This document shows, one piece after another, positions 1-64,000 of a stretch of DNA of 64,000 nucleotides; position 1 is the first letter of the stretch, and each line of letters opens with the position of its first letter. The DNA lies in NCBI RefSeq assembly GCF_000420165.1, contig NZ_ATUK01000010.1, positions 496,001 through 560,000 of the forward strand, read 5' to 3'. The translations under genes and the position numbers were made by a program. The notes beneath the pieces were generated by a model that did no database searches, was not told where the DNA came from, and saw only the letters and a list, made by a program, of their open reading frames with translations. The stretch is from Thioalkalivibrio sp. AKL19 (GTDB taxonomy: Bacteria; Pseudomonadota; Gammaproteobacteria; Ectothiorhodospirales; Ectothiorhodospiraceae).

Positions 1-982
<982 letters not shown>

Positions 983-1243
983 TTACTGCTGCGGCTGGAT
1001 GCTCACGAAACGACGGTTGTGCGGACCGCCCACCTTGAAGACGACCTGGCCGTCGACCTTGGCGAACAGCGTATGGTCCTTGCCACAACCCACGCCCTCG
1101 CCGGGATGATACTGCGTCCCGCGCTGGCGAACGAGGATGTTGCCGGCGCGCACGACCTGACCGCCGAAGCGCTTCACGCCAAGGCGTTTGCTCTCGGAAT
1201 CGCGCCCGTTGCGGGTACTCCCGCCTGCCTTCTTATGTGCCAT
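983..1243 (-). CDS. rpmA: 50S ribosomal protein L27
   Basis: Component of the large ribosomal subunit near the peptidyl transferase centre. The 86-residue product has the typical [10 protein letters not shown] start and the conserved stretch [17 protein letters not shown] (about 27-43), and is full length for the family. It lies 29 bases after rplU and is surely co-transcribed with it. No N-terminal extension of the kind cleaved in Firmicutes is present. Confidence 0.98.
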
Positions 1244-1272
1244 GGTTCAGCTCTCCTGAATGCCTGCGCCGA

Positions 1273-1584
1273 TCAGCCGGCGATGCCGGTGATACGCACG
1301 GTGGTGTAGTGCTGGCGGTGTCCCATCTGCTTCTGGGAATGCTTGCGCCGCCGGAATTTCATGATGTGGATCTTCTTGGCGCGGCCATGGTCCTCGACCT
1401 TGGCGGTGACCTTGCCACCGTCCACCAGCGGGGCCCCGACGCGGACATCGTCACCCGCACCGACCATCAGCACCTGGTCGAATTCGACCTCGGAACCGGC
1501 CTCGGCCTCGAGCTTTTCGATGCGAATCACGTCGCCTTCGGCGACGCGGTACTGTTTACCACCTGTTGCGATGATCGCGTACAT
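1273..1584 (-). CDS. rplU: 50S ribosomal protein L21
   Basis: Large-subunit ribosomal protein, 103 residues, full length. [14 protein letters not shown] at the N-terminus and the basic [16 protein letters not shown] stretch near the C-terminus are family hallmarks. The open frame extends 33 codons further upstream, but the ATG at 1584 is where conserved sequence begins. It is the first gene of the rplU-rpmA-obgE cluster. A well-formed promoter lies at 1655-1683, leaving a leader of about 60 bases that can fold (see leader hairpin). Confidence 0.98.
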
Positions 1585-1616
1585 TTCCCTGGGACTCCGT
1601 TGCGATACCTTGTGTG

Positions 1617-1638
1617 GACCAGCCGACTGGGACTGGTC
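1617..1638 (-). promoter_or_regulatory. Possible hairpin in the rplU leader
   Basis: GACCAG and CTGGTC pair around a 10-base loop in the untranslated leader between the predicted rplU promoter and the start codon. L21 operons of other proteobacteria have structured leaders tied to ribosomal-protein feedback, so a regulatory role is possible. Only a 6-bp stem is visible here, so this is weak. Confidence 0.3.
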
Positions 1639-1654
1639 TCGCGAAAGGGCGGAA

Positions 1655-1683
1655 ATGCTAGCAGCGCTTCCTGCCCGGGTCAA
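1655..1683 (-). promoter_or_regulatory. Sigma-70 type promoter for rplU-rpmA-obgE
   Basis: Reading the minus strand, TTGACC (1683-1678) and TAGCAT (1660-1655) are separated by exactly 17 bases. Predicted transcription would start near 1648, about 64 bases before the rplU ATG. The match to the -35 and -10 consensus and the ideal spacing support it. Confidence 0.6.
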
Positions 1684-1818
1684 TGCCGGGAAGCGGCCAG
1701 GCCACGGGAACGCTCAATGGACGGGCACACGCTGGACACCCCGTTTTTTCGATCCGGGGCGCGCGGCAACGGCCCTTGGCCCACTCTGCCCGCGCACCGC
1801 TCCGGCGCGCGCCCGAAC

Positions 1819-1847
1819 TTGTACATTGGGCAGCGTTTCCCTAGCAT
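1819..1847 (+). promoter_or_regulatory. Sigma-70 type promoter for ispB
   Basis: TTGTAC (1819-1824) and TAGCAT (1842-1847) are spaced by 17 bases and sit about 35 bases before the ispB start codon. The same -10 hexamer is used by the divergent rplU promoter. Confidence 0.5.
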
Positions 1848-1882
1848 GCCTTCGCCCCTTACGACCCGGCTTGCCTACCCCC

Positions 1883-2851
1883 ATGTCCATTGATGCGATC
1901 CGAGAACTGGCGGCCGACGACATGCAGGCCGTCGACCAGTGCATCCGCGAACGCCTCAGCTCGCCGGTGGTACTGATCAACCAGCTCGGGCACTACATCA
2001 TCCACTCGGGCGGCAAGCGCCTGCGCCCCCTGCTGGCCACCCTGTCGGCGCGCGCCTGCCGGGTAAAGGGGCAGGACCCGGTCACGCTGGCAGCGGTCGT
2101 GGAATTCATCCACACCGCGACACTGCTGCACGACGACGTGGTGGACGCCTCCGAGCTGCGCCGCGGCAACGAGACCGCCAACCATATCTTCGGCAACGAG
2201 GCCGCCGTCCTGGTCGGCGACTTCCTCTACTCGCGCGCGTTCGAAATGATGGTCGAGGTCGGCTCGATGCGGGTCATGGAGATCCTCTCCCACGCGACCA
2301 ACGTGATCGCCGAGGGCGAGGTGATGCAGCTGATGAACTGTCACGACGCCGGGGTCGACGAGCAACGCTACATGCACGTGATCCAGTCGAAGACCGCCAA
2401 GCTGTTCGAGGCCGCCTGCCAGCTGGGTGCCATCCTGGGCGAGCGCCCGGAGACCGAGGAACAGGCCCTGGCGCATTACGGCATGCATCTGGGCACGGCC
2501 TTCCAGCTCGTCGATGACGTACTCGACTATTCCTCCAATGACGCGGTGACCGGCAAGCGCATGGGTGACGACCTCGCCGAGGGCAAGCCCACGCTGCCGC
2601 TGATTCATGCGCTGCGCGTGGGCACGCCCGACCAGGAGGCCATTGTGCGCCGCGCGATCGAGGACGGCGGCCGCGACCAGGTGGATGCCGTGCTGCAGGT
2701 GGTGCACGCAACCGACGGCCTGGCCTACACCCGCTCGCGCGCCGAGGCCGAAACCGACGCCGCGATCGAGGCAATCTCCACGCTGCCCGACTCCCCGCAC
2801 CGTCAGGCCCTGATCGACCTGGCCCGGTTCGCCGTCGGCCGCAACCACTGA
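1883..2851 (+). CDS. ispB: Trans-polyprenyl (octaprenyl) diphosphate synthase
   Basis: Condenses isopentenyl diphosphate onto farnesyl diphosphate to make the long side chain of ubiquinone or menaquinone. The 322-residue protein carries both aspartate-rich motifs, DDVVD at 84-88 and DDVLD at 211-215, and the conserved GGKRLRP (43-49), as expected for IspB. The open frame runs far upstream, but ATG 1883 matches the family start and follows a good promoter. The position divergent from rplU-rpmA is the classical ispB location. Product chain length (C40 assumed) cannot be read from the sequence. Confidence 0.95.
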   Translation: MSIDAIRELAADDMQAVDQCIRERLSSPVVLINQLGHYIIHSGGKRLRPLLATLSARACRVKGQDPVTLAAVVEFIHTATLLHDDVVDASELRRGNETANHIFGNEAAVLVGDFLYSRAFEMMVEVGSMRVMEILSHATNVIAEGEVMQLMNCHDAGVDEQRYMHVIQSKTAKLFEAACQLGAILGERPETEEQALAHYGMHLGTAFQLVDDVLDYSSNDAVTGKRMGDDLAEGKPTLPLIHALRVGTPDQEAIVRRAIEDGGRDQVDAVLQVVHATDGLAYTRSRAEAETDAAIEAISTLPDSPHRQALIDLARFAVGRNH

Positions 2852-2929
2852 TCGGGACGGCCGAACCATTTTCACCGCCCGGGGGCATGGACAGCCCCGA
2901 AGAGGCTCGGCATAATAGCGGGCTCGGTT

Positions 2930-3006
2930 CGGAGTGTAGCTCAGCTTGGTAGAGCACTGCCTTCGGGAGGCAGGGGTCGAAGGTTCGAATCCTTTCACTC
3001 CGACCA
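2930..3006 (+). tRNA. tRNA-Pro (anticodon CGG)
   Basis: A 77-base cloverleaf. Acceptor stem CGGAGTG (2930-2936) pairs with CACTCCG (2996-3002), followed by discriminator A and an encoded CCA. The anticodon stem CTGCC/GGCAG holds loop TTCGGGA, giving anticodon CGG, which reads CCG codons. The T-arm has the GGTTCGAATCC pattern. A CATAAT hexamer at 2911-2916 may be its -10 element. Confidence 0.97.
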
Positions 3007-3108
3007 ACCTTCTTCTTGACCCTGGATCTCCGGCCTGTGGCCCGCTGCAAACGGCCCGCCCCGGAGACCGCCAGGTCCCGATCACGTTCAGGTCCCGCGG
3101 ACACGTCC

Positions 3109-3759
3109 ATGACCGCCAATGCCCCGGCCGCTCGCGGCACTCTCTACATCGTTTCCGCTCCGTCCGGCGCCGGCAAGACCAGCCTGGTCGCCGCCCTGCT
3201 GGAGTCGGTGGAAGCCGTGGAAGTCTCGGTCTCGCACACCACACGCAAACCGCGCGCCAGCGAGGTCAACGGGCAGCACTACCACTTCGTCACCGCCGAG
3301 ACCTTCCTCGGGATGATCGAGGACGGTCAGCTGCTGGAACACGCCAAGGTCTTCGACAACTTCTACGGGACCGCACGGGCCAGTGTCGACGAACGCCTGG
3401 ACGCCGGCATGGACGTGATTCTGGAGATCGACTGGCAGGGCGCGCGCCAGGTGCGCGCGGCCGTGCCGGACGCCCACTCCATCTTCATCCTGCCGCCCTC
3501 GCGCGACGAGCTGGAACGCCGCCTGCGCGGCCGCGGCCAGGACGAGGAAGACGTGATCCAGCGCCGCCTGCGCGACGCCGAATCCGACTGCACGCATTTC
3601 CGCGAGTACGACTACACCGTGGTCAATGCCGATTTTGACCAGGCCGTGCGCGACCTGGCCTGTATCTTCCGCGCCAATCGCCTGCGCACCGTGGAACAGG
3701 AGTTCCGATCCGCACCCACGATCGGGAATCTGTTGGCGGGGGCGCCGGGGTCGGCGTAA
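3109..3759 (+). CDS. gmk: Guanylate kinase
   Basis: Phosphorylates GMP to GDP with ATP. The 216-residue product has the P-loop SAPSGAGKTS (16-25) and the GMP-binding SHTTRKPRASE stretch (about 42-52), then the lid-type RRLRDAE segment. It is full length for the family. The frame is open upstream, but ATG 3109 leaves only a short extension before the P-loop, as in homologues. It is followed by rpoZ and spoT, the gmk-rpoZ-spoT order found in many gammaproteobacteria, which links guanine nucleotide supply to ppGpp metabolism. Confidence 0.97.
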   Translation: MTANAPAARGTLYIVSAPSGAGKTSLVAALLESVEAVEVSVSHTTRKPRASEVNGQHYHFVTAETFLGMIEDGQLLEHAKVFDNFYGTARASVDERLDAGMDVILEIDWQGARQVRAAVPDAHSIFILPPSRDELERRLRGRGQDEEDVIQRRLRDAESDCTHFREYDYTVVNADFDQAVRDLACIFRANRLRTVEQEFRSAPTIGNLLAGAPGSA

Positions 3760-3766
3760 CATGCTG

Positions 3767-3786
3767 GAGTGTAGTTCGCTACACTC
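3767..3786 (+). terminator. Hairpin between gmk and rpoZ
   Basis: GAGTGTAG and CTACACTC form a perfect 8-bp stem capped by a stable TTCG tetraloop. Only a short GTTT follows, so it may act as a weak terminator or mRNA-end stabiliser between gmk and rpoZ. Confidence 0.45.
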
Positions 3787-3816
3787 GTTTCAAGAATTTA
3801 CTGACCGGAGTATCCG

Positions 3817-4092
3817 ATGGCACGCGTCACCGTCGAGGACTGCCTCGAGAATGTCGAAAACCGCTTTCAACTGGTGCTGATGGCCGCCCGCCGGGCCCGT
3901 CACATCGCCCACGGCAAGGAAGCGCGTGTCCCCGAGGACAACGACAAGCCCACGGTAATCGCCCTGCGCGAGATCGCTGCCGGCGTGGTCGGCACCGAGG
4001 TGTTCGACGAACACGATGAACGGCCCCAGAACCAGATGCTGGACTTCAGCACCATCCGCCATCTGGAACAGCTGGAAGCCGACGAACGCTAG
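3817..4092 (+). CDS. rpoZ: DNA-directed RNA polymerase omega subunit
   Basis: Small RNA polymerase subunit that helps beta-prime assembly and forms one ppGpp-binding site. The 91 residues begin [11 protein letters not shown] and contain [15 protein letters not shown] and the [13 protein letters not shown] stretch, all typical. It sits between gmk and spoT; the rpoZ stop is followed 14 bases later by the spoT start, with a strong ribosome-binding site in the gap. Confidence 0.97.
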
Positions 4093-4105
4093 GAGAGGGT
4101 TTTCA

Positions 4106-6280
4106 ATGGCCGCTGGGCAGCCAGCCGCGCCCGGGGCCGTCTCGACGGCAACGGGCGACTCGACCCGATTCCTGATCAGCGATTTGTGTTCCGAGCTCGA
4201 GGCCTATCTCGAGCCGGGCGAGGTCGAGGAGGTTTATCGCGCCTACCTCCTGGGCGCGGAGTCCCACGAAGGCCAGACCCGAAAGACCGGCGAACCCTAC
4301 ATCTATCACCCGCTCGCCGTGGCCCGCACCATGGCCGAGATGCGGATGGATCACCAGGCGATCAGCGCCGCCATCCTGCATGACGTGATGGAGGACACCG
4401 CCACCAGCAAGGACCGCATCCATGCCGAGTTCGGCGAGGAGGTCGCGGAGCTGGTGGACGGCGTTTCCAAGCTGACCCACCTGCAGTTCCAGTCCAAGGC
4501 CGAGGCCCAGGCGGAGAACTTCCGCAAGATGATGCTGGCGATCACCCGCGACATCCGGGTGATCCTGATCAAGCTGGCCGACCGTCTGCACAACATGCGC
4601 ACCCTCGGCGTAATGCGCCCGGACAAGCGCCGCCGCATCGCCAAGGAAACCCTGGAGATCTACGCCCCGATCGCGCAGCGCCTGGGCATGAATGCCATGC
4701 GCCGCGAGCTGGAGGCGCTCGGGTTTTCCGCCAAGCATCCCTGGCGCGCCGCGGTGCTGGAACGCGCGGTGCACCGCGCCGGGGGCAACCGCCGGGAGCC
4801 GATGCGCAACATCGAGCAGGCGATTTGCTCGCGCATGGAGGCCGCCGGCATCGTCGGACGCATCTCCGGGCGCGAGAAGGGCCTGTACAGCATCTACCGC
4901 AAGATGCGCGACAAGCACCACTCGTTCGAGGACGTGTTCGACGTCTTCGCCATCCGCATCATCGTCGACGACGTGGATACCTGCTATCGCTCCCTGGGCG
5001 TGGTGCACAACCTCTACAAGCCGGTACCGGGGCGTTTCAAGGACTACATCGCGATCCCCAAGTCCAACGGCTACCAGTCGCTGCACACCATCCTGTTCGG
5101 CCCGCAGGGCGTGCCCATCGAGGTCCAGATCCGCTCGACCGAGATGGACCGCGTGGCCGAGAGCGGCATCGCCGCGCACTGGCAGTACAAGGCCGGCGGC
5201 GAGTCCACCCGCACCGCCCAGAGCCGGGCCCGCGAGTGGCTGAAGGACGTGCTCGAGATCCAGAACAGCGTGGGCAACTCCATCGAGTTCCTGGAGAACG
5301 TCAAGGTCGATCTCTTCCCCGACGAGGTCTACACCTTCACCCCCGGCGGCGACATCCTCGTCCTGCCGCGCGACGCCACCCCGATCGACTTCGCCTACGC
5401 CGTGCACTCGGATGTCGGCAATCGCTGCGTAGCGGCCAAGATCGACCGCCAGCTGGCACCCCTGTCGGTGCGCCTGCAAAGTGGCCAGACAGTGGAGATC
5501 GTCACCTCGCCCGGCGCCCGCCCCAACCCGGCCTGGCTGTCGTTCGTGGTCACCGGCAAGGCCCGCACCGGCATTCGCCACTGCCTGAAGTCCATGCAGT
5601 CCGAAGAGGCCCGCACCCTTGGCGAACGCCTGCTGGAGAAGGCCCTGGAATCCCTGGAGACCAGCCTCGCCCGCATCTCGCCGGCCCGCCTGGATCAGAT
5701 GCTCGACGCGATGCAACTGGAGGACCTGGACGCACTGCTGATCGATATCGGCCTGGGCAACCGCATGGCCTCACTGGTGGCCCGCCAGATGGTGGGCAAG
5801 GAAACCCCCGAGCCCGCGACCGACGCGCCCCCCACCACCCTGGCGGTCAAGGGCACCGAGGGGCTGGTACTGAACTACGCCCGCTGCTGTCACCCGATCC
5901 CCGGCGACCCGATCATCGGCCAGCTGAGCGCCGGGCGCGGCCTGGTGGTCCACCGCGAGAACTGCCGCAACGTGCTGCACGAAAGTCGCGACCGCGGCGA
6001 CCGCACGATTGCGCTGGAATGGTCCCACGAGCCCCAGCTGCAGTTCACCGCCGCCGTGCGCACCCGCACCGCCAACCGCCGCGGGGCCCTGGCCGACATG
6101 GCCGCGGTCATCGCGGACCATGGCTCCAACATCGAGCACATCTCGTTCAACGAGCAGGACGGCCATTCCACCGCGATGACCTTCCTGCTGACGGTGCGCG
6201 ACCGCCAGCACCTGGCCCAGATCATGCGCGGCCTGCGGCGGCTGTCCGACGTCCTGCGCATCTCGCGCCAGCGCGGCTGA
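4106..6280 (+). CDS. spoT: Bifunctional (p)ppGpp synthetase/hydrolase SpoT
   Basis: Makes and degrades the stringent alarmone ppGpp. The 724-residue protein has the usual RelA/SpoT layout: HD hydrolase domain (about 45-200) with intact LHDVMEDT (91-98), synthetase domain (about 240-370) with DYIAIPKSNGYQSLHT, TGS domain (about 405-465), a helical/zinc-finger region with a CCH motif, and a C-terminal ACT domain. RFKD at 310-313 is the RxKD variant of bifunctional enzymes, not the acidic form of RelA. The HD residues look active. ATG 4106 follows AGGAGAGG at ideal distance; an earlier in-frame methionine inside rpoZ is not used. Third gene of gmk-rpoZ-spoT. Confidence 0.96.
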   Translation: MAAGQPAAPGAVSTATGDSTRFLISDLCSELEAYLEPGEVEEVYRAYLLGAESHEGQTRKTGEPYIYHPLAVARTMAEMRMDHQAISAAILHDVMEDTATSKDRIHAEFGEEVAELVDGVSKLTHLQFQSKAEAQAENFRKMMLAITRDIRVILIKLADRLHNMRTLGVMRPDKRRRIAKETLEIYAPIAQRLGMNAMRRELEALGFSAKHPWRAAVLERAVHRAGGNRREPMRNIEQAICSRMEAAGIVGRISGREKGLYSIYRKMRDKHHSFEDVFDVFAIRIIVDDVDTCYRSLGVVHNLYKPVPGRFKDYIAIPKSNGYQSLHTILFGPQGVPIEVQIRSTEMDRVAESGIAAHWQYKAGGESTRTAQSRAREWLKDVLEIQNSVGNSIEFLENVKVDLFPDEVYTFTPGGDILVLPRDATPIDFAYAVHSDVGNRCVAAKIDRQLAPLSVRLQSGQTVEIVTSPGARPNPAWLSFVVTGKARTGIRHCLKSMQSEEARTLGERLLEKALESLETSLARISPARLDQMLDAMQLEDLDALLIDIGLGNRMASLVARQMVGKETPEPATDAPPTTLAVKGTEGLVLNYARCCHPIPGDPIIGQLSAGRGLVVHRENCRNVLHESRDRGDRTIALEWSHEPQLQFTAAVRTRTANRRGALADMAAVIADHGSNIEHISFNEQDGHSTAMTFLLTVRDRQHLAQIMRGLRRLSDVLRISRQRG

Positions 6281-6358
6281 CACGCGCCGCACCCGCTGAT
6301 CCGCCACCCGGCGGCCGGGCTTCTTGCAGGCGCCCCGTGCGCAGCGGAAGATCGAGGC

Positions 6359-7435
6359 ATGATCGCCGACATCCTCAACGAAACCCTGGGCGTCGCACTC
6401 ACCGCGGCGCCCTGGTTGTTGCTGGGTCTGCTGGCCGCCGGCGCGGTCAAGGCCCTGATCCCGGAGGCCGCCCTGCAGCGCTGGCTCGGCGGCGCCGGCC
6501 TGGCGGCCACCGCGCGCGCCGCCGTGGTCGGAGCACCGTTGCCGCTTTGTTCCTGCGGGGCCATCCCCACCGCCCTGGCCCTGCATCGTGGCGGCGCCGG
6601 TCGCGGGCCCACCACCGCCTTCCTGATCGGAACGCCGGGTGTCGGCGCGGACTCGCTGGCCATCAGCTATGCCCTGCTGGGCCCGGTAATGGCCGTGGCC
6701 CGCGCCCTTGGCGCCATCCTCACGGCCATCACGACAGGGTTACTGGTGGGGCGCACACGCGCCGCGACGGAGCACCCGGAGGCAACCGGGGCCGAACCCG
6801 ACACCTGCGGCGGATGTTGCGGGACCGACACGGACTGCGCCACGCCCGAAGCCCCGGAACGTCTCCCCGCGCGACTCCGCAGCGGACTGCACTACGCCTT
6901 CCACGACGTGCTCGACGATATCCGCCTGTGGCTGGTGATCGGCCTGCTGGTCGCCGGCGCCCTGCTCGCCCTGGTCCCGCCGGCCACCCTGGCCGCCTGG
7001 GGCTCGGGCCTGCCGGCCATGCTCGTAATGGCCGTCATTGGCATCCCGATGTACCTGTGCGCGACCGCCGCCACGCCCATCGCCGTGGGTCTGATCGCGG
7101 CCGGGGTCTCGCCCGGCACGGTGCTGGTGTTCCTGCTGGCCGCGCCGATCACCAGCCTGGCGACGCTGGGCGTGTTCCGCCGCGAACTCGGCACCCCGGC
7201 GCTGGTGCTCTACCTGGCCGGAATCGCAGCCACCACCATCGCGCTGGGGCTCGCCCTGGACGCCGGACTGGCCCGCACCGGGGTTGACGTCGCCACCCAG
7301 ATGGGCGCCGCCGGCGAATTGCTGCCCGCCTGGCTCGAGTGGAGCGCCCTGATCATCCTGATCGTCCTGGCCACACCGGTCCTGCGCCGGTGGCTGGACC
7401 GCCTGATCCCTCATCCACACCCGCGGAGTGCGTGA
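6359..7435 (+). CDS. SO_0444-type Cu/Zn efflux permease (ArsP_1/DUF318 family)
   Basis: A 358-residue inner-membrane permease with two homologous bundles of about four helices. The first bundle carries PLPLCSCGAIPT (61-72) and the second PMYLCATAATP, the paired cysteine motifs of the SO_0444/ArsP-like permeases thought to export soft metals or metalloid compounds. The cytoplasmic linker between the bundles has clustered cysteines (150, 153, 154, 160) that could bind metal. The stop codon directly abuts the ATG of the following O-methyltransferase, so they are probably one transcript. The metal specificity is inferred from the family only. Confidence 0.85.
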   Translation: MIADILNETLGVALTAAPWLLLGLLAAGAVKALIPEAALQRWLGGAGLAATARAAVVGAPLPLCSCGAIPTALALHRGGAGRGPTTAFLIGTPGVGADSLAISYALLGPVMAVARALGAILTAITTGLLVGRTRAATEHPEATGAEPDTCGGCCGTDTDCATPEAPERLPARLRSGLHYAFHDVLDDIRLWLVIGLLVAGALLALVPPATLAAWGSGLPAMLVMAVIGIPMYLCATAATPIAVGLIAAGVSPGTVLVFLLAAPITSLATLGVFRRELGTPALVLYLAGIAATTIALGLALDAGLARTGVDVATQMGAAGELLPAWLEWSALIILIVLATPVLRRWLDRLIPHPHPRSA

Positions 7436-8098
7436 ATGTCCAATCGTTCCATCGGACTCGATGAACCGCTGTACCACTACCTCCTGGAGCACTCGTTGCG
7501 CGAGCCCGACGTACTGGCGCAGCTGCGCGCCGAGACGGCCAACCTGCCGGAGGCGAACATGCAGATCGCCCCGGAGCAGGGACAGTTCATGGCCCTGCTG
7601 GCGAAGCTCATGGGCGCACGGCGCTACCTGGAGATCGGCACCTTCACCGGCTACAGTGCCCTGGCCATCGCCCTCGTCCTGCCGGAGGACGGCGAGGTCG
7701 TCACCCTGGACAAGAGCGCGGACTGGACCGCCTCGGCCCGGCGCTACTGGGAGCGCGCCGGGGTCGCCGGACGCATCCGGCTCGAGCTGGGCGAGGCCCG
7801 CAACACGCTGCAGGCACTGGAGGCCACCGGCGAGACCGGTCGCTTCGATCTGGCCTTCATCGATGCCGACAAGACCGGCTACCCCGACTATTTCGAACAC
7901 TGCCTGCGCCTGGTACGCCGGGGCGGCCTGATCCTGATCGACAACACCCTGTGGCACGGAACCGTCGCCGACCCGGACGACCAGCGCGGCGACACCCGCG
8001 CGATCCGCGCCTTCAACGACGCCCTGCATCACGACGAACGCATCGACCTCTCGCTGGCCCCCATCGGCGACGGCCTGACCCTGGCCCGCCGCCGCTGA
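7436..8098 (+). CDS. Class I SAM-dependent O-methyltransferase (caffeoyl-CoA OMT-like)
   Basis: A 220-residue soluble methyltransferase. Motif I reads YLEIGTFTGYSALA (about 63-76) and a later FIDADKTGYPDYF stretch holds the metal/substrate aspartates typical of the caffeoyl-CoA/catechol O-methyltransferase group (COG4122). Start ATG abuts the stop of the permease, suggesting co-expression. Bacterial members are widespread and mostly uncharacterised; the acceptor molecule cannot be deduced. Confidence 0.88.
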   Translation: MSNRSIGLDEPLYHYLLEHSLREPDVLAQLRAETANLPEANMQIAPEQGQFMALLAKLMGARRYLEIGTFTGYSALAIALVLPEDGEVVTLDKSADWTASARRYWERAGVAGRIRLELGEARNTLQALEATGETGRFDLAFIDADKTGYPDYFEHCLRLVRRGGLILIDNTLWHGTVADPDDQRGDTRAIRAFNDALHHDERIDLSLAPIGDGLTLARRR

Positions 8099-8161
8099 AA
8101 CCGACGCGGCTCTGGATTCACCACAGAGAACACGGAGAAGGGACCGGTCAAGGTCAAGGAC

Positions 8162-8268
8162 GATCTACAGGAAGACGCGAAGATTGGAAGATGGAATGGG
8201 TAGCCCAGGGGCCAGCAACGCATTGCTCATTCAGAATTTCTTCCCGTCTTCCCATCTTCCTGTGAATC
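8162..8268. repeat. Intergenic palindromic repeat, family F copy 1
   Basis: The ends (8162-8191 and 8239-8268) are imperfect inverted repeats, 24 of 30 positions, sharing ACAGGAAGA then GGAAGA. A second copy lies at 28447-28585. The flanking sequence 8120-8140 resembles the widespread CCACAGAGAACAC intergenic repeat. No coding potential is seen in 8099-8310. Confidence 0.6.
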
Positions 8269-8310
8269 GCTTTTTTGGGGCCCGAAGATTGCTACGGGCC
8301 GCGGGAAGCG

Positions 8311-8745
8311 TTACAGGCAAAGGCCGCTGTCGCCAAGGCCACGGCGGCAGATGGCACGGCGCTCCACAGACTGCACCACCCAGCCCGCCTCGACCTCGTC
8401 CAGCTCCAGGCGGAATTCGTAGGCACTGACGGCGTCGTCGCGCAGCCCGGTCAGGTGGACCTCCGCGCGTTCCGGGCGTGGCTGGTCGATCTCCAGACCG
8501 GCATAGTCGACCGCCAGACCGGAGGCCCAGCGGCTGGCCGCCAGCCACTCCAACACGGCGGCACCGGGCATGACCTCCGGCTCCAGCGACGGCACCGGCC
8601 GAGCCTCGAAGGCCGTCGGCGCGGGCGCCCATCCTTCGGGCGATCCCGCGGCCGTGGCGTCGGCCTCCGGCCCCGGAGCGGACGTGACGCAGCCAGCCAG
8701 AAGCAACGCCAGCCCGCCCCCTGCAATCTGCCTCTTCCCGTGCAT
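8311..8745 (-). CDS. Putative lipoprotein of unknown function
   Basis: A 144-residue exported protein. It has a short positive N-region, a hydrophobic stretch and lipobox LLLAGC, so it is probably a lipid-anchored envelope protein. The mature part begins with a low-complexity Ala/Pro/Gly linker followed by a compact domain ending in Cys-rich RRAICRRG. I do not recognise the domain. ATG 8745 is preferred over upstream methionines because AGGAAGG precedes it at 8-9 bases and it gives a normal signal peptide. It is divergent from the amphipathic repeat protein at 8866. Confidence 0.7.
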   Translation of the reverse strand: MHGKRQIAGGGLALLLAGCVTSAPGPEADATAAGSPEGWAPAPTAFEARPVPSLEPEVMPGAAVLEWLAASRWASGLAVDYAGLEIDQPRPERAEVHLTGLRDDAVSAYEFRLELDEVEAGWVVQSVERRAICRRGLGDSGLCL

Positions 8746-8865
8746 CGCGTGGCCTTCCTCGCAAATCATCATGTCCCGGGAAACATACCGGAGCACAAAA
8801 CGTCCTACCATGACAGATATACATCATCGGTCGGCCGCCCCGCGGCGACCCTGGAGGTTCCCATC

Positions 8866-9447
8866 ATGAAAGTGCTCGAACTGCGCCCGATCCTGCTGAC
8901 CGGACTGTGCAGCCTGATGCTCGCCGCAAGCCCCGTGTACGCCGCCGACCACGAGACCCACGCAGGGGACGGCACCACGGTCAGCGACGAACAGGAAACG
9001 GCGGCGGAGGACGACGCCACCGTTAGCGAGATGGAGGAACTGCGCGAGTCGTGGGCCGAGGCCCGCGAGGAGCTCCAGGAAGAAGGCGAAGAGGTGGGCG
9101 AGGCGACCCGCTCGCGCACCCGCGAGACCCTGGACGCGATGGACCGCGAACTGAGCCGTCTGGGTGACAACATCCGCGAGGGCTGGGATGACCTGAGTGA
9201 TGCAACCCGCGAACGCCGCGAACAGGCCTATGACGGCCTGGTCGAGGAGCGTGACCGCCTGGCCGAGTGGTCCGGCGACATGCGCGAGCGGTCCTCCGGC
9301 GCCTGGGGCGGTATTCGCGAAGGCGCCCGCGATGCCTGGGGCGGCATCCGCGACGGCTCGCGCAAGGCCTGGGGCTCGGTGCGCGATGCCTTCCGCGCGG
9401 ACGACGAGCCGGCCGACGGTACCGGCGAGCGGGACATCCAGGACTGA
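8866..9447 (+). CDS. Exported amphipathic-helix repeat protein
   Basis: 193 residues. A signal peptide (about 1-23, cleavage after VYA) is followed by an acidic, highly charged helical region. The C-terminal part holds near-repeats of about 11 residues: WGGIREGARDA, WGGIRDGSRKA, WGSVRDAF. This is an apolipoprotein- or LEA-like amphipathic pattern, suggesting a periplasmic or surface coiled coil that binds membrane or lipid. No family name is assigned. GGAGG precedes ATG 8866. Its TGA overlaps the ATG of the cytochrome c gene (TGATG), so the two are translationally coupled. Confidence 0.75.
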   Translation: MKVLELRPILLTGLCSLMLAASPVYAADHETHAGDGTTVSDEQETAAEDDATVSEMEELRESWAEAREELQEEGEEVGEATRSRTRETLDAMDRELSRLGDNIREGWDDLSDATRERREQAYDGLVEERDRLAEWSGDMRERSSGAWGGIREGARDAWGGIRDGSRKAWGSVRDAFRADDEPADGTGERDIQD

Positions 9448-9974
9448 TGCCGGGCCAGCGTGCGATGCGCGCCGGGTTCGCCGGCGCGGTGCTGTTCCTG
9501 TCCGTCGCCGCCCTCACGGGCTGCGACGGGTTTGACGGGGCCTCCTCCGGGACACCCGACCACCTCGAGCGCACCACGGACCCGGAGGTCCTCCAGCGCG
9601 GGGAACACCTCTACCAGGAGCACTGCATCGCCTGCCACGGGGCCCAGCGCGAGGGCGCCGAGAACTGGCGCCAGCGCAACCCCGACGGCACCCTGCCGCC
9701 GCCCCCTCTGGATGGCAGTGCCCACACCTGGCACCACCCCTACTGGCAGCTGAAGGACATGATCCGCTATGGGGCCGAGGCGCGTGGCGGGGCCATGCCC
9801 AGCTTCGAGGACACGCTCTCGGAGGAGGACGTCGAGGCGATCATCGCCTGGCTGCAATCGCACTGGCCAGACGAGATCTTCGAGGCCTGGAAACGCTACG
9901 ACCGCAACCATCCGACCCAGGCGGACTGGGAGGAGGCCATGGGCGAACCCTGGGTCACCCACCCCGACGATTGA
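9447..9974 (+). CDS. Lipoprotein class I cytochrome c
   Basis: A 175-residue monohaem cytochrome. Signal sequence with lipobox ending at Cys26 (AALTGC), haem-binding CIACH at 60-64 and a likely axial methionine in GGAMPSF. It is therefore probably a membrane-tethered periplasmic electron carrier. The C-terminal 40 residues (after the helix IIAWLQSHWPDEI) extend beyond a minimal cytochrome c and are Trp-rich. It overlaps the upstream amphipathic repeat protein by one base. Similar small cytochromes are common in sulfur oxidisers; the partner redox enzyme is not visible here. Confidence 0.85.
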   Translation: MPGQRAMRAGFAGAVLFLSVAALTGCDGFDGASSGTPDHLERTTDPEVLQRGEHLYQEHCIACHGAQREGAENWRQRNPDGTLPPPPLDGSAHTWHHPYWQLKDMIRYGAEARGGAMPSFEDTLSEEDVEAIIAWLQSHWPDEIFEAWKRYDRNHPTQADWEEAMGEPWVTHPDD

Positions 9975-10100
9975 TGCGTAGCTCCCGCCGTGGCCCTACA
10001 ATAGCCACGGAATGGCACGGCCCGCGCCCCCGTCTTCCGGATGAGACGCCACCGCGCATACCGGCTGGCAGGGAACGCAGCGTAATCAAGACGGCCGGGA

Positions 10101-12224
10101 GTGGCCCATGCAGGACATCCAGAAGTGCAAACACCGTCTCGCCACCCGGGGGTGCGTGTGAATCGACGCGCGCACGACTTCGCGGCGGATAGCGAACGGG
10201 ACCGCTTGCAGACACTGGTCGAGCAGGAGCGCGTGGCACGCCGCCAGGCCGAGACCCTCGCCGAGACCCGCCTGCAGGACGTCTACGCCAAGCAGCAGCA
10301 GATCGAGCTGCTCAACACCATTGCCTCCACGGCCAACCAGTCGGACTCCATCGCCCATGTGCTGCGCGCGGCGCTGGCGGCGATCGGTCGCTATCTCGAC
10401 TGGCCCGTGGGGCATGCCTACCTGGCCCGGCATAACGAGAAAACCGGCTACAGCCAGCTGACCCCCACCGGCATCTGGCATCTGGCCTGCGCAGAACCGA
10501 TCAGCGCATTCCGCGACAGCACCGAGAACATGACCTTTGCCAGCGACGAGGGCCTGCCCGGCCGCGTCCTCGGCAACAGCGAACCGGCCTGGATCGAAGA
10601 CTTGTCCGCGGACGACAACTTCCCGCGCGCGCCACAGGCGGCGGCCAGCGGCCTGCGCTCCGGGTTCGCCTTCCCGGTCATGGTCGGCCAGGAGGTCGCC
10701 TGCGTCCTCGAGTTCTTCGCCACCGAGCGCACCACCACCGACCCCGATCTGCTCCGGCTGATGTGGCAGATCGGCGTGCAGCTCGGCCGCGTCATCGAGC
10801 GCAACCGCCACGAGGAACGCCTGCTCCACAATGCGTCCCACGACCAACTGACCGGGCTTCCCAACCGGCGCCTGTTCCACGACCGGCTGGCCCATGCCAT
10901 TGCCCGCGCCACGCGCGAACCCTTCAACCTGTTCGCGGTGCTGTTCGTGGACATCGACCGCTTCAAGGTCGTCAACGACAGCCTGGGCCACCCGGCCGGC
11001 GACGAACTGCTGGTGCGGGTCGGGCGACGCCTGCTGAACGCCCTGCGCCAGAACGACACCGTTTCGCGGCCCAAGGGGGACGACGCGACCCGCCCGGACG
11101 ACACCCTCGCGCGCCTGGGCGGCGACGAATTCACCATCCTGCTGGAGGGCCTGCACGAACCGGTGGACGCCCTGCGTGTGGCCGAACGCCTGCAGGCCGT
11201 GCTGCACGAGCCGTTCTCCCTCTCCGGGCAGGACGTCTACGTAACCGTCAGCATCGGCATCGCCACCCGGCCCTACGGCCAGAGCTGCCCCATCCGGGCG
11301 AATGGCGAGGTGGACGACCCGGCCCGACCGGCCACGCCCGACGACCTGATGCGCGAGGCGGACATGGCGATGTACCGCGCGAAGTCGCTGGGCAAGGCCC
11401 GTTGCGAATTCTGCGACCCGGGCATGCAGACCCAGGCGCTGCAAAGTCTGGCGCTGGAGACCGACCTGCGCCACGCGGTGGAACGCGGCGACTTCATCGT
11501 CCACTTCCAGCCCATCATGTCCCTCGCCGAGGACCGCATCACCGGCTTCGAGGCCCTGGTACGCTGGGAGCGCAATGGCGAACTGGTACCGCCCGACCAC
11601 TTCATCCCGATCGCCGAGGACACCGGGCAGGTCCACCTGATCGACATGCTGGTGTTCTACACCGCCTGCCGGCAGCTGATGCAGTGGAACACCGAGTTCC
11701 CGGACACACCGCTGACCATCAGCACTAACCTCTCGGCCCGCCAGCTCACACGACCGGAACTGGTCGACGAGGTGCAGACCATACTCGAGGGCACGGGCGC
11801 CCCGGCCGCACAGGTTCGCCTGGAGATCACCGAGACGGCGACCCTCGGCAACTTGGACGAACTGATCGAGACCCTGCACCGCCTGAAGGCGCTGGGCGTC
11901 AGCCTGGCAATGGACGACTTCGGCACGGGCTACTCGTCGCTCAGCTACCTGCACCGCCTGCCGCTGGACATCCTCAAGATCGACCGCAGCTTCGTGGCCG
12001 GGCTGGATCGCGACGAATACAGCCAGCGTCTCGTGCAGACCGTGATCCACATGGCCCGCAACCTGGGTCTTGAGGCCGTGGCCGAGGGCGTGGAGAGCCA
12101 CACCCACGCCGCGACGCTGCGTGCCCTCGGCTGCACCTTCGCGCAGGGCTACTACTATTCCCCGCCGGTGGATGCAGCACGGGCCGGCGCACTACTGGAC
12201 GCCCCGGGCCGGACGCGCCTTTGA
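10101..12224 (+). CDS. GAF-GGDEF-EAL c-di-GMP signalling protein
   Basis: About 707 residues if it starts at GTG 10101; another GTG at 10158 is equally possible. A short coiled coil (about 30-60) leads into a GAF domain (about 65-220). A diguanylate cyclase domain follows, with intact LGGDEF and an inhibitory RxxD site (RPDD) five residues before it, then an EAL phosphodiesterase domain with EALVRW and DDFGTGYSSL, all apparently catalytic. The GGDEF domain carries two extra loops, before the I-site and after the SIGIATR strand, longer than in typical members. No membrane segments are seen. A TACAAT sequence at 9997-10002 inside a small dyad may be its promoter. Confidence 0.9.
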   Translation: MAHAGHPEVQTPSRHPGVRVNRRAHDFAADSERDRLQTLVEQERVARRQAETLAETRLQDVYAKQQQIELLNTIASTANQSDSIAHVLRAALAAIGRYLDWPVGHAYLARHNEKTGYSQLTPTGIWHLACAEPISAFRDSTENMTFASDEGLPGRVLGNSEPAWIEDLSADDNFPRAPQAAASGLRSGFAFPVMVGQEVACVLEFFATERTTTDPDLLRLMWQIGVQLGRVIERNRHEERLLHNASHDQLTGLPNRRLFHDRLAHAIARATREPFNLFAVLFVDIDRFKVVNDSLGHPAGDELLVRVGRRLLNALRQNDTVSRPKGDDATRPDDTLARLGGDEFTILLEGLHEPVDALRVAERLQAVLHEPFSLSGQDVYVTVSIGIATRPYGQSCPIRANGEVDDPARPATPDDLMREADMAMYRAKSLGKARCEFCDPGMQTQALQSLALETDLRHAVERGDFIVHFQPIMSLAEDRITGFEALVRWERNGELVPPDHFIPIAEDTGQVHLIDMLVFYTACRQLMQWNTEFPDTPLTISTNLSARQLTRPELVDEVQTILEGTGAPAAQVRLEITETATLGNLDELIETLHRLKALGVSLAMDDFGTGYSSLSYLHRLPLDILKIDRSFVAGLDRDEYSQRLVQTVIHMARNLGLEAVAEGVESHTHAATLRALGCTFAQGYYYSPPVDAARAGALLDAPGRTRL

Positions 12225-12259
12225 CGCCCGCGGGCCTGCCGCAAGCAAAAGCAAGGCCC

Positions 12260-15019
12260 TCAGACAGCCTGCAGCGCCACACCGCGCCGGCGCGCCAGCA
12301 CCCGGCGCACCACCAGCTTCTCCAGCTCCACAATCACGAACACCGCCAGACCAAAAGCCAGAATACGCGCCCAGTCGTCAGCACCAATCGCCGTGGTACC
12401 GAACAGCGTGTGCAGCAACGGCACGTAGGTAAACGCCAGCTGCAGCAGCACCAGCACCCCGATCGCCAGCCACATAGCGCGCGAACGGAACAGCTCGCCG
12501 CGCGGCAGGACCGGCTGGTGGATCAACCGGAGGTTCAGCAGGTAGAACGCCTGCCCCGCCACCAGGGTGTTGATCGCCACGGTGCGCGCGACCTCGTCGG
12601 CCACCCCGGCCACCATCTCCATGTAGACGAAATGTCCGAAGGTCCCGGCCCATAGCAGCAGCGCGACAAACGGGATGCGCCAGAGCAGGAAGCCGGACAG
12701 CAGCGGCGTATCCGGGGCGCGCGGCGGACGCTGCATCACGCCCGGCTCCGCGCGCTCGAAGGCCAGCGCCATCGCCAGCGTCACCGAGGTGACCATGTTG
12801 ACCCACAGCACCTGCACCGGGGTCAGCGGCAGGGCCAGCCCCATCAGGATCGCCATCATGATGGTCAGCGACTGTCCGGCGTTGGTCGGCAGCATGTGCA
12901 GGATGGCCTTGCGGATATTGTCGTAGACCGTGCGGCCCTCCTCGACCGCATGGGCGATGGAGGCAAAGTTGTCATCCGCCAGCACCATCTCCGATGCCTC
13001 CTTGGCCGCCTCGGTGCCCTTGCCACCCATGGCCACACCGACATCCGCCCGCTTCAGCGCCGGGGCATCATTGACCCCGTCCCCGGTCATCGCCACGATG
13101 CGCCCGCCCTGCTGCAGGGCCCGCACCAGGCGCAGCTTGTGCTCCGGCGAGGTCCGCGCAAAGACATCCGTGCGCTCCGCAAGCTCCGCCAGATCGGCAT
13201 CGTCCAGCGCATCCAGCTCGTGACCGGCGCGTGCCTCGGCCTCGCGCCCCAGGCCGAGCTGCTCGCCGATCGCCCGCGCCGTTGCCAGGTGGTCGCCGGT
13301 GATCATCTTCACGTCGATACCGGCCGCGCGGCAGTCGGCCACCGCACGGATCGCCTCGTCGCGTGGCGGGTCGATGATCCCCAGCAATGCCAGCAGGGTG
13401 AAGCCACCAGTCTCGACATCGTCAAAGCGCAGCTCGCCTCCATTGGGTTCGGCCTCGCGTACCGCGACCGCCAGCAGGCGCTGGCCCCGGGCCGCCACGT
13501 CCTCCATCCCCGCATGCCAGCATTCCGCATCCAGCGCCGCCCGGGTGTGGCCATCCACCTGCTGCTCGCTGCAAAGCTCCAGCACGCGCTCGGGCGCCCC
13601 CTTCAGGAAGATCCGGGCATGGCCCTCGTGGTCATGGTGCAGCGTGGCCATGTAGCGGTGATCCGACTCGAACGGGATCACGTCGGTGCGCGGCAGGCGT
13701 TCGCCTTCCAGGTGCGGATCCAGCCCGGCCTTGCGCGCGAGGGTAATCAGGGCGCCCTCGGTCGGGTCGCCCTCCATCACCCAGTCGCCATCCCTCTCGT
13801 AGAGCCGCGCATCGTTGCACAGCAACCCCACCCGCAGGACCTCCCGCAACAATGGGTCGTCTTCCGGGTCGACATCGCGGTCGTCCTCGGAGAAATGCCC
13901 CTGCGGCGCGTAGCCGACGCCACTGACATGGATCTCGCGAGTGGCCGTGCGCAGGGTCTGCGCGGTCATCTCGTTGCGTGTGAGCGTGCCGGTCTTGTCG
14001 GAGCAGATCGCGGAGACCGAACCCAGGGTCTCCACCGCCGGCAGGCGGCGGATGATGGCATTGCGCCGCGCCATCTTCTGCACCCCGATGGCCAGTGCGA
14101 TGGTCATGATCGCGGGCAGCCCCTCGGGGATGGTCGACACCGCCAGGCTCGCCGCGGCCAGGAACATCTCGTCCAGCGGATAGCTGCGCACCCAGAAACC
14201 GAAGGCGAAGGTGGCCATCGCGATCACCACGATCACCGCCGCCAGCCAGCGGCCAAACTGCTCCATCTGCCGGACCAGCGGCGTCTCCAGTCCCTCGACC
14301 TCGCCGAGCATGGTGGAGATGCGCCCGATCTCGGTGTGCTCGCCAGTAGCCACCACCACGCCCGTACCACGACCAAAGGCCACCAGCGTTCCGGAGAACG
14401 CCATGCCGCGGCGGTCTCCAAGGTCCGCGTCCGGTTCCACTGCGGCGGTATCCTTCTCCACCGCCACCGACTCCCCGGTCAGCACCGCCTCTTCCAGGCG
14501 CAGGTTCTTGACCTCGAACAGGCGCAGATCGGCGGGTACCCGATCCCCGGCCTGCAGATGCACGACATCCCCGGGCACCAGCTGCTCGGCCGGGATCTCG
14601 CGGCGCTCGCCCCCGCGTGTGACCAGCGCACGCGGGGAGAGCATGCGACGAATGGCGTCCAGCGCCTTTTCCGCCTTGCCCTCCTGGACGAATCCGATCA
14701 GCGTGTTGATCAGGACCACGGCCAGGATCACGCCGGTATCCACCCAGTGGCCCAGCAGCGCCGTCCCCAGTGCCGCCACCAGCAGGATATAGATCAGCAC
14801 ATTGTGGAAATGGCGCAGGAAGCGTCGGAGAACGCCGGCCCGTTCGGGCGGGCGCAACTGGTTGGGACCGTAGTGGGCCAGACGCTCCTCGGCCGTGTCA
14901 GCCGTCAGGCCCTCGCGCGCAGACCCCCAATGCTCGAGGGCCTCCTCCGCCTTCCGGCCGTGCCATGCGGGGGGCTCCTGGGTCTCGCCCGGATCGGTGG
15001 GGTCGGGGGCTTCGGCCAT
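12260..15019 (-). CDS. P2-type cation-transporting P-type ATPase
   Basis: A 919-residue ion pump of the PacL/SERCA-like group. Visible in order: N-terminal cation ATPase domain, TGES actuator motif, PEGLP in helix 4, phosphorylation site CSDKTGTLT (Asp341), nucleotide-domain KGAPE, MITGDH, and TGDGVNDAPALK, then six C-terminal helices. The helix 4 glutamate is kept, but helix 5 reads NAGQ where SERCA has NVGE, and helix 6 reads NMVTS where SERCA has NLVTD. Two acidic calcium ligands are therefore replaced, and the ion is uncertain. An upstream in-frame ATG (15052) could add 11 residues. It is convergent with the GGDEF-EAL gene. Confidence 0.88.
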   Translation of the reverse strand: MAEAPDPTDPGETQEPPAWHGRKAEEALEHWGSAREGLTADTAEERLAHYGPNQLRPPERAGVLRRFLRHFHNVLIYILLVAALGTALLGHWVDTGVILAVVLINTLIGFVQEGKAEKALDAIRRMLSPRALVTRGGERREIPAEQLVPGDVVHLQAGDRVPADLRLFEVKNLRLEEAVLTGESVAVEKDTAAVEPDADLGDRRGMAFSGTLVAFGRGTGVVVATGEHTEIGRISTMLGEVEGLETPLVRQMEQFGRWLAAVIVVIAMATFAFGFWVRSYPLDEMFLAAASLAVSTIPEGLPAIMTIALAIGVQKMARRNAIIRRLPAVETLGSVSAICSDKTGTLTRNEMTAQTLRTATREIHVSGVGYAPQGHFSEDDRDVDPEDDPLLREVLRVGLLCNDARLYERDGDWVMEGDPTEGALITLARKAGLDPHLEGERLPRTDVIPFESDHRYMATLHHDHEGHARIFLKGAPERVLELCSEQQVDGHTRAALDAECWHAGMEDVAARGQRLLAVAVREAEPNGGELRFDDVETGGFTLLALLGIIDPPRDEAIRAVADCRAAGIDVKMITGDHLATARAIGEQLGLGREAEARAGHELDALDDADLAELAERTDVFARTSPEHKLRLVRALQQGGRIVAMTGDGVNDAPALKRADVGVAMGGKGTEAAKEASEMVLADDNFASIAHAVEEGRTVYDNIRKAILHMLPTNAGQSLTIMMAILMGLALPLTPVQVLWVNMVTSVTLAMALAFERAEPGVMQRPPRAPDTPLLSGFLLWRIPFVALLLWAGTFGHFVYMEMVAGVADEVARTVAINTLVAGQAFYLLNLRLIHQPVLPRGELFRSRAMWLAIGVLVLLQLAFTYVPLLHTLFGTTAIGADDWARILAFGLAVFVIVELEKLVVRRVLARRRGVALQAV

Positions 15020-15100
15020 GGGCAACGCCTTTTTGTATCTACGTCGCCCCATCGTCACCCGGTACCCGGGGGCCGGCAAGCCCCCGGGCGATCCGGCGGC

Positions 15101-15643
15101 TCAGAACTGCATGCCGACCTTGCCCATCACGCGCATGTTGTCGGCATCCGCGCGGCGGCCATCGAAACGATCGCTCTCGGTAAACTGATAGCGGGCCTCC
15201 AGCCCCAGGAACCACTGTTGGTCCAGCTGGTATTTCAGGCTGCCACCCACCTGGGCCGCCCACAGGCCATTCGTGTCGTCATCCAGCTTGGCGCGCACGT
15301 AGCCGATACCCGGACCGAACCCCAGCGACAGCCGTTCGTTCGGCTCGAACATCCAGTGGCTGTTGACCTCGGCACTGGTCATTTTCAGCGGGTCGTCGCT
15401 ATAGCGGCTCACACTCAGATGGTGGCGCAGCACGCCCGTGGCTGGCTGGAACAGCTGGCAGTTGGCACCGATCTCGACGCCGTAGGCGCCATCGCTGCTC
15501 GCATCCGACAGATCCGGCGAGACCACTCCGCCCATCAGCGCCACGCTGGGCTCCATGCCGCGTTCCACCGCGCTGGCCTGGGCAAATGGCATGACCGCCA
15601 TCGCGCCCAGGGCGCACATCACCATCGTCTTCCGGTACTGCAT
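15101..15643 (-). CDS. Outer-membrane beta-barrel protein
   Basis: A 180-residue protein with a signal peptide (cleavage near AQA-SA, about residue 23), alternating polar and hydrophobic strands and a C-terminal aromatic (GMQF) as in BAM-assembled barrels. The size suggests an 8-stranded OmpA/OmpW-like or PagL-like porin-family barrel; no more exact assignment is made. ATG 15643 has a near-perfect AGGAGGTG ribosome-binding site, making earlier in-frame methionines unlikely. A CRP/FNR-type palindrome lies about 60 bases upstream of the start. Confidence 0.8.
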   Translation of the reverse strand: MQYRKTMVMCALGAMAVMPFAQASAVERGMEPSVALMGGVVSPDLSDASSDGAYGVEIGANCQLFQPATGVLRHHLSVSRYSDDPLKMTSAEVNSHWMFEPNERLSLGFGPGIGYVRAKLDDDTNGLWAAQVGGSLKYQLDQQWFLGLEARYQFTESDRFDGRRADADNMRVMGKVGMQF

Positions 15644-15697
15644 GGGGCACCTCCTGATCAGCATGAATAAGAAAACCCTAATGGTAGACCAGCCTGT

Positions 15698-15713
15698 CGT
15701 GATCTTCATCACG
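15698..15713 (-). promoter_or_regulatory. CRP/FNR-family binding site upstream of the barrel gene
   Basis: CGTGAT-N4-ATCACG is a perfect 6-bp-arm dyad that fits both the GTGA-N6-TCAC core of CRP and the GAT-N4-ATC core of FNR. If TTATTC at 15670-15665 (minus strand) is the -10 element, the site is centred near -45, close to a class II activator position. It is about 230 bases from the HiPIP start, so it more likely serves the barrel gene. Confidence 0.45.
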
Positions 15714-15935
15714 TCACACGGAACCCGACGCACGGCATGGAATTTTTTTCGGGGCCACTGCATCCCCTTGCCGGAGCTCGGCCGCGGTGCCCTGCCCGGA
15801 CCCCTGCAGAAATCGAGGGAACCCTCGGCGGCCGCAGCGCTCGAAAGCAGTGAACGCGCACAGCCCGGGCGTGCGCGGTTCGCTCTGAAGCAGCAACAAG
15901 AACAATCATCCACTCATAAGCAAACGGAGGACCTC

Positions 15936-16250
15936 ATGTCCGATCAACCGAATGCGAACCGTCGTAAATTCCTGCGTCAGGCATCCGCTGCCGTGGCCGC
16001 CATCCCGGTGGTCAGCATGGTGGGCATCTCCTCGGCCAAGGCTGATACGAAGGCCGAAGACGGCCATGCCCACAACTACGTCAACAACGCCGCAGACGCC
16101 GATCACGCGGACTACTCCGAAGGCGAGAAGTGCAAGAACTGCGCCTTCTGGGGCGGTGGCGATGCCGAATGGGGCCAGTGCTTCCACGCCGACTTCCAGG
16201 GTGTTCAGGTGAACGCCGAAGGCTGGTGTGACGAGTACGTCGGCGCCTGA
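15936..16250 (+). CDS. High-potential iron-sulfur protein (HiPIP)
   Basis: A 104-residue periplasmic [4Fe-4S] electron carrier. The N-terminus has a twin-arginine signal (NRRKFLRQA, 9-17), consistent with export of a folded cofactor-loaded protein. Four cysteines at 66, 69, 82 and 98 follow the HiPIP pattern CxxC-x12-C-x15-C, with the usual aromatic residues around them. HiPIPs carry electrons between the bc1 complex and reaction centres or terminal oxidases in purple sulfur bacteria and their chemotrophic relatives. ATG 15936 has GGAGG upstream. It is monocistronic and followed by a strong hairpin. Confidence 0.95.
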   Translation: MSDQPNANRRKFLRQASAAVAAIPVVSMVGISSAKADTKAEDGHAHNYVNNAADADHADYSEGEKCKNCAFWGGGDAEWGQCFHADFQGVQVNAEGWCDEYVGA

Positions 16251-16261
16251 TCCCGACCCTC

Positions 16262-16290
16262 GCGTCCGGCCCGCCTTCCGGGCCGGACGC
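16262..16290 (+). terminator. Hairpin terminator after the HiPIP gene
   Basis: A perfect 12-bp GC-rich stem (GCGTCCGGCCCG / CGGGCCGGACGC) with a 5-base loop begins 11 bases after the stop codon. The tail TTCGTCGT is only moderately T-rich, so it may also stabilise the mRNA end. Confidence 0.65.
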
Positions 16291-16483
16291 TTCGTCGTCC
16301 CGGCCGCTCCGCCCGCGGCTTGCATCCCCTCCACACATCCCCGCAAGCTAGACCCCTGATTTCGTAGACCGGTCCCGGCAACAGCCCCGTGCGGCCGAAA
16401 GGAAGCTGCGTGTCCGACCCGTTCTCCCGGCTTGCCCGCATCACCGCCGGTGATCCATACCCCGGTTCGCGGCGAGCCCACTG

Positions 16484-19400
16484 ATGGATCTCTCGCCCGG
16501 CGGCTTCACGGTCCTCTACCTGGCCTACGGCCTGGCCTTCTTCGCGCTGGGGGTGGTCGCACTGGTGCTCCCCCGCGGTGACGGCACACTGCCGTTTGCC
16601 CGATACTTCTGGCTGCTGGCCCTGTTCGGCCTGATCCACGGTGCGTACGAATTCCTGCAAGCCGCAGGCTTTCACTATCCGCCGGCGCGCTCGGTGTGGC
16701 TCAACGCCACCTGGCAGTTGTTCTCCTACGTACCGCTGCTGGAGTTCGGGCGCCGTGCCCTGGTCGCGAGCCAGCCACGCATCCGGCTCGATGCCCTGTG
16801 GTTGTACCCGGTCCTCGCCGCCGGAATGCTGCTGGTGATCGGCATCGCCGACGACCCGGGACGTGGCCTGGCCAACGGCGGACGCTACCTGGTCGGCTTC
16901 CCGGGGGCACTGCTGACCGGTCTGGCCTTCTGGTTCGTGCTGCGGCAACGCCGTCGGCGGGCGGTCGAATCCGGCGATCAGGCCCGGCATTATCCGGCCG
17001 TGACCCTCCTGGCTCTCGCCTTTCTGGGTTACGCACTGCTCACCCCGTTTCCGGGAACCCTGGATCCGGCCCTGCCGGGCTGGCTGCCCACCCAAGGCGA
17101 CTTCCTCGAGACAAGCGGGCTGCCCGTGCAGCTGCTGCGCATGTTCACCGCCATCCTCGCCGCCATCGGGCTGATGACCCTGACCCGCTCGCTGGGCACC
17201 CAGCAGGGCGACGACCTGCTGCGCATCCTCGATACCCTCAATGGCTTCGTCTATCGCTGCCGCAACAATCCACAGTGGGACGTGATCAACATCGAGGGTT
17301 CGCTGGAAGAACTGTCGGGCCACCCGCAGACCCGGTTCTTCCAGGAACACCGGACCCTCGGCGACCTGGTCCACCCGGACGATCGCGAACGCGTCTGGCA
17401 GGAGGTCTCGGAAGGCCTGCAGCGCGACGGCCAGTTCCAGGTCCAGTGGCGTCTGGTCCAGCGTGACGGCGGCCTGCGCTGGGTCTTCGAACGCGGGGCC
17501 GGCCACTACGACGCGCGCGGCCGGCTGCAGTATCTCCAGGGGCACGTCGTCGATGCCGACGAGCTCGTCACCACCAGCGAGCGCCTGCGAGCCAAGACCG
17601 ACGAACTGGAGGCCTTCCGCTCCACTCTCGACCTGACCCTGGATGCGGTGTTCCTGTTCGATGTGGAGACCCTGCGCTTCATCTACGTCAACCAGGGCGC
17701 GGTGGACCAGACCGGCATCCCGCGCGAGGAACTGCTGCAGCTACATCCCTATGACATCAAGCCGGACTACCCCGAGCCGCGCTTTCGCCAGCTGGTCGAG
17801 CCCCTGCGCCGGGGCGAGCGCGACCAGTTCCGCTTCGAGACCAGCCACCGCCACCGCGACGGCGTCGAGGTTCCAGTCGAGATCTCCCTGCAGCTCGTCG
17901 CCCCGCGCGGCGAGACGGCCCGCTACGTGGCCATCTCGCACGACATCACCCAGCGCAAGCGCAACGAGAAGGCCCTGCTGCAGGCCCTCTCGGAACTGGA
18001 AGCCTCGCGCGACGAGCAGGCGCGCCTGCTGGAACTGACCCGGCGCGAGCAGGGCCGCATGGCCGCGCTGCTCTCGGCCATGAGCATCGGCATCCTGTTC
18101 GAGGACCGCGACGGACGGGTGGAGTACGTGAACCCGGCCTTCCGCCGGATGTGGGCCATCGCCAGCGAGGTGGAACTGGTCGGCCGCCCCTCGCGCGAGG
18201 TGCTGGAGCACTCCACCCACCGCTTCGCACGGCCGGACCACGCCTCGCGCCACGTCCTGCACGTGCTGGACACCCACGAAATCAGCGAACGCTTCGAGGT
18301 CGACCTGTACGACGGGCGCATCCTCACCCAGGTCTCCTACCCGGTCCACGATACCGACGAACGCTCCATCGGACGCCTGTGGCTGTACGAGGACGTGACC
18401 CACGAACGCCAGACCGCCCAGCAACTGGTCTACCTCGCCGAGCACGACGCGCTGACCGGGCTGTACAACCGCCATCACTTCCAGAAGCGCCTGGAACGCG
18501 CGATTCACAGCGAGCGCCGTCGCAACGGGCGCTTCGCCCTTTTGTACTTCGATCTCGACGAATTCAAGACCATCAACGACACCTTCGGCCACCGGGCCGG
18601 CGATACCGTGCTGGTGCGCGCCGCCGGCGAGATCGCCGCCCTGGTGCGTAGCCAGGACATCTTTGCCCGCCTGGGCGGTGACGAGTTCGCGATCCTGGTG
18701 GACCGCGAATCGGATCAGGAGCCGATCGAACTGGCCGAACGCGTCGGCCGCGCGATCTCCGCGATCCCGTTCCGCTTCCGTGGCCAGAACTACCGCCTCA
18801 CCGCCAGCATCGGCATTGCCCACTACCCCGAGCACGGCGACAACGTCGAGGACCTCGTGGCGCATGCCGACACCGCGATGTACCAGGCCAAGGACCTGGG
18901 CAAGAACACCTGGGCGGTGTTCGACCGCAGTCGCAACACCGCCGAGCACATGCTGGAGCGGATGTCGTGGAGCCAGCGCATCGGCACCGCGCTGGAACGG
19001 GGCCACTTCGAGCTGCACTACCAGGGCATCTACACCATCGACGGGCGCCACATGCACCACATGGAGGCCCTGGTCCGCATGCGCGACCCGACCAGCCCGG
19101 AGGAGCTCACCATGCCCGGCCAGTTCATTCCCATCGCCGAGAAAACCGGGCAGATCCTCGACATCGACCGCTGGGTGATCCGCGAGAGCATCGCGCGCCT
19201 GGCCGATGACGCGGCCATCCCCGGCATCGCGATCAACATCTCCGGGCGCAGCTTCGACGAACCCGGGCTCCCGCACTACATCGCCCAGCAGCTCGAACAG
19301 CACGCCGTCGAGCCTCGCCGGCTGATCATCGAACTGACCGAGACCGCCGCGGTCTCCGAGATGCAAGATGCCCAGCGCTTCATCGAGGCGCTGCAGCACA

Positions 19401-19705
19401 CCGGCTGCACCGTCTGCCTGGACGACTTCGGCTCCGGCTTCTCCACCTTCGCCTACCTCAAGTACCTGGGCGTGCAGATCCTCAAGATCGACGGCATGTT
19501 CGTGCGCGACCTGCCCAACAACCGCGACAACCAGGCCTTCATTCGCGCAATGGTCGACGTCGCCCGGGGCCTGGAAAAGCAAACCGTGGCCGAATGCGTG
19601 GAAGACGCGCCCACCCTCGAGATGCTGGGCGAACTGGGCGTGGACATGGCTCAGGGCTACCACTTGCACCGCCCGTCCCTGGAGCTCCCGGCCACCGATA
19701 CCTGA
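16484..19705 (+). CDS. Membrane-bound PAS-GGDEF-EAL c-di-GMP signalling protein
   Basis: A 1073-residue sensor. Residues 1-235 form about seven hydrophobic helices of a MASE-like membrane sensor, followed by three PAS/PAC units (about 245-360, 370-490, 520-640) separated by short coiled coils. The GGDEF domain has intact RLGGDEF with an RSQD inhibitory site five residues before it. The EAL domain keeps MEALVRM and DDFGSGFSTFAYL, so both cyclase and phosphodiesterase look competent. It is the second dual-domain c-di-GMP protein within 10 kb and differs from the first in its sensor part. The signal sensed is unknown. Confidence 0.92.
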   Translation: MDLSPGGFTVLYLAYGLAFFALGVVALVLPRGDGTLPFARYFWLLALFGLIHGAYEFLQAAGFHYPPARSVWLNATWQLFSYVPLLEFGRRALVASQPRIRLDALWLYPVLAAGMLLVIGIADDPGRGLANGGRYLVGFPGALLTGLAFWFVLRQRRRRAVESGDQARHYPAVTLLALAFLGYALLTPFPGTLDPALPGWLPTQGDFLETSGLPVQLLRMFTAILAAIGLMTLTRSLGTQQGDDLLRILDTLNGFVYRCRNNPQWDVINIEGSLEELSGHPQTRFFQEHRTLGDLVHPDDRERVWQEVSEGLQRDGQFQVQWRLVQRDGGLRWVFERGAGHYDARGRLQYLQGHVVDADELVTTSERLRAKTDELEAFRSTLDLTLDAVFLFDVETLRFIYVNQGAVDQTGIPREELLQLHPYDIKPDYPEPRFRQLVEPLRRGERDQFRFETSHRHRDGVEVPVEISLQLVAPRGETARYVAISHDITQRKRNEKALLQALSELEASRDEQARLLELTRREQGRMAALLSAMSIGILFEDRDGRVEYVNPAFRRMWAIASEVELVGRPSREVLEHSTHRFARPDHASRHVLHVLDTHEISERFEVDLYDGRILTQVSYPVHDTDERSIGRLWLYEDVTHERQTAQQLVYLAEHDALTGLYNRHHFQKRLERAIHSERRRNGRFALLYFDLDEFKTINDTFGHRAGDTVLVRAAGEIAALVRSQDIFARLGGDEFAILVDRESDQEPIELAERVGRAISAIPFRFRGQNYRLTASIGIAHYPEHGDNVEDLVAHADTAMYQAKDLGKNTWAVFDRSRNTAEHMLERMSWSQRIGTALERGHFELHYQGIYTIDGRHMHHMEALVRMRDPTSPEELTMPGQFIPIAEKTGQILDIDRWVIRESIARLADDAAIPGIAINISGRSFDEPGLPHYIAQQLEQHAVEPRRLIIELTETAAVSEMQDAQRFIEALQHTGCTVCLDDFGSGFSTFAYLKYLGVQILKIDGMFVRDLPNNRDNQAFIRAMVDVARGLEKQTVAECVEDAPTLEMLGELGVDMAQGYHLHRPSLELPATDT

Positions 19706-19724
19706 ACCACCGCACGCGAACGGC

Positions 19725-20453
19725 TCAGTCAGTGAGTGGCTCGTACTCGTCGGGGCCGAGCGCCGGCTCCTCGAAGCGGAAATTCACCCCCGTCGGCGCG
19801 ATCCGGAAAACGCCCCGCGCCCGACTCCAGCCCTGCTTGCACACCATCGCATCGACCCGCTCGAAGAGCCGCTGCAGTGCCCGCGCGGTCATGGCGCGGT
19901 TCGCGTAAGCCAATCCGTGGCGTTCCCAGGCGTCCCGCGCGCCCGCGGCCAGCTCCCAGCCCGTCTCCACGAAGCCGGCGATCCACAGCGCCCGCAGTAC
20001 GCCGTCGCCCCATTGCCCACGCAGCCGCGCCATGCCGGAGCGTGCGTCCGAGGCGGCTTCCACCAGCTCAACAAGCGATACGGGCAGCAACGCTTGCCAG
20101 TCCTCGCTCTCGAACAATCCCGGCAATAGATCCTCATCGATGATCTGCACGAAATCCGGCACCGGATCGGAACCCGTGCGCTCGGCCAGTTGAATCAGCG
20201 CTCCGGCCTCGTCGACATAGCCGGACAGGGCAAACCCGCAAAGGTGGTGATCCACGATGTCGTGCACGAATACCGAGGTCGGGATGCGCTCGCCGGTAAA
20301 CGGGGTGGCCGCGATCACGTCCGCGCCTTGCCCGGGCAGGTCCAGCTTCCAGCCACGCACGCCAAAGCCGTCCTCCCAGGACTCGGCATACCGCACCGGG
20401 ATGGACACACCAGAGGCACCCTTGACGTCACAAGCATCGGGTATTCGGGGCAT
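19725..20453 (-). CDS. Hypothetical protein divergent from a TetR regulator
   Basis: A 242-residue protein without signal peptide or clear membrane segment; I do not recognise its family. It starts PRIPDACDVKG and has a His-rich stretch HDIVDHHLCG (about 64-73) that could bind metal, followed by a helical C-terminal half. The start is 66 bases from the tetR-like gene on the other strand, and the shared intergenic region holds a TetR-type operator. This suggests it is a target of that repressor. A distant Coq4-like fold is conceivable but unproven. Confidence 0.65.
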   Translation of the reverse strand: MPRIPDACDVKGASGVSIPVRYAESWEDGFGVRGWKLDLPGQGADVIAATPFTGERIPTSVFVHDIVDHHLCGFALSGYVDEAGALIQLAERTGSDPVPDFVQIIDEDLLPGLFESEDWQALLPVSLVELVEAASDARSGMARLRGQWGDGVLRALWIAGFVETGWELAAGARDAWERHGLAYANRAMTARALQRLFERVDAMVCKQGWSRARGVFRIAPTGVNFRFEEPALGPDEYEPLTD

Positions 20454-20482
20454 CGTCGCGCTCCTTTCGGGAAGGTCTCCCC

Positions 20483-20511
20483 TTGCACTTTACCGACCGG
20501 TCAACTAGTGT
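20483..20511 (+). promoter_or_regulatory. Promoter with embedded TetR-type operator
   Basis: TTGCAC (20483-20488) and TAGTGT (20506-20511) are spaced by exactly 17 bases. Between them lies the palindrome GACCGGTC (20495-20502), in the larger context TACCGACCGGTCAACTA typical of NemR/AcuR-like TetR operators. A second dyad, TTGCAC...GTGCAA, encloses the whole site. A repressor bound here would block the regulator gene and probably the divergent gene at 20453. Confidence 0.6.
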
Positions 20512-20519
20512 GCAAAGTC

Positions 20520-21158
20520 ATGCAGATAACCACCGCCAACCCCACTGGCCACGACAGCCGCGAAGGCCTGCTGAAGGCCGCCCGCGAACTGATCGTCGGA
20601 CGCAGCTACAGCGCCGTCGGCATTGCCGAGATCTGTGCGCACGCCGGCGTGCGCAAGGGCAGCCTGTATCACTTCTTTCCCGGCAAGGAGGCGCTCACCC
20701 TGGCGATGCTGGATGCCCTCTACGCCGACTTCGAACAAGAGGTCCTGATCCCGGCACTGGCCGGCGTCGACGGGCTGGGCGCCCGGATCGAGGCATTTGT
20801 CCGGGCCATCCATGACTTCGAGGCCGGGATCAAGGCGGACACGGGACAGCTTCCGGGATGCCCCTTCGGCAACCTGGCCGTGGAGATGGGCACCCACAAC
20901 CCGACCCTGCGCCAGGCGATCCGGGAACACCTTGACGCCGTCACCGCGCATTTCCGCTCCGTGCTGGACGAGGCCGTGCAGGACGGCGAGCTGCCATCCC
21001 ACACCGACACCGACGCGCTGGCCGAACAGTGGCTGGCGCTGATGGAGGGGATCCTGGTCATGGCCAAGGCCAACCAGGATCCGGCGACCATCCTGCGCCT
21101 GGGCCCCGCGCTGGGCGCACTCCTCAACCCAACGCCGGAGGCCCGCCATGAGTCATGA
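20520..21158 (+). CDS. TetR/AcrR family transcriptional regulator
   Basis: A 212-residue repressor. The N-terminal helix-turn-helix is clear (IAEICAHAGVRKGSLYHFF, about 40-58). The ligand-binding half contains GCPFGNLAVEMG, typical of the NemR/AcuR/YxaF group, several members of which respond to electrophiles, often through a cysteine. ATG 20520 lies only 8 bases after the predicted -10 element, so the message would be almost leaderless. Otherwise the true start or promoter differs. Its end overlaps the next gene (AhpD-like) by 11 bases, so the two are co-expressed. Confidence 0.88.
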   Translation: MQITTANPTGHDSREGLLKAARELIVGRSYSAVGIAEICAHAGVRKGSLYHFFPGKEALTLAMLDALYADFEQEVLIPALAGVDGLGARIEAFVRAIHDFEAGIKADTGQLPGCPFGNLAVEMGTHNPTLRQAIREHLDAVTAHFRSVLDEAVQDGELPSHTDTDALAEQWLALMEGILVMAKANQDPATILRLGPALGALLNPTPEARHES

Positions 21159-21705
21159 TGACTTCCCCCTACACGACGCGAGCAGCGCGCCGGAGGCGCA
21201 ACGCGCCTTCGACCAGGCCGAACAGACCTTCGGCATGGTCCCCAACCTGATCCGCAAGATGGCCAGCGCCCCTGCCCTGGCCGAGGCCTACCTCTCCCTC
21301 AACGACCTGCTGCAGAAGACCTCGCTAACCCCGACCGAACAGGGTGTGCTGCTGCTGACCGTCAGCCGCTACCACGAGTGCGACTACTGCATGGCCGCCC
21401 ACAGCATGACCGGCCGCATGACCGGTGTTCCCGACGACGTGATCGCCGCGCTGCGCGAGGACCAGCCGATCACTGACCCCAAGCTGGAGGCCCTGCGCCA
21501 GTTCGCCCGCGCGATGATCGAACAGCGTGGCTGGGTCGACACGGCCACCCGGCAGGCCTTCCTGGATGCCGGCCATACGCCCGCGCAGATGCTGGAGGTA
21601 ATCCTGGCGATCGGCCTGAAGACTCTGTCCAACTACACCAACCACATCGCCGGCACGCCCGTGGACGAGCCCATGGCCGGCGAACGCTGGACCGCCCCGA
21701 AGTAG
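21148..21705 (+). CDS. Carboxymuconolactone decarboxylase family protein (AhpD-like peroxidase)
   Basis: A 185-residue all-helical CMD-domain protein. The redox motif ECDYCMAAH places Cys78, Cys81 and His85 as in AhpD-type alkylhydroperoxidases, so a peroxide- or electrophile-detoxifying thiol role is likely. It lacks the decarboxylase hallmark residues. The start overlaps the end of the TetR gene, whose family commonly controls such thiol-active enzymes, so the pair looks like a small reactive-electrophile response operon. The natural substrate is unknown. Confidence 0.85.
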   Translation: MSHDDFPLHDASSAPEAQRAFDQAEQTFGMVPNLIRKMASAPALAEAYLSLNDLLQKTSLTPTEQGVLLLTVSRYHECDYCMAAHSMTGRMTGVPDDVIAALREDQPITDPKLEALRQFARAMIEQRGWVDTATRQAFLDAGHTPAQMLEVILAIGLKTLSNYTNHIAGTPVDEPMAGERWTAPK

Positions 21706-21746
21706 CCGCGGGCGCCCCCACCGAAACCACCCCGAGGAGCATCCCC

Positions 21747-22124
21747 ATGAGCGAAGAAACCGCCGATCTTGTCGTCATCATGATCACCGGGCCGGAGAAC
21801 AAGCGCCGCCTGCCGTCGGCCTTCTTCCTGGCAGCCACCGCTGCCGCGGCCGAACAGAACGTCATCATGTACTTCACCGGACCGGCCACCGAGCTGCTGA
21901 AAACGGGGGTCGCCGAAACCATCTACCCAATGGAGGGCGGCAAGAGCATTGCCGACTTCATGAAGAACGCCATGGACAACGGGGTCCAGGTGATGGGCTG
22001 TCGCCAGTCGCTGGAACTCAACGGCATGGATGAGTCCGATCTCGCCTACCAGGATCTCCCGCTGCTGAGCCCGTCCCAGGCCTTGCCCTCGCTGGGTTCG
22101 GCCGGCAAAGTCCTCACCTGGTAA
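21747..22124 (+). CDS. DsrE family protein
   Basis: A 125-residue DsrE/DsrF-like protein (sulfur-trafficking fold). It begins with a beta strand DLVVIMIT, has the Ala-rich helix FFLAATAAAAEQ and VIMYFTGPAT, and contains a single cysteine in QVMGCRQSLELNGM, the position of the persulfide-carrying cysteine in the DsrE group. It stands alone, away from any dsr cluster in view, so it may be a housekeeping sulfur carrier rather than part of the sulfite reductase pathway. GAGGAG precedes the ATG. It is followed by a 22-base perfect palindrome. Confidence 0.85.
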   Translation: MSEETADLVVIMITGPENKRRLPSAFFLAATAAAAEQNVIMYFTGPATELLKTGVAETIYPMEGGKSIADFMKNAMDNGVQVMGCRQSLELNGMDESDLAYQDLPLLSPSQALPSLGSAGKVLTW

Positions 22125-22129
22125 TCACG

Positions 22130-22151
22130 AGGGGCGCCCCGGGGCGCCCCT
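22130..22151 (+). terminator. Perfect GC palindrome after the DsrE gene
   Basis: AGGGGCGCCCC is followed directly by its own reverse complement, giving a 22-base perfect palindrome six bases after the dsrE stop. It could fold as a 9-bp hairpin. No T tract follows, so its strength as a terminator is uncertain, and the next gene begins only about 20 bases later. Confidence 0.45.
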
Positions 22152-22170
22152 GTCTGACGGGGAGCCAACC

Positions 22171-23271
22171 CTGGGCGCGCCGGACCATCGCAAACGCATC
22201 CTCCTGCTCTCCGCCTATCGCGCCGACAGCCACGCGGCGTGGACAGACTGGCTGACCAGCACCTTCGATGCGTTCAACTGGCAGCTACTGGAACTGCCGG
22301 GGCGCCACTTCCGTTGGCGCATCCGTGGCAACCCGATCTCCTGGCTGGACGAACTGGCGACCACGGAAGCCGACGCAGTCATCGCCACCTCGATGGTGGA
22401 TCTCGCCACCCTGCGCGGACTCCATCCGCATCTCGCCGCCCTGCCGACGCTCTACTACGTGCACGAGAACCAGTTTGCCTATCCGCTGGGCCCGCAACAG
22501 GTGGATTCGGTGGACCCGCAGATGGTGCAGATCTATGCGGCGCTGGCCGCGGACCGCATCGCCTTCAACTCGGCGTTCAACCGCGACTCGTTCCTGGAAG
22601 GGGTGGCGACCCTCCTCGGACGCATGCCGGATGCGGTACCTCCCGGGATAGGGGACCGACTGACGGAGCGCAGCGCGATCCTCCCGGTGCCGATCCAGCC
22701 AACGGCCGTGGCCGGCGGCACTCGCGATCCGGGCCTGATCCTCTGGAATCACCGTTGGGAATACGACAAGGCCCCGGAGGTCTTTGCCGAGGCCATGCTG
22801 GCGCTGGCGGGGTCGGGCGTGGAGTTCCGTCTTGCCCTGCTGGGGCCGCGGCCGGCGAACGCCCCCGAACCCCTGCAAAAGCTGCGCGAGGCCCTGGGGA
22901 ACCGGATCATCGCCGATGGCAAGCTGCCCCGCAGCGAATACGACGCGTTACTGGGCCGCGCAGGCATCGTCGTCAGTACCGCCCGGCACGAGTTCCAGGG
23001 CCTGGCAGTGCTGGAGGCCAGCGCCGCTGGTGCCACACCGCTGGTCCCGGATGCCCTGGCCTACCGCGAACAGTACCCCGATGCCTGTCGCTACCCGCAA
23101 GGCGATGTAGACACGCTGACGCAGCGCCTGCAAGCATGGCTGCAGCAAGGGGTCCCGCCCGCACCCGACGTCCGCGCGTGGACGCCGGGGCGATTGGAGC
23201 CGGACTGGAGAGAGATACTGGACGACCTCGTCATGGACGACCGCAAGCGTCCACGGGTCAGTCGCGGCTGA
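22171..23271 (+). CDS. tRNA-queuosine alpha-mannosyltransferase (DUF3524/GT4-like)
   Basis: Glycosyltransferase predicted to mannosylate queuosine in tRNA-Asp. The N-terminal domain matches the DUF3524 signature: ILLLSAYRADSH, then a stretch with GRHFRWRIRGNPISWLDE. The C-terminal GT-B domain has WNHRWEYDKAPE and the nucleotide-sugar-binding E-rich region (FQGLAVLEASAAG). Conserved sequence begins about 195 bases before the first ATG (22393), and no ATG, GTG or TTG is in frame there. The best candidate is CTG 22171, six bases after GGGGAG, giving 366 residues, normal for the family. A sequence error is the alternative. Confidence 0.8.
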   Translation: MGAPDHRKRILLLSAYRADSHAAWTDWLTSTFDAFNWQLLELPGRHFRWRIRGNPISWLDELATTEADAVIATSMVDLATLRGLHPHLAALPTLYYVHENQFAYPLGPQQVDSVDPQMVQIYAALAADRIAFNSAFNRDSFLEGVATLLGRMPDAVPPGIGDRLTERSAILPVPIQPTAVAGGTRDPGLILWNHRWEYDKAPEVFAEAMLALAGSGVEFRLALLGPRPANAPEPLQKLREALGNRIIADGKLPRSEYDALLGRAGIVVSTARHEFQGLAVLEASAAGATPLVPDALAYREQYPDACRYPQGDVDTLTQRLQAWLQQGVPPAPDVRAWTPGRLEPDWREILDDLVMDDRKRPRVSRG

Positions 23272-24727
23272 CCACGACCCGTTCCGACTTGGGGTCGTCC
23301 TCGGCCACGAAGACCGGGCGGATCACATCGCGGTAGTTGCGGATACGCTGCACGTAGTACACCGGTTGATAGCCACGGGCATAGCCATAGCGCAGGTCCT
23401 GGTAGTACCGCTCCTCGGTCAGCAGTGGCAGCGTCTCGCGCATGTCGGCCCAGCGGTCGGGATCGCGCCCCAGCTCGCGTGCCAGGCGGCGGGCGTCCAG
23501 CAGGTGGCCACGCCCGATGTTGTATGCGGCCAGCGCCAGGTACGTGCGATCGGGCTCGGCGACATCATCCGGCAGCAGTTCGTGCTGGCGCTGCAGGTAG
23601 CGGGCCCCGCCGTCAATGCTTTGCAGCGGGTCCAGCCGGTCCACCCCCAGCGACTCGGCGGTGCGCCGGGTCAGCATCATCAGGCCGCGCACGCCGGTGG
23701 GGCTGCGCGCCTCCGGATCCCAGTGCGACTCCTGGTAGGCCAGCGCGGCCAGCAAGTCGGCGGGAAGGTCCGTGCGTTCGGCCGCCTCCTCGAAGTACGC
23801 CTGATACTGCGGCAGCCGATTCTCGATCCGGCGGTTCAGCGCCCGCAGGTCCACGAAGTCGAACTGATCGATGTAGGCGTAGTAGCGTTCGTCGACGAGT
23901 TCGCGCAGTTCCCGGCCGCCGTCGCCCTGCATCCACTCGGCTGCCAGGTCCGCCAGCGCCGCCTGTGCGGCCTCCACGTACCACCCCAGCGCACGCGGCT
24001 CGGAAAGATCGAAGGCGATGTCGAGGTGCGGGAACGAGCGGCGGTTGTAGCGGACGATGTGGGAATCCGCCACGGTGCAGTCGATCTCCTGGCGCGCGAC
24101 CTGCGCCATCAGACGCTCGGTGCCAATCTCGCGCGCCTCGAAATCGGCCGATTCCGGCAGAACATCCTGCAGGGTCTCGACATAGCTGCTGCCCGCCGAG
24201 ACCACCAGATCGACACCCTCCAGCTCGCTCGCCGAACCGGGCATGGCATCGAAGTCACGATGGCAGACCACCTGCTCCCTGATCTCCATGTATTCGGGGC
24301 CGCGGCGGAAGCGCTCGTCGCGCGAGGGGAGATGGGTCAGCCCCGCCGCCGCCATGTGCGCCTCGCCGGACGCGAGTGCCTCGAGCACGCCGGAGACCGA
24401 CTCGGCCATGACCCACTCCACCTGCCAGCCATGCGCCTGGGCAAAGCCCTCGACCAGGTCGTGTTCCGTGCCGGCGGTCTCCAGATGCTGGTCGAAGTAC
24501 CAGGTGGTGGGCGCGTTGCGAGTCACCACGCGCAGCGTCCCGGTCTCCTCCACCGGAGCCAGGCCGTCGCCCGCGGCGGCACTGGACACAACCGCCTCGG
24601 ACGGCCCGTTCCCCGAACCGCACCCGGCGAGCAACGCCAACAGGGCGGCAGGCATCAGCGCGCGACAGGTCCGCCCGCAACGCGCCGAGCGCCCATACTG
24701 GGCGCGGGGATTCGCTTGTTCGGTCAT
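23258..24727 (-). CDS. mltF: Membrane-bound lytic murein transglycosylase F
   Basis: Peptidoglycan-cleaving lipoprotein of 489 residues. After a basic N-region the lipobox LLALLAGC gives an outer-membrane lipid anchor. An ABC-type solute-binding regulatory domain (about 70-300, starting TLRVVTRNAPTTWYFDQ) is followed by a SLT lysozyme-like domain (about 325-460) with catalytic Glu in YQESHW and the motifs GVRGLMMLT and AAYNIGRGH. ATG 24727 is preceded by AAGGAAA and fits the signal peptide; an earlier ATG is less likely. A good promoter lies at 24805-24833. Its end overlaps the convergent mannosyltransferase by 14 bases. Confidence 0.94.
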   Translation of the reverse strand: MTEQANPRAQYGRSARCGRTCRALMPAALLALLAGCGSGNGPSEAVVSSAAAGDGLAPVEETGTLRVVTRNAPTTWYFDQHLETAGTEHDLVEGFAQAHGWQVEWVMAESVSGVLEALASGEAHMAAAGLTHLPSRDERFRRGPEYMEIREQVVCHRDFDAMPGSASELEGVDLVVSAGSSYVETLQDVLPESADFEAREIGTERLMAQVARQEIDCTVADSHIVRYNRRSFPHLDIAFDLSEPRALGWYVEAAQAALADLAAEWMQGDGGRELRELVDERYYAYIDQFDFVDLRALNRRIENRLPQYQAYFEEAAERTDLPADLLAALAYQESHWDPEARSPTGVRGLMMLTRRTAESLGVDRLDPLQSIDGGARYLQRQHELLPDDVAEPDRTYLALAAYNIGRGHLLDARRLARELGRDPDRWADMRETLPLLTEERYYQDLRYGYARGYQPVYYVQRIRNYRDVIRPVFVAEDDPKSERVVVSRD

Positions 24728-24804
24728 CTCGGTTTCCTTCCCGTCGACAGCCCGCGACGAACGCGTGGCCGAGTCCATGACGGATCCATGAATGTCCGAT
24801 ACAG

Positions 24805-24833
24805 AGACTAGGGTTTTGCGGAATGGTTCTCAA
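24805..24833 (-). promoter_or_regulatory. Sigma-70 type promoter for mltF
   Basis: On the minus strand TTGAGA (24833-24828) and TAGTCT (24810-24805) are separated by 17 bases, with an A/T-rich flank. The leader would be about 70 bases. The rest of 24728-25011 shows no further gene. Confidence 0.5.
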
Positions 24834-25011
24834 AAATACCCATGCCGATGGGGTTGCGGTGTCGCCGGGACGATGTTCGCCGGTGGGCAGGGAAATCGCG
24901 TGGCCTGTACAGTCGAAGCAGGGTCCCGGGGAACGCGGATCCATGTTTCCCCGGTGAACGTCCCGGCATTGGCACGATCAAAACCCCGTCACCTGCAAGG
25001 AGCGCAACAAT

Positions 25012-25263
25012 ATGGCCGTGGAATCCCTCCTTCTCCTCCTGCTCATCGGCGGCATCGCCGGCTGGCTCGCCGGCCTGCTGGTCCACGGGTCCGGGCAGGG
25101 AATCCTGCTCAACATCGTGGTCGGCGTGATCGGCGCCTTCCTTGGCGGCTGGCTATTCACCCAGCTCGGGGTACAGGCCGGCGGCCTCATCGGCAGCCTG
25201 GCGGCCGCGACACTCGGCGCCGTCCTCCTGCTGGGCCTGCTACGCCTGATCCACAAGGCCTGA
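25012..25263 (+). CDS. GlsB/YeaQ/YmgE family membrane protein
   Basis: An 83-residue inner-membrane protein of the transglycosylase-associated/GlsB family, often stress-induced. Three hydrophobic helices are visible, with the glycine-zipper pattern IGGIAGWLAGLL and VVGVIGAFLGGWLF typical of the family. AAGGAG precedes the ATG. The next small membrane gene starts about 14 bases after the stop, so they probably share a message. Confidence 0.88.
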   Translation: MAVESLLLLLLIGGIAGWLAGLLVHGSGQGILLNIVVGVIGAFLGGWLFTQLGVQAGGLIGSLAAATLGAVLLLGLLRLIHKA

Positions 25264-25276
25264 GGCGGTGCTCGAG

Positions 25277-25474
25277 ATGGATGCCATCCTCCAGATACTG
25301 GGCATCATCCTGCTGGTCGGTGGCCTGATCGCCGCCCTGGTCGGTGTTCAGGACGCCTTCGGCATGCGCGAACGCGCGGCGCGACTGTTTCTTGGCCACT
25401 TCACCCGCCGCACCCTTGCGCTGCTTATTGGTGGCGGCGTTGCCGCGCTGATCGGCCTGATCCTGATCACCTGA
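25277..25474 (+). CDS. Small two-helix membrane protein
   Basis: About 65 residues with two predicted transmembrane helices (ILQILGIILLVGGLIAALVG and LALLIGGGVAALIGLILI) joined by a charged loop (RERAARLFLGHFTRR). I do not recognise a family. ATG 25277 is preferred over GTG 25268 because GAGGCGG lies at normal distance from the ATG. It follows the GlsB-like gene closely and may act with it in envelope stress. Confidence 0.65.
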   Translation: MDAILQILGIILLVGGLIAALVGVQDAFGMRERAARLFLGHFTRRTLALLIGGGVAALIGLILIT

Positions 25475-25597
25475 AAACGTGAAGCGGTTGGCGTAATTCC
25501 CCCGAAACGGTAGGGTCCGCCCCGGGGGATCGCGTCCCGCAGAAGGCGCGGCCTGGCTGCGGCCACCCCCGTATAACCACCACGAAGGGGAGACCGC

Positions 25598-26884
25598 ATG
25601 ACACTGACACCGTCGCGCCGCCTGGCGCTCTCGATCGCCGCAAGCTCCGCCCTGTTCGCCGCCCCCACGACCCTGCTGGCCGCCGGCTTCTACCTCCAGG
25701 AGCAGGGCGTGTCCGGCCTCGGCCGTGCCTATGCCGGGGAGGCCGCCATCGCCTCCGACGCCAGCACCATCTACTTCAACCCGGCCGGCATGACGCGCCT
25801 GGAAAGCAACGAGCTCCAGGCGGGCGTGCACCTGCTGATCCCCAACGCGGAGGTCAACAGCCGCGGTACGACCATCAACGGCACGCCATATGATGGCGGC
25901 CGCGACAGCAGCAATCCCTACGATCCGACCCCGGTCCCCAACCTGTACTGGGCGGAGCAGTACTCCGACCGCGTCTGGCTGGGCTTCGGCCTCACCGCGC
26001 CCTTCGGCCTGAGGAACGAGTACAACGACAACTTCTTCGCCCGCTACGACTCGCTGGAATCCGACCTGCAGGTGCTGAACCTGCAGCCCAGCATCGCGTT
26101 CGAGCTGACCGACCGGATCTCCATCGGCGGCGGCCTCGACCTGCAGTACGCCGATGCCACCCTGCGCAGCGCGACGCCCGGAGGGCCCCCGACCAGTCCA
26201 GCCACCGACGGCGAGTTCGAACTCGAGGGTGACAACTGGGATGTCGGCTTCAACATCGGCATGCAGTTCGACCTGAATGATGACACCCGGCTGGGCATCC
26301 ACTACCGCGACGGCATCACCCACACCCTGAAGGGGACCGCGACCTCCACCCAGCAGGGTGTTCTGCCCGGTCGTGCCGACCTGAAACTCCCCGACATCGC
26401 GTCGATCGGCATCCAGCATCGCTTCAATGACCGCTGGACCGGCCTCGCCCAGTACACCTGGTTCAACTGGTCAAACTTCGACGAGATCCGGATCCAGTTG
26501 CCCCAGGGCAACGAGCAGGTGCTGGAACAGAACTACCGCAACAGCTACGCCCTGGCGGTGGGGGCCGAGTACGCGATGAACCCGCGCTGGACCCTGCGTG
26601 GCGGCATCCAGTACGACCAGACCCCGACGCAGACCGACGGGCGCAGCACGCGCACCCCGGATGGCGACCGCACCTGGTTCTCCTTCGGTGCCAGCTACGC
26701 CCGCAGCGAGCGCCTGACCTTCGACCTGGGCTACAGCTACATCCATGTCGCCAGCGAGGACCTCGACATCACGCGGGGCTTCGATTCAAATCAAGATGGA
26801 CAGGCTGATACCATTGTGAACATGCAGGGGACGACCAAGGGCCACGTGCACGTCCTGTCGGCCGCCATGCGCTACCACTTCTAG
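25598..26884 (+). CDS. FadL/OmpP1-type outer-membrane transporter
   Basis: A 428-residue outer-membrane barrel for uptake of hydrophobic compounds such as fatty acids. The signal peptide ends around LLAAG. The mature N-terminus AGFYLQEQGVSGLGRAYAG and the following STIYFNPAGMTRL are diagnostic of the FadL hatch region, and the protein ends in YHF as expected for a barrel. GGGGAG precedes the ATG. It has its own upstream gap of about 120 bases and is convergent with the matrixin-like gene. The substrate is inferred from the family only. Confidence 0.9.
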   Translation: MTLTPSRRLALSIAASSALFAAPTTLLAAGFYLQEQGVSGLGRAYAGEAAIASDASTIYFNPAGMTRLESNELQAGVHLLIPNAEVNSRGTTINGTPYDGGRDSSNPYDPTPVPNLYWAEQYSDRVWLGFGLTAPFGLRNEYNDNFFARYDSLESDLQVLNLQPSIAFELTDRISIGGGLDLQYADATLRSATPGGPPTSPATDGEFELEGDNWDVGFNIGMQFDLNDDTRLGIHYRDGITHTLKGTATSTQQGVLPGRADLKLPDIASIGIQHRFNDRWTGLAQYTWFNWSNFDEIRIQLPQGNEQVLEQNYRNSYALAVGAEYAMNPRWTLRGGIQYDQTPTQTDGRSTRTPDGDRTWFSFGASYARSERLTFDLGYSYIHVASEDLDITRGFDSNQDGQADTIVNMQGTTKGHVHVLSAAMRYHF

Positions 26885-26923
26885 CGCCGAATCCGGGGCT
26901 GGGCATGCGCCCCGCCCCGTTCA

Positions 26924-27880
26924 TCACCGCTCCAGCCCCACTCCGCAGGCCGCCGCCAGCGCGCGTCGGTCGGCGTTGCTCAGGTCGCGCCGTCCGGCGT
27001 TGGCCTCGCCCAGGATCGCGTGCATCACCGCCGCCGGGTCGTCCACGTGCTCGATCCCCAGGGCGTGCCCCAGCTCGTGCGCCAGCGTCAGGCGCAGCTC
27101 GTCCGCGTCACTGGCCTTGAACACGGTGATGGAGCGCCGCGCGCCCTGCTGCTCGTAGACCGCCATGTCGAAGGCACCGGTCGCGCCGATCTCGCGGTTC
27201 AGTTCCGCGACCCGTTCGTTGAAGCCATCGATCTCACGCTCGAGGTCGCGGATCTCACGATTGAGCTCGTCGCGCCGGCGCTCCAGCGTGCGGCGGCGTT
27301 GCTCCAGGTCATTCCGCGCCGCATCCAGCGCCCTGCGCTGCCGTTCCAGCCGCTCGCGGTTCCCCGCGCTGTGCGCCATGCGTCCGGCATTCCAGGCGGC
27401 CACTGCTTCTTCGTACTCGCGCTGGCGCGCCTGAAGGTCCTCCAGACGCCGCTGATAGCCCGCGGCGTCCGCCGCTAGCGCCGAGTGGCGGTGATCCAGG
27501 CGCTCCTCGCGCTCGGCGATCCCCCGCTTGAGCCGGTCCAGCTCCGCGCGCGCCCGGTCGCGGCTCTCGGCACCCGCCTGGCGCTCGTCGAACACCAGCC
27601 GGACCGGCATCCCCTCGCCCGCGCGCTGACGGAAAAGTGTTTCCGGCGTCGGCCCGTCCCACATGCTCACGGCCGCGTCCAGGGCTGCCTGCACCGCGTC
27701 ACGTTCCAACCGGAAGCGCGGGTCCACGGCCTCCAGATGCAGGGTGATGGGCACCTCGCAGCGCGGCGCGGCCTGGTGCGCATGCCCCGTGGAGCCGCCC
27801 GGTACTTGACCTTCCTGCAACAGGAAACCGCCCATCGCGAGCGCCCCGACACCGCCGACCAGCCACAACGGTATTGCCAT
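26924..27880 (-). CDS. Matrixin-like metalloprotease with inserted coiled coil
   Basis: A 318-residue exported or membrane-anchored zinc protease. A hydrophobic N-terminus (4-21) is followed by a strand-rich segment (45-99). A long charged coiled coil (about 104-232) comes next, then the catalytic end: AHELGHALGIEH with zinc ligands His268, His272, His278 and catalytic Glu269, and a Met-turn at Met286. This is the HExxHxxGxxH metzincin signature. The unusual point is that the coiled coil sits between the predicted beta-sheet strands and the zinc helix. ATG 27880 has GGGAGGAAA upstream. The biological target is unknown. Confidence 0.82.
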   Translation of the reverse strand: MAIPLWLVGGVGALAMGGFLLQEGQVPGGSTGHAHQAAPRCEVPITLHLEAVDPRFRLERDAVQAALDAAVSMWDGPTPETLFRQRAGEGMPVRLVFDERQAGAESRDRARAELDRLKRGIAEREERLDHRHSALAADAAGYQRRLEDLQARQREYEEAVAAWNAGRMAHSAGNRERLERQRRALDAARNDLEQRRRTLERRRDELNREIRDLEREIDGFNERVAELNREIGATGAFDMAVYEQQGARRSITVFKASDADELRLTLAHELGHALGIEHVDDPAAVMHAILGEANAGRRDLSNADRRALAAACGVGLER

Positions 27881-28003
27881 TACGTTTCCTCCCTCGCACG
27901 CACCCAAGGTACCAGCCAGCGGGCACCGCTACCCGCGTTTGCCCCGCCAAAACGGGCCAGGCACCATTGAATCCATTCGATACCCCCGATTCAGGAGACT
28001 GCC

Positions 28004-28429
28004 ATGCTGCGCACCCTTCTTGCCGCCCTGCCGCTCGTTGTCCTGCCGCTGGCCGTCCAGGCCGAGACCCCGAATATCCAGCCCGGCCTCTGGGAAAACC
28101 AGAACACCAAGATCATGGAAGGCATGGGCGGCATGCCGGACCAGACCGAGACCAGCACCGAGTGCGTCACCCAGGAAGACATCGACCGCGGCGAGAGCAT
28201 TATCGAGGCGCCGGAAGGCTGCACCCTGGACCAGATGGACATGACGGCCGACCGCATGGACTACACCATGAGTTGCCCCGGCCCACAGGGCGGACGCATG
28301 CAGATGGACGGCAGCATGCGCTTCATGGGTGACCACGCCGAGGGCGAAATGACCAGCGAGATGGAGACCCCGATGGGCCCGGTCAACGTGCGCATGGAAA
28401 TGCGCGGCAAACGCATCGGCGACTGCTGA
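28004..28429 (+). CDS. DUF3617 family exported protein
   Basis: A 141-residue protein with a signal peptide (cleaved after VQA, about 20) and a compact domain of DUF3617 type: PGLWEN near the start, TECVTQEDI, a SCPGPQGGRM stretch and the ending GKRIGDC. Three cysteines in the middle and one at the C-terminus suggest disulphides in the periplasm. It is unusually rich in Met and Glu in its second half. CAGGAG precedes the ATG. The function of the family is not known. Confidence 0.82.
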   Translation: MLRTLLAALPLVVLPLAVQAETPNIQPGLWENQNTKIMEGMGGMPDQTETSTECVTQEDIDRGESIIEAPEGCTLDQMDMTADRMDYTMSCPGPQGGRMQMDGSMRFMGDHAEGEMTSEMETPMGPVNVRMEMRGKRIGDC

Positions 28430-28446
28430 CCACCCACCACGAACAA

Positions 28447-28585
28447 GAGCGAGGACAGGAAGGTTGGAAGAGGGAAAAGGACCGTTGCCTTGGTTCGATG
28501 TGTATCGGTTAGTCAGTGAGCAGCCGTGCGCGCCGGGCGCCCATCACTGTTTCTCTTCCAAACTTCCCATCTTCCTGTAAATCGC
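28447..28585. repeat. Intergenic palindromic repeat, family F copy 2
   Basis: It has the same end sequences as the copy at 8162-8268: ACAGGAAG on the left arm and, inverted, CTTCCCATCTTCCTGT on the right. The left arm carries a short internal deletion relative to the right one. The middle differs from copy 1. It lies downstream of the DUF3617 gene and of the convergent methyltransferase, in non-coding sequence. Confidence 0.6.
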
Positions 28586-28636
28586 TGTTGACCCAGCCCT
28601 TCTTCGTGCGCTTCGTGGCAGTCGCGCCCTAAAGAT

Positions 28637-29236
28637 TCACGTCCTGCGCCAGAGGCGGATCTGGTTGTTGGCCGGCATGTCGATGACGGCCTCGGGCTCC
28701 AGTCCGTGGCGGGCGGCGAGGGCGTCCAGGTCGGCGCAGTCGCGCACGCCCATGCCCGGATCTTGCGCCCGCAGCATCTGGTCGAACCGGGCGTTGGATT
28801 CGGCGGTATGCGAACCGTCGTGGGCAAACGGGCCGTACAGCGCAAACAACCCGCCCGCCGCCAGTACCCGGGCCACCCCGGCAAACAGTGCCTCCACCGC
28901 AGGCCAGTGCATGATGTGGACGGTGTTCGCGCTGTAGACATACTCGAACGGCCCCTCCGGCCAGGCATCGTGCAGTACGTCCAGTTGCCGCGCCGGCTGC
29001 AGGTTGGGTACGGCAGCATCGCGCCGCCATGCCTCCACGCCCGGAAGATTCTCGGCGACGTCGCTGGGGTGCCAGTCCAGGTGCGGCAATGCCGCGGCAA
29101 AGTGGACCGCATGCTGCCCCGTGCCGGCACCGATCTCCAGAACCCGCCCGTGGGCATGAAAGCGCTCGCGAAGAACCGCCAGGATGGGCGCCCGGTTCTG
29201 TTCAGCGGCCGGGGCATAGGGCTTGTCGGAGGTCAT
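28637..29236 (-). CDS. DUF938 class I SAM-dependent methyltransferase
   Basis: A 199-residue soluble methyltransferase-like protein of the DUF938 family. The N-terminus KPYAPAAEQNRAPIL is characteristic, motif I reads VLEIGAGTGQHAVHFA (about 35-50), and YSANTVHIMHW is the family form of the motif IV region. ATG 29236 matches the family start; 25 further upstream codons are open but unlike homologues. The substrate is unknown. It is divergent from the BFN-domain gene, with about 95 bases between. Confidence 0.88.
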   Translation of the reverse strand: MTSDKPYAPAAEQNRAPILAVLRERFHAHGRVLEIGAGTGQHAVHFAAALPHLDWHPSDVAENLPGVEAWRRDAAVPNLQPARQLDVLHDAWPEGPFEYVYSANTVHIMHWPAVEALFAGVARVLAAGGLFALYGPFAHDGSHTAESNARFDQMLRAQDPGMGVRDCADLDALAARHGLEPEAVIDMPANNQIRLWRRT

Positions 29237-29331
29237 CTCGGCAATCCGTAAGCAGAAGCAGGCCCCGTATTCTGGACGCCTCGTGGCCGCACTGCCATGA
29301 TCGGGAGACATCCCCTTCCCAGGCGCCCCCG

Positions 29332-30180
29332 ATGATGCCCCGCTCCCGGTTGTCCCTGCCCGTCTTGCTCGCCCTGCTTCTCGTCATGGCCGGCGAGGCC
29401 CTGGCGCGCGACATGGCGACCGACCCGGATCGCCTGCTCCCGGTCGAGCTGGCCACGGTCGGGGTCGATGCCAACTCTGACGCCCCCATCGCGTTGCTGC
29501 GACACCCGGCCTCCGGCGAAGTGGTGCCGATCGTGATCGGCACCGACCAGGCCCGCGCGATCCTGCTGGCAATGCACGAGGTCCCGCTGTCGCGCCCGCA
29601 GACCCACGACCTGATGATCGACCTGCTGGAGCAGCTGGATGCGCGCCTGGAACGGGTAATCGTCGACGGCCTGGAGAACGGCACCTATCTCGGCTGGCTG
29701 GAGGTGCGGGTCGCCGGCGAGGACGAACCGCGACTGATCGACACCCGTCCCAGCGACGGGCTCGCCCTGGCCGTGCGCAGCGGCGCCGCCATCCACGTCG
29801 CCCCGGAGATCCTCGAGGCCGAGGTGCCCTTCGACTACACACCCCCGGGCGACGACGAAGTCGTCACCGCCCTTGGGATCACCGTGGTCGAGGCGCGCGA
29901 CGACCTGCGCGAGGCCCTGGAGCTGCCCGATGCCCCCGGCGTGCTGGTCAGTCGAGCGGCGGGCCGTGCCGCGAGCGCCGGCGTGACCCACGGGGCCCTG
30001 ATCCTGGAGGTCAACGGCCGCACGCCCACCACGCCGATGGACTTCCTCGAGGCGGTCTCGGCCACGCCGGAGGGCGAGGAGGCCGAGATCCGCTACTGGC
30101 TGGACGGCGAGACCCGGACCATCACCCTGCCCACGGACGTCCCCGCGATCGAGGAGTCCGACGACGCCCTGACCGTCTGA
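29332..30180 (+). CDS. Exported bifunctional-nuclease (DUF151) domain protein with PDZ-like tail
   Basis: 282 residues. A signal peptide (about 1-25, ending ALA-RD) is followed by a DUF151/BFN domain (about 35-160) with PIVIGTDQARAI and the LIDTRPSDGLALAVR stretch that defines the family. The C-terminal part (about 180-265) resembles a PDZ domain (GVLVSRAAGRAASAGVTHGALILEVNG region). Plant BFN proteins have nuclease activity, but a bacterial exported version with a PDZ unit is more likely a scaffold or an envelope protein of unknown activity. ATG 29335 is an equal alternative start. Confidence 0.8.
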   Translation: MMPRSRLSLPVLLALLLVMAGEALARDMATDPDRLLPVELATVGVDANSDAPIALLRHPASGEVVPIVIGTDQARAILLAMHEVPLSRPQTHDLMIDLLEQLDARLERVIVDGLENGTYLGWLEVRVAGEDEPRLIDTRPSDGLALAVRSGAAIHVAPEILEAEVPFDYTPPGDDEVVTALGITVVEARDDLREALELPDAPGVLVSRAAGRAASAGVTHGALILEVNGRTPTTPMDFLEAVSATPEGEEAEIRYWLDGETRTITLPTDVPAIEESDDALTV

Positions 30181-30202
30181 GCAGAGCCGGAACGGACGCG
30201 GG

Positions 30203-31870
30203 TCAGTCCCGCGGCGTAAGCCGCGGGCGCAGCCAGTCGAGCGTGGCGGTGGTTGCAAGGTCGTGCTCGCCGGTGGTCGCGCCGGGCGCCAGATCCTCGA
30301 GCACCTGACCGGCCAGCTGCTTGCCCAGCTCCACCCCCCACTGATCGAAGGCGTTGATGCCCCACAACGTCGCCAGCACGTAGATCTTGTGCTCGAACAG
30401 GGCGATAAGGGCACCCAGCGTGGCCGGATCCAGGCGTTCCAGCAAAATCAGCGTGCTCGGCCGATTGCCGGGGAAGGTCCGGTGCGGCGCCAGCGCGTCG
30501 ATCGCGTCGGGCGACTGTCCGGCCGCCGCCATCTCAGCGCGCACCGCGGCCTCGTCCTTGCCCATCGCCAGTGCCTCGGCCTGCGCCACCAGGTTCGCGA
30601 TCAGCAGCGGATGCTGCGCCGGCAGATCATGCTCGGGGCGGGCCACTCCGATGAACTCGGCCGGGATGAAACGCGTGCCCTGGTGCAGCAACTGGAAGAA
30701 AGCGTGCTGGCCGTCGGTGCCCACCGCGCCCCAGACCACCGCGCCGGTGTCGTCCCTCACCACCTGACCGTCCAGCCCCACGCGCTTGCCCAGGCTCTCC
30801 ATCTCCGCCTGCTGCAGATACGGCGGCAGCAGTGACAGGCGCTCGTCGTAGGGCAGCACCGCACGGGATTGCGAGCCCAGCAGATTCTGGTTCCACAGGT
30901 CCACCAGGGCCATGCGCACCGCGGCATTGCTGGAGACCGGCGTCTGGCGCACGTGCTCGTCCATGGCATGAGCCCCGCCGAGAAAGGCACGGAAGCCGTC
31001 CATGCCCAGCAGCAGCGCCACCGGCAGCCCGATGCTGGACCACACCGAATAGCGCCCGCCGACCCAGTCCCAGAATCCGAACATGTTGTCCGGGTCGATG
31101 CCGAACGCGGTTACCCGGTCGCGCGCGGTGGATACGGCCACGAAGTGGCGCGCGACGGCCGAGTCGTCCGGCGCATGCCGCAGGAGCCAGGCGCGGGCCG
31201 CACGGGCATTGGTCAGGGTCTCCTGGGTGCCGAAGGTCTTCGACGCGACGATGAACAGCGTGGTTTCCGGATCGGCCTCGCGCAGCACCGCGGAGAGCGC
31301 CGCGCCGTCCACGTTGGAGACGAACTGGACGGTCAGCGGCACACCTTCGGCCGTCGCCCGTGCATACGGCGCGAGCGCCCGACAGACCATGCGCGGCCCG
31401 AGGTCGGAACCCCCGATGCCGATATTCACCACGCGCTGGATCGGGCGGCCACTGTAGCCGCGATGGGCCCCGTCGTGGATCCGCCGCACGAACGTCTCGA
31501 CCCGGTCGAGCTGCGCATGCACCTGCGGAACCACGTCCACGCCATCCACTTCGCAGCGCGCCTCGCGCGGCAGGCGCAGGGCCGTATGCAACGCCGCCCG
31601 TCCCTCGGTGGTATTGACCCGTTCACCGGCGAACAGCACGCGCAGCGCCTCCGGCACCTCGCAGGCCGCGGCGCGTTCGAACAACGCATCCCAGGCCGCA
31701 CCGTCCAGGCGCTGGCGCGTCCAGTCGAGGCGCAAACCGGCAACTTCCTCCACGTCCCGCTGCACGCGATCCGGATCGCGCGCGAACAGCTCGCGGAGCG
31801 TCTCGTCCTCCAGCCGGCGGGCCTCGACCCGCAAGGCACTGTCCATCGCCGCGTCCATTCCTGCCGTCAT
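30203..31870 (-). CDS. pgi: Glucose-6-phosphate isomerase
   Basis: Interconverts glucose-6-phosphate and fructose-6-phosphate in glycolysis and gluconeogenesis. The 555-residue protein has NIGIGGSDLGPRMV, SKTFGTQETLTNA with the catalytic glutamate, and GVELGKQLAGQ with the catalytic lysine near the C-terminus. The length matches the E. coli type. The ATG at 31870 has GAGGAAACAGG just before it. It is divergent from glgA, which fits a role in feeding or draining glycogen. Confidence 0.97.
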   Translation of the reverse strand: MTAGMDAAMDSALRVEARRLEDETLRELFARDPDRVQRDVEEVAGLRLDWTRQRLDGAAWDALFERAAACEVPEALRVLFAGERVNTTEGRAALHTALRLPREARCEVDGVDVVPQVHAQLDRVETFVRRIHDGAHRGYSGRPIQRVVNIGIGGSDLGPRMVCRALAPYARATAEGVPLTVQFVSNVDGAALSAVLREADPETTLFIVASKTFGTQETLTNARAARAWLLRHAPDDSAVARHFVAVSTARDRVTAFGIDPDNMFGFWDWVGGRYSVWSSIGLPVALLLGMDGFRAFLGGAHAMDEHVRQTPVSSNAAVRMALVDLWNQNLLGSQSRAVLPYDERLSLLPPYLQQAEMESLGKRVGLDGQVVRDDTGAVVWGAVGTDGQHAFFQLLHQGTRFIPAEFIGVARPEHDLPAQHPLLIANLVAQAEALAMGKDEAAVRAEMAAAGQSPDAIDALAPHRTFPGNRPSTLILLERLDPATLGALIALFEHKIYVLATLWGINAFDQWGVELGKQLAGQVLEDLAPGATTGEHDLATTATLDWLRPRLTPRD

Positions 31871-31976
31871 CCTGTTTCCTCGGTTGTCCTTGTCCCAGAG
31901 TGCCGCCCCGGCCCCTGCGTTACAATTAACAGAAAGTCATCCGGCGCCGCCGGTTCCGTACTTGGGGATTTTCTGC

Positions 31977-33464
31977 ATGCGCATCCTTTTCGCCAGCAGC
32001 GAGGCCTACGGTCTGGTCAAGACCGGGGGCCTCGCCGATGTCAGCGCCAGCCTGCCGGCCGCCCTGCGCCGCCGGCGCCAGGATGTGCGCCTGGTACTGC
32101 CGGGCTATCCCGAGGCCTGCCGCAACCTGGTGGATGCCACCCCGCGCCCGGGCCCGGAGGGCGCCCCGTGGCAGCTCCTCGAGGGCCACCTGCCGGGGAC
32201 CCGGCTGCCGGTCTACCTGGTCGACTGGCCGGAATACTTCCAGCGCGCCGGCAACCCCTACAGTGCCAGCAACGGCATGGACTGGCCGGACAACGCCCAG
32301 CGCTTTGCCGGCTTCGCCCGCGCCATCGTGGCCCTGGCACGCGACGAGGCCGGGCTGGACTGGGCGCCGGAGCTGGTCCACCTGAACGACTGGCAAACCG
32401 GTCTGGTCCCGTTGCTGCTGGACCCGGAACGCACCGGCGTCGAGCGCCCGCGGACCGTGTTCACCATCCACAACCTGGCCTACCAGGGCCTGTTCCCGGC
32501 GAGCACGCTGCAAGACCTGAACCTGCCCGCGAAGCTGTGGCACCCGGAGGCCCTGGAGTTTCACGACCAGCTCTCGTTCATGAAGGCGGCCCTGGTCTTC
32601 GCCGATGCCATCACTACGGTCTCGCCCACCTACGCCCGCGAGATCCAGGACCCGGCCTCGGGCATGGGCCTGGACGGCGTCCTGCGTGCCCGCAGCGAGG
32701 ACCTGCACGGCATCCTGAACGGGGTGGACTACCGCGACTGGGACCCGGCGCGCGACCGTCATATCGCCACGCGCTACAGCGCCGACGACCTCTCCGGCAA
32801 GGCCGCCAACAAGACCGCGCTGCAGACCCGCATGGGCCTGGAACCGAACCCGGACGTCCCGTTGCTGGGGCACGTCGGCCGCATGGTGGAGCAAAAGGGC
32901 GTGGACCTGCTGCACGCCGCCTGCACCCCGCTGCTGGAGGCCGGACGCATCCAGCTCGCCCTCGTCGGCTCGGGCCAGAAGGACCTGGAACACGCCACCG
33001 GCGCCCTCGCGCGCGCCTACCCCGGACGGGTTGGCGTGCACATCGGCTACGACGAGCCCCTGGCCCACCAGATCGAGGCCGGCGCCGACCTGTTCCTGAT
33101 GCCGTCGCGCTTCGAGCCCTGCGGGCTCAACCAGCTCTACAGCCTGCGCTACGGTACCCCGCCGGTGGTCCATGCCACCGGCGGTCTGGCCGACACCGTG
33201 GTGGATGCCACGCCGGAGAACCTCGACGCCGGCACCGCGACCGGTTTCAGCTTCACGCCGGACAGCATCGCCGCGCTCGGCGCCGCCCTGGAGCGGGCCC
33301 TCGAGTTGCACGCCGCCCGCGGCGACGGGCGCTGGGAGCAGCTGATGCGCAACGGCATGACCCGCGACTTCGGCTGGAACGCCAGCGCCGACGCCTATCT
33401 CGCCCTGTACCGCGAACAGCTCCCGCGCCGCAGCCGGCGTGCGAAGGCGGCATCTGCGCTATAA
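31977..33464 (+). CDS. glgA: Glycogen (starch) synthase
   Basis: Transfers glucose from ADP-glucose to the growing glucan. The 495-residue GT5 enzyme begins MRILFASSEAYGLVKTGGLADV, with the ADP-glucose-binding KTGGL at 15-19. It also has HLNDWQTGL, the GHVGRMVEQKGVDLL strand-turn and SRFEPCGLNQLYSLRYGT, all family hallmarks. The frame is open further upstream, but conserved sequence begins at ATG 31977. A TACAAT sequence at 31921-31926 may be its -10 element. Other glycogen genes (glgB, glgC, glgP) are not in the window. Confidence 0.97.
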   Translation: MRILFASSEAYGLVKTGGLADVSASLPAALRRRRQDVRLVLPGYPEACRNLVDATPRPGPEGAPWQLLEGHLPGTRLPVYLVDWPEYFQRAGNPYSASNGMDWPDNAQRFAGFARAIVALARDEAGLDWAPELVHLNDWQTGLVPLLLDPERTGVERPRTVFTIHNLAYQGLFPASTLQDLNLPAKLWHPEALEFHDQLSFMKAALVFADAITTVSPTYAREIQDPASGMGLDGVLRARSEDLHGILNGVDYRDWDPARDRHIATRYSADDLSGKAANKTALQTRMGLEPNPDVPLLGHVGRMVEQKGVDLLHAACTPLLEAGRIQLALVGSGQKDLEHATGALARAYPGRVGVHIGYDEPLAHQIEAGADLFLMPSRFEPCGLNQLYSLRYGTPPVVHATGGLADTVVDATPENLDAGTATGFSFTPDSIAALGAALERALELHAARGDGRWEQLMRNGMTRDFGWNASADAYLALYREQLPRRSRRAKAASAL

Positions 33465-33545
33465 TCGCGTGCTTTTCGCGACTTCCCGACCCCAAACGGC
33501 AAGCCCAGGCAGCGGCAATCGTCGTCCTGCACGCACAGGCCCGAT

Positions 33546-36386
<2,841 letters not shown>

Positions 36387-36395
36387 AATCCCGTC

Positions 36396-36668
36396 ATGCG
36401 CCTGCTGCTCCTGATCGTTGCCATCGTCGCCGTGTTCCTTGCGGTACGCACTCTGGTGCGCTCCAGCGGCAACCGCAAGCAGGTGTCGCAGGGAGAGCGC
36501 CCTGAGCGCCTCAAGGAAGGCGGCGCGGTGATCCGCTGCGCCTTCTGCGGCGTGCACGTACCGGAGGCCGAGGCCTACCGCGACGGGGACCGCCTGTACT
36601 GCTCGCGCCAGCATGCCGAGGTCGACCGCAGCCGCTCCGACGCCGATTCCCGCTCCGACGACGACTGA
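36396..36668 (+). CDS. PP0621 family protein
   Basis: A 90-residue protein with an N-terminal membrane helix (LLLLIVAIVAVFLAVRTLV) and a small zinc-ribbon-like part: CAFCGVHVPEAEA and, later, LYCSRQHAE, giving Cys-x2-Cys and a Cys/His pair. The end is a hydrophilic Ser/Asp/Arg tail. In pseudomonads and relatives this family sits immediately upstream of pilS-pilR, as here, where pilS starts 10 bases after its stop. It may assist the PilS/PilR system; its role is unknown. Confidence 0.88.
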   Translation: MRLLLLIVAIVAVFLAVRTLVRSSGNRKQVSQGERPERLKEGGAVIRCAFCGVHVPEAEAYRDGDRLYCSRQHAEVDRSRSDADSRSDDD

Positions 36669-36677
36669 GCCCCGTCC

Positions 36678-38311
36678 ATGGGTAACCATACCGGGGGAAA
36701 CACGCCAATCGACGCCGACACCCGGCGATCCGCCTGGCTGTTTGCGCTCTACCGGGTGTTTGTCGCCGCAGTCCTGCTCCTGCTCGGGCTGTTTCCGGAT
36801 ACACCGCTCGGCCTGCATGTGGTGGCGCCCCAGTTCTATGCCGTCATCGCCACCGGGTATCTCGCCTTCGCCCTGGCCGCCGCGGCCTTCGCCTGGCGCT
36901 GCACCCAGAACCCCGACACCACCAGCCTCAGCCGCATCGCCCTGATCGGGGGCGCCGGCGACGGCGTCGGCCTGATCGCGCTGCTGGTCGTCTCCGGCGG
37001 GGTCGGGACCGGCATCGGCCTGCTGCTGGTCCCCGCCCTGGTCGCCGCCGTGCTGCTCTCCAGTGCGCGATTCGCCCTGAGCCTGGCCGCCATCGCCACC
37101 CTGGCGCTGTTGCTGGCCGAACTCGTCAGCGCTCTGCTGCTGCAAACCAGCGAAAGCGCCATCACCCAGGCCGGGCTGCTCGGCGCCACCCTGTTCGCGG
37201 CCGGGCTACTGGCACGCCATTTTGCCCGCCACGCCGGCGAGACCCGCGCCCAGGTGGAGCGCCAGGAGGCCGATCTGGCCAACCTGGCCGAGTTGAACGC
37301 GCAGATCATCGCGCGCATGAGCGCCGGCGTGATCGCCGTCGATCCGGACGGCTACATCCGCTCCATCAACGAGGCCGCACGCCGGCTGCTGCCACCGCGG
37401 CCGGGACGGCACCTGTCGTCGCTGTCGCCCTCCGTGGCGCGGGTCATCCGCGAGTGGCAGCGAAACGGCATGCCCAACACCAGCCAGCAGCTGCCGGGCG
37501 ATCGCGACCAGCCGGCCCTGCGGATCCGCCTCGCCCCACTGGGCGACCGCGGGGACCAGGGCACCCTGCTGATCCTCGAGGATGCCGGCGAACTCCAGCG
37601 CCAGGCACAGGCCAGCAAGCTCCAGGCCCTGGGGCGGCTGACCGCCAGCATCGCCCACGAGATCCGCAATCCGCTGGGCGCCATCAGCCACAGTGCCCAG
37701 CTGCTGGGCGAATCGCCGGATCTCAAGCCCCACGACCAGCGCCTGCTCGACATCATCAACAACCAGAGCAAGCGGGTGAACGAACTGATCTCCAATGTCC
37801 TCAGCCTGTCGCGCCGGGAGACCGGCGAGCGCGAGCGGCTGAACCTGCAGGAGTCCCTGGACCGCTTCGCCGAGGAGTTCTGCGGCGCGCTGCAACTCCC
37901 CCGGGAGACCCTGCACGCCCGGGTGGAACCGGGAGATTCCGAGATCCAGTTCGACCGCTCCCAGCTCAACCAGATCCTGTGGAACCTGTGCACCAACGCA
38001 CGCATCCACGGCGGCCACGACACGCCGGACAGTCCGCCCATCGTGCTGCGCGGTGGTGCCGGCCAGGTCGCGCGCGTCGTCAGCCTGGACGTGATCGACG
38101 CCGGCCCCGGGATCTCCACCGAGCAGGAAAAGGACCTGTTCGAGCCGTTCGTCTCCGGGCGCACGGGGGGGACCGGGCTCGGCCTGTACATCTCGCGCAT
38201 GCTGTGCGAAAACAACGGGGCCTCGCTGGAGTACGTCCGGACACCCACCGGGGGCTGTTTCCGGATCCTGTTCGCTCCCCTGGAAGCCGATTCGCCAAAG
38301 GAACAAGGCGC

Positions 38312-38315
<4 letters not shown>
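36678..38315 (+). CDS. pilS: Sensor histidine kinase PilS
   Basis: A 545-residue inner-membrane kinase controlling type IV pilin expression. About six N-terminal helices (20-175) are followed by a PAS domain (about 205-300), an H-box IAHEIRNPLGAISHSAQLL with the phospho-accepting histidine, and a HATPase domain with NLCTNARIHGG, DAGPGIS and GGTGLGLYIS. The stop overlaps the start of pilR by four bases (ATGA), so the pair is translationally coupled. In pseudomonads PilS senses pilin subunits in the membrane. Confidence 0.94.
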
Positions 38316-39709
<1,394 letters not shown>

Positions 39710-39731
39710 CCGCTCGCCGGTCGGCCCGGCG

Positions 39732-39953
39732 CTACAGCAGATCCACCCATTCGGTCAGGGCAAACCAGATCACGTAGCCGCCGTAGAGCAGCAGGAAGAT
39801 GACGCTGAGCACCGTGATTGGACGAAACCCCTTCACGTCCACCTGATAGGACACATCCTCCCCTCGCGCGCGGCGGCGGCGTACATCCATCCAGCGCGAC
39901 ACCCGCCACCAGACGAACAGCAGGATCAGGATCACGGTCAGAAACTTCAGCAT
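39732..39953 (-). CDS. Small two-helix membrane protein
   Basis: A 73-residue protein with two membrane helices (FLTVILILLFVWW and ITVLSVIFLLLYGGYVIWF) around a basic/hydrophilic loop (RRRRARGEDVSYQVD). It is convergent with pilR, ending 23 bases after the pilR stop. I do not recognise a family. The composition and codon pattern look like a real gene, but no neighbour suggests a role. Confidence 0.6.
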   Translation of the reverse strand: MLKFLTVILILLFVWWRVSRWMDVRRRRARGEDVSYQVDVKGFRPITVLSVIFLLLYGGYVIWFALTEWVDLL

Positions 39954-40077
39954 CGGGGTTCGCTTCCTCGCACGGGACTCGCAACAGCACTGAACGCGAC
40001 ACTACCCGAGAACGCCACCCGCCGCATCGTCCCCACCACCCCGCGCCCCAGGTGCTGCCTGGCGCCCATCACCCCGG

Positions 40078-40180
40078 CGTCATCCCGCCTGCAGCGCAGC
40101 GAAGAGCCGGGATCTCCGCGGCCATGGCCACCCCGACGCCCGAAATCCCGCATAACCGCTCCGCGGTTTCCGGGATGACG
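40078..40180. repeat. Palindromic intergenic repeat, family B copy 1
   Basis: A 103-base element bounded by CGTCATCCCG and CGGGATGACG. Inside, GAAGAGCCGGGATCT and ATCCCG...CGCGGTTTCCGGGATG are shared with copies at 54267-54369 and 57023-57143. It is located in the 315-base non-coding stretch 39954-40268 together with a REP unit (40223-40252). Nothing else is seen there. Confidence 0.7.
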
Positions 40181-40222
40181 ACACAGGGGGTCACGCGCGG
40201 CGTCCCGCGTTGTGCTGACCTC

Positions 40223-40252
40223 TGTGGGAGCCTGCTTGCAGGCGAAGCCCCC
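40223..40252. repeat. REP-like single unit, family A
   Basis: TGTGGGAGCCTGCTTGCAGG followed by CGAAGCCCC is one half-unit of the REP-like sequence found as inverted pairs at 51.2, 51.9 and 54.1 kb. It resembles the GTAGGAGCGNGCTTGC REP sequences of pseudomonads. This copy has no inverted partner. Confidence 0.65.
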
Positions 40253-40268
40253 GCCAAACCTGAACTGC

Positions 40269-42776
40269 CTACCCACGCCGCTTCGCATGCCGCGTGGCCG
40301 GCGCATTCCACGGATCCTCCGGCCACGGGTGTTTCGGGTAACGGCCCTTCAGCTCGCGCCGCACCTCCGGGTAGCCGTTCTCCCAGAAACTCTTCAGATC
40401 CTGGGTGACCTGCACCGGGCGCCGCGCCGGCGAAAGCAGGTGCAGCACCAGCGCCACGCGACCTCCGGCCACAGCGGGCGTTTCCGTCAGGCCGAACACC
40501 TCCTGCAGCTTCACCGCCAGCACCGGCGGGTCCTGCGTGTAGTCCACCCGGTGGGCGGAACCGGAAGGCACCGCGATACGGGCCGGCGCGTCGCGCTCCA
40601 GTCGCTGCTGATGCTCCCAGTCCAGCCGCGCGCGCAGGATCGCCGCCAGGCCCAGCCGACCCAGATCGCGCAGCCGCGTCATTCCGGCCAGGTACGGCCC
40701 CAGCCAGTCCTCGAGACCGGCCAGTAACGCGGCGTCACCCATGTCGGGAAAGCCCGCCTCCGGCATCACCTGATGCAGCAGCTGGATGCGTGCACGCAGC
40801 TGGGTCGCCGCGTCATCCCACGGCAGCAGCGCCAGCCCTTCGCGGCGCAGTCGCTCGCACCAGCGCGGGATCGTGGACGCCGGGTCGTCCAGCGCGACCA
40901 TCTGCCGCTCGACCACCAACGTGCCAATGCGGCGGATGCGCGCGTTCTCCAGCCGCGCCCCGTCCTCCACCCAGTCGCAACGCGTCTCGCGGTGGAAAAG
41001 CTCCGGGGCCTCGCGCTCCAGCGCGGCCAGGTCCAGCTCCACCGCGCAGCGGATACGGGCCTCGCGCTCGGCGTCGGTGCAATCCACCGCCACCAGGTAC
41101 TCGGCATGCGCCAGGCGCTCGCGCTCCGACAGCAACGCCCCGCGGCCATTGCCCATCACGAAGCGCCCGGCCTGCCCGCCGCGTGGCCGCGCGATGCGTT
41201 CGGGCCAGGCCAGCGCAGCCAGCACCCCCAGCGCCACAGCCTCGTCCAGTACGGATTCTGCTGCGCCGGCGCTGTCGTCCAGCCGCGCCAGGGCCTGCTC
41301 AAGCCGCCGCAGCCCGGCTTTCCAGGCGCGGCCACCCGCACGCCGTGCCTGCACCAGGCGCTCCCCCAGTTCCAGCGGTGCACCCGGCCCGGCCATCCCC
41401 GGCTCCTCGACCACCACCGCCAGCTCGCAGCCCAGACGCGCAAGTCCCCGCTCGCGCGCCCGCAGCAGCATGTGCGCCAGGCGCGGATGCGTCGGCAGCC
41501 GCAGCAGGGCGCGGCCGTGATCGGTGATCCGTCCTTCGCCATCCACCGCGCCCAGCTCCGCGAGGATCGCCTGCGCGGCGGCCATGCCGTGCGCCGGTGG
41601 CGGCTCCAGCCAGTCGAGTTCGGCCACCGCCTCGCCCCAGCCCGCCAGCTCCAGGGCCAGCGGCAGCAGATCAACCTGTTGCAGTCCGGGTGTCGCGTAG
41701 TCCGGGCGCTGTACCTCCTCGGCACGGGCCCACAGCCGGATCGCGACGCCGGGTTCGGTCCGCCCGGCACGGCCGGCGCGCTGTTCCGCCGCGGCCTTCG
41801 AGGCGGCGACCGTCACCAGCCGCGAAAGCCCGGTCGCGGCATCAAAGCGCGGCTCGCGCGACAGCCCCGCGTCGACCACCACGCGCACACCCTCGATGGT
41901 CAGGCTGGTCTCGGCAATGTCGGTGGCCAGCACCACCTTGCGTTCGCCCTGCGGGGCCGGGCGCACCGCGCGGTTCTGCTCCTCCGCCGACAGCCGCCCG
42001 AACAACGGCGCCACCCGCGCGGGGCCGGACGGTGTCTCCACGGTCTCTCCCAGACGCTCAGCGACCTCGCGGATCTCGCGCTCGCCGGGCAGAAAGACCA
42101 GCACCGAACCCCGCTCGGCCTCCAGTGCCTCGCGCACCGCCTGCGCCACGGCGTCGGCCAGCGGGGCGTCCTTCTTCGGCGCCGCATAGCGCACCTCCAC
42201 GGGGAACTGTCGCCCGCGAGCCCGCAGCACGGGCACGGGGTCCGCCTCCGGCCCCGCAAGCAGTCGCGCCACGGCCTCGTCGTCGAGGGTGGCGGACATC
42301 ACCACGATCCGCAGCTCGGGGCGCAGCAACCGGCGCACCTGCAGCGCGAAGGCCAGCGCCAGTTCGGCCTCGGGCCGGCGCAGATGAAACTCGTCGAACA
42401 CGACGGCGCCGACATCCTCCAGCAGCGGGTCGGCCTGGATGCGGCGCAGGAACAGGCCATCGGTGACCAGCTCCACGCGGGTGTTCTCCGAGACCTTCTG
42501 CTCGTCGCGCACGCGGTAACCCACCGTCTGCCCGACCGCCTCGCCGCGCTGCGCGGCCATGAACGTGGCCGCCATGCGCGCAGCCAGGCGGCGTGGCTGA
42601 AGCACGATGACCCGCCCCCCGGATACGGAATCCGCCAGGTGCAGCGGCACCCGCGTGGTCTTGCCCGCCCCCGGCTCTGCGACCAGCACGGCCGCACCGC
42701 ACGTGGCGAGCGCGGCATCCAGCGGACTCAGCAGGTCATCCAGCGCCTCGGGCGAGGCATTCGGGGTTTCGACCAT
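40269..42776 (-). CDS. hrpB: ATP-dependent RNA helicase HrpB
   Basis: An 835-residue DEAH-family helicase. Motif I is AEPGAGKTTRVPLHL (about 33-47), the Walker B box is DEFH, motif III is MSATLDDE, and motif VI lies in AAAEQRAGRAGRTEPG. The C-terminal HrpB domain ends YPKHPWPEDPWNAPATR, a close family match. The RNA substrate in bacteria is not settled. The start lies 7 bases after the stop of the upstream adaptor gene, so both may share a transcript, although their functions seem unrelated. Confidence 0.95.
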   Translation of the reverse strand: MVETPNASPEALDDLLSPLDAALATCGAAVLVAEPGAGKTTRVPLHLADSVSGGRVIVLQPRRLAARMAATFMAAQRGEAVGQTVGYRVRDEQKVSENTRVELVTDGLFLRRIQADPLLEDVGAVVFDEFHLRRPEAELALAFALQVRRLLRPELRIVVMSATLDDEAVARLLAGPEADPVPVLRARGRQFPVEVRYAAPKKDAPLADAVAQAVREALEAERGSVLVFLPGEREIREVAERLGETVETPSGPARVAPLFGRLSAEEQNRAVRPAPQGERKVVLATDIAETSLTIEGVRVVVDAGLSREPRFDAATGLSRLVTVAASKAAAEQRAGRAGRTEPGVAIRLWARAEEVQRPDYATPGLQQVDLLPLALELAGWGEAVAELDWLEPPPAHGMAAAQAILAELGAVDGEGRITDHGRALLRLPTHPRLAHMLLRARERGLARLGCELAVVVEEPGMAGPGAPLELGERLVQARRAGGRAWKAGLRRLEQALARLDDSAGAAESVLDEAVALGVLAALAWPERIARPRGGQAGRFVMGNGRGALLSERERLAHAEYLVAVDCTDAEREARIRCAVELDLAALEREAPELFHRETRCDWVEDGARLENARIRRIGTLVVERQMVALDDPASTIPRWCERLRREGLALLPWDDAATQLRARIQLLHQVMPEAGFPDMGDAALLAGLEDWLGPYLAGMTRLRDLGRLGLAAILRARLDWEHQQRLERDAPARIAVPSGSAHRVDYTQDPPVLAVKLQEVFGLTETPAVAGGRVALVLHLLSPARRPVQVTQDLKSFWENGYPEVRRELKGRYPKHPWPEDPWNAPATRHAKRRG

Positions 42777-42783
42777 CGGCAGG

Positions 42784-43971
42784 TCAGTTTTCGACGACGC
42801 GGGTACCGGCCTGCACGCGGTCGCCCGGGCGGGTGACTACGCGCTCGCCCCCCTCCAGGCCCTCCAGGATCTGGGTCGTGAACCCGGAACGGCGGCCCAC
42901 CTCGACCCGTCGCGGCTCCGCACGGCCGTCCTCGACCACGTACACCGACCAGTCGCCACGGTCGCGGAACAACGCACTGGTCGGCACCTGCAGCACGTCG
43001 TCGCCCTCCCACAGCAGAAACTCGGCCTCCACGCGGTAGCCAACGGCCAGCCCGGCCAGGCGCGCCTCCACCGCATCCAGATCGAGGATCACCGGCACAC
43101 GCTGTTCGTCCACGCCTAGCGCGGAGATCTTGGTGAAGCCGAACGGCTGCACCCGACGCACCGTGGCGTCCAGCTGCGCGTCACGACCCCAGTCCGTCAG
43201 GCGCACGCGCATCCCCGGTACCACGCGCACCGCATCCATCGACAGCAGGTCCACCTGCACCTCCAGGTCGTCCAGATCGCCGACGACCAGTACCGGCTCG
43301 CCGGCGCCGATGGTGCCCTCGCAGCAGCGGTAGCGCTCCAGCACTACGCCCTCGGCGGGCGAACGCACGGACAGGGAATCCGCCTCGGATTCCGGCATCT
43401 GGCCGCTGGCGATATCCAGCACCACGCGGGCACTCTCGATCTCGCTGCGCGCGACCTCCACCGCCGACTCGCCCGCGCGCACGGCGGAACGCGCCCGGTC
43501 GCGCATCGTCTCCATGCGCTCCATCTCGGTCGCGGACACCGCCCCGCGGTCGAACAACTCCTGGTGGCGGCGATACTCGGACTCGGCAAAACGCGCCTCG
43601 GCCCGCAGGTTCTCCAGGTTCGCCTCCGCGCTTTGCAGCCGCGAACGCGCGGCGGCCAGGTTCTCGCGCGCCTGCTCGCGCGAGCGCGCATCCAGCGCTG
43701 GCGTCGGCAACGGCTCCAGGCGGAACAGCGTATCGCCCAGCGCCACCGCGTCGCCCTCCTCCAGCGCTACCCGATGCAGATAGCCCGCAATCGGCGCCGA
43801 AACCGTGTAGGTGTCGCGCAGCCGGGTACGCCCCTCCTCGCGCACGGTCTCCTCGAAGGAGCCCTTGTGCACCTCGCTGAGCGACACCGGCACCGGCTGC
43901 GGCCGCAGCGCCCACACCAGTGCGGCCACCCCCGCCAGCACCACCAGCCCAATCGTGATCCGCTTCCTCAT
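42784..43971 (-). CDS. HlyD-type periplasmic adaptor (membrane fusion protein)
   Basis: About 395 residues. An N-terminal membrane anchor (ITIGLVVLAGVAALVWAL) is followed by a split lipoyl domain (TVSAPIAGYLHRV ... SVRSPAEGVVLERY), an alpha-helical hairpin of about 100 residues between them, and beta-barrel domains with VPTSALF. It would bridge an inner-membrane exporter to the outer membrane. The likely partners are the ABC ATPase and FtsX permease genes at 45140-48268, in the same orientation but separated by a 1.17-kb repeat nest. ATG 43971 is favoured because GAAGG precedes it at 7 bases; ATG 43977 is possible. Confidence 0.88.
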   Translation of the reverse strand: MRKRITIGLVVLAGVAALVWALRPQPVPVSLSEVHKGSFEETVREEGRTRLRDTYTVSAPIAGYLHRVALEEGDAVALGDTLFRLEPLPTPALDARSREQARENLAAARSRLQSAEANLENLRAEARFAESEYRRHQELFDRGAVSATEMERMETMRDRARSAVRAGESAVEVARSEIESARVVLDIASGQMPESEADSLSVRSPAEGVVLERYRCCEGTIGAGEPVLVVGDLDDLEVQVDLLSMDAVRVVPGMRVRLTDWGRDAQLDATVRRVQPFGFTKISALGVDEQRVPVILDLDAVEARLAGLAVGYRVEAEFLLWEGDDVLQVPTSALFRDRGDWSVYVVEDGRAEPRRVEVGRRSGFTTQILEGLEGGERVVTRPGDRVQAGTRVVEN

Positions 43972-44083
43972 CGCCATGCCTTCAGTCTCGCAAATCCTGC
44001 TGTCGGGCGCTCCCCCATTCACTCGCATGATGCCTACGGCAAGTCGGCACAGCGACGTCCCTTTTACGGGGCCCAATCCAGCC

Positions 44084-44350
44084 GCCTTGTGGTGGCTGGC
44101 CCCGGTTCGTCATCGGGTGTTTACGGTGCCTTCGTCCGGCCGCCTGCCACGCGCTCTCTCGCGAGCGCACCGCGAGGTACTTCTTTGCTCGTGCAAAGAA
44201 GTACCCAAGAAACACGCCCGACTGCCGCGACCCCGGCCCGCTGCGCGGGCCGGGGTTTCCCTCGCTCCGAGGCTTTTCGCGGGCGGCGCTGAACTCGCCA
44301 CGCTCCGCTCCGCTCAGACATCCAGCGCCTTGAATCCCGCGAAAAGCCTC
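44084..44350 (+). repeat. Structured intergenic element, family D copy 1
   Basis: Non-coding element of about 265 bases, homologous in inverted orientation to 44644-44887. Three hairpins are visible: a 13-bp stem 44176-44188/44193-44205 with TCGT loop, an 11-bp GC stem 44231-44241/44245-44255, and a perfect 15-bp stem 44269-44283/44336-44350. The last encloses an inner GGCGCT/AGCGCC stem. Compared with copy 2, the first and last stems have different sequences but the same pairing. Any reading frames inside are by-products of the repeat. Confidence 0.75.
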
Positions 44351-44503
44351 TCCACTCGGCGCGACGACAACGGGGAGGCAGGTCAAAACAACGGCTATCC
44401 CAGCGCTATGGCTAATAGATGATGGCTAGGCTTTCGGACATCTTCGCACCCTCGGCCTTTGGCCATGGCGTGCCGCGCCCGCGAAGCGGGCGCCGGGGGC
44501 TTT

Positions 44504-44594
44504 CGTAGGATGCCGATGAGCGTAGCGAATCGCATCAGGGTTTCGCACGACGTTGGGAGTGGTGCGTTTCGCTGGGCTCAACCGCACCCTACGG
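44504..44594. repeat. Intergenic inverted-repeat element, family E
   Basis: A 91-base unit starting CGTAGGATGCCGATGAGCG and ending CCGCACCCTACGGG, with related arms in opposite orientation. It resembles the widespread CGTAGGGTGCG-type bacterial intergenic repeat. It lies between the two family D copies and shows no coding signals. Confidence 0.6.
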
Positions 44595-44643
44595 GATGCC
44601 GCCTGTTTTGACTTTCCCCTCCCGTATGCAGCCCCTTGCGGAA

Positions 44644-44887
44644 GGGTCCTCGGGCCGGGAGAAGGCGCTGGATGTCTGAGCGAAGCGCAGCGTAGCGAGT
44701 TCAGCGCCGCCGGTCCGAGGGCCCTGGAGCAAGGTTCCCGGGCGGAATCCGGGTGTCCTTCTTTGGGTCCTTTCTTGGACAAGCAAGAAAGGACCTCGCG
44801 GTGCGCTCGCGAGAGAGCGCGTGGCAGGCGGCCGGACGAAGGCTCCGTAAACACCAGATGCCGAACCGGTGCCAGCCACAACAAGGC
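44644..44887 (-). repeat. Structured intergenic element, family D copy 2
   Basis: Inverted homologue of 44084-44350. The equivalent hairpin 1 is a perfect 12-bp stem at 44766-44777/44784-44795. The equivalent outer stem pairs 44644-44658 with 44710-44724 over 15 positions, two of them G-T wobbles. The most conserved block, about 80 bases including GCGCTCTCTCGCGAGCGCAC, is nearly identical between copies. The middle hairpin is weak in this copy. Confidence 0.75.
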
Positions 44888-44936
44888 ACGCGGCCGAACG
44901 CAGCCAGTAAAGATCCGCAACCACCGTCACAAGCCC

Positions 44937-45113
44937 CGTCATTGCGAGGAGCGCAGCGACGAAGCAACCTCCGAAAGCGGGCAATGCTTTCAAGATCTGG
45001 CTGCGCTGGTTCCGGATGGAGATTACTCGCTGCGCTCGCCCTTCGGGCCGGCCTGCGGCCGTTCAACGCGCTTCGCGCTTTTGTGCTTCGTCGCTGCGCT
45101 CCTCGCAATGACG
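44937..45113. repeat. MITE-like element with perfect 30-bp terminal inverted repeats, family C
   Basis: The ends 44937-44966 and 45084-45113 are exact reverse complements over 30 bases, beginning CGTCATTGCGAGGAGCGCAG. The 117-base interior is non-coding. Similar CGTCATTGCGAGG-bounded units are common in intergenic DNA of many bacteria and look like non-autonomous mobile elements. It ends 27 bases from the FtsX permease stop codon. The gaps 43972-44083, 44351-44503, 44595-44643 and 44888-44936 around the four repeats hold nothing recognisable. Confidence 0.8.
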
Positions 45114-45139
45114 GCTGGCCTGTTCGGTCCTCCGGAATG

Positions 45140-47500
45140 TCATTCCGCGGCCTTCAGGGCCTGTACGCGGTCGAGGCTCTGCAGGCGGCGCCAGGCGAGG
45201 AAGGCGGTCAGGCTGGCCGCCACCAGGATGCCCAGCGCGGCGAAGCCGTAGGCCTGCGGCGTGATCACCAGCGGTACACGCATCAAATCCATCGCGAAGG
45301 CCTGGTTCAGCAGCCAGGCGAAACCGGTGCCGGTGAGCCAGGCGACCGGGATCGCCGCCAGCGTCAGCACGGCGATCTCGCCCAGCAGGATCCAGCTCAC
45401 CTGGCCGCGCGAGTAGCCGAGCACCTCCAGCGTCGCCAGGTCACGGGCGCGTTCGGCATAGGTGATGCGCGCGTTGTTGTAGGTCACGGCGAAGGCGATG
45501 GACACCGCCAGCGCCACGAACACCAGGGCGAACACGATAATGGTCTCGCCGATGTATTCGCGGATGTTGCGCTCGGCTTCCGCGATCAGACCGACGCTGG
45601 CCACACGCGGGCGATCCGACAGCCGCGCGAACAGCGCTGCCTCCTGCGCGCGGTCGGTCAGCAGCCAGGCACCGGAGACGGCCGGCCCCTCGCCGATCAG
45701 GCGATTCAGCGCCGGGCGGTACATGTAGGCGCCGACGCCGATCGGCTCCTCCACCACCCCGGCCAGCGGGACCGAGACCGTGCGCCGGCGCCCCTCGAGG
45801 ATCTCCAGCTCCACCGGATCGCCGACGCGCAGCCCCAGCTGCTCCGCCAGGTAGTCGGTCAGCAGGATGCCTTCTTCCGGCAGGCGACCGCGCCCGCCCG
45901 CCGTCGGCAACTGACGCAGGCGCGGTTCCGCGTCCAGACCCAGCAGGCGCACGCGCTCCTCGCGGTTCACCCCGACCAGCCGCACCGGGACCGCGCGGAA
46001 GGTCTCCACCGCCAGCACGCCCGGCTCGTGGCGCAGCTCCCCGGCCGCGCGCGCCGGCACCGGATCGGTGAACTGCAGGTCGATGTCCATCTGCAGCACC
46101 TGCCCGTACTGGGTATCCAGCATCTGATCCACCGCGTTCAGCTGGTAGGCGCCCATCAGCAGCAGTCCGCCGGACAGGCCGATGCCGATCACCGACAGCA
46201 CGGACTTCAGCCGGTGGCGCGCGAGGTTGCGCAGGATGATGCGGGTCGGCTGGTCCAGCCCGCGCCACGCCGCCGTGCGTTCCATCCAGCCGCGGTGAAA
46301 ACGTTCCGGTGCCGGTGGGCGCATGGCCTCGGCCGGGGCCATGCGTACCGCCTGCCACACCGCGCGGAAGGTGCCGAGCATGGCCGCGCCCATCGCCACG
46401 GCCACCGCCAGCACCATCACCCAGGGCTGCAGGCGAAAGCTCATCGCCGGGAAGCGGAAGTACTCGGCGTAGATGCCGGCCAGGCCCTGCGCGGCCCAGG
46501 CCCCGAACGCGAGCCCCAGCGCACAACCCACCAGCACGATGCCGCCGGTCAGCAGGCCGTAGTGCGCGGCAATCGCGCCATTGCCATAGCCAAAGGCCTT
46601 GAGCACTGCGATCGGCTCGCGCTGCGAGCGGATGATGCGTCCGACCACGACGTTCAGCAGAAACGCCGCCACCGCCAGGAAGATGGTGGGCAGGATGGCC
46701 GCCTGGGCGCGCAGCTGGGTCAGCTCCTCGGACAGGAAGCGATGCGAGAACTGGTCCTCCCGCCCGTAGGCGCCCAGACCGCCGTAGCGGGCCAGCGCGC
46801 GGTCCATGGCCTCGATCACGGGCTCCGGGTCGGCGCCCGCTTGCAGACTCACGGTGACGGAGTTGAACGCCCCCTCCATGCCGTAGGCGGCCGCCAGCGC
46901 GCGGCGGTTCATCCACAGGATGCCGTAGCGCTCGTAGTCCGGCAGCAGGTCGGTGGGGCTGATCTGGTAGACGAACTCCGGCGACAGCGCGATGCCGCTG
47001 ATCTGCAGGTCGGTCAAGCGCCCGTCGATGATCGCGCGCAGGGCATCCCCGGCGCCCAGACCGTGCGCCTCGGCGAAGGCCTCGCTGACCACCACCTCGC
47101 GCTCGCGGCCCGGCTCGGGCAGCCGGCCCTCGCGCAGGTAGAGCCGGTTCAGGAGCGGCTCGCCCCCGTCCGGCAGGGAGAGCATGGTGCCCCGGATCGG
47201 GTCGTCGAAGCCGGCCACCTCCAGACGCACCGGGGCCTGCACCCGGGTCTCGATCTGGTTGATGCCCGGCGCATCGCGGAAGCGCTCCACCGCGCTCTCC
47301 GGCGCGCGCGTGATCTCCGCGAACACATCGGCGAACTGGTATTCGGAGTAGAAGCGCTCCTTGGTGATGGTCAGGGCGTCGAGGCTGGTGACCGCGATCA
47401 CCAGCGTCATCACCCCGCTGGCGATCACCAGCGCGATGGCCGCCGCTTGGCCCTTCAGGTGGCCGAGATCGCGCAGGATCTTGCGGTTCAGGGCGCGCAC
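45140..47500 (-). CDS. ABC transporter permease with two FtsX domains
   Basis: A 786-residue inner-membrane permease of the MacB/LolE-like class in a duplicated form. The first half has an N-terminal helix, a periplasmic MacB-type domain and three helices around 265-380. The second half repeats this, with three final helices around 655-775. FtsX-type sequence such as ERARDLATLEVLGYSRGQVSW marks the C-terminal domain. The start is probably GTG 47500, 18 bases after the ATPase stop. It pairs with the ATPase gene and probably with the HlyD-type adaptor downstream, as a tripartite exporter of unknown substrate. Confidence 0.9.
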   Translation of the reverse strand: MRALNRKILRDLGHLKGQAAAIALVIASGVMTLVIAVTSLDALTITKERFYSEYQFADVFAEITRAPESAVERFRDAPGINQIETRVQAPVRLEVAGFDDPIRGTMLSLPDGGEPLLNRLYLREGRLPEPGREREVVVSEAFAEAHGLGAGDALRAIIDGRLTDLQISGIALSPEFVYQISPTDLLPDYERYGILWMNRRALAAAYGMEGAFNSVTVSLQAGADPEPVIEAMDRALARYGGLGAYGREDQFSHRFLSEELTQLRAQAAILPTIFLAVAAFLLNVVVGRIIRSQREPIAVLKAFGYGNGAIAAHYGLLTGGIVLVGCALGLAFGAWAAQGLAGIYAEYFRFPAMSFRLQPWVMVLAVAVAMGAAMLGTFRAVWQAVRMAPAEAMRPPAPERFHRGWMERTAAWRGLDQPTRIILRNLARHRLKSVLSVIGIGLSGGLLLMGAYQLNAVDQMLDTQYGQVLQMDIDLQFTDPVPARAAGELRHEPGVLAVETFRAVPVRLVGVNREERVRLLGLDAEPRLRQLPTAGGRGRLPEEGILLTDYLAEQLGLRVGDPVELEILEGRRRTVSVPLAGVVEEPIGVGAYMYRPALNRLIGEGPAVSGAWLLTDRAQEAALFARLSDRPRVASVGLIAEAERNIREYIGETIIVFALVFVALAVSIAFAVTYNNARITYAERARDLATLEVLGYSRGQVSWILLGEIAVLTLAAIPVAWLTGTGFAWLLNQAFAMDLMRVPLVITPQAYGFAALGILVAASLTAFLAWRRLQSLDRVQALKAAE

Positions 47501-47518
47501 GAGACGGGACCGGCGCCG

Positions 47519-48268
47519 CTACCAGTGCAACGAGGAAGGAGACTGCCGGCTGGCATTCTCGTGGATCTCGCTCACACGGCCGTCGCTCAGGTGGATCACG
47601 CGATCGGCCATCTCGCCGATCACCGCGTTGTGGGTGATGATCGCCACCGTCGTATCCAGGCGCTCGTTGATGTGCTGCAGCACCTCCAGCACGCGGATGC
47701 CGGTCTTCGAGTCCAGCGCGCCAGTGGGCTCATCGCACAGCAGCACCGCCGGCTGCTTGGCGATCGCGCGGGCGATGGCCACCCGCTGCTGCTCGCCGCC
47801 GGAGAGCTGCGAGGGAAAGTGGTCCATGCGGTCCTCCAGCCCGACCAGCGCCAGCGCCTCCTCCGGTGGCATCGGGTCGCGCGAGATCTCGGTGACAATC
47901 GCCACGTTCTCGCGCGCGGTCAGGCTGGCGATCAGGTTGTAGAACTGGAACACGAAGCCGACATGGTCCCGGCGAAAGTTCGTCAGTGTGCGCTCGGAGG
48001 CCTGCGCCAGATCCTGATCGCGGTAGCGCACCTCGCCCTCGGACGCGGTATCCAGCCCGCCCATGATGTTCAGCAGCGTCGACTTGCCGGAGCCCGAGGC
48101 CCCCAGCATCACCACCAGCTCGCCGGTATAGAGCTCCAGGTCCACCCCGCGCAGGGCGTGGATCGTCACCTCGCCCATGCGGTAGACCTTGGTCACCCCG
48201 GCGGCGCGGAAGATCACTTCACGCCCGGCGTGCGGCGCATCCGGGGCGGGCGCCGTGGCTGTATTCAT
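47519..48268 (-). CDS. ABC transporter ATP-binding protein (MacB/LolD type)
   Basis: A 249-residue ATPase. Walker A is GASGSGKST (about 56-64), the Q-loop region is [11 protein letters not shown], the signature is [14 protein letters not shown], Walker B is [13 protein letters not shown] and the switch is THN. The GALD ending of Walker B and the overall pattern place it in the MacB/LolD/DevA group, which works with FtsX permeases rather than importers. Its ATG overlaps the stop of the small membrane gene upstream by four bases, and the permease follows after 18 bases, so the three genes form one operon. Confidence 0.94.
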
Positions 48269-48441
48269 GCCGCCCGGGGCGCAACCGATCCTGATCCAGC
48301 GGCCATGCGCTCGGCCGCCGGTGCCGCACCCGTATCGGGCGCGCCGGGCAGGATGCCCCCGTCGCCGTCCAGGCTCATGGACCACAGGCTCAGCAACAAC
48401 AGCAGGATGATCAGGATCGGGATCAGTACGCGCGGATTCAT
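48265..48441 (-). CDS. Small single-helix membrane protein heading the ABC operon
   Basis: A 58-residue product: [20 protein letters not shown] at the start forms one membrane helix, followed by a short acidic and Ala/Gly/Pro-rich tail ([16 protein letters not shown]...). GAGGG lies 8 bases before the ATG. The TGA overlaps the ATG of the ATPase (ATGA), strong evidence of translational coupling. No family is recognised; it may be an accessory subunit of the exporter or just a leader gene that sets its translation. Confidence 0.7.
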
Positions 48442-48587
48442 CAGTCACGCCCTCGCTCACGGGAATCACCCCATGCTGCCACAGGCCAGCCCCGGGGACT
48501 CTGGCCGAAGGGGGAAAAGGCCCCGGCGGAACTGCCAGAACTACTGGGTGTCACATCGAATTCCACCTCAGAACGAAAGGATTTACC

Positions 48588-49919
48588 ATGAAACGTTCAC
48601 TGCTCGTGATCGCGATCGCCGGAACAGTCCCGGGGCTCGGCGTGGCAGAACCCCGCATGGTCGATACCGATCGCAACGTGTACATCCCCTCCGAGGAAGA
48701 CGGGAGCGCCGTACTGAGCGTCGGCGCGGTGTACAACGACGAAGAGTTCCGTATCCATTACAAGTACGAGACCGACGATCCCAGCTGGTATCACCAGGTC
48801 TGGCGCTACGAGGATGGCGACTGGGTCCGCTACGGTTCCGGCGGCCCCGGCCCTGACGAACATGGCCTGTACGAAGACCGCATCTCCATGATGCTGGATG
48901 ACGGCGCGGTCGACGGCTTCGATCGCCTGGGCGGCTGGATGACTGCCCACGAGGGCATGCGCAGCCTGACCTCCGAGGTGGACTCCGAGGCCGTGACCGA
49001 GCATCCCAAGCTGGGTGAGGAACTGGGCCGCAGCGACGTGCGCAAGTACCTGCCCCAGACCCGCACGACCGAAGACCCCACGGAAAAGTCCTGGGACCAG
49101 ATCAAGGACGACGGGGCCCTGGAGGAGCTGCAGAAAGCCGGGAGCTTTATCGATCTGTGGCAGTGGCGCTCGCATCGCAGCCACCCCATGGGCTACGCCG
49201 ACAACAACTACGTGCTGCACTACCGGCTGTCCTCCGAGGGGGACAGCATGTTCACCGACAACTGGGACGACGAGCAGGACCAGCCCGCCTGGATGTTCGA
49301 CCCCGAGCAGACCGGCTCACGCTCCCTCGACTGGGAGGCCCTGCTGGATCGCCAGTACGATCAGGATGACCACTACTACATCTCCGAAGACAATGCGGTC
49401 CCGTTCGACCCCGACCACGACTGGGAAGAGGGTGACGTCATCCCGCAACGCTTCCTGCAGGAGCCGAGCGGCAGCCGCGGGGCCATCAGCGCCTCGGGCG
49501 CTTACGAGGACGGTGCCTGGCGCATCGCCCTGACGCGTTCGCTGGAAGCCCCGAACGAACGCGACAGCAAGACGCTGGAACACGGCGGCACCTACAACGT
49601 GGCCTTCGCCGTCCACAGTGCTGCGGGCGCCCGCTGGCATCTGGTCTCGCTGCCGCAGACCCTGGGTCTGGAGAACGAGGACGCGGACATCGTGGCCCGC
49701 CGGGTGGACGGCAACCTCGACGACGCGGAACCGGAGTGGACCGAGATCGAGGTATTCTATCCCGGCCAGATCACCAATCAGTTCCTCCACAGCGAGAAGC
49801 ACCCCGGACAAGCGCTGGTGCTGGAAGGCGAGCTCGGCGTCCGCGACGAGCACGACCTCGACACCCTGCCAGACTTCATCGTCGACATGGAACGCCACCT
49901 GCTCGAACAGGACGACTGA
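48588..49919 (+). CDS. Ethylbenzene-dehydrogenase-related haem-binding domain protein
   Basis: A 443-residue exported protein. The signal peptide (about 1-20, ending GVA) is followed by a large acidic beta-rich domain resembling the haem-b gamma subunit of type II DMSO-reductase enzymes (EB_dh family): DRNVYIPSEEDGSAVLSVGA near the start, IDLWQWRSHRSHPMGYADN in the middle, and WRIALTRSL and VAFAVHSAAGARWH late. Met and His in these segments could be haem ligands. No catalytic molybdoenzyme is nearby, so it may act alone in periplasmic electron transfer. It is followed by a strong terminator and is monocistronic. Confidence 0.78.
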   Translation: MKRSLLVIAIAGTVPGLGVAEPRMVDTDRNVYIPSEEDGSAVLSVGAVYNDEEFRIHYKYETDDPSWYHQVWRYEDGDWVRYGSGGPGPDEHGLYEDRISMMLDDGAVDGFDRLGGWMTAHEGMRSLTSEVDSEAVTEHPKLGEELGRSDVRKYLPQTRTTEDPTEKSWDQIKDDGALEELQKAGSFIDLWQWRSHRSHPMGYADNNYVLHYRLSSEGDSMFTDNWDDEQDQPAWMFDPEQTGSRSLDWEALLDRQYDQDDHYYISEDNAVPFDPDHDWEEGDVIPQRFLQEPSGSRGAISASGAYEDGAWRIALTRSLEAPNERDSKTLEHGGTYNVAFAVHSAAGARWHLVSLPQTLGLENEDADIVARRVDGNLDDAEPEWTEIEVFYPGQITNQFLHSEKHPGQALVLEGELGVRDEHDLDTLPDFIVDMERHLLEQDD

Positions 49920-49955
49920 GCCGGACCGCCCCGGAACCTCCGTCCGGGCACGTCT

Positions 49956-50012
49956 TCAGGGGGCTGCGGACGCACTCGACGGGCGTCGTGCAGCCCCCCT
50001 GATTTGTTGTTT
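49956..50012 (+). terminator. Rho-independent terminator after the haem-protein gene
   Basis: TCAGGGGGCTGC pairs with GCAGCCCCCCTGA across a loop of about 22 bases (one-base difference in the G run), followed by TTTGTTGTTTT. It begins 37 bases after the stop codon. Confidence 0.75.
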
Positions 50013-50154
50013 TGCGCCCAAATACTTACCCTATGCACATCGCACGACCCGTGACCGGCGCGCCATTCGGGCTTCCAGCGCGCGCTACGGGACGTCCTGT
50101 GCCGCCTTCAAAGGCGCGCACGACAACGATTTCAGCCAACGCTAAGGAGCAACA

Positions 50155-51087
50155 ATGTCCGCACTGATCTGTGGGTCCATGGCCTACGACACCATCATGG
50201 TGTTCCCCGACCGCTTCAAGAACCACATCCTCCCGGACAAGGTGCACATGCTGAATGTGTCCTTCCTGGTCCCGGACATGCGCCGCGAGTTCGGTGGCTG
50301 CGCCGGCAACATCGCCTACAACATGAAGCTGCTGGGCGCCGATCCGACCGTGATGGCGACCGTGGGCGGCGACTTCGCCCCCTATGCCGACTGGATGGAC
50401 CGCCACGGCATCTCGCGCAAGTTCGTCAAGGAGCTGAAGGACACCTACACCGGTCAGGCCTTCATCACCACCGACCAGGACGACAACCAGATCACCGCCT
50501 TCCACCCGGGCGCGATGGGCTTCTCGCATCAGCAGAAGGTCACCGACGCCGACGGCATCAAGGTCGGCATCGTCTCCCCGGACGGCCGTGACGGCATGAT
50601 CGAGCACGCCCAGCAGTTCGCCGACGCCGGCATCCCGTTCATGTTCGACCCGGGCCAGGGCCTGCCGATGTTCGACGGCGACGACCTGAAGCGCTTCATG
50701 GAGAACGCCACCTACGCCGCGTTCAACGACTACGAGGCGCAGCTGACCGCCGACCGTACCGGCATGAGCATGGAACAGCTGGCCGAGATGGTGGACGCCA
50801 TGATCGTCACCCGTGGCGGCGACGGCTCCGACATCTACACCGGCGGCAAGAAGATCACCATCCCGTCGGTCGAACCGGCCGCGATCAAGGATCCGACCGG
50901 CTGTGGCGACTCCTACCGCGCCGGCATCCTGTTCGGCCTGGAAAAGGGCTTTGATTGGGAGACCACCGGCCGTATCGCCTCGCTGATCGGCTCGATCAAG
51001 ATCGCGCACTCCGGCACCCAGAACCACCACTTCAGCGCCGAGGAGTTCGCCGACAAGTTCGAAAAGGCCTTCGGCTACCGCTACTAA
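50155..51087 (+). CDS. PfkB family carbohydrate/nucleoside kinase
   Basis: A 310-residue ribokinase-fold kinase. FGGCAGNIAYNMKLLGA (about 46-62) is the N-terminal PfkB signature and DPTGCGDSYRAGILFG (about 244-259) the C-terminal one, with the catalytic aspartate of G-x-G-D intact and the anion-hole alanine replaced by cysteine. Proteins of this subgroup in autotrophic sulfur oxidisers are annotated as adenosine kinase or sugar kinase; the sequence alone does not decide. AAGGAG precedes the ATG. It is a single-gene unit between two strong terminators. Confidence 0.85.
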   Translation: MSALICGSMAYDTIMVFPDRFKNHILPDKVHMLNVSFLVPDMRREFGGCAGNIAYNMKLLGADPTVMATVGGDFAPYADWMDRHGISRKFVKELKDTYTGQAFITTDQDDNQITAFHPGAMGFSHQQKVTDADGIKVGIVSPDGRDGMIEHAQQFADAGIPFMFDPGQGLPMFDGDDLKRFMENATYAAFNDYEAQLTADRTGMSMEQLAEMVDAMIVTRGGDGSDIYTGGKKITIPSVEPAAIKDPTGCGDSYRAGILFGLEKGFDWETTGRIASLIGSIKIAHSGTQNHHFSAEEFADKFEKAFGYRY

Positions 51088-51123
51088 GCAACGCCGCCGC
51101 CCCGGGCACCCGCCCGGGAACGC

Positions 51124-51163
51124 AAAAGGCCCGGACCGAGTTCGCTCGGCCCGGGCCTTTTTT
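51124..51163 (+). terminator. Rho-independent terminator after the PfkB gene
   Basis: A GC-rich hairpin with TTCG loop, AAAGGCCCGG...CCGAG TTCG CTCGG...CCGGGCCTTT, ends in six T. It lies 37 bases after the stop codon and is the most canonical terminator in the window. Confidence 0.85.
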
Positions 51164-51213
51164 ATGGATGGAGCCAACACCGCCGCCACCCCCTGCCCCT
51201 GAGGGCGCATCAC

Positions 51214-51293
51214 TGTGGGAGCCGGCTTGCACGCGAAGCCCCTGCCCGCGTCCGACGCTGGCAGGGGCTTCGCCGGCAAGCCGGCTCCCACAA
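51214..51293. repeat. REP-like inverted pair, family A
   Basis: TGTGGGAGCCGGCTTGC at the left and its inverted partner GCAAGCCGGCTCCCACA at the right enclose a secondary stem around AGCCCCTGCC/GGCAGGGGCT. It is placed between the PfkB terminator and the toxin gene. Related copies lie at 40.2, 51.9 and 54.1 kb. Confidence 0.8.
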
Positions 51294-51309
51294 GCAGGTT
51301 CCTACAAGG

Positions 51310-51564
51310 CTATTCGCCGTAATGCGTACGCGCCCGGATCACGATCACCAGCAACTGCTCGTCCCGAATCGTGTACAGCAGACGGTCCTTGTAGCTGATC
51401 CTCAGGGAGTAGAACCCGCGCAGATCACCCACCAGCGCCTTGCCACAGTACGGGTCGACCGCAACCCGGTTGCGCAGGATCTGCTTCACCTTGTCGCGCA
51501 GCTTCGGCGTCAGACGCCGGAGGTCTTTCTCCGCTTGACGGGTGAACCGAATGGTCCAGGTCAC
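51310..51564 (-). CDS. RelE/ParE family toxin
   Basis: An 84-residue toxin of a type II toxin-antitoxin module. It begins TWTIRFTRQAEKDLRRL, as in YoeB/RelE-like proteins, and contains LRGFYSLRISYKDRLLYTI and a basic C-terminus VIVIRARTHYGE with the catalytic-type arginine, histidine and tyrosine. RelE-like toxins cut mRNA at the ribosome. Its ATG overlaps the end of the antitoxin gene by four bases, so the two are coupled. Confidence 0.88.
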   Translation of the reverse strand: MTWTIRFTRQAEKDLRRLTPKLRDKVKQILRNRVAVDPYCGKALVGDLRGFYSLRISYKDRLLYTIRDEQLLVIVIRARTHYGE

Positions 51565-51821
51565 TGCTTCTCCCCGAACACCTCCTCGAATCCCAGCGTA
51601 TCGCCCTCATCCGCCTCGCGGCGGCCCCGCTCGAATTCCTGCCGGAAGCCGGGCTCCGAGAGCAGCTCCAGGGTTTCGATCAGGCTGGCGTACTCGTCTT
51701 CCGACATCAGCACCGCATCGCCGTTGCGATGCCGGATATGGTAGATCGCGTGCTGTTCGTTCACGCCCTTGATCAGATCGAACAGACCCTTGCGGGCCTC
51801 GGTAGCCGTCAGCGTCGTCAT
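51561..51821 (-). CDS. Phd/YefM family antitoxin
   Basis: An 86-residue antitoxin. The N-terminal DNA-binding half (TLTATEARKGLFDLIKGVNE) and the AVLMSEDEYASLIETLELL segment are typical of YefM/Phd. The acidic C-terminal half would neutralise the toxin encoded immediately after it with a four-base overlap. The complex normally represses its own promoter. The upstream stretch 51822-52021 contains a REP-like pair and no other gene. Confidence 0.9.
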   Translation of the reverse strand: MTTLTATEARKGLFDLIKGVNEQHAIYHIRHRNGDAVLMSEDEYASLIETLELLSEPGFRQEFERGRREADEGDTLGFEEVFGEKQ

Positions 51822-51918
51822 CGCCAGTCACCCGAAACGTACATAAAGTGGTACACATCGTGCGCCCGCCGACCCACCCGGTCAAGACCGAACAGTCACA
51901 AGCAGGATAGGGGCCCCC

Positions 51919-51997
51919 GTGGGAGCGTGCTTGCACGCGAAGCCCCTGCCCGCGTCCGACTCCGGCAGGGGCTTCTCCGCCAAGGCGGCTCCTACAA
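51919..51997. repeat. REP-like inverted pair, family A
   Basis: The left unit GTGGGAGCGTGCTTGCACGC and the right unit ending GCGGCTCCTACA form a less perfect inverted pair, with the shared AGCCCCTGCC/GGCAGGGGCT inner stem. Together with the copy at 51214-51293 it brackets the toxin-antitoxin module. Confidence 0.75.
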
Positions 51998-52021
51998 GAA
52001 ATGCCCCATGCCCCCAAGGCA

Positions 52022-52498
52022 TCAGTCGCGCTGGTAGGTGCCCACCAGGCGGTTCATGCCGATCACGTGGGGCTCGGCATGCTCCAGGAACTGCCACAGG
52101 GTTAACCCGGGCGGGAGCTGCAGGTCGGCGTCCAGCGCCAGCAGCCAGAAGAAGTAGTGGTGCTTGCCGTGGCCCTCGGGCGGCATTGGTCCGCCGTAGC
52201 CGGTGCGACCGAAATCCGTCTGGCCCGTCGTGCCCAGATCGGTTGCCTCGGACAGGCCGTCCAGATCCGGCGGCAGGTTGTACAGCACCCAGTGCACGAA
52301 GCCGTAGGTGCCTGGCTGGATCAACGGCGCATCCGGGTCATGGCAGATCACCGCCAGGGACCGGGCGCCCTGTGGCACGTCCCGCCACCGCAAGGCAGGC
52401 GAGGTATCCTCGCCCTCGCCGCTGTGCCGCTTGGGGATCGGCTGGCCGGGCCCAAAGGCGGAACTCGACAACTGCATCGCGGACAGTGCAAACCCCAT
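52022..52498 (-). CDS. YbhB/YbcL family Raf kinase inhibitor-like protein (PEBP)
   Basis: A 158-residue phosphatidylethanolamine-binding-like protein. EDTSPALRW, the DPDAP segment (part of the anion-binding CHDPDAP site), FVHWVLYNLP and GYGGPMPPEGHGKHHYFF are all family motifs. Bacterial members are cytosolic or periplasmic with unclear function; no signal peptide is seen here. AAGGAG precedes the ATG. The gene stands alone between a REP-like pair and a divergent unknown gene. Confidence 0.92.
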   Translation of the reverse strand: MGFALSAMQLSSSAFGPGQPIPKRHSGEGEDTSPALRWRDVPQGARSLAVICHDPDAPLIQPGTYGFVHWVLYNLPPDLDGLSEATDLGTTGQTDFGRTGYGGPMPPEGHGKHHYFFWLLALDADLQLPPGLTLWQFLEHAEPHVIGMNRLVGTYQRD

Positions 52499-52614
52499 GA
52501 CTGACTCCTTTTCTTTTACCCACCCGCACCGTAACGCCGGCAGCCATCACCCTCCAAGCCACTACATGACCACCGACGCTTGCACACTGCGGACGGCACA
52601 CGGATGATCCGCGC

Positions 52615-53046
52615 ATGCGCAAGCTACTGAAGAAATGGCTGGGCCCGCGCGATCCGCTGGAGGCCGCCGCTCAGGCCGTTGACCACGGCCGCACTGGCAT
52701 CGAGACCGTCCTGGGGCTGCCACACCGACTGTCGGTGCCGCTGCTACGCCGCCACTTCGACGACGACGCCGAGCCTTCCGACACCGCCTTCCGCGAGACC
52801 GGTCGCGACGGTTACTGGAAGCTGCCGCCACCCGCCCCCGAGTTCGAAGTGCACTTGTACGGCGACTCGGAGGGCCGGCTGACGCTGGGCACCATCCGCG
52901 GGCACGGCCCGTATGCCGGGCTGGTGGTATTCAGCGAGTGGTCACCGGACCACCCCGCCGCCGTGTGGCAGCTACGGGTGGAAGAACCCGCCGGCGAGGC
53001 CGCCCAGGCCCTGCACGACCACCTGCTGGACCCCGATCGCGCATGA
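52615..53046 (+). CDS. Hypothetical protein
   Basis: A 143-residue soluble protein with no recognised family. It starts with a basic helix (MRKLLKKWLG), has a middle part of predicted strands (FEVHLYGDSEGRLTLGTIRG) and an acidic C-terminus, resembling a small alpha/beta domain. No signal peptide or membrane segment is seen. It lies upstream of the patatin gene on the same strand with about 115 bases between, a gap that contains a tetranucleotide repeat. Confidence 0.6.
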   Translation: MRKLLKKWLGPRDPLEAAAQAVDHGRTGIETVLGLPHRLSVPLLRRHFDDDAEPSDTAFRETGRDGYWKLPPPAPEFEVHLYGDSEGRLTLGTIRGHGPYAGLVVFSEWSPDHPAAVWQLRVEEPAGEAAQALHDHLLDPDRA

Positions 53047-53105
53047 AGAAGCACGCTGGAAAACGCGCGCCGCGCCCCCAGTATTGAATCAGGCAGCACG
53101 ACCGG

Positions 53106-53125
53106 CCGACCGACCGACCGACCGA
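53106..53125. repeat. Tetranucleotide tract (CCGA)x5 upstream of the patatin gene
   Basis: Five uninterrupted CCGA units end 36 bases before the patatin start codon and are followed by CGGCC and a run of six A. Such short tandem repeats in a promoter region can change length by slippage and alter spacing between promoter elements. Confidence 0.8.
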
Positions 53126-53160
53126 CGGCCAAAAAACCCCACACAGGCACCCCGGCAACC

Positions 53161-54123
53161 ATGACGCGCAAGCCCCAGTCCATTTCCCTAGTCCTCGGCA
53201 GCGGCGGCGCCCGCGGTCTGGCACAGATCGGCGTGATCCGCTGGCTGGAGGAACACTCGGACTACCACATCCGCTCCATTGCCGGTGCCTCCATGGGGGC
53301 GGTCGTCGGCGGCATCTACGCCGCCGGCCAGCTGGATGCCTACGAGGACTGGGTGAAGACCCTGCGGCGCCAGGACGTCTGGCGGCTGCTGGACTTCTCC
53401 TTCCGCGGCGCCGGGCTGATCCGCGGCGATCGCCTGATCGAGAAGCTGCGCGACATGCTCGGCGACACCGACATCGAGCAGCTGCCGATCTCGTTCACCG
53501 CCGTGGCCACGGACATCGAGCGCGAACGCGAGGTATGGCTGAACTCCGGCTCGCTGTTCGACGCCATCCGCGCCTCCATCGCCATCCCGACCGTCTTCAC
53601 CCCGGTCCGCCTCAAGGGTCGGCTACTGGTGGACGGCGGCCTGCTGAACCCGGTCCCGATCGCCCCCACCCTCAACGACGACACCGACATCACCCTTGCG
53701 GTCAGCCTGAACGGCCGCGTCGGCGAAGAACTGATCCGCCCCGAACGCACCAGCGAGCCCGGCCACGCCGCGGGGAAACCCGACCCTGGCGGCCTCCTGA
53801 ACCACCGCCTTGCGGAGGCCCTGCCCGACCGCGTCGGCAGCTGGCTGCAAGACTGGCAGGACAAGCTGGGCCTGGGCGAGACCGACCCCGGCCTGAGCCG
53901 CGAACAGGAGGCCCGCGCGCTGGGCCTGATCGACATCGTCTCCCACTCCATCGAGGCCATGCAGGGCTCGATCGCGCGCTTTCGCATCGCCGCCTACAAC
54001 CCGGAGCACCTGATCGAGGTCCCGGTCAACGCCTGCGGCATATTCGACTTCCACCGCGCCGCCGACATGATCGACCTCGGCTACGAACTCGCCAACCGCA
54101 AACTAGGCCACCAGAAGCCTTAG
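53161..54123 (+). CDS. Patatin-like phospholipase family protein
   Basis: A 320-residue lipid acyl hydrolase. The oxyanion loop is GSGGARGLAQIG (13-24), the nucleophile motif is GASMG with Ser44, and the catalytic aspartate is Asp158 in VDGGLLNPVP, so the Ser-Asp dyad is complete. The C-terminal third (SLLDI-like VSHSIEAMQGSIARFRI, then PEHLIEVP) is typical of the RssA-like bacterial group. No signal peptide is seen, so a cytosolic or inner-membrane-associated role in lipid turnover is likely. The (CCGA)5 tract upstream might modulate expression. Confidence 0.9.
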   Translation: MTRKPQSISLVLGSGGARGLAQIGVIRWLEEHSDYHIRSIAGASMGAVVGGIYAAGQLDAYEDWVKTLRRQDVWRLLDFSFRGAGLIRGDRLIEKLRDMLGDTDIEQLPISFTAVATDIEREREVWLNSGSLFDAIRASIAIPTVFTPVRLKGRLLVDGGLLNPVPIAPTLNDDTDITLAVSLNGRVGEELIRPERTSEPGHAAGKPDPGGLLNHRLAEALPDRVGSWLQDWQDKLGLGETDPGLSREQEARALGLIDIVSHSIEAMQGSIARFRIAAYNPEHLIEVPVNACGIFDFHRAADMIDLGYELANRKLGHQKP

Positions 54124-54145
54124 TTGCCCCCCGGTGGGAATATCA

Positions 54146-54226
54146 CTGTAGGAGCGTGCCTGCACGCGAAGCCCCGCCCGCGTCCGGCTCTGGCAGGGGC
54201 ATTCGCGTGCAGGCACGCTCCTACAG
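54146..54226. repeat. REP-like inverted pair, family A, perfect arms
   Basis: CTGTAGGAGCGTGCCTGCAC continuing through CGCGAA (54146-54170) is the exact reverse complement of 54202-54226. An inner GCCCC/GGGGC stem is present. It lies in the 298-base non-coding stretch after the patatin gene, next to a family B repeat. Confidence 0.85.
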
Positions 54227-54266
54227 AACCCCAGCCCACATCCTCCCGGCCATCCACCTCCACCAG

Positions 54267-54369
54267 GTCATCCCGGCCGCAGCGCAGCGAAGAGCCGGGA
54301 TCTCCAACGTCATCCCCCTGCCCCAACGCCCGAGATCCCGGATCACCGCTGTGCGGTTTCCGAAATGAC
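54267..54369. repeat. Palindromic intergenic repeat, family B copy 2
   Basis: It shares GTCATCCCGGC, AGCGAAGAGCCGGGATCTCC and GATCCCGGATCACCGCTG with the other copies. The right end has two base changes (CGAAATGAC for CGGGATGAC). It is the same length, 103 bases, as copy 1. Confidence 0.75.
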
Positions 54370-54421
54370 AGCACCTGCCGGGCCGTCAGAGGCCGGCCTC
54401 CTGCAAAAAGGAACCCACGGC

Positions 54422-54676
54422 TCAATGCTTGAAGTGCACGAACAGCCGCCCGTGGTTTTTCGAGTCCTTCTCCACCCGGTGGTAGCGCGCCTTCACCTCG
54501 GGCTGTTCCAGAAAGCGCAGCACGCGCTTTTTCAGCTGCCCACTGCCCTTGCCGTGGATGATCTCCACCGTCTTGATGCGCTTGTCGCAGGCCTGCTCGA
54601 TCGCGCCGTTCAGCTCGGCGTCGATCTGGCGGCCATTGCGAAAGCACTCGTGCAAATCGATCGACAGCCGCGACAT
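54422..54676 (-). CDS. Smr domain protein
   Basis: An 84-residue stand-alone Smr domain, related to the C-terminal nuclease domain of MutS2. IDLHECF near the start carries the LDLHG-like motif and EIIHGKGSGQLKKRVLRFL is the HGxG motif region; both are needed for nucleic-acid cleavage or binding in other Smr proteins. Stand-alone forms have been linked to RNA/DNA endonuclease activity and ribosome rescue; the role here is unknown. It ends 16 bases after the uspA-like stop and may be co-transcribed with it. Confidence 0.88.
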   Translation of the reverse strand: MSRLSIDLHECFRNGRQIDAELNGAIEQACDKRIKTVEIIHGKGSGQLKKRVLRFLEQPEVKARYHRVEKDSKNHGRLFVHFKH

Positions 54677-54692
54677 CGCGAGAAGGCCGGGC

Positions 54693-55178
54693 TCAGTTGA
54701 CCGTCACCACGATGCAGCGCGCCAGCTGCTGCACCTTGTGCGACACACTGCCGGAGAGCAGCCCCTGCAGGCCACCGAGGCCGCGTGAACCCATCACCAC
54801 CATGTCGACGTCGTGATACTCCGCCTGCTGCAGTATCACCTTGGCCGGCGAGCCATCCTCGATATGATGCTCGATATCGGCCACGCCCATTTCGGTGAAG
54901 TAGGCGTGCGCCTGATCCACCAGCTTCTTCGCGATATCCCGCAGCACTTTTGGCGGCACCGCGGAGCCCACGGCCGCACCGCCCATCGCCAGCGGCGGAT
55001 CGTCCGCGTCCGGCAGGTCGGAGAGCTTGCGGATATGCGGCGGCACCTCGCCCTGCAGCAACACGCTGACCAGCACCACCCGGGCGCGATACTTGGACGC
55101 CAGGTCCGCGGCCACCTCCACCGCCCGCCAGGCGTTGGCGGAACCATCCACCGGCACCAACATGGTCTTCAGTTCCAT
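54693..55178 (-). CDS. Universal stress protein (UspA family)
   Basis: A 161-residue Usp-fold protein. It begins with the strand MLVPVDGSANAWRAVEVA, and the C-terminal GSRGLGGLQGLLSGSVS matches the ATP-binding G-x2-G-x9-G-S pattern, so an ATP-binding type is predicted. An insertion around 45-75 (QGEVPPHIRKLSDLPDADDPP) is longer than in minimal Usp proteins. It is probably cotranscribed with the Smr gene. Confidence 0.93.
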   Translation of the reverse strand: MELKTMLVPVDGSANAWRAVEVAADLASKYRARVVLVSVLLQGEVPPHIRKLSDLPDADDPPLAMGGAAVGSAVPPKVLRDIAKKLVDQAHAYFTEMGVADIEHHIEDGSPAKVILQQAEYHDVDMVVMGSRGLGGLQGLLSGSVSHKVQQLARCIVVTVN

Positions 55179-55319
55179 ACCGCGCTCCTTGTTCCTAACC
55201 CGTGGGGGGGACGGCCCGGGCCCGAGCCGTTCAGTGGCCGCCCAGACTGCCAGACTCGCCCCCCGCGCGCAGCATTTTTCAGCCTCCTATACTGACCAAA
55301 AATCCGCACGGAAACCGCG

Positions 55320-56402
55320 ATGACCCGCCTGTTCGAAAAGACCTACCTGAAGCCCGGCGCCGCCCCCGGTCACGGGGCCCACGCCACCGAGCATCCGCAC
55401 GCCGACGACGCCACCGTCTCCGCCTGGCACTACCACCACGAACAACTCGTCGAACTCGACCCGCAACGCACCCTGCGCGAAGGCGTGCAAGCCCTCGACG
55501 GCGGCCTGGTCTGGCTGCACCTGCAGGGCGCACCCAGCCCGCGTCAGCTGCACGACCTCGGCGAGGCCTTCGGCCTGCACACGCTGGCGCTGGAAGACGT
55601 GCGCCACCAGGGACAGCGTCCCAAGGTGGACTTCTTCGACGAACAGCTGGTCGCGATTCTGCGCCAGCCGCGCCATCACAACGGCAGTATCGAACTCGAC
55701 CAGGTCAACGTCTTCGTGGTGAGCACCCGCCTGGTCATCAGCATCCACAGCGGCGCACACGACCCCTTCGGTCCGGTCCGCGACCGCATGCGCAGCGCCA
55801 ACCGCAACTTCAACCGCCTGGGCGCCGCCTACCTCGCCTACGCCCTGATGGATACCGTGATCGACCAGGCCTTCCCGGTGATGGAACGCATCAGCGAAAA
55901 GCTGGAAACCCTGGAGGAGACCGTCCTCGACCAACCCGACCGCCACACCCTGAACGAGATCCACATCCTGCGCCGCGAACTCCTCGTCCTGCGCCGCCAG
56001 CTCTGGCCCACGCGCGACGTGGTCGCCCGCCTGATGCGCGACGACATGGAGCCCTTCACCCCGGAGCTGTTCCCGTACCTGCGCGACGCCCACGACCACA
56101 CCATCCAGATCATGGATCTGCTGGAGTCCTACCGCGAGATGGCGGCCACCCTGATCGAGGCCTACATGTCGACCATCAACCAGCGCTCCAACGACGTCAT
56201 GCGCGTGCTCACCATCATCGCCACCATCTTCATCCCGCTCACCTTCCTGGTCGGCATCTACGGCATGAACTTCGACCACCCCGACAGCCCCTGGTCCATG
56301 CCCGAGCTCTACACCTACTACGGCTACCCTATCCTGCTCGGCATCATGCTGGCCGTCGTCCTCGGCATGCTCTACCTCTTCCGCCGCCGCGGCTGGCTGT
56401 AG
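55320..56402 (+). CDS. CorA family magnesium/divalent cation transporter
   Basis: A 360-residue inner-membrane channel. The large N-terminal cytoplasmic domain (1-295) precedes two C-terminal helices. The ion-selectivity signature YGMNF follows the first helix (IFIPLTFLVGI), and the protein ends with a basic RRRGWL. The sequence resembles the ZntB/CorA-II branch as much as classical CorA, so zinc efflux is an alternative to magnesium uptake. It is divergent from the uspA-like gene. Confidence 0.9.
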   Translation: MTRLFEKTYLKPGAAPGHGAHATEHPHADDATVSAWHYHHEQLVELDPQRTLREGVQALDGGLVWLHLQGAPSPRQLHDLGEAFGLHTLALEDVRHQGQRPKVDFFDEQLVAILRQPRHHNGSIELDQVNVFVVSTRLVISIHSGAHDPFGPVRDRMRSANRNFNRLGAAYLAYALMDTVIDQAFPVMERISEKLETLEETVLDQPDRHTLNEIHILRRELLVLRRQLWPTRDVVARLMRDDMEPFTPELFPYLRDAHDHTIQIMDLLESYREMAATLIEAYMSTINQRSNDVMRVLTIIATIFIPLTFLVGIYGMNFDHPDSPWSMPELYTYYGYPILLGIMLAVVLGMLYLFRRRGWL

Positions 56403-56566
56403 CCCCGCAGGAGCGGGATTGCCCGCGCCGCCGCCGACAGCAACACCCCCCGCGAGACCCGCAGCCCACAGCGTCCCACGGGGAACCGCACAACCTCGAT
56501 TACAGTCCGCACGCCGACTCCGTTACGATGCCGGGAATGCAGAAGTACGGACCGAACGGAGCACCG

Positions 56567-56935
56567 ATGGACGCGAAAACCAACGGCACGCAGGCCCTGG
56601 AAGAACTGACCGCCCGCGTCGAGGCCTTCGTCGAGGCACGCGACTGGGCGCAGTTCCACTCGCCCAAGAACCTGTCGATGGCACTGGCCGGCGAGGTCGG
56701 CGAACTCATCGAACACTTCCAGTGGCTGACCCAGGACCAGTCGCGCACCCTCCCGGAAGGCACCCACGAGGCCGTGCGCCAGGAGATCGCCGACGTACAA
56801 ATCTACCTCCTGCTCCTCGCTCGCAAGCTCGACATCGACCTCCTCGAAGCCGCCAGCGACAAACTCGAGATGAACGCCCGCAAATACCCCGTCGAAAAGT
56901 CTCGCGGCAACGCCCGCAAATACTCCGACCTGTAA
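56567..56935 (+). CDS. MazG-like nucleotide pyrophosphohydrolase
   Basis: A 122-residue all-helical NTP-PPase. The metal-binding motif EVGELIEHFQW (EExxE-like) and the second acidic motif EIADVQIYLLLLA (E-x2-D) are clear, so it should hydrolyse a nucleoside triphosphate to monophosphate, perhaps dCTP-like house-cleaning activity as in RS21-C6 homologues. ATG 56567 has CGGAG upstream and is preferred; ATG 56528 would add 13 residues. The gene is alone, with a repeat-bearing gap after it. Confidence 0.88.
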   Translation: MDAKTNGTQALEELTARVEAFVEARDWAQFHSPKNLSMALAGEVGELIEHFQWLTQDQSRTLPEGTHEAVRQEIADVQIYLLLLARKLDIDLLEAASDKLEMNARKYPVEKSRGNARKYSDL

Positions 56936-57022
56936 CCCCCATCAAACGACGAAGGATCCTGTGGGACAGCCTTGTGGTAGCACCTGGTGGAACCGCACCT
57001 GCCCGCGCCTGCAAAGCCCCCC

Positions 57023-57143
57023 GGCCATCCCGGCCCCAGGAAAACACAGACCCGGGATCTTCCAGGGCGACAAGCGCTCGGGTCCCATCCCGTCTCCCGC
57101 CGCGTGGATCCCGGATCACCGCTGCGCGATTTTCGGGATGACC
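57023..57143. repeat. Palindromic intergenic repeat, family B copy 3 (diverged)
   Basis: CCATCCCGGC at the left and GATCCCGGATCACCGCTGCG followed by TTTTCGGGATGACC at the right match the other family B copies; the middle differs. It occupies most of the 323-base gap 56936-57258. Nothing else is recognised there apart from a possible -10 (TACACT, 57225-57230) for the next gene. Confidence 0.6.
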
Positions 57144-57258
57144 AACCAGGACGAGCGAGAACAGGCGAGTTTGCGCTGCAGGCCACGGCGACCGTCGGGG
57201 GCGAAAGACCGCGGATGGGGTGCGCTACACTGAGGCGCCCCTTGTCCCGCAATCCATC

Positions 57259-57591
57259 ATGCTGCTCACGTTCCTGATCATGTTCGCCCTGCTGGGGCTT
57301 GGCGTCGCGCTGATGCTCTGGCATGCCCGGCTGGTGTTTTCGGTGGAGCTGCGCGATGGCGCTGCCCGCGTGCGGCGCGGCAAGCCGCCGTCCGGTTTCG
57401 TGAGGGGCTGCGAGGACGTCGCACGACAATACAGGCTGAAGCGGGGCCGGATCCGTGCCGTGCGTACCGACCGGGGTGTCGAGTTGCGCTTCTCCCGCCA
57501 CCTCCCACCCAAGACGCATCAGGCCTTTCGCAACGTCTGGACACCCCCGCCGGGCGGAGGGGGAGGCGGCGGCATGCGCGCGACGGGATAG
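57259..57591 (+). CDS. DUF3634 family protein
   Basis: A 110-residue protein with an N-terminal membrane helix (LLTFLIMFALLGLGVALML) and a cytoplasmic domain: FSVELRDGAARVRRGKPPSGF, then GVELRFSRHLPP and the terminal QAFRNVW, all family features. It ends in an unusual glycine run (GGGGGGG). ATG 57259 is chosen because it places the membrane helix at the very start; GTG 57220 would add 13 residues. Function unknown. Confidence 0.78.
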   Translation: MLLTFLIMFALLGLGVALMLWHARLVFSVELRDGAARVRRGKPPSGFVRGCEDVARQYRLKRGRIRAVRTDRGVELRFSRHLPPKTHQAFRNVWTPPPGGGGGGGMRATG

Positions 57592-57661
57592 CGGGCCGGT
57601 CCGGCCGATTGCCGAGGCGTCGCAATGACGAAGAACCCAGGCTCGCCAAAAGCTTTTCACT

Positions 57662-57675
57662 ACATGCATTATATG
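57662..57675 (+). promoter_or_regulatory. A/T-rich motif upstream of nnrS, possible NsrR half-site
   Basis: ACATGCATTATATG stands out in a GC-rich background 74 bases before the nnrS start. ATGCATT matches one half of the NsrR operator consensus, whose regulon often includes nnrS, but the second half is not clear. Confidence 0.2.
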
Positions 57676-57748
57676 AGCGGGTGCGAACCCGTCTTCTGGG
57701 TGGCTCGCAACGAGATGGCGGGTACCAGCGTGGCGAACCAAGGGGGCG

Positions 57749-58951
57749 ATGTTGAAGCTGAATATCGAAGAGCCGGGACAGGTTCGATTTGCCCTGAGCC
57801 ATCTGGGCTTTCGCCCGTTCTTCCTGCTGGCAGGGCTGTACGCCGTGCTGGTCGTCGGTCTGTGGACCTGGCTCTACCAATTCGACATGGCGGCGCTGCC
57901 CACGGCCGCCTTTGGCGGGCCCTTCGCCTGGCACGGCCATACCCTGATCTTCGGCTACGCCATGGCGGTCGTCGCCGGGTTCCTGCTCACGGCCGTGCGC
58001 AACTGGACCGGGGTACAGACGACCCACGGATCCGCACTGCTGGTGCTGGCCGGGCTCTGGCTCGGCGGCCGGGTGGCGGCGTTGTTCGGGGACCCCGGGC
58101 TGGTGGCGATGGCGCTGTTCGATCTGGGCTTTACCCTGTGGCTGCTGGCCGCCCTGGCCCGCCCGGTATGGCAGACGCGCCAATGGGCCCAGCTCGCCGT
58201 GATCGGCAAAATCGCGCTGCTGGGGGCGAGCAACGGCCTGTTCTACCTGGGCGCCTTCGATCTTCTCGATGGCGGCCAGCGCCTGGGGCTCTACTCCGGG
58301 GTCTACCTGGTGCTGTCGCTGATCCTGATGATGGGGCGCCGGGTCATCCCGTTCTTTATCGAGCGCGGGCTGGAGGGTGCCTTTACGCCGGTGAACCGGG
58401 ACTGGCTGGACCGCCTCGCCCTGTTGCTGTTGCTCGCCTTCTGGCTGGTCGAGGTGTTCCTGCCATGGGCAACGGTCGCGGGGGGGCTGGCCGCCGGTCT
58501 GGCCGTGGCGCATGGCATGCGCTGGGCGGGCTGGCATACGCCGGCGCTGTGGCGCAAGCCACTGCTGTGGGTGCTGATGATGGCCTACGGCTGGATCGTG
58601 ATCGGCTTTGCCCTGCGGGCCGTGGCCGAATTCACCCCCCTCAGCCCGATGGCCGCGCTGCACGCATTCACCTACGGGGGAATCGGCATGATGACCCTGG
58701 GGATGATGACGCGCGTCGCCCTGGGCCATACCGGACGCAACGTCTTTGACCCGCCGCGGGTCCTCGGGCTGCTATTCGGCCTGCTGGCCGCCGGGGCGCT
58801 CGCACGGGTGGCCGCCCCTCTGCTCTGGCCGGCCTTGATCGCCAGCTGGATGAGCGCCTCGCAACTCTTGTGGATCGCGGCCTTCGCCGGGTTTCTCTGG
58901 ATTTATGCCCCGATGCTGGTCAAACCGCGCGTCGACGGGCATTACGGCTAG
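57749..58951 (+). CDS. nnrS: NnrS family haem-copper membrane protein
   Basis: A 400-residue protein with about twelve hydrophobic helices, matching NnrS, a membrane haem- and copper-containing protein that protects against nitric oxide. Family features include FRPFFLLAG near the start, WHGHTLIFGYAMAVVAGFLLTAVRNWTG, MMGRRVIPFF, and HAFTYGGIGMMTLGMMTRVALGHTGR near the end, with several conserved histidines as haem ligands. No denitrification genes are in the window, so the NO source is unknown. Confidence 0.95.
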   Translation: MLKLNIEEPGQVRFALSHLGFRPFFLLAGLYAVLVVGLWTWLYQFDMAALPTAAFGGPFAWHGHTLIFGYAMAVVAGFLLTAVRNWTGVQTTHGSALLVLAGLWLGGRVAALFGDPGLVAMALFDLGFTLWLLAALARPVWQTRQWAQLAVIGKIALLGASNGLFYLGAFDLLDGGQRLGLYSGVYLVLSLILMMGRRVIPFFIERGLEGAFTPVNRDWLDRLALLLLLAFWLVEVFLPWATVAGGLAAGLAVAHGMRWAGWHTPALWRKPLLWVLMMAYGWIVIGFALRAVAEFTPLSPMAALHAFTYGGIGMMTLGMMTRVALGHTGRNVFDPPRVLGLLFGLLAAGALARVAAPLLWPALIASWMSASQLLWIAAFAGFLWIYAPMLVKPRVDGHYG

Positions 58952-59127
58952 CCGGGTGCGCTCAACACGGTGGCAGCCGTCCGGACGGACACAAGCATCA
59001 GTACAAGGAACTAGGGGGCGATGCCGGGAGCCGTCGGGTTCGGCCGTTGGACGCCGGCCAGCCCGACCCACTTACGACGGGGACGATCCTGGCGCATCGC
59101 CGGCTGGGCTCCCGAAGTCGACCAGGT

Positions 59128-59283
59128 ACGCTGATCCATTCGCACGTTCGCGCTTGAGTCGATTTTGTGCGACGACAAGGCGCGTTGAGTGAAGTGGAGA
59201 GGGGCGACAGAGCCGAATAGCGCGCCTTGCTTTCGCTGCGGAAAAACCGGAGCGCCAGCGCGGGCGTGCGAATGGATCAGCGT
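59128..59283. repeat. 157-bp extended near-palindrome (MITE-like)
   Basis: The ends 59128-59154 and 59257-59283 are inverted repeats with 25 of 27 positions matching (core CGCTGATCCATTCGCACG). The pairing continues inward, with an inner CAAGGCGCG/CGCGCCTTG pair, so almost the whole unit can fold back. It fills part of the 382-base gap 58952-59333, which holds no gene. Confidence 0.75.
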
Positions 59284-59294
59284 CTTCCAAGAAG

Positions 59295-59317
59295 AAGCCG
59301 GGCGGGGTGCCCGGCTT
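59295..59317 (-). terminator. Terminator after the Gly/Ala-rich protein gene
   Basis: AAGCCGGGC / GCCCGGCTT form a 9-bp stem with a 5-base loop. On the minus strand it is followed by TTCTTGG, about 17 bases after the stop codon of the gene at 59334. Confidence 0.6.
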
Positions 59318-59333
59318 GGTGGAGAGATGGGGA

Positions 59334-59666
59334 TTACCAGTCGGGGGCCCCATCGTCATCGTCGTCGTCATCTTCGTCATGGTCATCCATGGAGCCTGCA
59401 CCGGCACCGGCACCACCTTCGGCGCCTCCGCCGCCCATGGTGCCACCACCACCGGCCTCGGCCCCGCCTTCCGGAGCACCGGCGCCTGCTCCGGCACCAC
59501 CTTCCGGTGCGCCCGCACCGCCCTCAGCGCCAGTACCCGCTTCCGGGGCGCCGGCACCGGCGCCCGCGTCACCACCGGCCTGGGCATGTGCAGCCCCCAT
59601 GCCTCCCATGGCAAACATGGAACCGAGGACCAATGCGATCGCGGTCTTCTGGAAAGTCGACATCAT
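59334..59666 (-). CDS. Exported Gly/Ala/Glu-rich low-complexity protein with aspartate tail
   Basis: A 110-residue protein. The signal peptide (TAIALVLGSMFAMGGMGAAHA, about 8-28) precedes a mature chain almost only of Gly, Ala, Glu and Pro, in repeats of the GAGAGAPEGGA kind. It ends in an acidic tail with DHDEDDDDDDDGAPDW. The tail might bind calcium or other cations; the body is expected to be disordered. AAGGAG precedes the paired ATGs at 59666/59663. A strong sigma-54-type promoter lies about 85 bases upstream. No family is recognised. Confidence 0.72.
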   Translation of the reverse strand: MMSTFQKTAIALVLGSMFAMGGMGAAHAQAGGDAGAGAGAPEAGTGAEGGAGAPEGGAGAGAGAPEGGAEAGGGGTMGGGGAEGGAGAGAGSMDDHDEDDDDDDDGAPDW

Positions 59667-60131
59667 GCTTCTCTCCTTCAAGATGGAATCAAGTCGTGCA
59701 GTCAGCCGATCCGCTCGAAAGTGCGTTCGGACCACTGCAACCAGGGAGGAGCAAACACAATGCCAGGGTGACAAAAATCGATGTTAATACCGATATTTCA
59801 TGCACTTGTGAAACCCCGTCGGATTGCGGACGAGCAAAGCCAGGCACAGTGGTCTGTTTCATCCCGACACATGGGTTAGGACAACCCGGTCATGACGCCA
59901 CAGCTTCAGCATCCCGACATTCCGGGGAGCAGCGACACCGCCACGGACCAGCCGCAACCCAATGGGCACAGCAGTCCTTACGCGACGCGGGAAGTCGTGG
60001 CGGCGAGACGGCCGGGAGGGTTCAGCGAGAATGATCGGCCAGCCCCGGACCGGCCGAATCCCGCACGAGATGCCACGATGCCTCGCCGAGATTCGGCGGG
60101 TCCGCAGGACCGGGAAACCTGAACGGCGGGT
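59667..60131. other. Gap between two low-complexity protein genes
   Basis: This 465-base stretch holds the leader and sigma-54-type promoter of the minus-strand gene at 59666. An A/T-rich patch (about 59770-59815) probably belongs to the promoter's upstream activation region. A 76-codon open frame on the plus strand (59892-60122) is Pro/Arg-rich without clear coding character and is not called. Confidence 0.5.
59750..59765 (-). promoter_or_regulatory. Sigma-54 promoter for the Gly/Ala-rich protein gene
   Basis: On the minus strand TGGCATTGTGTTTGCT matches the TGGCAC-N5-TTGCW consensus at all positions but one, with the required GG and GC dinucleotides and exact spacing. Predicted transcription would start near 59738, leaving a 72-base leader with the ribosome-binding site AAGGAG. 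Confidence 0.65.
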
Positions 60132-60587
60132 TCAGATCTCGGTGTCGACGTGAGAACCGCGGTTTGCTGGATCGGTCGCGTCCACCGTGCCGTTGGGCTG
60201 CACGGTCTCGCCCAGGCTCGCCGTGGACGCTGCGCCGGCGGTCTGCGGAGTCGTCGCATGGTTCATCGTTCCGGTCATGGTCGTTTGCGCCATGAGGGCG
60301 CTCACGGCGCCGGGTTGTGCCGACGGCCCCATCTGTGCCGCCTGCAATGCGCTTGGTGCATTCATCGACTGCGCCGCCACGGTGCTGAACGGCGCCTGCT
60401 GGACAGCCGGCTCGGTCTGTTCGGCGCGACTGGTCGCGTGGGCCTGCTCCCCCGGCGCGCGCGCTTCGGCTTGTTGAGCCTGGGCGCGTTGTTCACGGGC
60501 GGCGTCGGCCCGAGGGTCATTCTGCTGGGGATTGTAAGCGGGGGTGGTACGGGTATAAGCCGGGTTGGCTCCAATTCCGTCGAACAT
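60132..60587 (-). CDS. Hypothetical Ala/Gln/Thr-rich protein
   Basis: A 151-residue protein beginning MFDGIGANPAYTRTTPAYNP, then a highly polar Gln/Ala/Arg helix (about 25-60) and an Ala/Thr/Gln/Met-rich second half ending SHVDTEI. There is no signal peptide, cysteine or clear membrane segment; it looks intrinsically flexible. The very good AGGAG at 12 bases before ATG 60587, together with a normal stop, supports a real gene. I do not recognise a family. Confidence 0.6.
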   Translation of the reverse strand: MFDGIGANPAYTRTTPAYNPQQNDPRADAAREQRAQAQQAEARAPGEQAHATSRAEQTEPAVQQAPFSTVAAQSMNAPSALQAAQMGPSAQPGAVSALMAQTTMTGTMNHATTPQTAGAASTASLGETVQPNGTVDATDPANRGSHVDTEI

Positions 60588-61074
60588 GATTCGGCTCCTG
60601 ACAATATTTGCGGCATGCAACGCGCCACCGGAATCGGTGATGCGTTCCTGCGATCGTTCGCTAGCAGCCACCATGCCAGGAACAGCCGGCGCATTCGCCG
60701 GTTTGGGCCGGGCGGCTCCATGCCGCGCCATACGCTGTTCGACCGCGCATGCGGGAGGCAACCGGAAGCGCCAACGGGCGGCAGATCCATTCTGGTTTGC
60801 CGGAGCGTTCTTGCCGCCGATGCCGGGAGAACCCGGAGGAAGAGACAGGGCGGGGGGGAGACAGGGTCGGACCACGGTAATGGACGGGATTTCGGCGGCT
60901 TTCCGGACTCTTATATCTGTTTGAAGGCCGTGGACGGACCGACCTGGGCCGCGCAACAGGAGCTGGCTCAAGGACGGACGGCACCTGCCACCCAGACGCG
61001 GGCGGGTGGCGTCACGGGAGCCGAAGGCCGGGCCCGCCCCGGGATTCGCGCACCGGTAGCCGTAGCCCCCGGCA
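60588..61074. other. Non-coding gap between the Ala/Gln-rich gene and katG
   Basis: About 490 bases with no supported gene or repeat. TATAAG on the minus strand (60915-60910) could be a -10 element for the gene at 60587 but lies more than 300 bases away. Confidence 0.4.
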
Positions 61075-61103
61075 CAAAAAACGCCCGGGATGGGCCCGGG
61101 CGT
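61075..61103 (-). terminator. Rho-independent terminator after katG
   Basis: ACGCCCGGG / CCCGGGCGT make a perfect 9-bp stem with a 5-base loop. On the minus strand it is followed by seven T. It sits 43 bases beyond the katG stop. Confidence 0.85.
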
Positions 61104-61145
61104 CCTGGTCTGCATGCCGGGCAAACCGCCCGGTTCAGGCCGTGC

Positions 61146-63494
<2,349 letters not shown>

Positions 63495-63571
63495 TTAGTG
63501 CCAGTTGATATTCACGATGAGCGAGATAGCCTCCCGCTATCCCGCCACGAGCGGCGCCGCAGCGCGATGGG

Positions 63572-64000
63572 CTACAAGACGCTCTCGATCGCGCGACGCA
63601 GCTCGGCGGCCCCGGGGCCAGCCTGGCTGGGGAAATGCGCCCTCACCCGCCCCTCTCGGTCCACCACGTACTTGTAGAAGTTCCAGCGCGGGGCGGCGGA
63701 CTGGCGGGCCAGTTCGCGAAAGATCGGGTGGGCGTCCGCGCCGCGCACACTGATCGGCCTGAACATGTCGAAGGTGACGCCGAAGTTCTCGAAGCACACC
63801 CGGGCGGTCTCGGCCTCGTCGTCGGCCTCCTGGTTGAAGTCATGGGAAGGGAAGCCCACCACCTTCAGCCCCTGGTCCCGGTAGTCCTGATGCAACTGTT
63901 CCAGCCCACCGAACTGGTCGGTGTAACCACAGTGGCTGGCGGTGTTGATGATCAGCAGCGGATGGCCCAGGAAGCGCTCCTGCAGGTTCACGATCTCGGA
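63572..64000 (-). CDS. Glutathione peroxidase family protein (5' part outside window)
   Basis: Thiol peroxidase, C-terminal 142 residues or so visible. The active-site segment NTASHCGYTDQFGGLEQL carries the catalytic cysteine, followed by GFPSHDFNQEADDEAE (the FPxNQF region, here with His-Asp in place of Asn-Gln) and RWNFYKYVVDREG with the conserved Trp-Asn. The frame is open to base 64000, so the start and a possible signal peptide lie outside. Together with katG and the AhpD-like gene it points to peroxide defence. Confidence 0.9.
   Translation of the reverse strand, partial: SEIVNLQERFLGHPLLIINTASHCGYTDQFGGLEQLHQDYRDQGLKVVGFPSHDFNQEADDEAETARVCFENFGVTFDMFRPISVRGADAHPIFRELARQSAAPRWNFYKYVVDREGRVRAHFPSQAGPGAAELRRAIESVL

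Follow-up and report, generated by a model that had tools for sequence, protein, structure and literature searches.

In the window, the whole 64,000-nucleotide stretch of Thioalkalivibrio sp. AKL19 DNA that was analysed, two repeats face each other between two tandem genes. Judged by reading their translations rather than by a family search, these neighbours encode an HlyD-like protein (ORF 42784-44076, minus strand) and an ABC permease (45140-47500, minus strand). The facing repeats were confirmed to be a single repeat of about 0.8 kb, made of a left (L) arm, a centre and an inverted right (R) arm. The original prediction had described an inverted pair of elements whose stems keep their pairing while their sequences differ, and these parts were recovered. 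The arms share two inverted blocks, 44084-44208/44763-44887 (125 nt, 90% complementary) and 44282-44331/44662-44711 (50 nt, 94% complementary). Hairpin 1 is 100% paired in both arms (44176-44188/44193-44205 and 44766-44777/44784-44795), and so is the L outer stem (44269-44283/44336-44350, 15 nt), while the R outer stem (44644-44658/44710-44724), read from the sequence, has 15 pairs including two G-T wobbles. The three compensating changes proposed between the two versions of hairpin 1 also agree with the sequence. The features are listed here, with what each assignment is based on in brackets.

44084-44360, minus strand: L arm; the putative functional RNA strand is minus (centre to flank)
44151-44168, minus strand: hairpin 0 of the L arm, GCGCTC/GAGCGC (alignment, covariation)
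44176-44205, minus strand: hairpin 1 of the L arm, the long pseudoknot stem (inverted-repeat search, covariation)
44206-44212, part of 44206-44216, minus strand: putative third-strand segment CAAGAAA of the L arm (window sequence, congeners)
44213-44216, minus strand: distal strand of the second pseudoknot stem of the L arm, CACG with CGTG 44190-44193 (sequence, congeners)
44260-44272, minus strand: L-arm hairpin CCTC-GGAGC-GAGG, whose loop has GGA, not ANGGAN
44269-44283, minus strand: one side of the L outer stem, partner 44336-44350 (inverted-repeat search)
44361-44604, no strand: centre, with REP-like inserts in the window copy and no evident gene (ORF list, alignment of copies)
44605-44887, plus strand: R arm, inverted; the putative functional RNA strand is plus (centre to flank)
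44644-44658, plus strand: one side of the R outer stem, partner 44710-44724 (sequence)
44737-44753, plus strand: R-arm hairpin CCCGG-GCGGAAT-CCGGG, whose loop has GGA, not ANGGAN
44754-44757, plus strand: second pseudoknot stem of the R arm, TGTC with GACA 44778-44781 in the hairpin-1 loop (sequence)
44759-44764, plus strand: proposed third strand TTCTTT of the R arm, parallel to AAGAAA 44785-44790 (sequence, third-strand rules)
44766-44795, plus strand: hairpin 1 of the R arm, the long pseudoknot stem (inverted-repeat search, covariation)
44803-44820, plus strand: hairpin 0 of the R arm (alignment, covariation)

An Rfam search of the 64-kb window returned a tRNA gene (2930-3003) as its sole match and nothing on the element; with E values up to 1, nothing was detected between 40000 and 50000. 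No promoter-like sites were found in the element region. Beside the element, 44936-44966 and 45084-45114 form a perfect 31-nt inverted repeat starting CCGTCATTGCGAGGAGCG, which resembles a CGTC-tagged REP pair; a sequence resembling it was found at the same site in the congener G009. The centre holds a GTAGGATG..CGAATCGCATC unit (44505-44536) that resembles a GTAG-tagged REP, an insert found in the window copy and in L037 only, among 12 aligned copies.

Copies in the genome and the genus

The genome that holds the window (2.88 Mb, 18 contigs) gave 56 blastn matches to the L arm. Twelve of them are full-length, at 88-100% identity and with the window copy counted, and the complete order outer-L, inner-L, centre, inner-R, outer-R was found in 11 of these 12, the twelfth meeting a contig end. 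When 40 genomes were searched for the element, 14 matched, namely this genome and 13 of 24 congeners (one through a single weak match); genomes of other families gave 0 of 15. The L and R subtypes usually occur as a pair, and some congeners have two R-type arms. The differences between the arms of the window are therefore mainly those of L versus R, and the hairpin pairs that differ between L and R also vary inside each type. A short module, CCCGTTTTTGATCAACAACTGG, stands in place of AGGTA between hairpins 0 and 1 in L110, L124-L128, L077 and other congeneric arms of both types.

Most congeneric copies occupy the 3′ ends of genes. They are retained at orthologous sites, where they can also invert. 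At the site of the window copy, the element or part of it was present in 9 of 17 congeneric loci and absent in 8; three of the filled loci are inverted (G041, G042 and a partial one in G004), and two carry two R-type arms (G001 and G005). At six other sites of the AKL19 genome, the element was in place in G002 at five, once inverted, and several contigs of G009 end inside it. The gap at the window's site appears to collect repeats, because in the two nearest relatives (G009:C24 and G002:C12, loci L106 and L107) the place of the element is taken by different inverted repeats that resemble REPs.

The ORFs flanking 75 elements were convergent in 44 cases, tandem in 30 and divergent in 1 (gene strands were assigned by a GC3 heuristic, and orthologous sites are counted more than once), compared with 9 convergent, 23 tandem and 9 divergent among 41 adjacent ORF pairs of the window. 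In the convergent cases, the median distance from stop codon to element is 64 bp. Convergent placement can also be compatible with a mere tolerance of gene ends.

Distribution and covariation in the class

Similar repeats had been predicted to be widespread in gammaproteobacteria, which proved correct: a model of the hairpins, R1, matches 82 of 370 genomes of the class (E 1e-3), in 69 of 272 genera. In the phylum, 35 of 299 genomes match R1 at E 1e-4. A pattern scan of named genomes gave at least 119 stretches, mostly gammaproteobacterial by title, and the matches listed include Shewanella, Salinisphaera, Guyparkeria, Halothiobacillus, Tahibacter and Endozoicomonas. A blastn comparison of the element DNA with plasmids and phages, in a distant setting, gave no match, and a pattern scan of viral contigs gave one stretch.

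Covariation was measured at two depths. For hairpins 0 and 1 within the genus, 105 distinct sequences were used, obtained from 175 arms by removing duplicates and any arm that lacked the anchor motif or had a swapped 20-base module. Here 99.0% of cells are paired versus 90.5% after shuffling, covariation is 0.236 versus 0.081 (0 of 500 shuffles reach the observed value; slid versions go up to 0.096), and six pairs are changed on both sides. The class-wide alignment, fitted to the model, has 145 distinct rows drawn from the best 150 of 177 matches, partial antisense rows included. In it, 97.5% of cells are paired, covariation is 0.539 versus 0.153 shuffled and at most 0.064 slid, and all 18 of 18 stem pairs change on both sides. 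The covariation first seen between two arms is therefore found in a larger alignment, and selection for structure, one of the two explanations offered at first, agrees with a pairing kept through two-sided changes across the class. That the stem pairing is under selection, and that the arms form a structure, is well supported by these alignments. The other explanation, exchange of stems by recombination, holds in part: exchange does occur, as chimeric stems, the swapped module and in-place inversion indicate, but it fails to explain covariation between genera.

The pseudoknot and its third strand

Judged from its sequence, hairpin 1 is an H-type pseudoknot with a third strand that obeys triple-helix rules. 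The 207 hits used came from the class and pattern searches, after exclusion of partial antisense matches, of exact L224 repeats and of a number of weak rows; two of the 207 gave no hairpin. Among the 60 distinct hits that had not been chosen by the search pattern, 48 have a complementarity of at least 4 bases between the hairpin-1 loop and the sequence downstream, versus a mean of 20.8 and a maximum of 31 in 1000 permutations. The pairs of this second stem differ by lineage (TGTC/GACA, TGCC/GGCA, CGTG/CACG, GCGGCC/GGCCGC). In Thioalkalivibrio, L arms have TCGTG/CACG (62), and R arms TTGCC/GGCA (62), TTGTC/GACA (3) or TCGTG/CACG (14). Covariation and loop-downstream pairing together indicate two crossing stems kept by compensating changes; the pseudoknot was not found in 28 of 205 hits. 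A second pseudoknot, formed by the hairpin-0 loop, was rejected as a general feature, as it was seen in a subset only (37 of 135 distinct hits versus 20.0 permuted, maximum 30).

Between the two pseudoknot stems lies a segment that reads as a mirror image of the long stem's purine strand. Over 105 distinct combinations the mirror identity is 0.879, versus 0.670±0.012 when third strands are permuted (0 of 2000 reach 0.879). The first G falls on the same step of third strand and stem in 75 of 91 cases (permuted mean 26.7, maximum 43 in 5000), and in 20 of 31 distinct tract pairs (permuted 7.4, maximum 17). Reading the segment as a direct repeat was rejected, with 4 cases versus 31 for the mirror and 16 ties (n = 51); a less even scoring, with six registers for the direct and three for the mirror reading, gave 24 mirror, 13 direct and 7 ties over 44 tract types.

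T interruptions of the purine strand are matched by C in the third segment in 7 of 8 cases, and C interruptions by A (8), G (4) or C (2). Read from centre to flank, the third strand of the arms thus places U on A, C on G and G on U, and sets U, C or G against C. All of these except G on C are known steps of a parallel pyrimidine third strand. The R arm of the window gives an example, TTCTTT (44759-44764) beside AAGAAA (44785-44790). In class arms the third strand is matched to the stem, and a triple helix is predicted. Arms that do not fit the third-strand rule exist, for example in Tahibacter soli. In Tahibacter soli (L285, L256, L333, L309 and L292), one of the arms forms a hairpin like GGAGTTGCTTGTCCAACTCC; its loop is the usual one, but its stem lacks a purine tract.

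Telomerase RNA, SAM-II and ENE elements are RNA pseudoknots with a triple helix in the major groove, in which a pyrimidine loop runs parallel to the purine strand of a stem. The arms would share this arrangement, with U.A-U and C+.G-C steps as in RNA major-groove triplexes. They differ from those RNAs in being dispersed bacterial repeats, whose triple helix is deduced from sequence only.

Strand preference

The triplex code, the loops and most wobble counts point to the centre-to-flank strand as the functional one. On the flank-to-centre strand, 152 cells of the R outer stem are A-C and 1 is G-T; the A-C cells become G-U wobbles on the centre-to-flank strand, although these 152 are concentrated in few columns and are not independent. 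Wobbles of the L outer stem are even (4 versus 4), and 27 of its 70 rows have a C-C mismatch. Hairpin 1 leans the other way, with 13 A-C versus 22 G-T when rows with the swapped module are included. Class-wide stems favour the centre-to-flank strand by 28 to 13, and congeneric hairpins without the swapped module have the same lean (9 versus 4). The ANGGAN hexaloop hairpins found in 142 class arms number 92, all of them on the centre-to-flank strand.

CsrA-type loops

At least one ANGGAN-type hairpin is present on the centre-to-flank strand of 72 of the 142 class arms, and two or more in 43; such loops occur in 51 of 106 class loci. Most hexaloops are closed by C-G, and shuffling the letters within them leaves 3.8 (maximum 10 in 200 shuffles). 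The hairpins have 35 different 5-bp stems, and their density is 3.81 per kb in arms versus 0.030 in flanks. CsrB/RsmZ-type CsrA sponges, which are one or two dedicated sRNA genes, likewise have several ANGGAN hairpins per RNA, as in 43 of the 142 class arms; the arms described here differ in being dispersed, inverted and placed at gene ends, and the loops are absent from the window's subtype. CsrA genes (PF02599) were present in 9 of 9 genomes looked at, with two in the AKL19 genome. ANGGAN is the CsrA/RsmA consensus and, when carried on a stem, the high-affinity CsrA/RsmE site (PMC3791407 and PMC4005645), and arms with ANGGAN loops may dock CsrA.

The Rfam family TwoAYGGAY (RF01731, clan CL00106) gave 12 matches above the gathering score in 9 of 17 chosen loci, all 12 on the centre-to-flank strand beside the pseudoknot. 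Its model has 168 positions and ends before the pseudoknot and triple helix of these related arms. In the class it matches 23 of 342 genomes at E 1e-3, 13 over the cut-off, and a comparison of lists showed that 13 of the 23 have R1 matches and 10 do not. The same class search gave 0 matches in the AKL19 genome; there was no match on the window copy at the gathering score, and none at E up to 10 in L031, L042, L113, L180 and L181. TwoAYGGAY is predicted to bind CsrA, tandem GA pairs in a stem being mentioned (both in the accessible text of PMC4333381), and inverted pairs, cargo or a triple helix are not described in the excerpts of the TwoAYGGAY literature at hand. The statement that such repeats lack a functional description thus holds for the window copy, which has no Rfam match, but not for the related arms that match RF01731.

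ANGGAN hairpins were found in 0 of the 175 Thioalkalivibrio arms. Having neither AYGGAY/ANGGAN loops nor a match to the TwoAYGGAY model, these arms are a divergent relative. The window arms are thus not filed under RF01731, which weakens the case for membership, though not the case for a comparable mode of action. CsrA docking by the window's own subtype is doubtful, because it has no ANGGAN loop. Thioalkalivibrio hairpins with GGA loops lie nearly only on the centre-to-flank strand, the commonest one in 62 of 70 L and 50 of 105 R arms. A different tip, GAACTCG..GCTCAGACA, is found in 169 of the 175 arms and also in 35 of the 142 class arms, 23 of which have the scaffold motif common to 35 ANGGAN arms.

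Enclosed genes and element ends

Neighbouring hits within 3 kb are inward in 55 cases, parallel in 10 and outward in 0; at least 3 of the 55 inward pairs are one locus under two identifiers, leaving 52. Nine of these 52 distinct pairs, each pair spanning more than 950 bp, enclose ORFs. Ten proteins from eight of the nine pairs were scanned against Pfam (L319 and the second ORF of L216 were left out). Above the cut-off were T5orf172 (GIY-YIG; L214), Methyltransf_11 (L216), HEPN_AbiU2 (L219) and AAA_16 (L318); the remaining scanned cargo gave nothing above it, an Rhs-like fragment (L260) falling below. In L260 (4824-6481, Oleiagrimonas citrea), this C-terminal Rhs-like fragment shares the space between the inverted arms with a 203-aa ORF, and the two might be an effector tip and its partner. 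The centres of aligned Thioalkalivibrio copies are short, with no evident gene.

The outer ends of the element are variable, with repeated units of about 55-65 bp; in L048 (1130-1357), for example, such units contain GGTGTTTACGGTGCCTTCG and vary in copy number. No sharp ends or target duplication were seen in aligned copies, and the empty sites at hand are not close. In G007 and G012, about 38 bp separate the aligned flanks, which are too diverged to define a junction; in G009 and G002, other, REP-like repeats occupy the site. At the yebC site of the AbiU2 cassette, 7 relative loci gave one weak R1 match (E 0.035) and were too diverged for an end to be placed.

REP/BIME and MITE are, like this element, dispersed extragenic structured repeats, but the element is larger and sharp ends were not seen. 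REPs are palindromes of 20-40 bp that end in GTAG or CGTC. They have been reported in Thioalkalivibrio (PMC3733652). REP-like units lie separately, within and beside the element, and no GTAG or CGTC tag was found beside hairpins 0 and 1 in alignment A1.

Discussion

The reading that we prefer, with a probability slightly below one half (about 0.48), takes the pair in the window for a single copy of a dispersed RNA element with two arms, a two-way 3′ tail capped by a triplex and docking CsrA in many lineages. From centre to flank, each arm would have, in this order, a long closed stem whose tip varies, the H-type pseudoknot and a GC hairpin. The pyrimidine loop of the pseudoknot would serve as the third strand, set against the stem's purine strand (U.A-U, C+.G-C). 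As the arms are inverted, a transcript crossing from either side, or starting in the centre with its cargo, would end with an oriented arm. That the last arm is correctly oriented whichever way transcription crosses fits a 3′ tail, in which pseudoknot and triple helix may block 3′-to-5′ exonucleases or mark the RNA end. Tip hairpins would dock CsrA/RsmA in many lineages, and the tail could respond to CsrA or titrate it. Covariation, loop-downstream pairing, the third-strand rules, the strand counts, the orientation of flanking ORFs and the presence of CsrA genes speak for this reading. Against it stand the missing ANGGAN hairpins of Thioalkalivibrio arms, the 10 genomes with TwoAYGGAY but no R1 match, the uneven wobble counts, the C-C mismatch of the L outer stem, the lack of a promoter-like site and the position of the window copy between tandem genes.

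A bolder version, which we regard as tentative and somewhat unlikely, takes the element for an RNA gene cassette. Its two inverted, triplex-capped, CsrA-docking arms would give an enclosed or adjacent gene, in either orientation, a protected and CsrA-responsive 3′ tail, and would carry defence-type genes (AbiU2, a STAND-like ATPase, GIY-YIG) across Gammaproteobacteria.

The arms might instead serve their own spread, for example by a transposase acting in trans or by recombination between copies, in a selfish repeat without host function for which gene ends are merely tolerated. Dispersed copies in many genera, inverted pairs, cargo between arms and recombination between copies would all be expected of such a repeat, and RAYT-like genes flanked by long terminal inverted repeats are described in the accessible part of PMC3733652. 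Yet G002 retains the element at 5 of 6 AKL19 sites, 9 of 17 congeneric loci keep it at the site of the window copy, neither sharp ends nor a target duplication was seen, and mobility has no obvious need of ANGGAN loops and triplex rules. We consider a purely selfish origin unlikely.

Less probable is a DNA-level repeat, an intrastrand triplex or cruciform formed by the flank-to-centre strand, with purines in the third strand and an effect on replication or stability. The interruption code fits a pyrimidine motif on the other strand, and the second pseudoknot stem, the strand-specific ANGGAN loops and the wobbles also argue against folding as DNA. We keep this rival because bacterial DNA triplex repeats of related shape are described in the available text of PMC4666352. 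For one of them, TM_ECO/PIT of E. coli, a G/C-rich intrastrand triplex of the pattern CCCTCNCCC-GGGNGAGGG-GGGNGAGGG was proposed there. As in these repeats, the arms have a hairpin and a mirror purine segment (with Y-R-R order on the flank-to-centre strand), many copies and sometimes inverted pairs. But TM_ECO/PIT are 34-36-nt DNA motifs rich in G/C, according to the same text, whereas the motifs described here are A/T-rich, belong to an arm of about 250 nt and have a second pseudoknot stem. The TM_ECO pattern was not found in the arm stems, those listed being A/T-rich and of other sequence. The weakest candidate, a bidirectional transcription terminator, would agree with the convergent placement at a median of 64 bp from stop codons and with four terminator-like sites where 1.2 are expected, but it is improbable, as all four are weak, two are not on the favoured strand, and termination does not require a structure of about 250 nt with a pseudoknot and protein-docking loops.

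If the two-way 3′ tail is the right reading, the arms, present in about a fifth of the sampled genomes of the class (82 of 370), would offer a large set of naturally occurring RNA triple helices in which the code of the third strand can be read. TwoAYGGAY, an orphan family of Rfam, would gain a genomic setting, and CsrA regulation may be shaped by dispersed RNA arms that sometimes carry genes.
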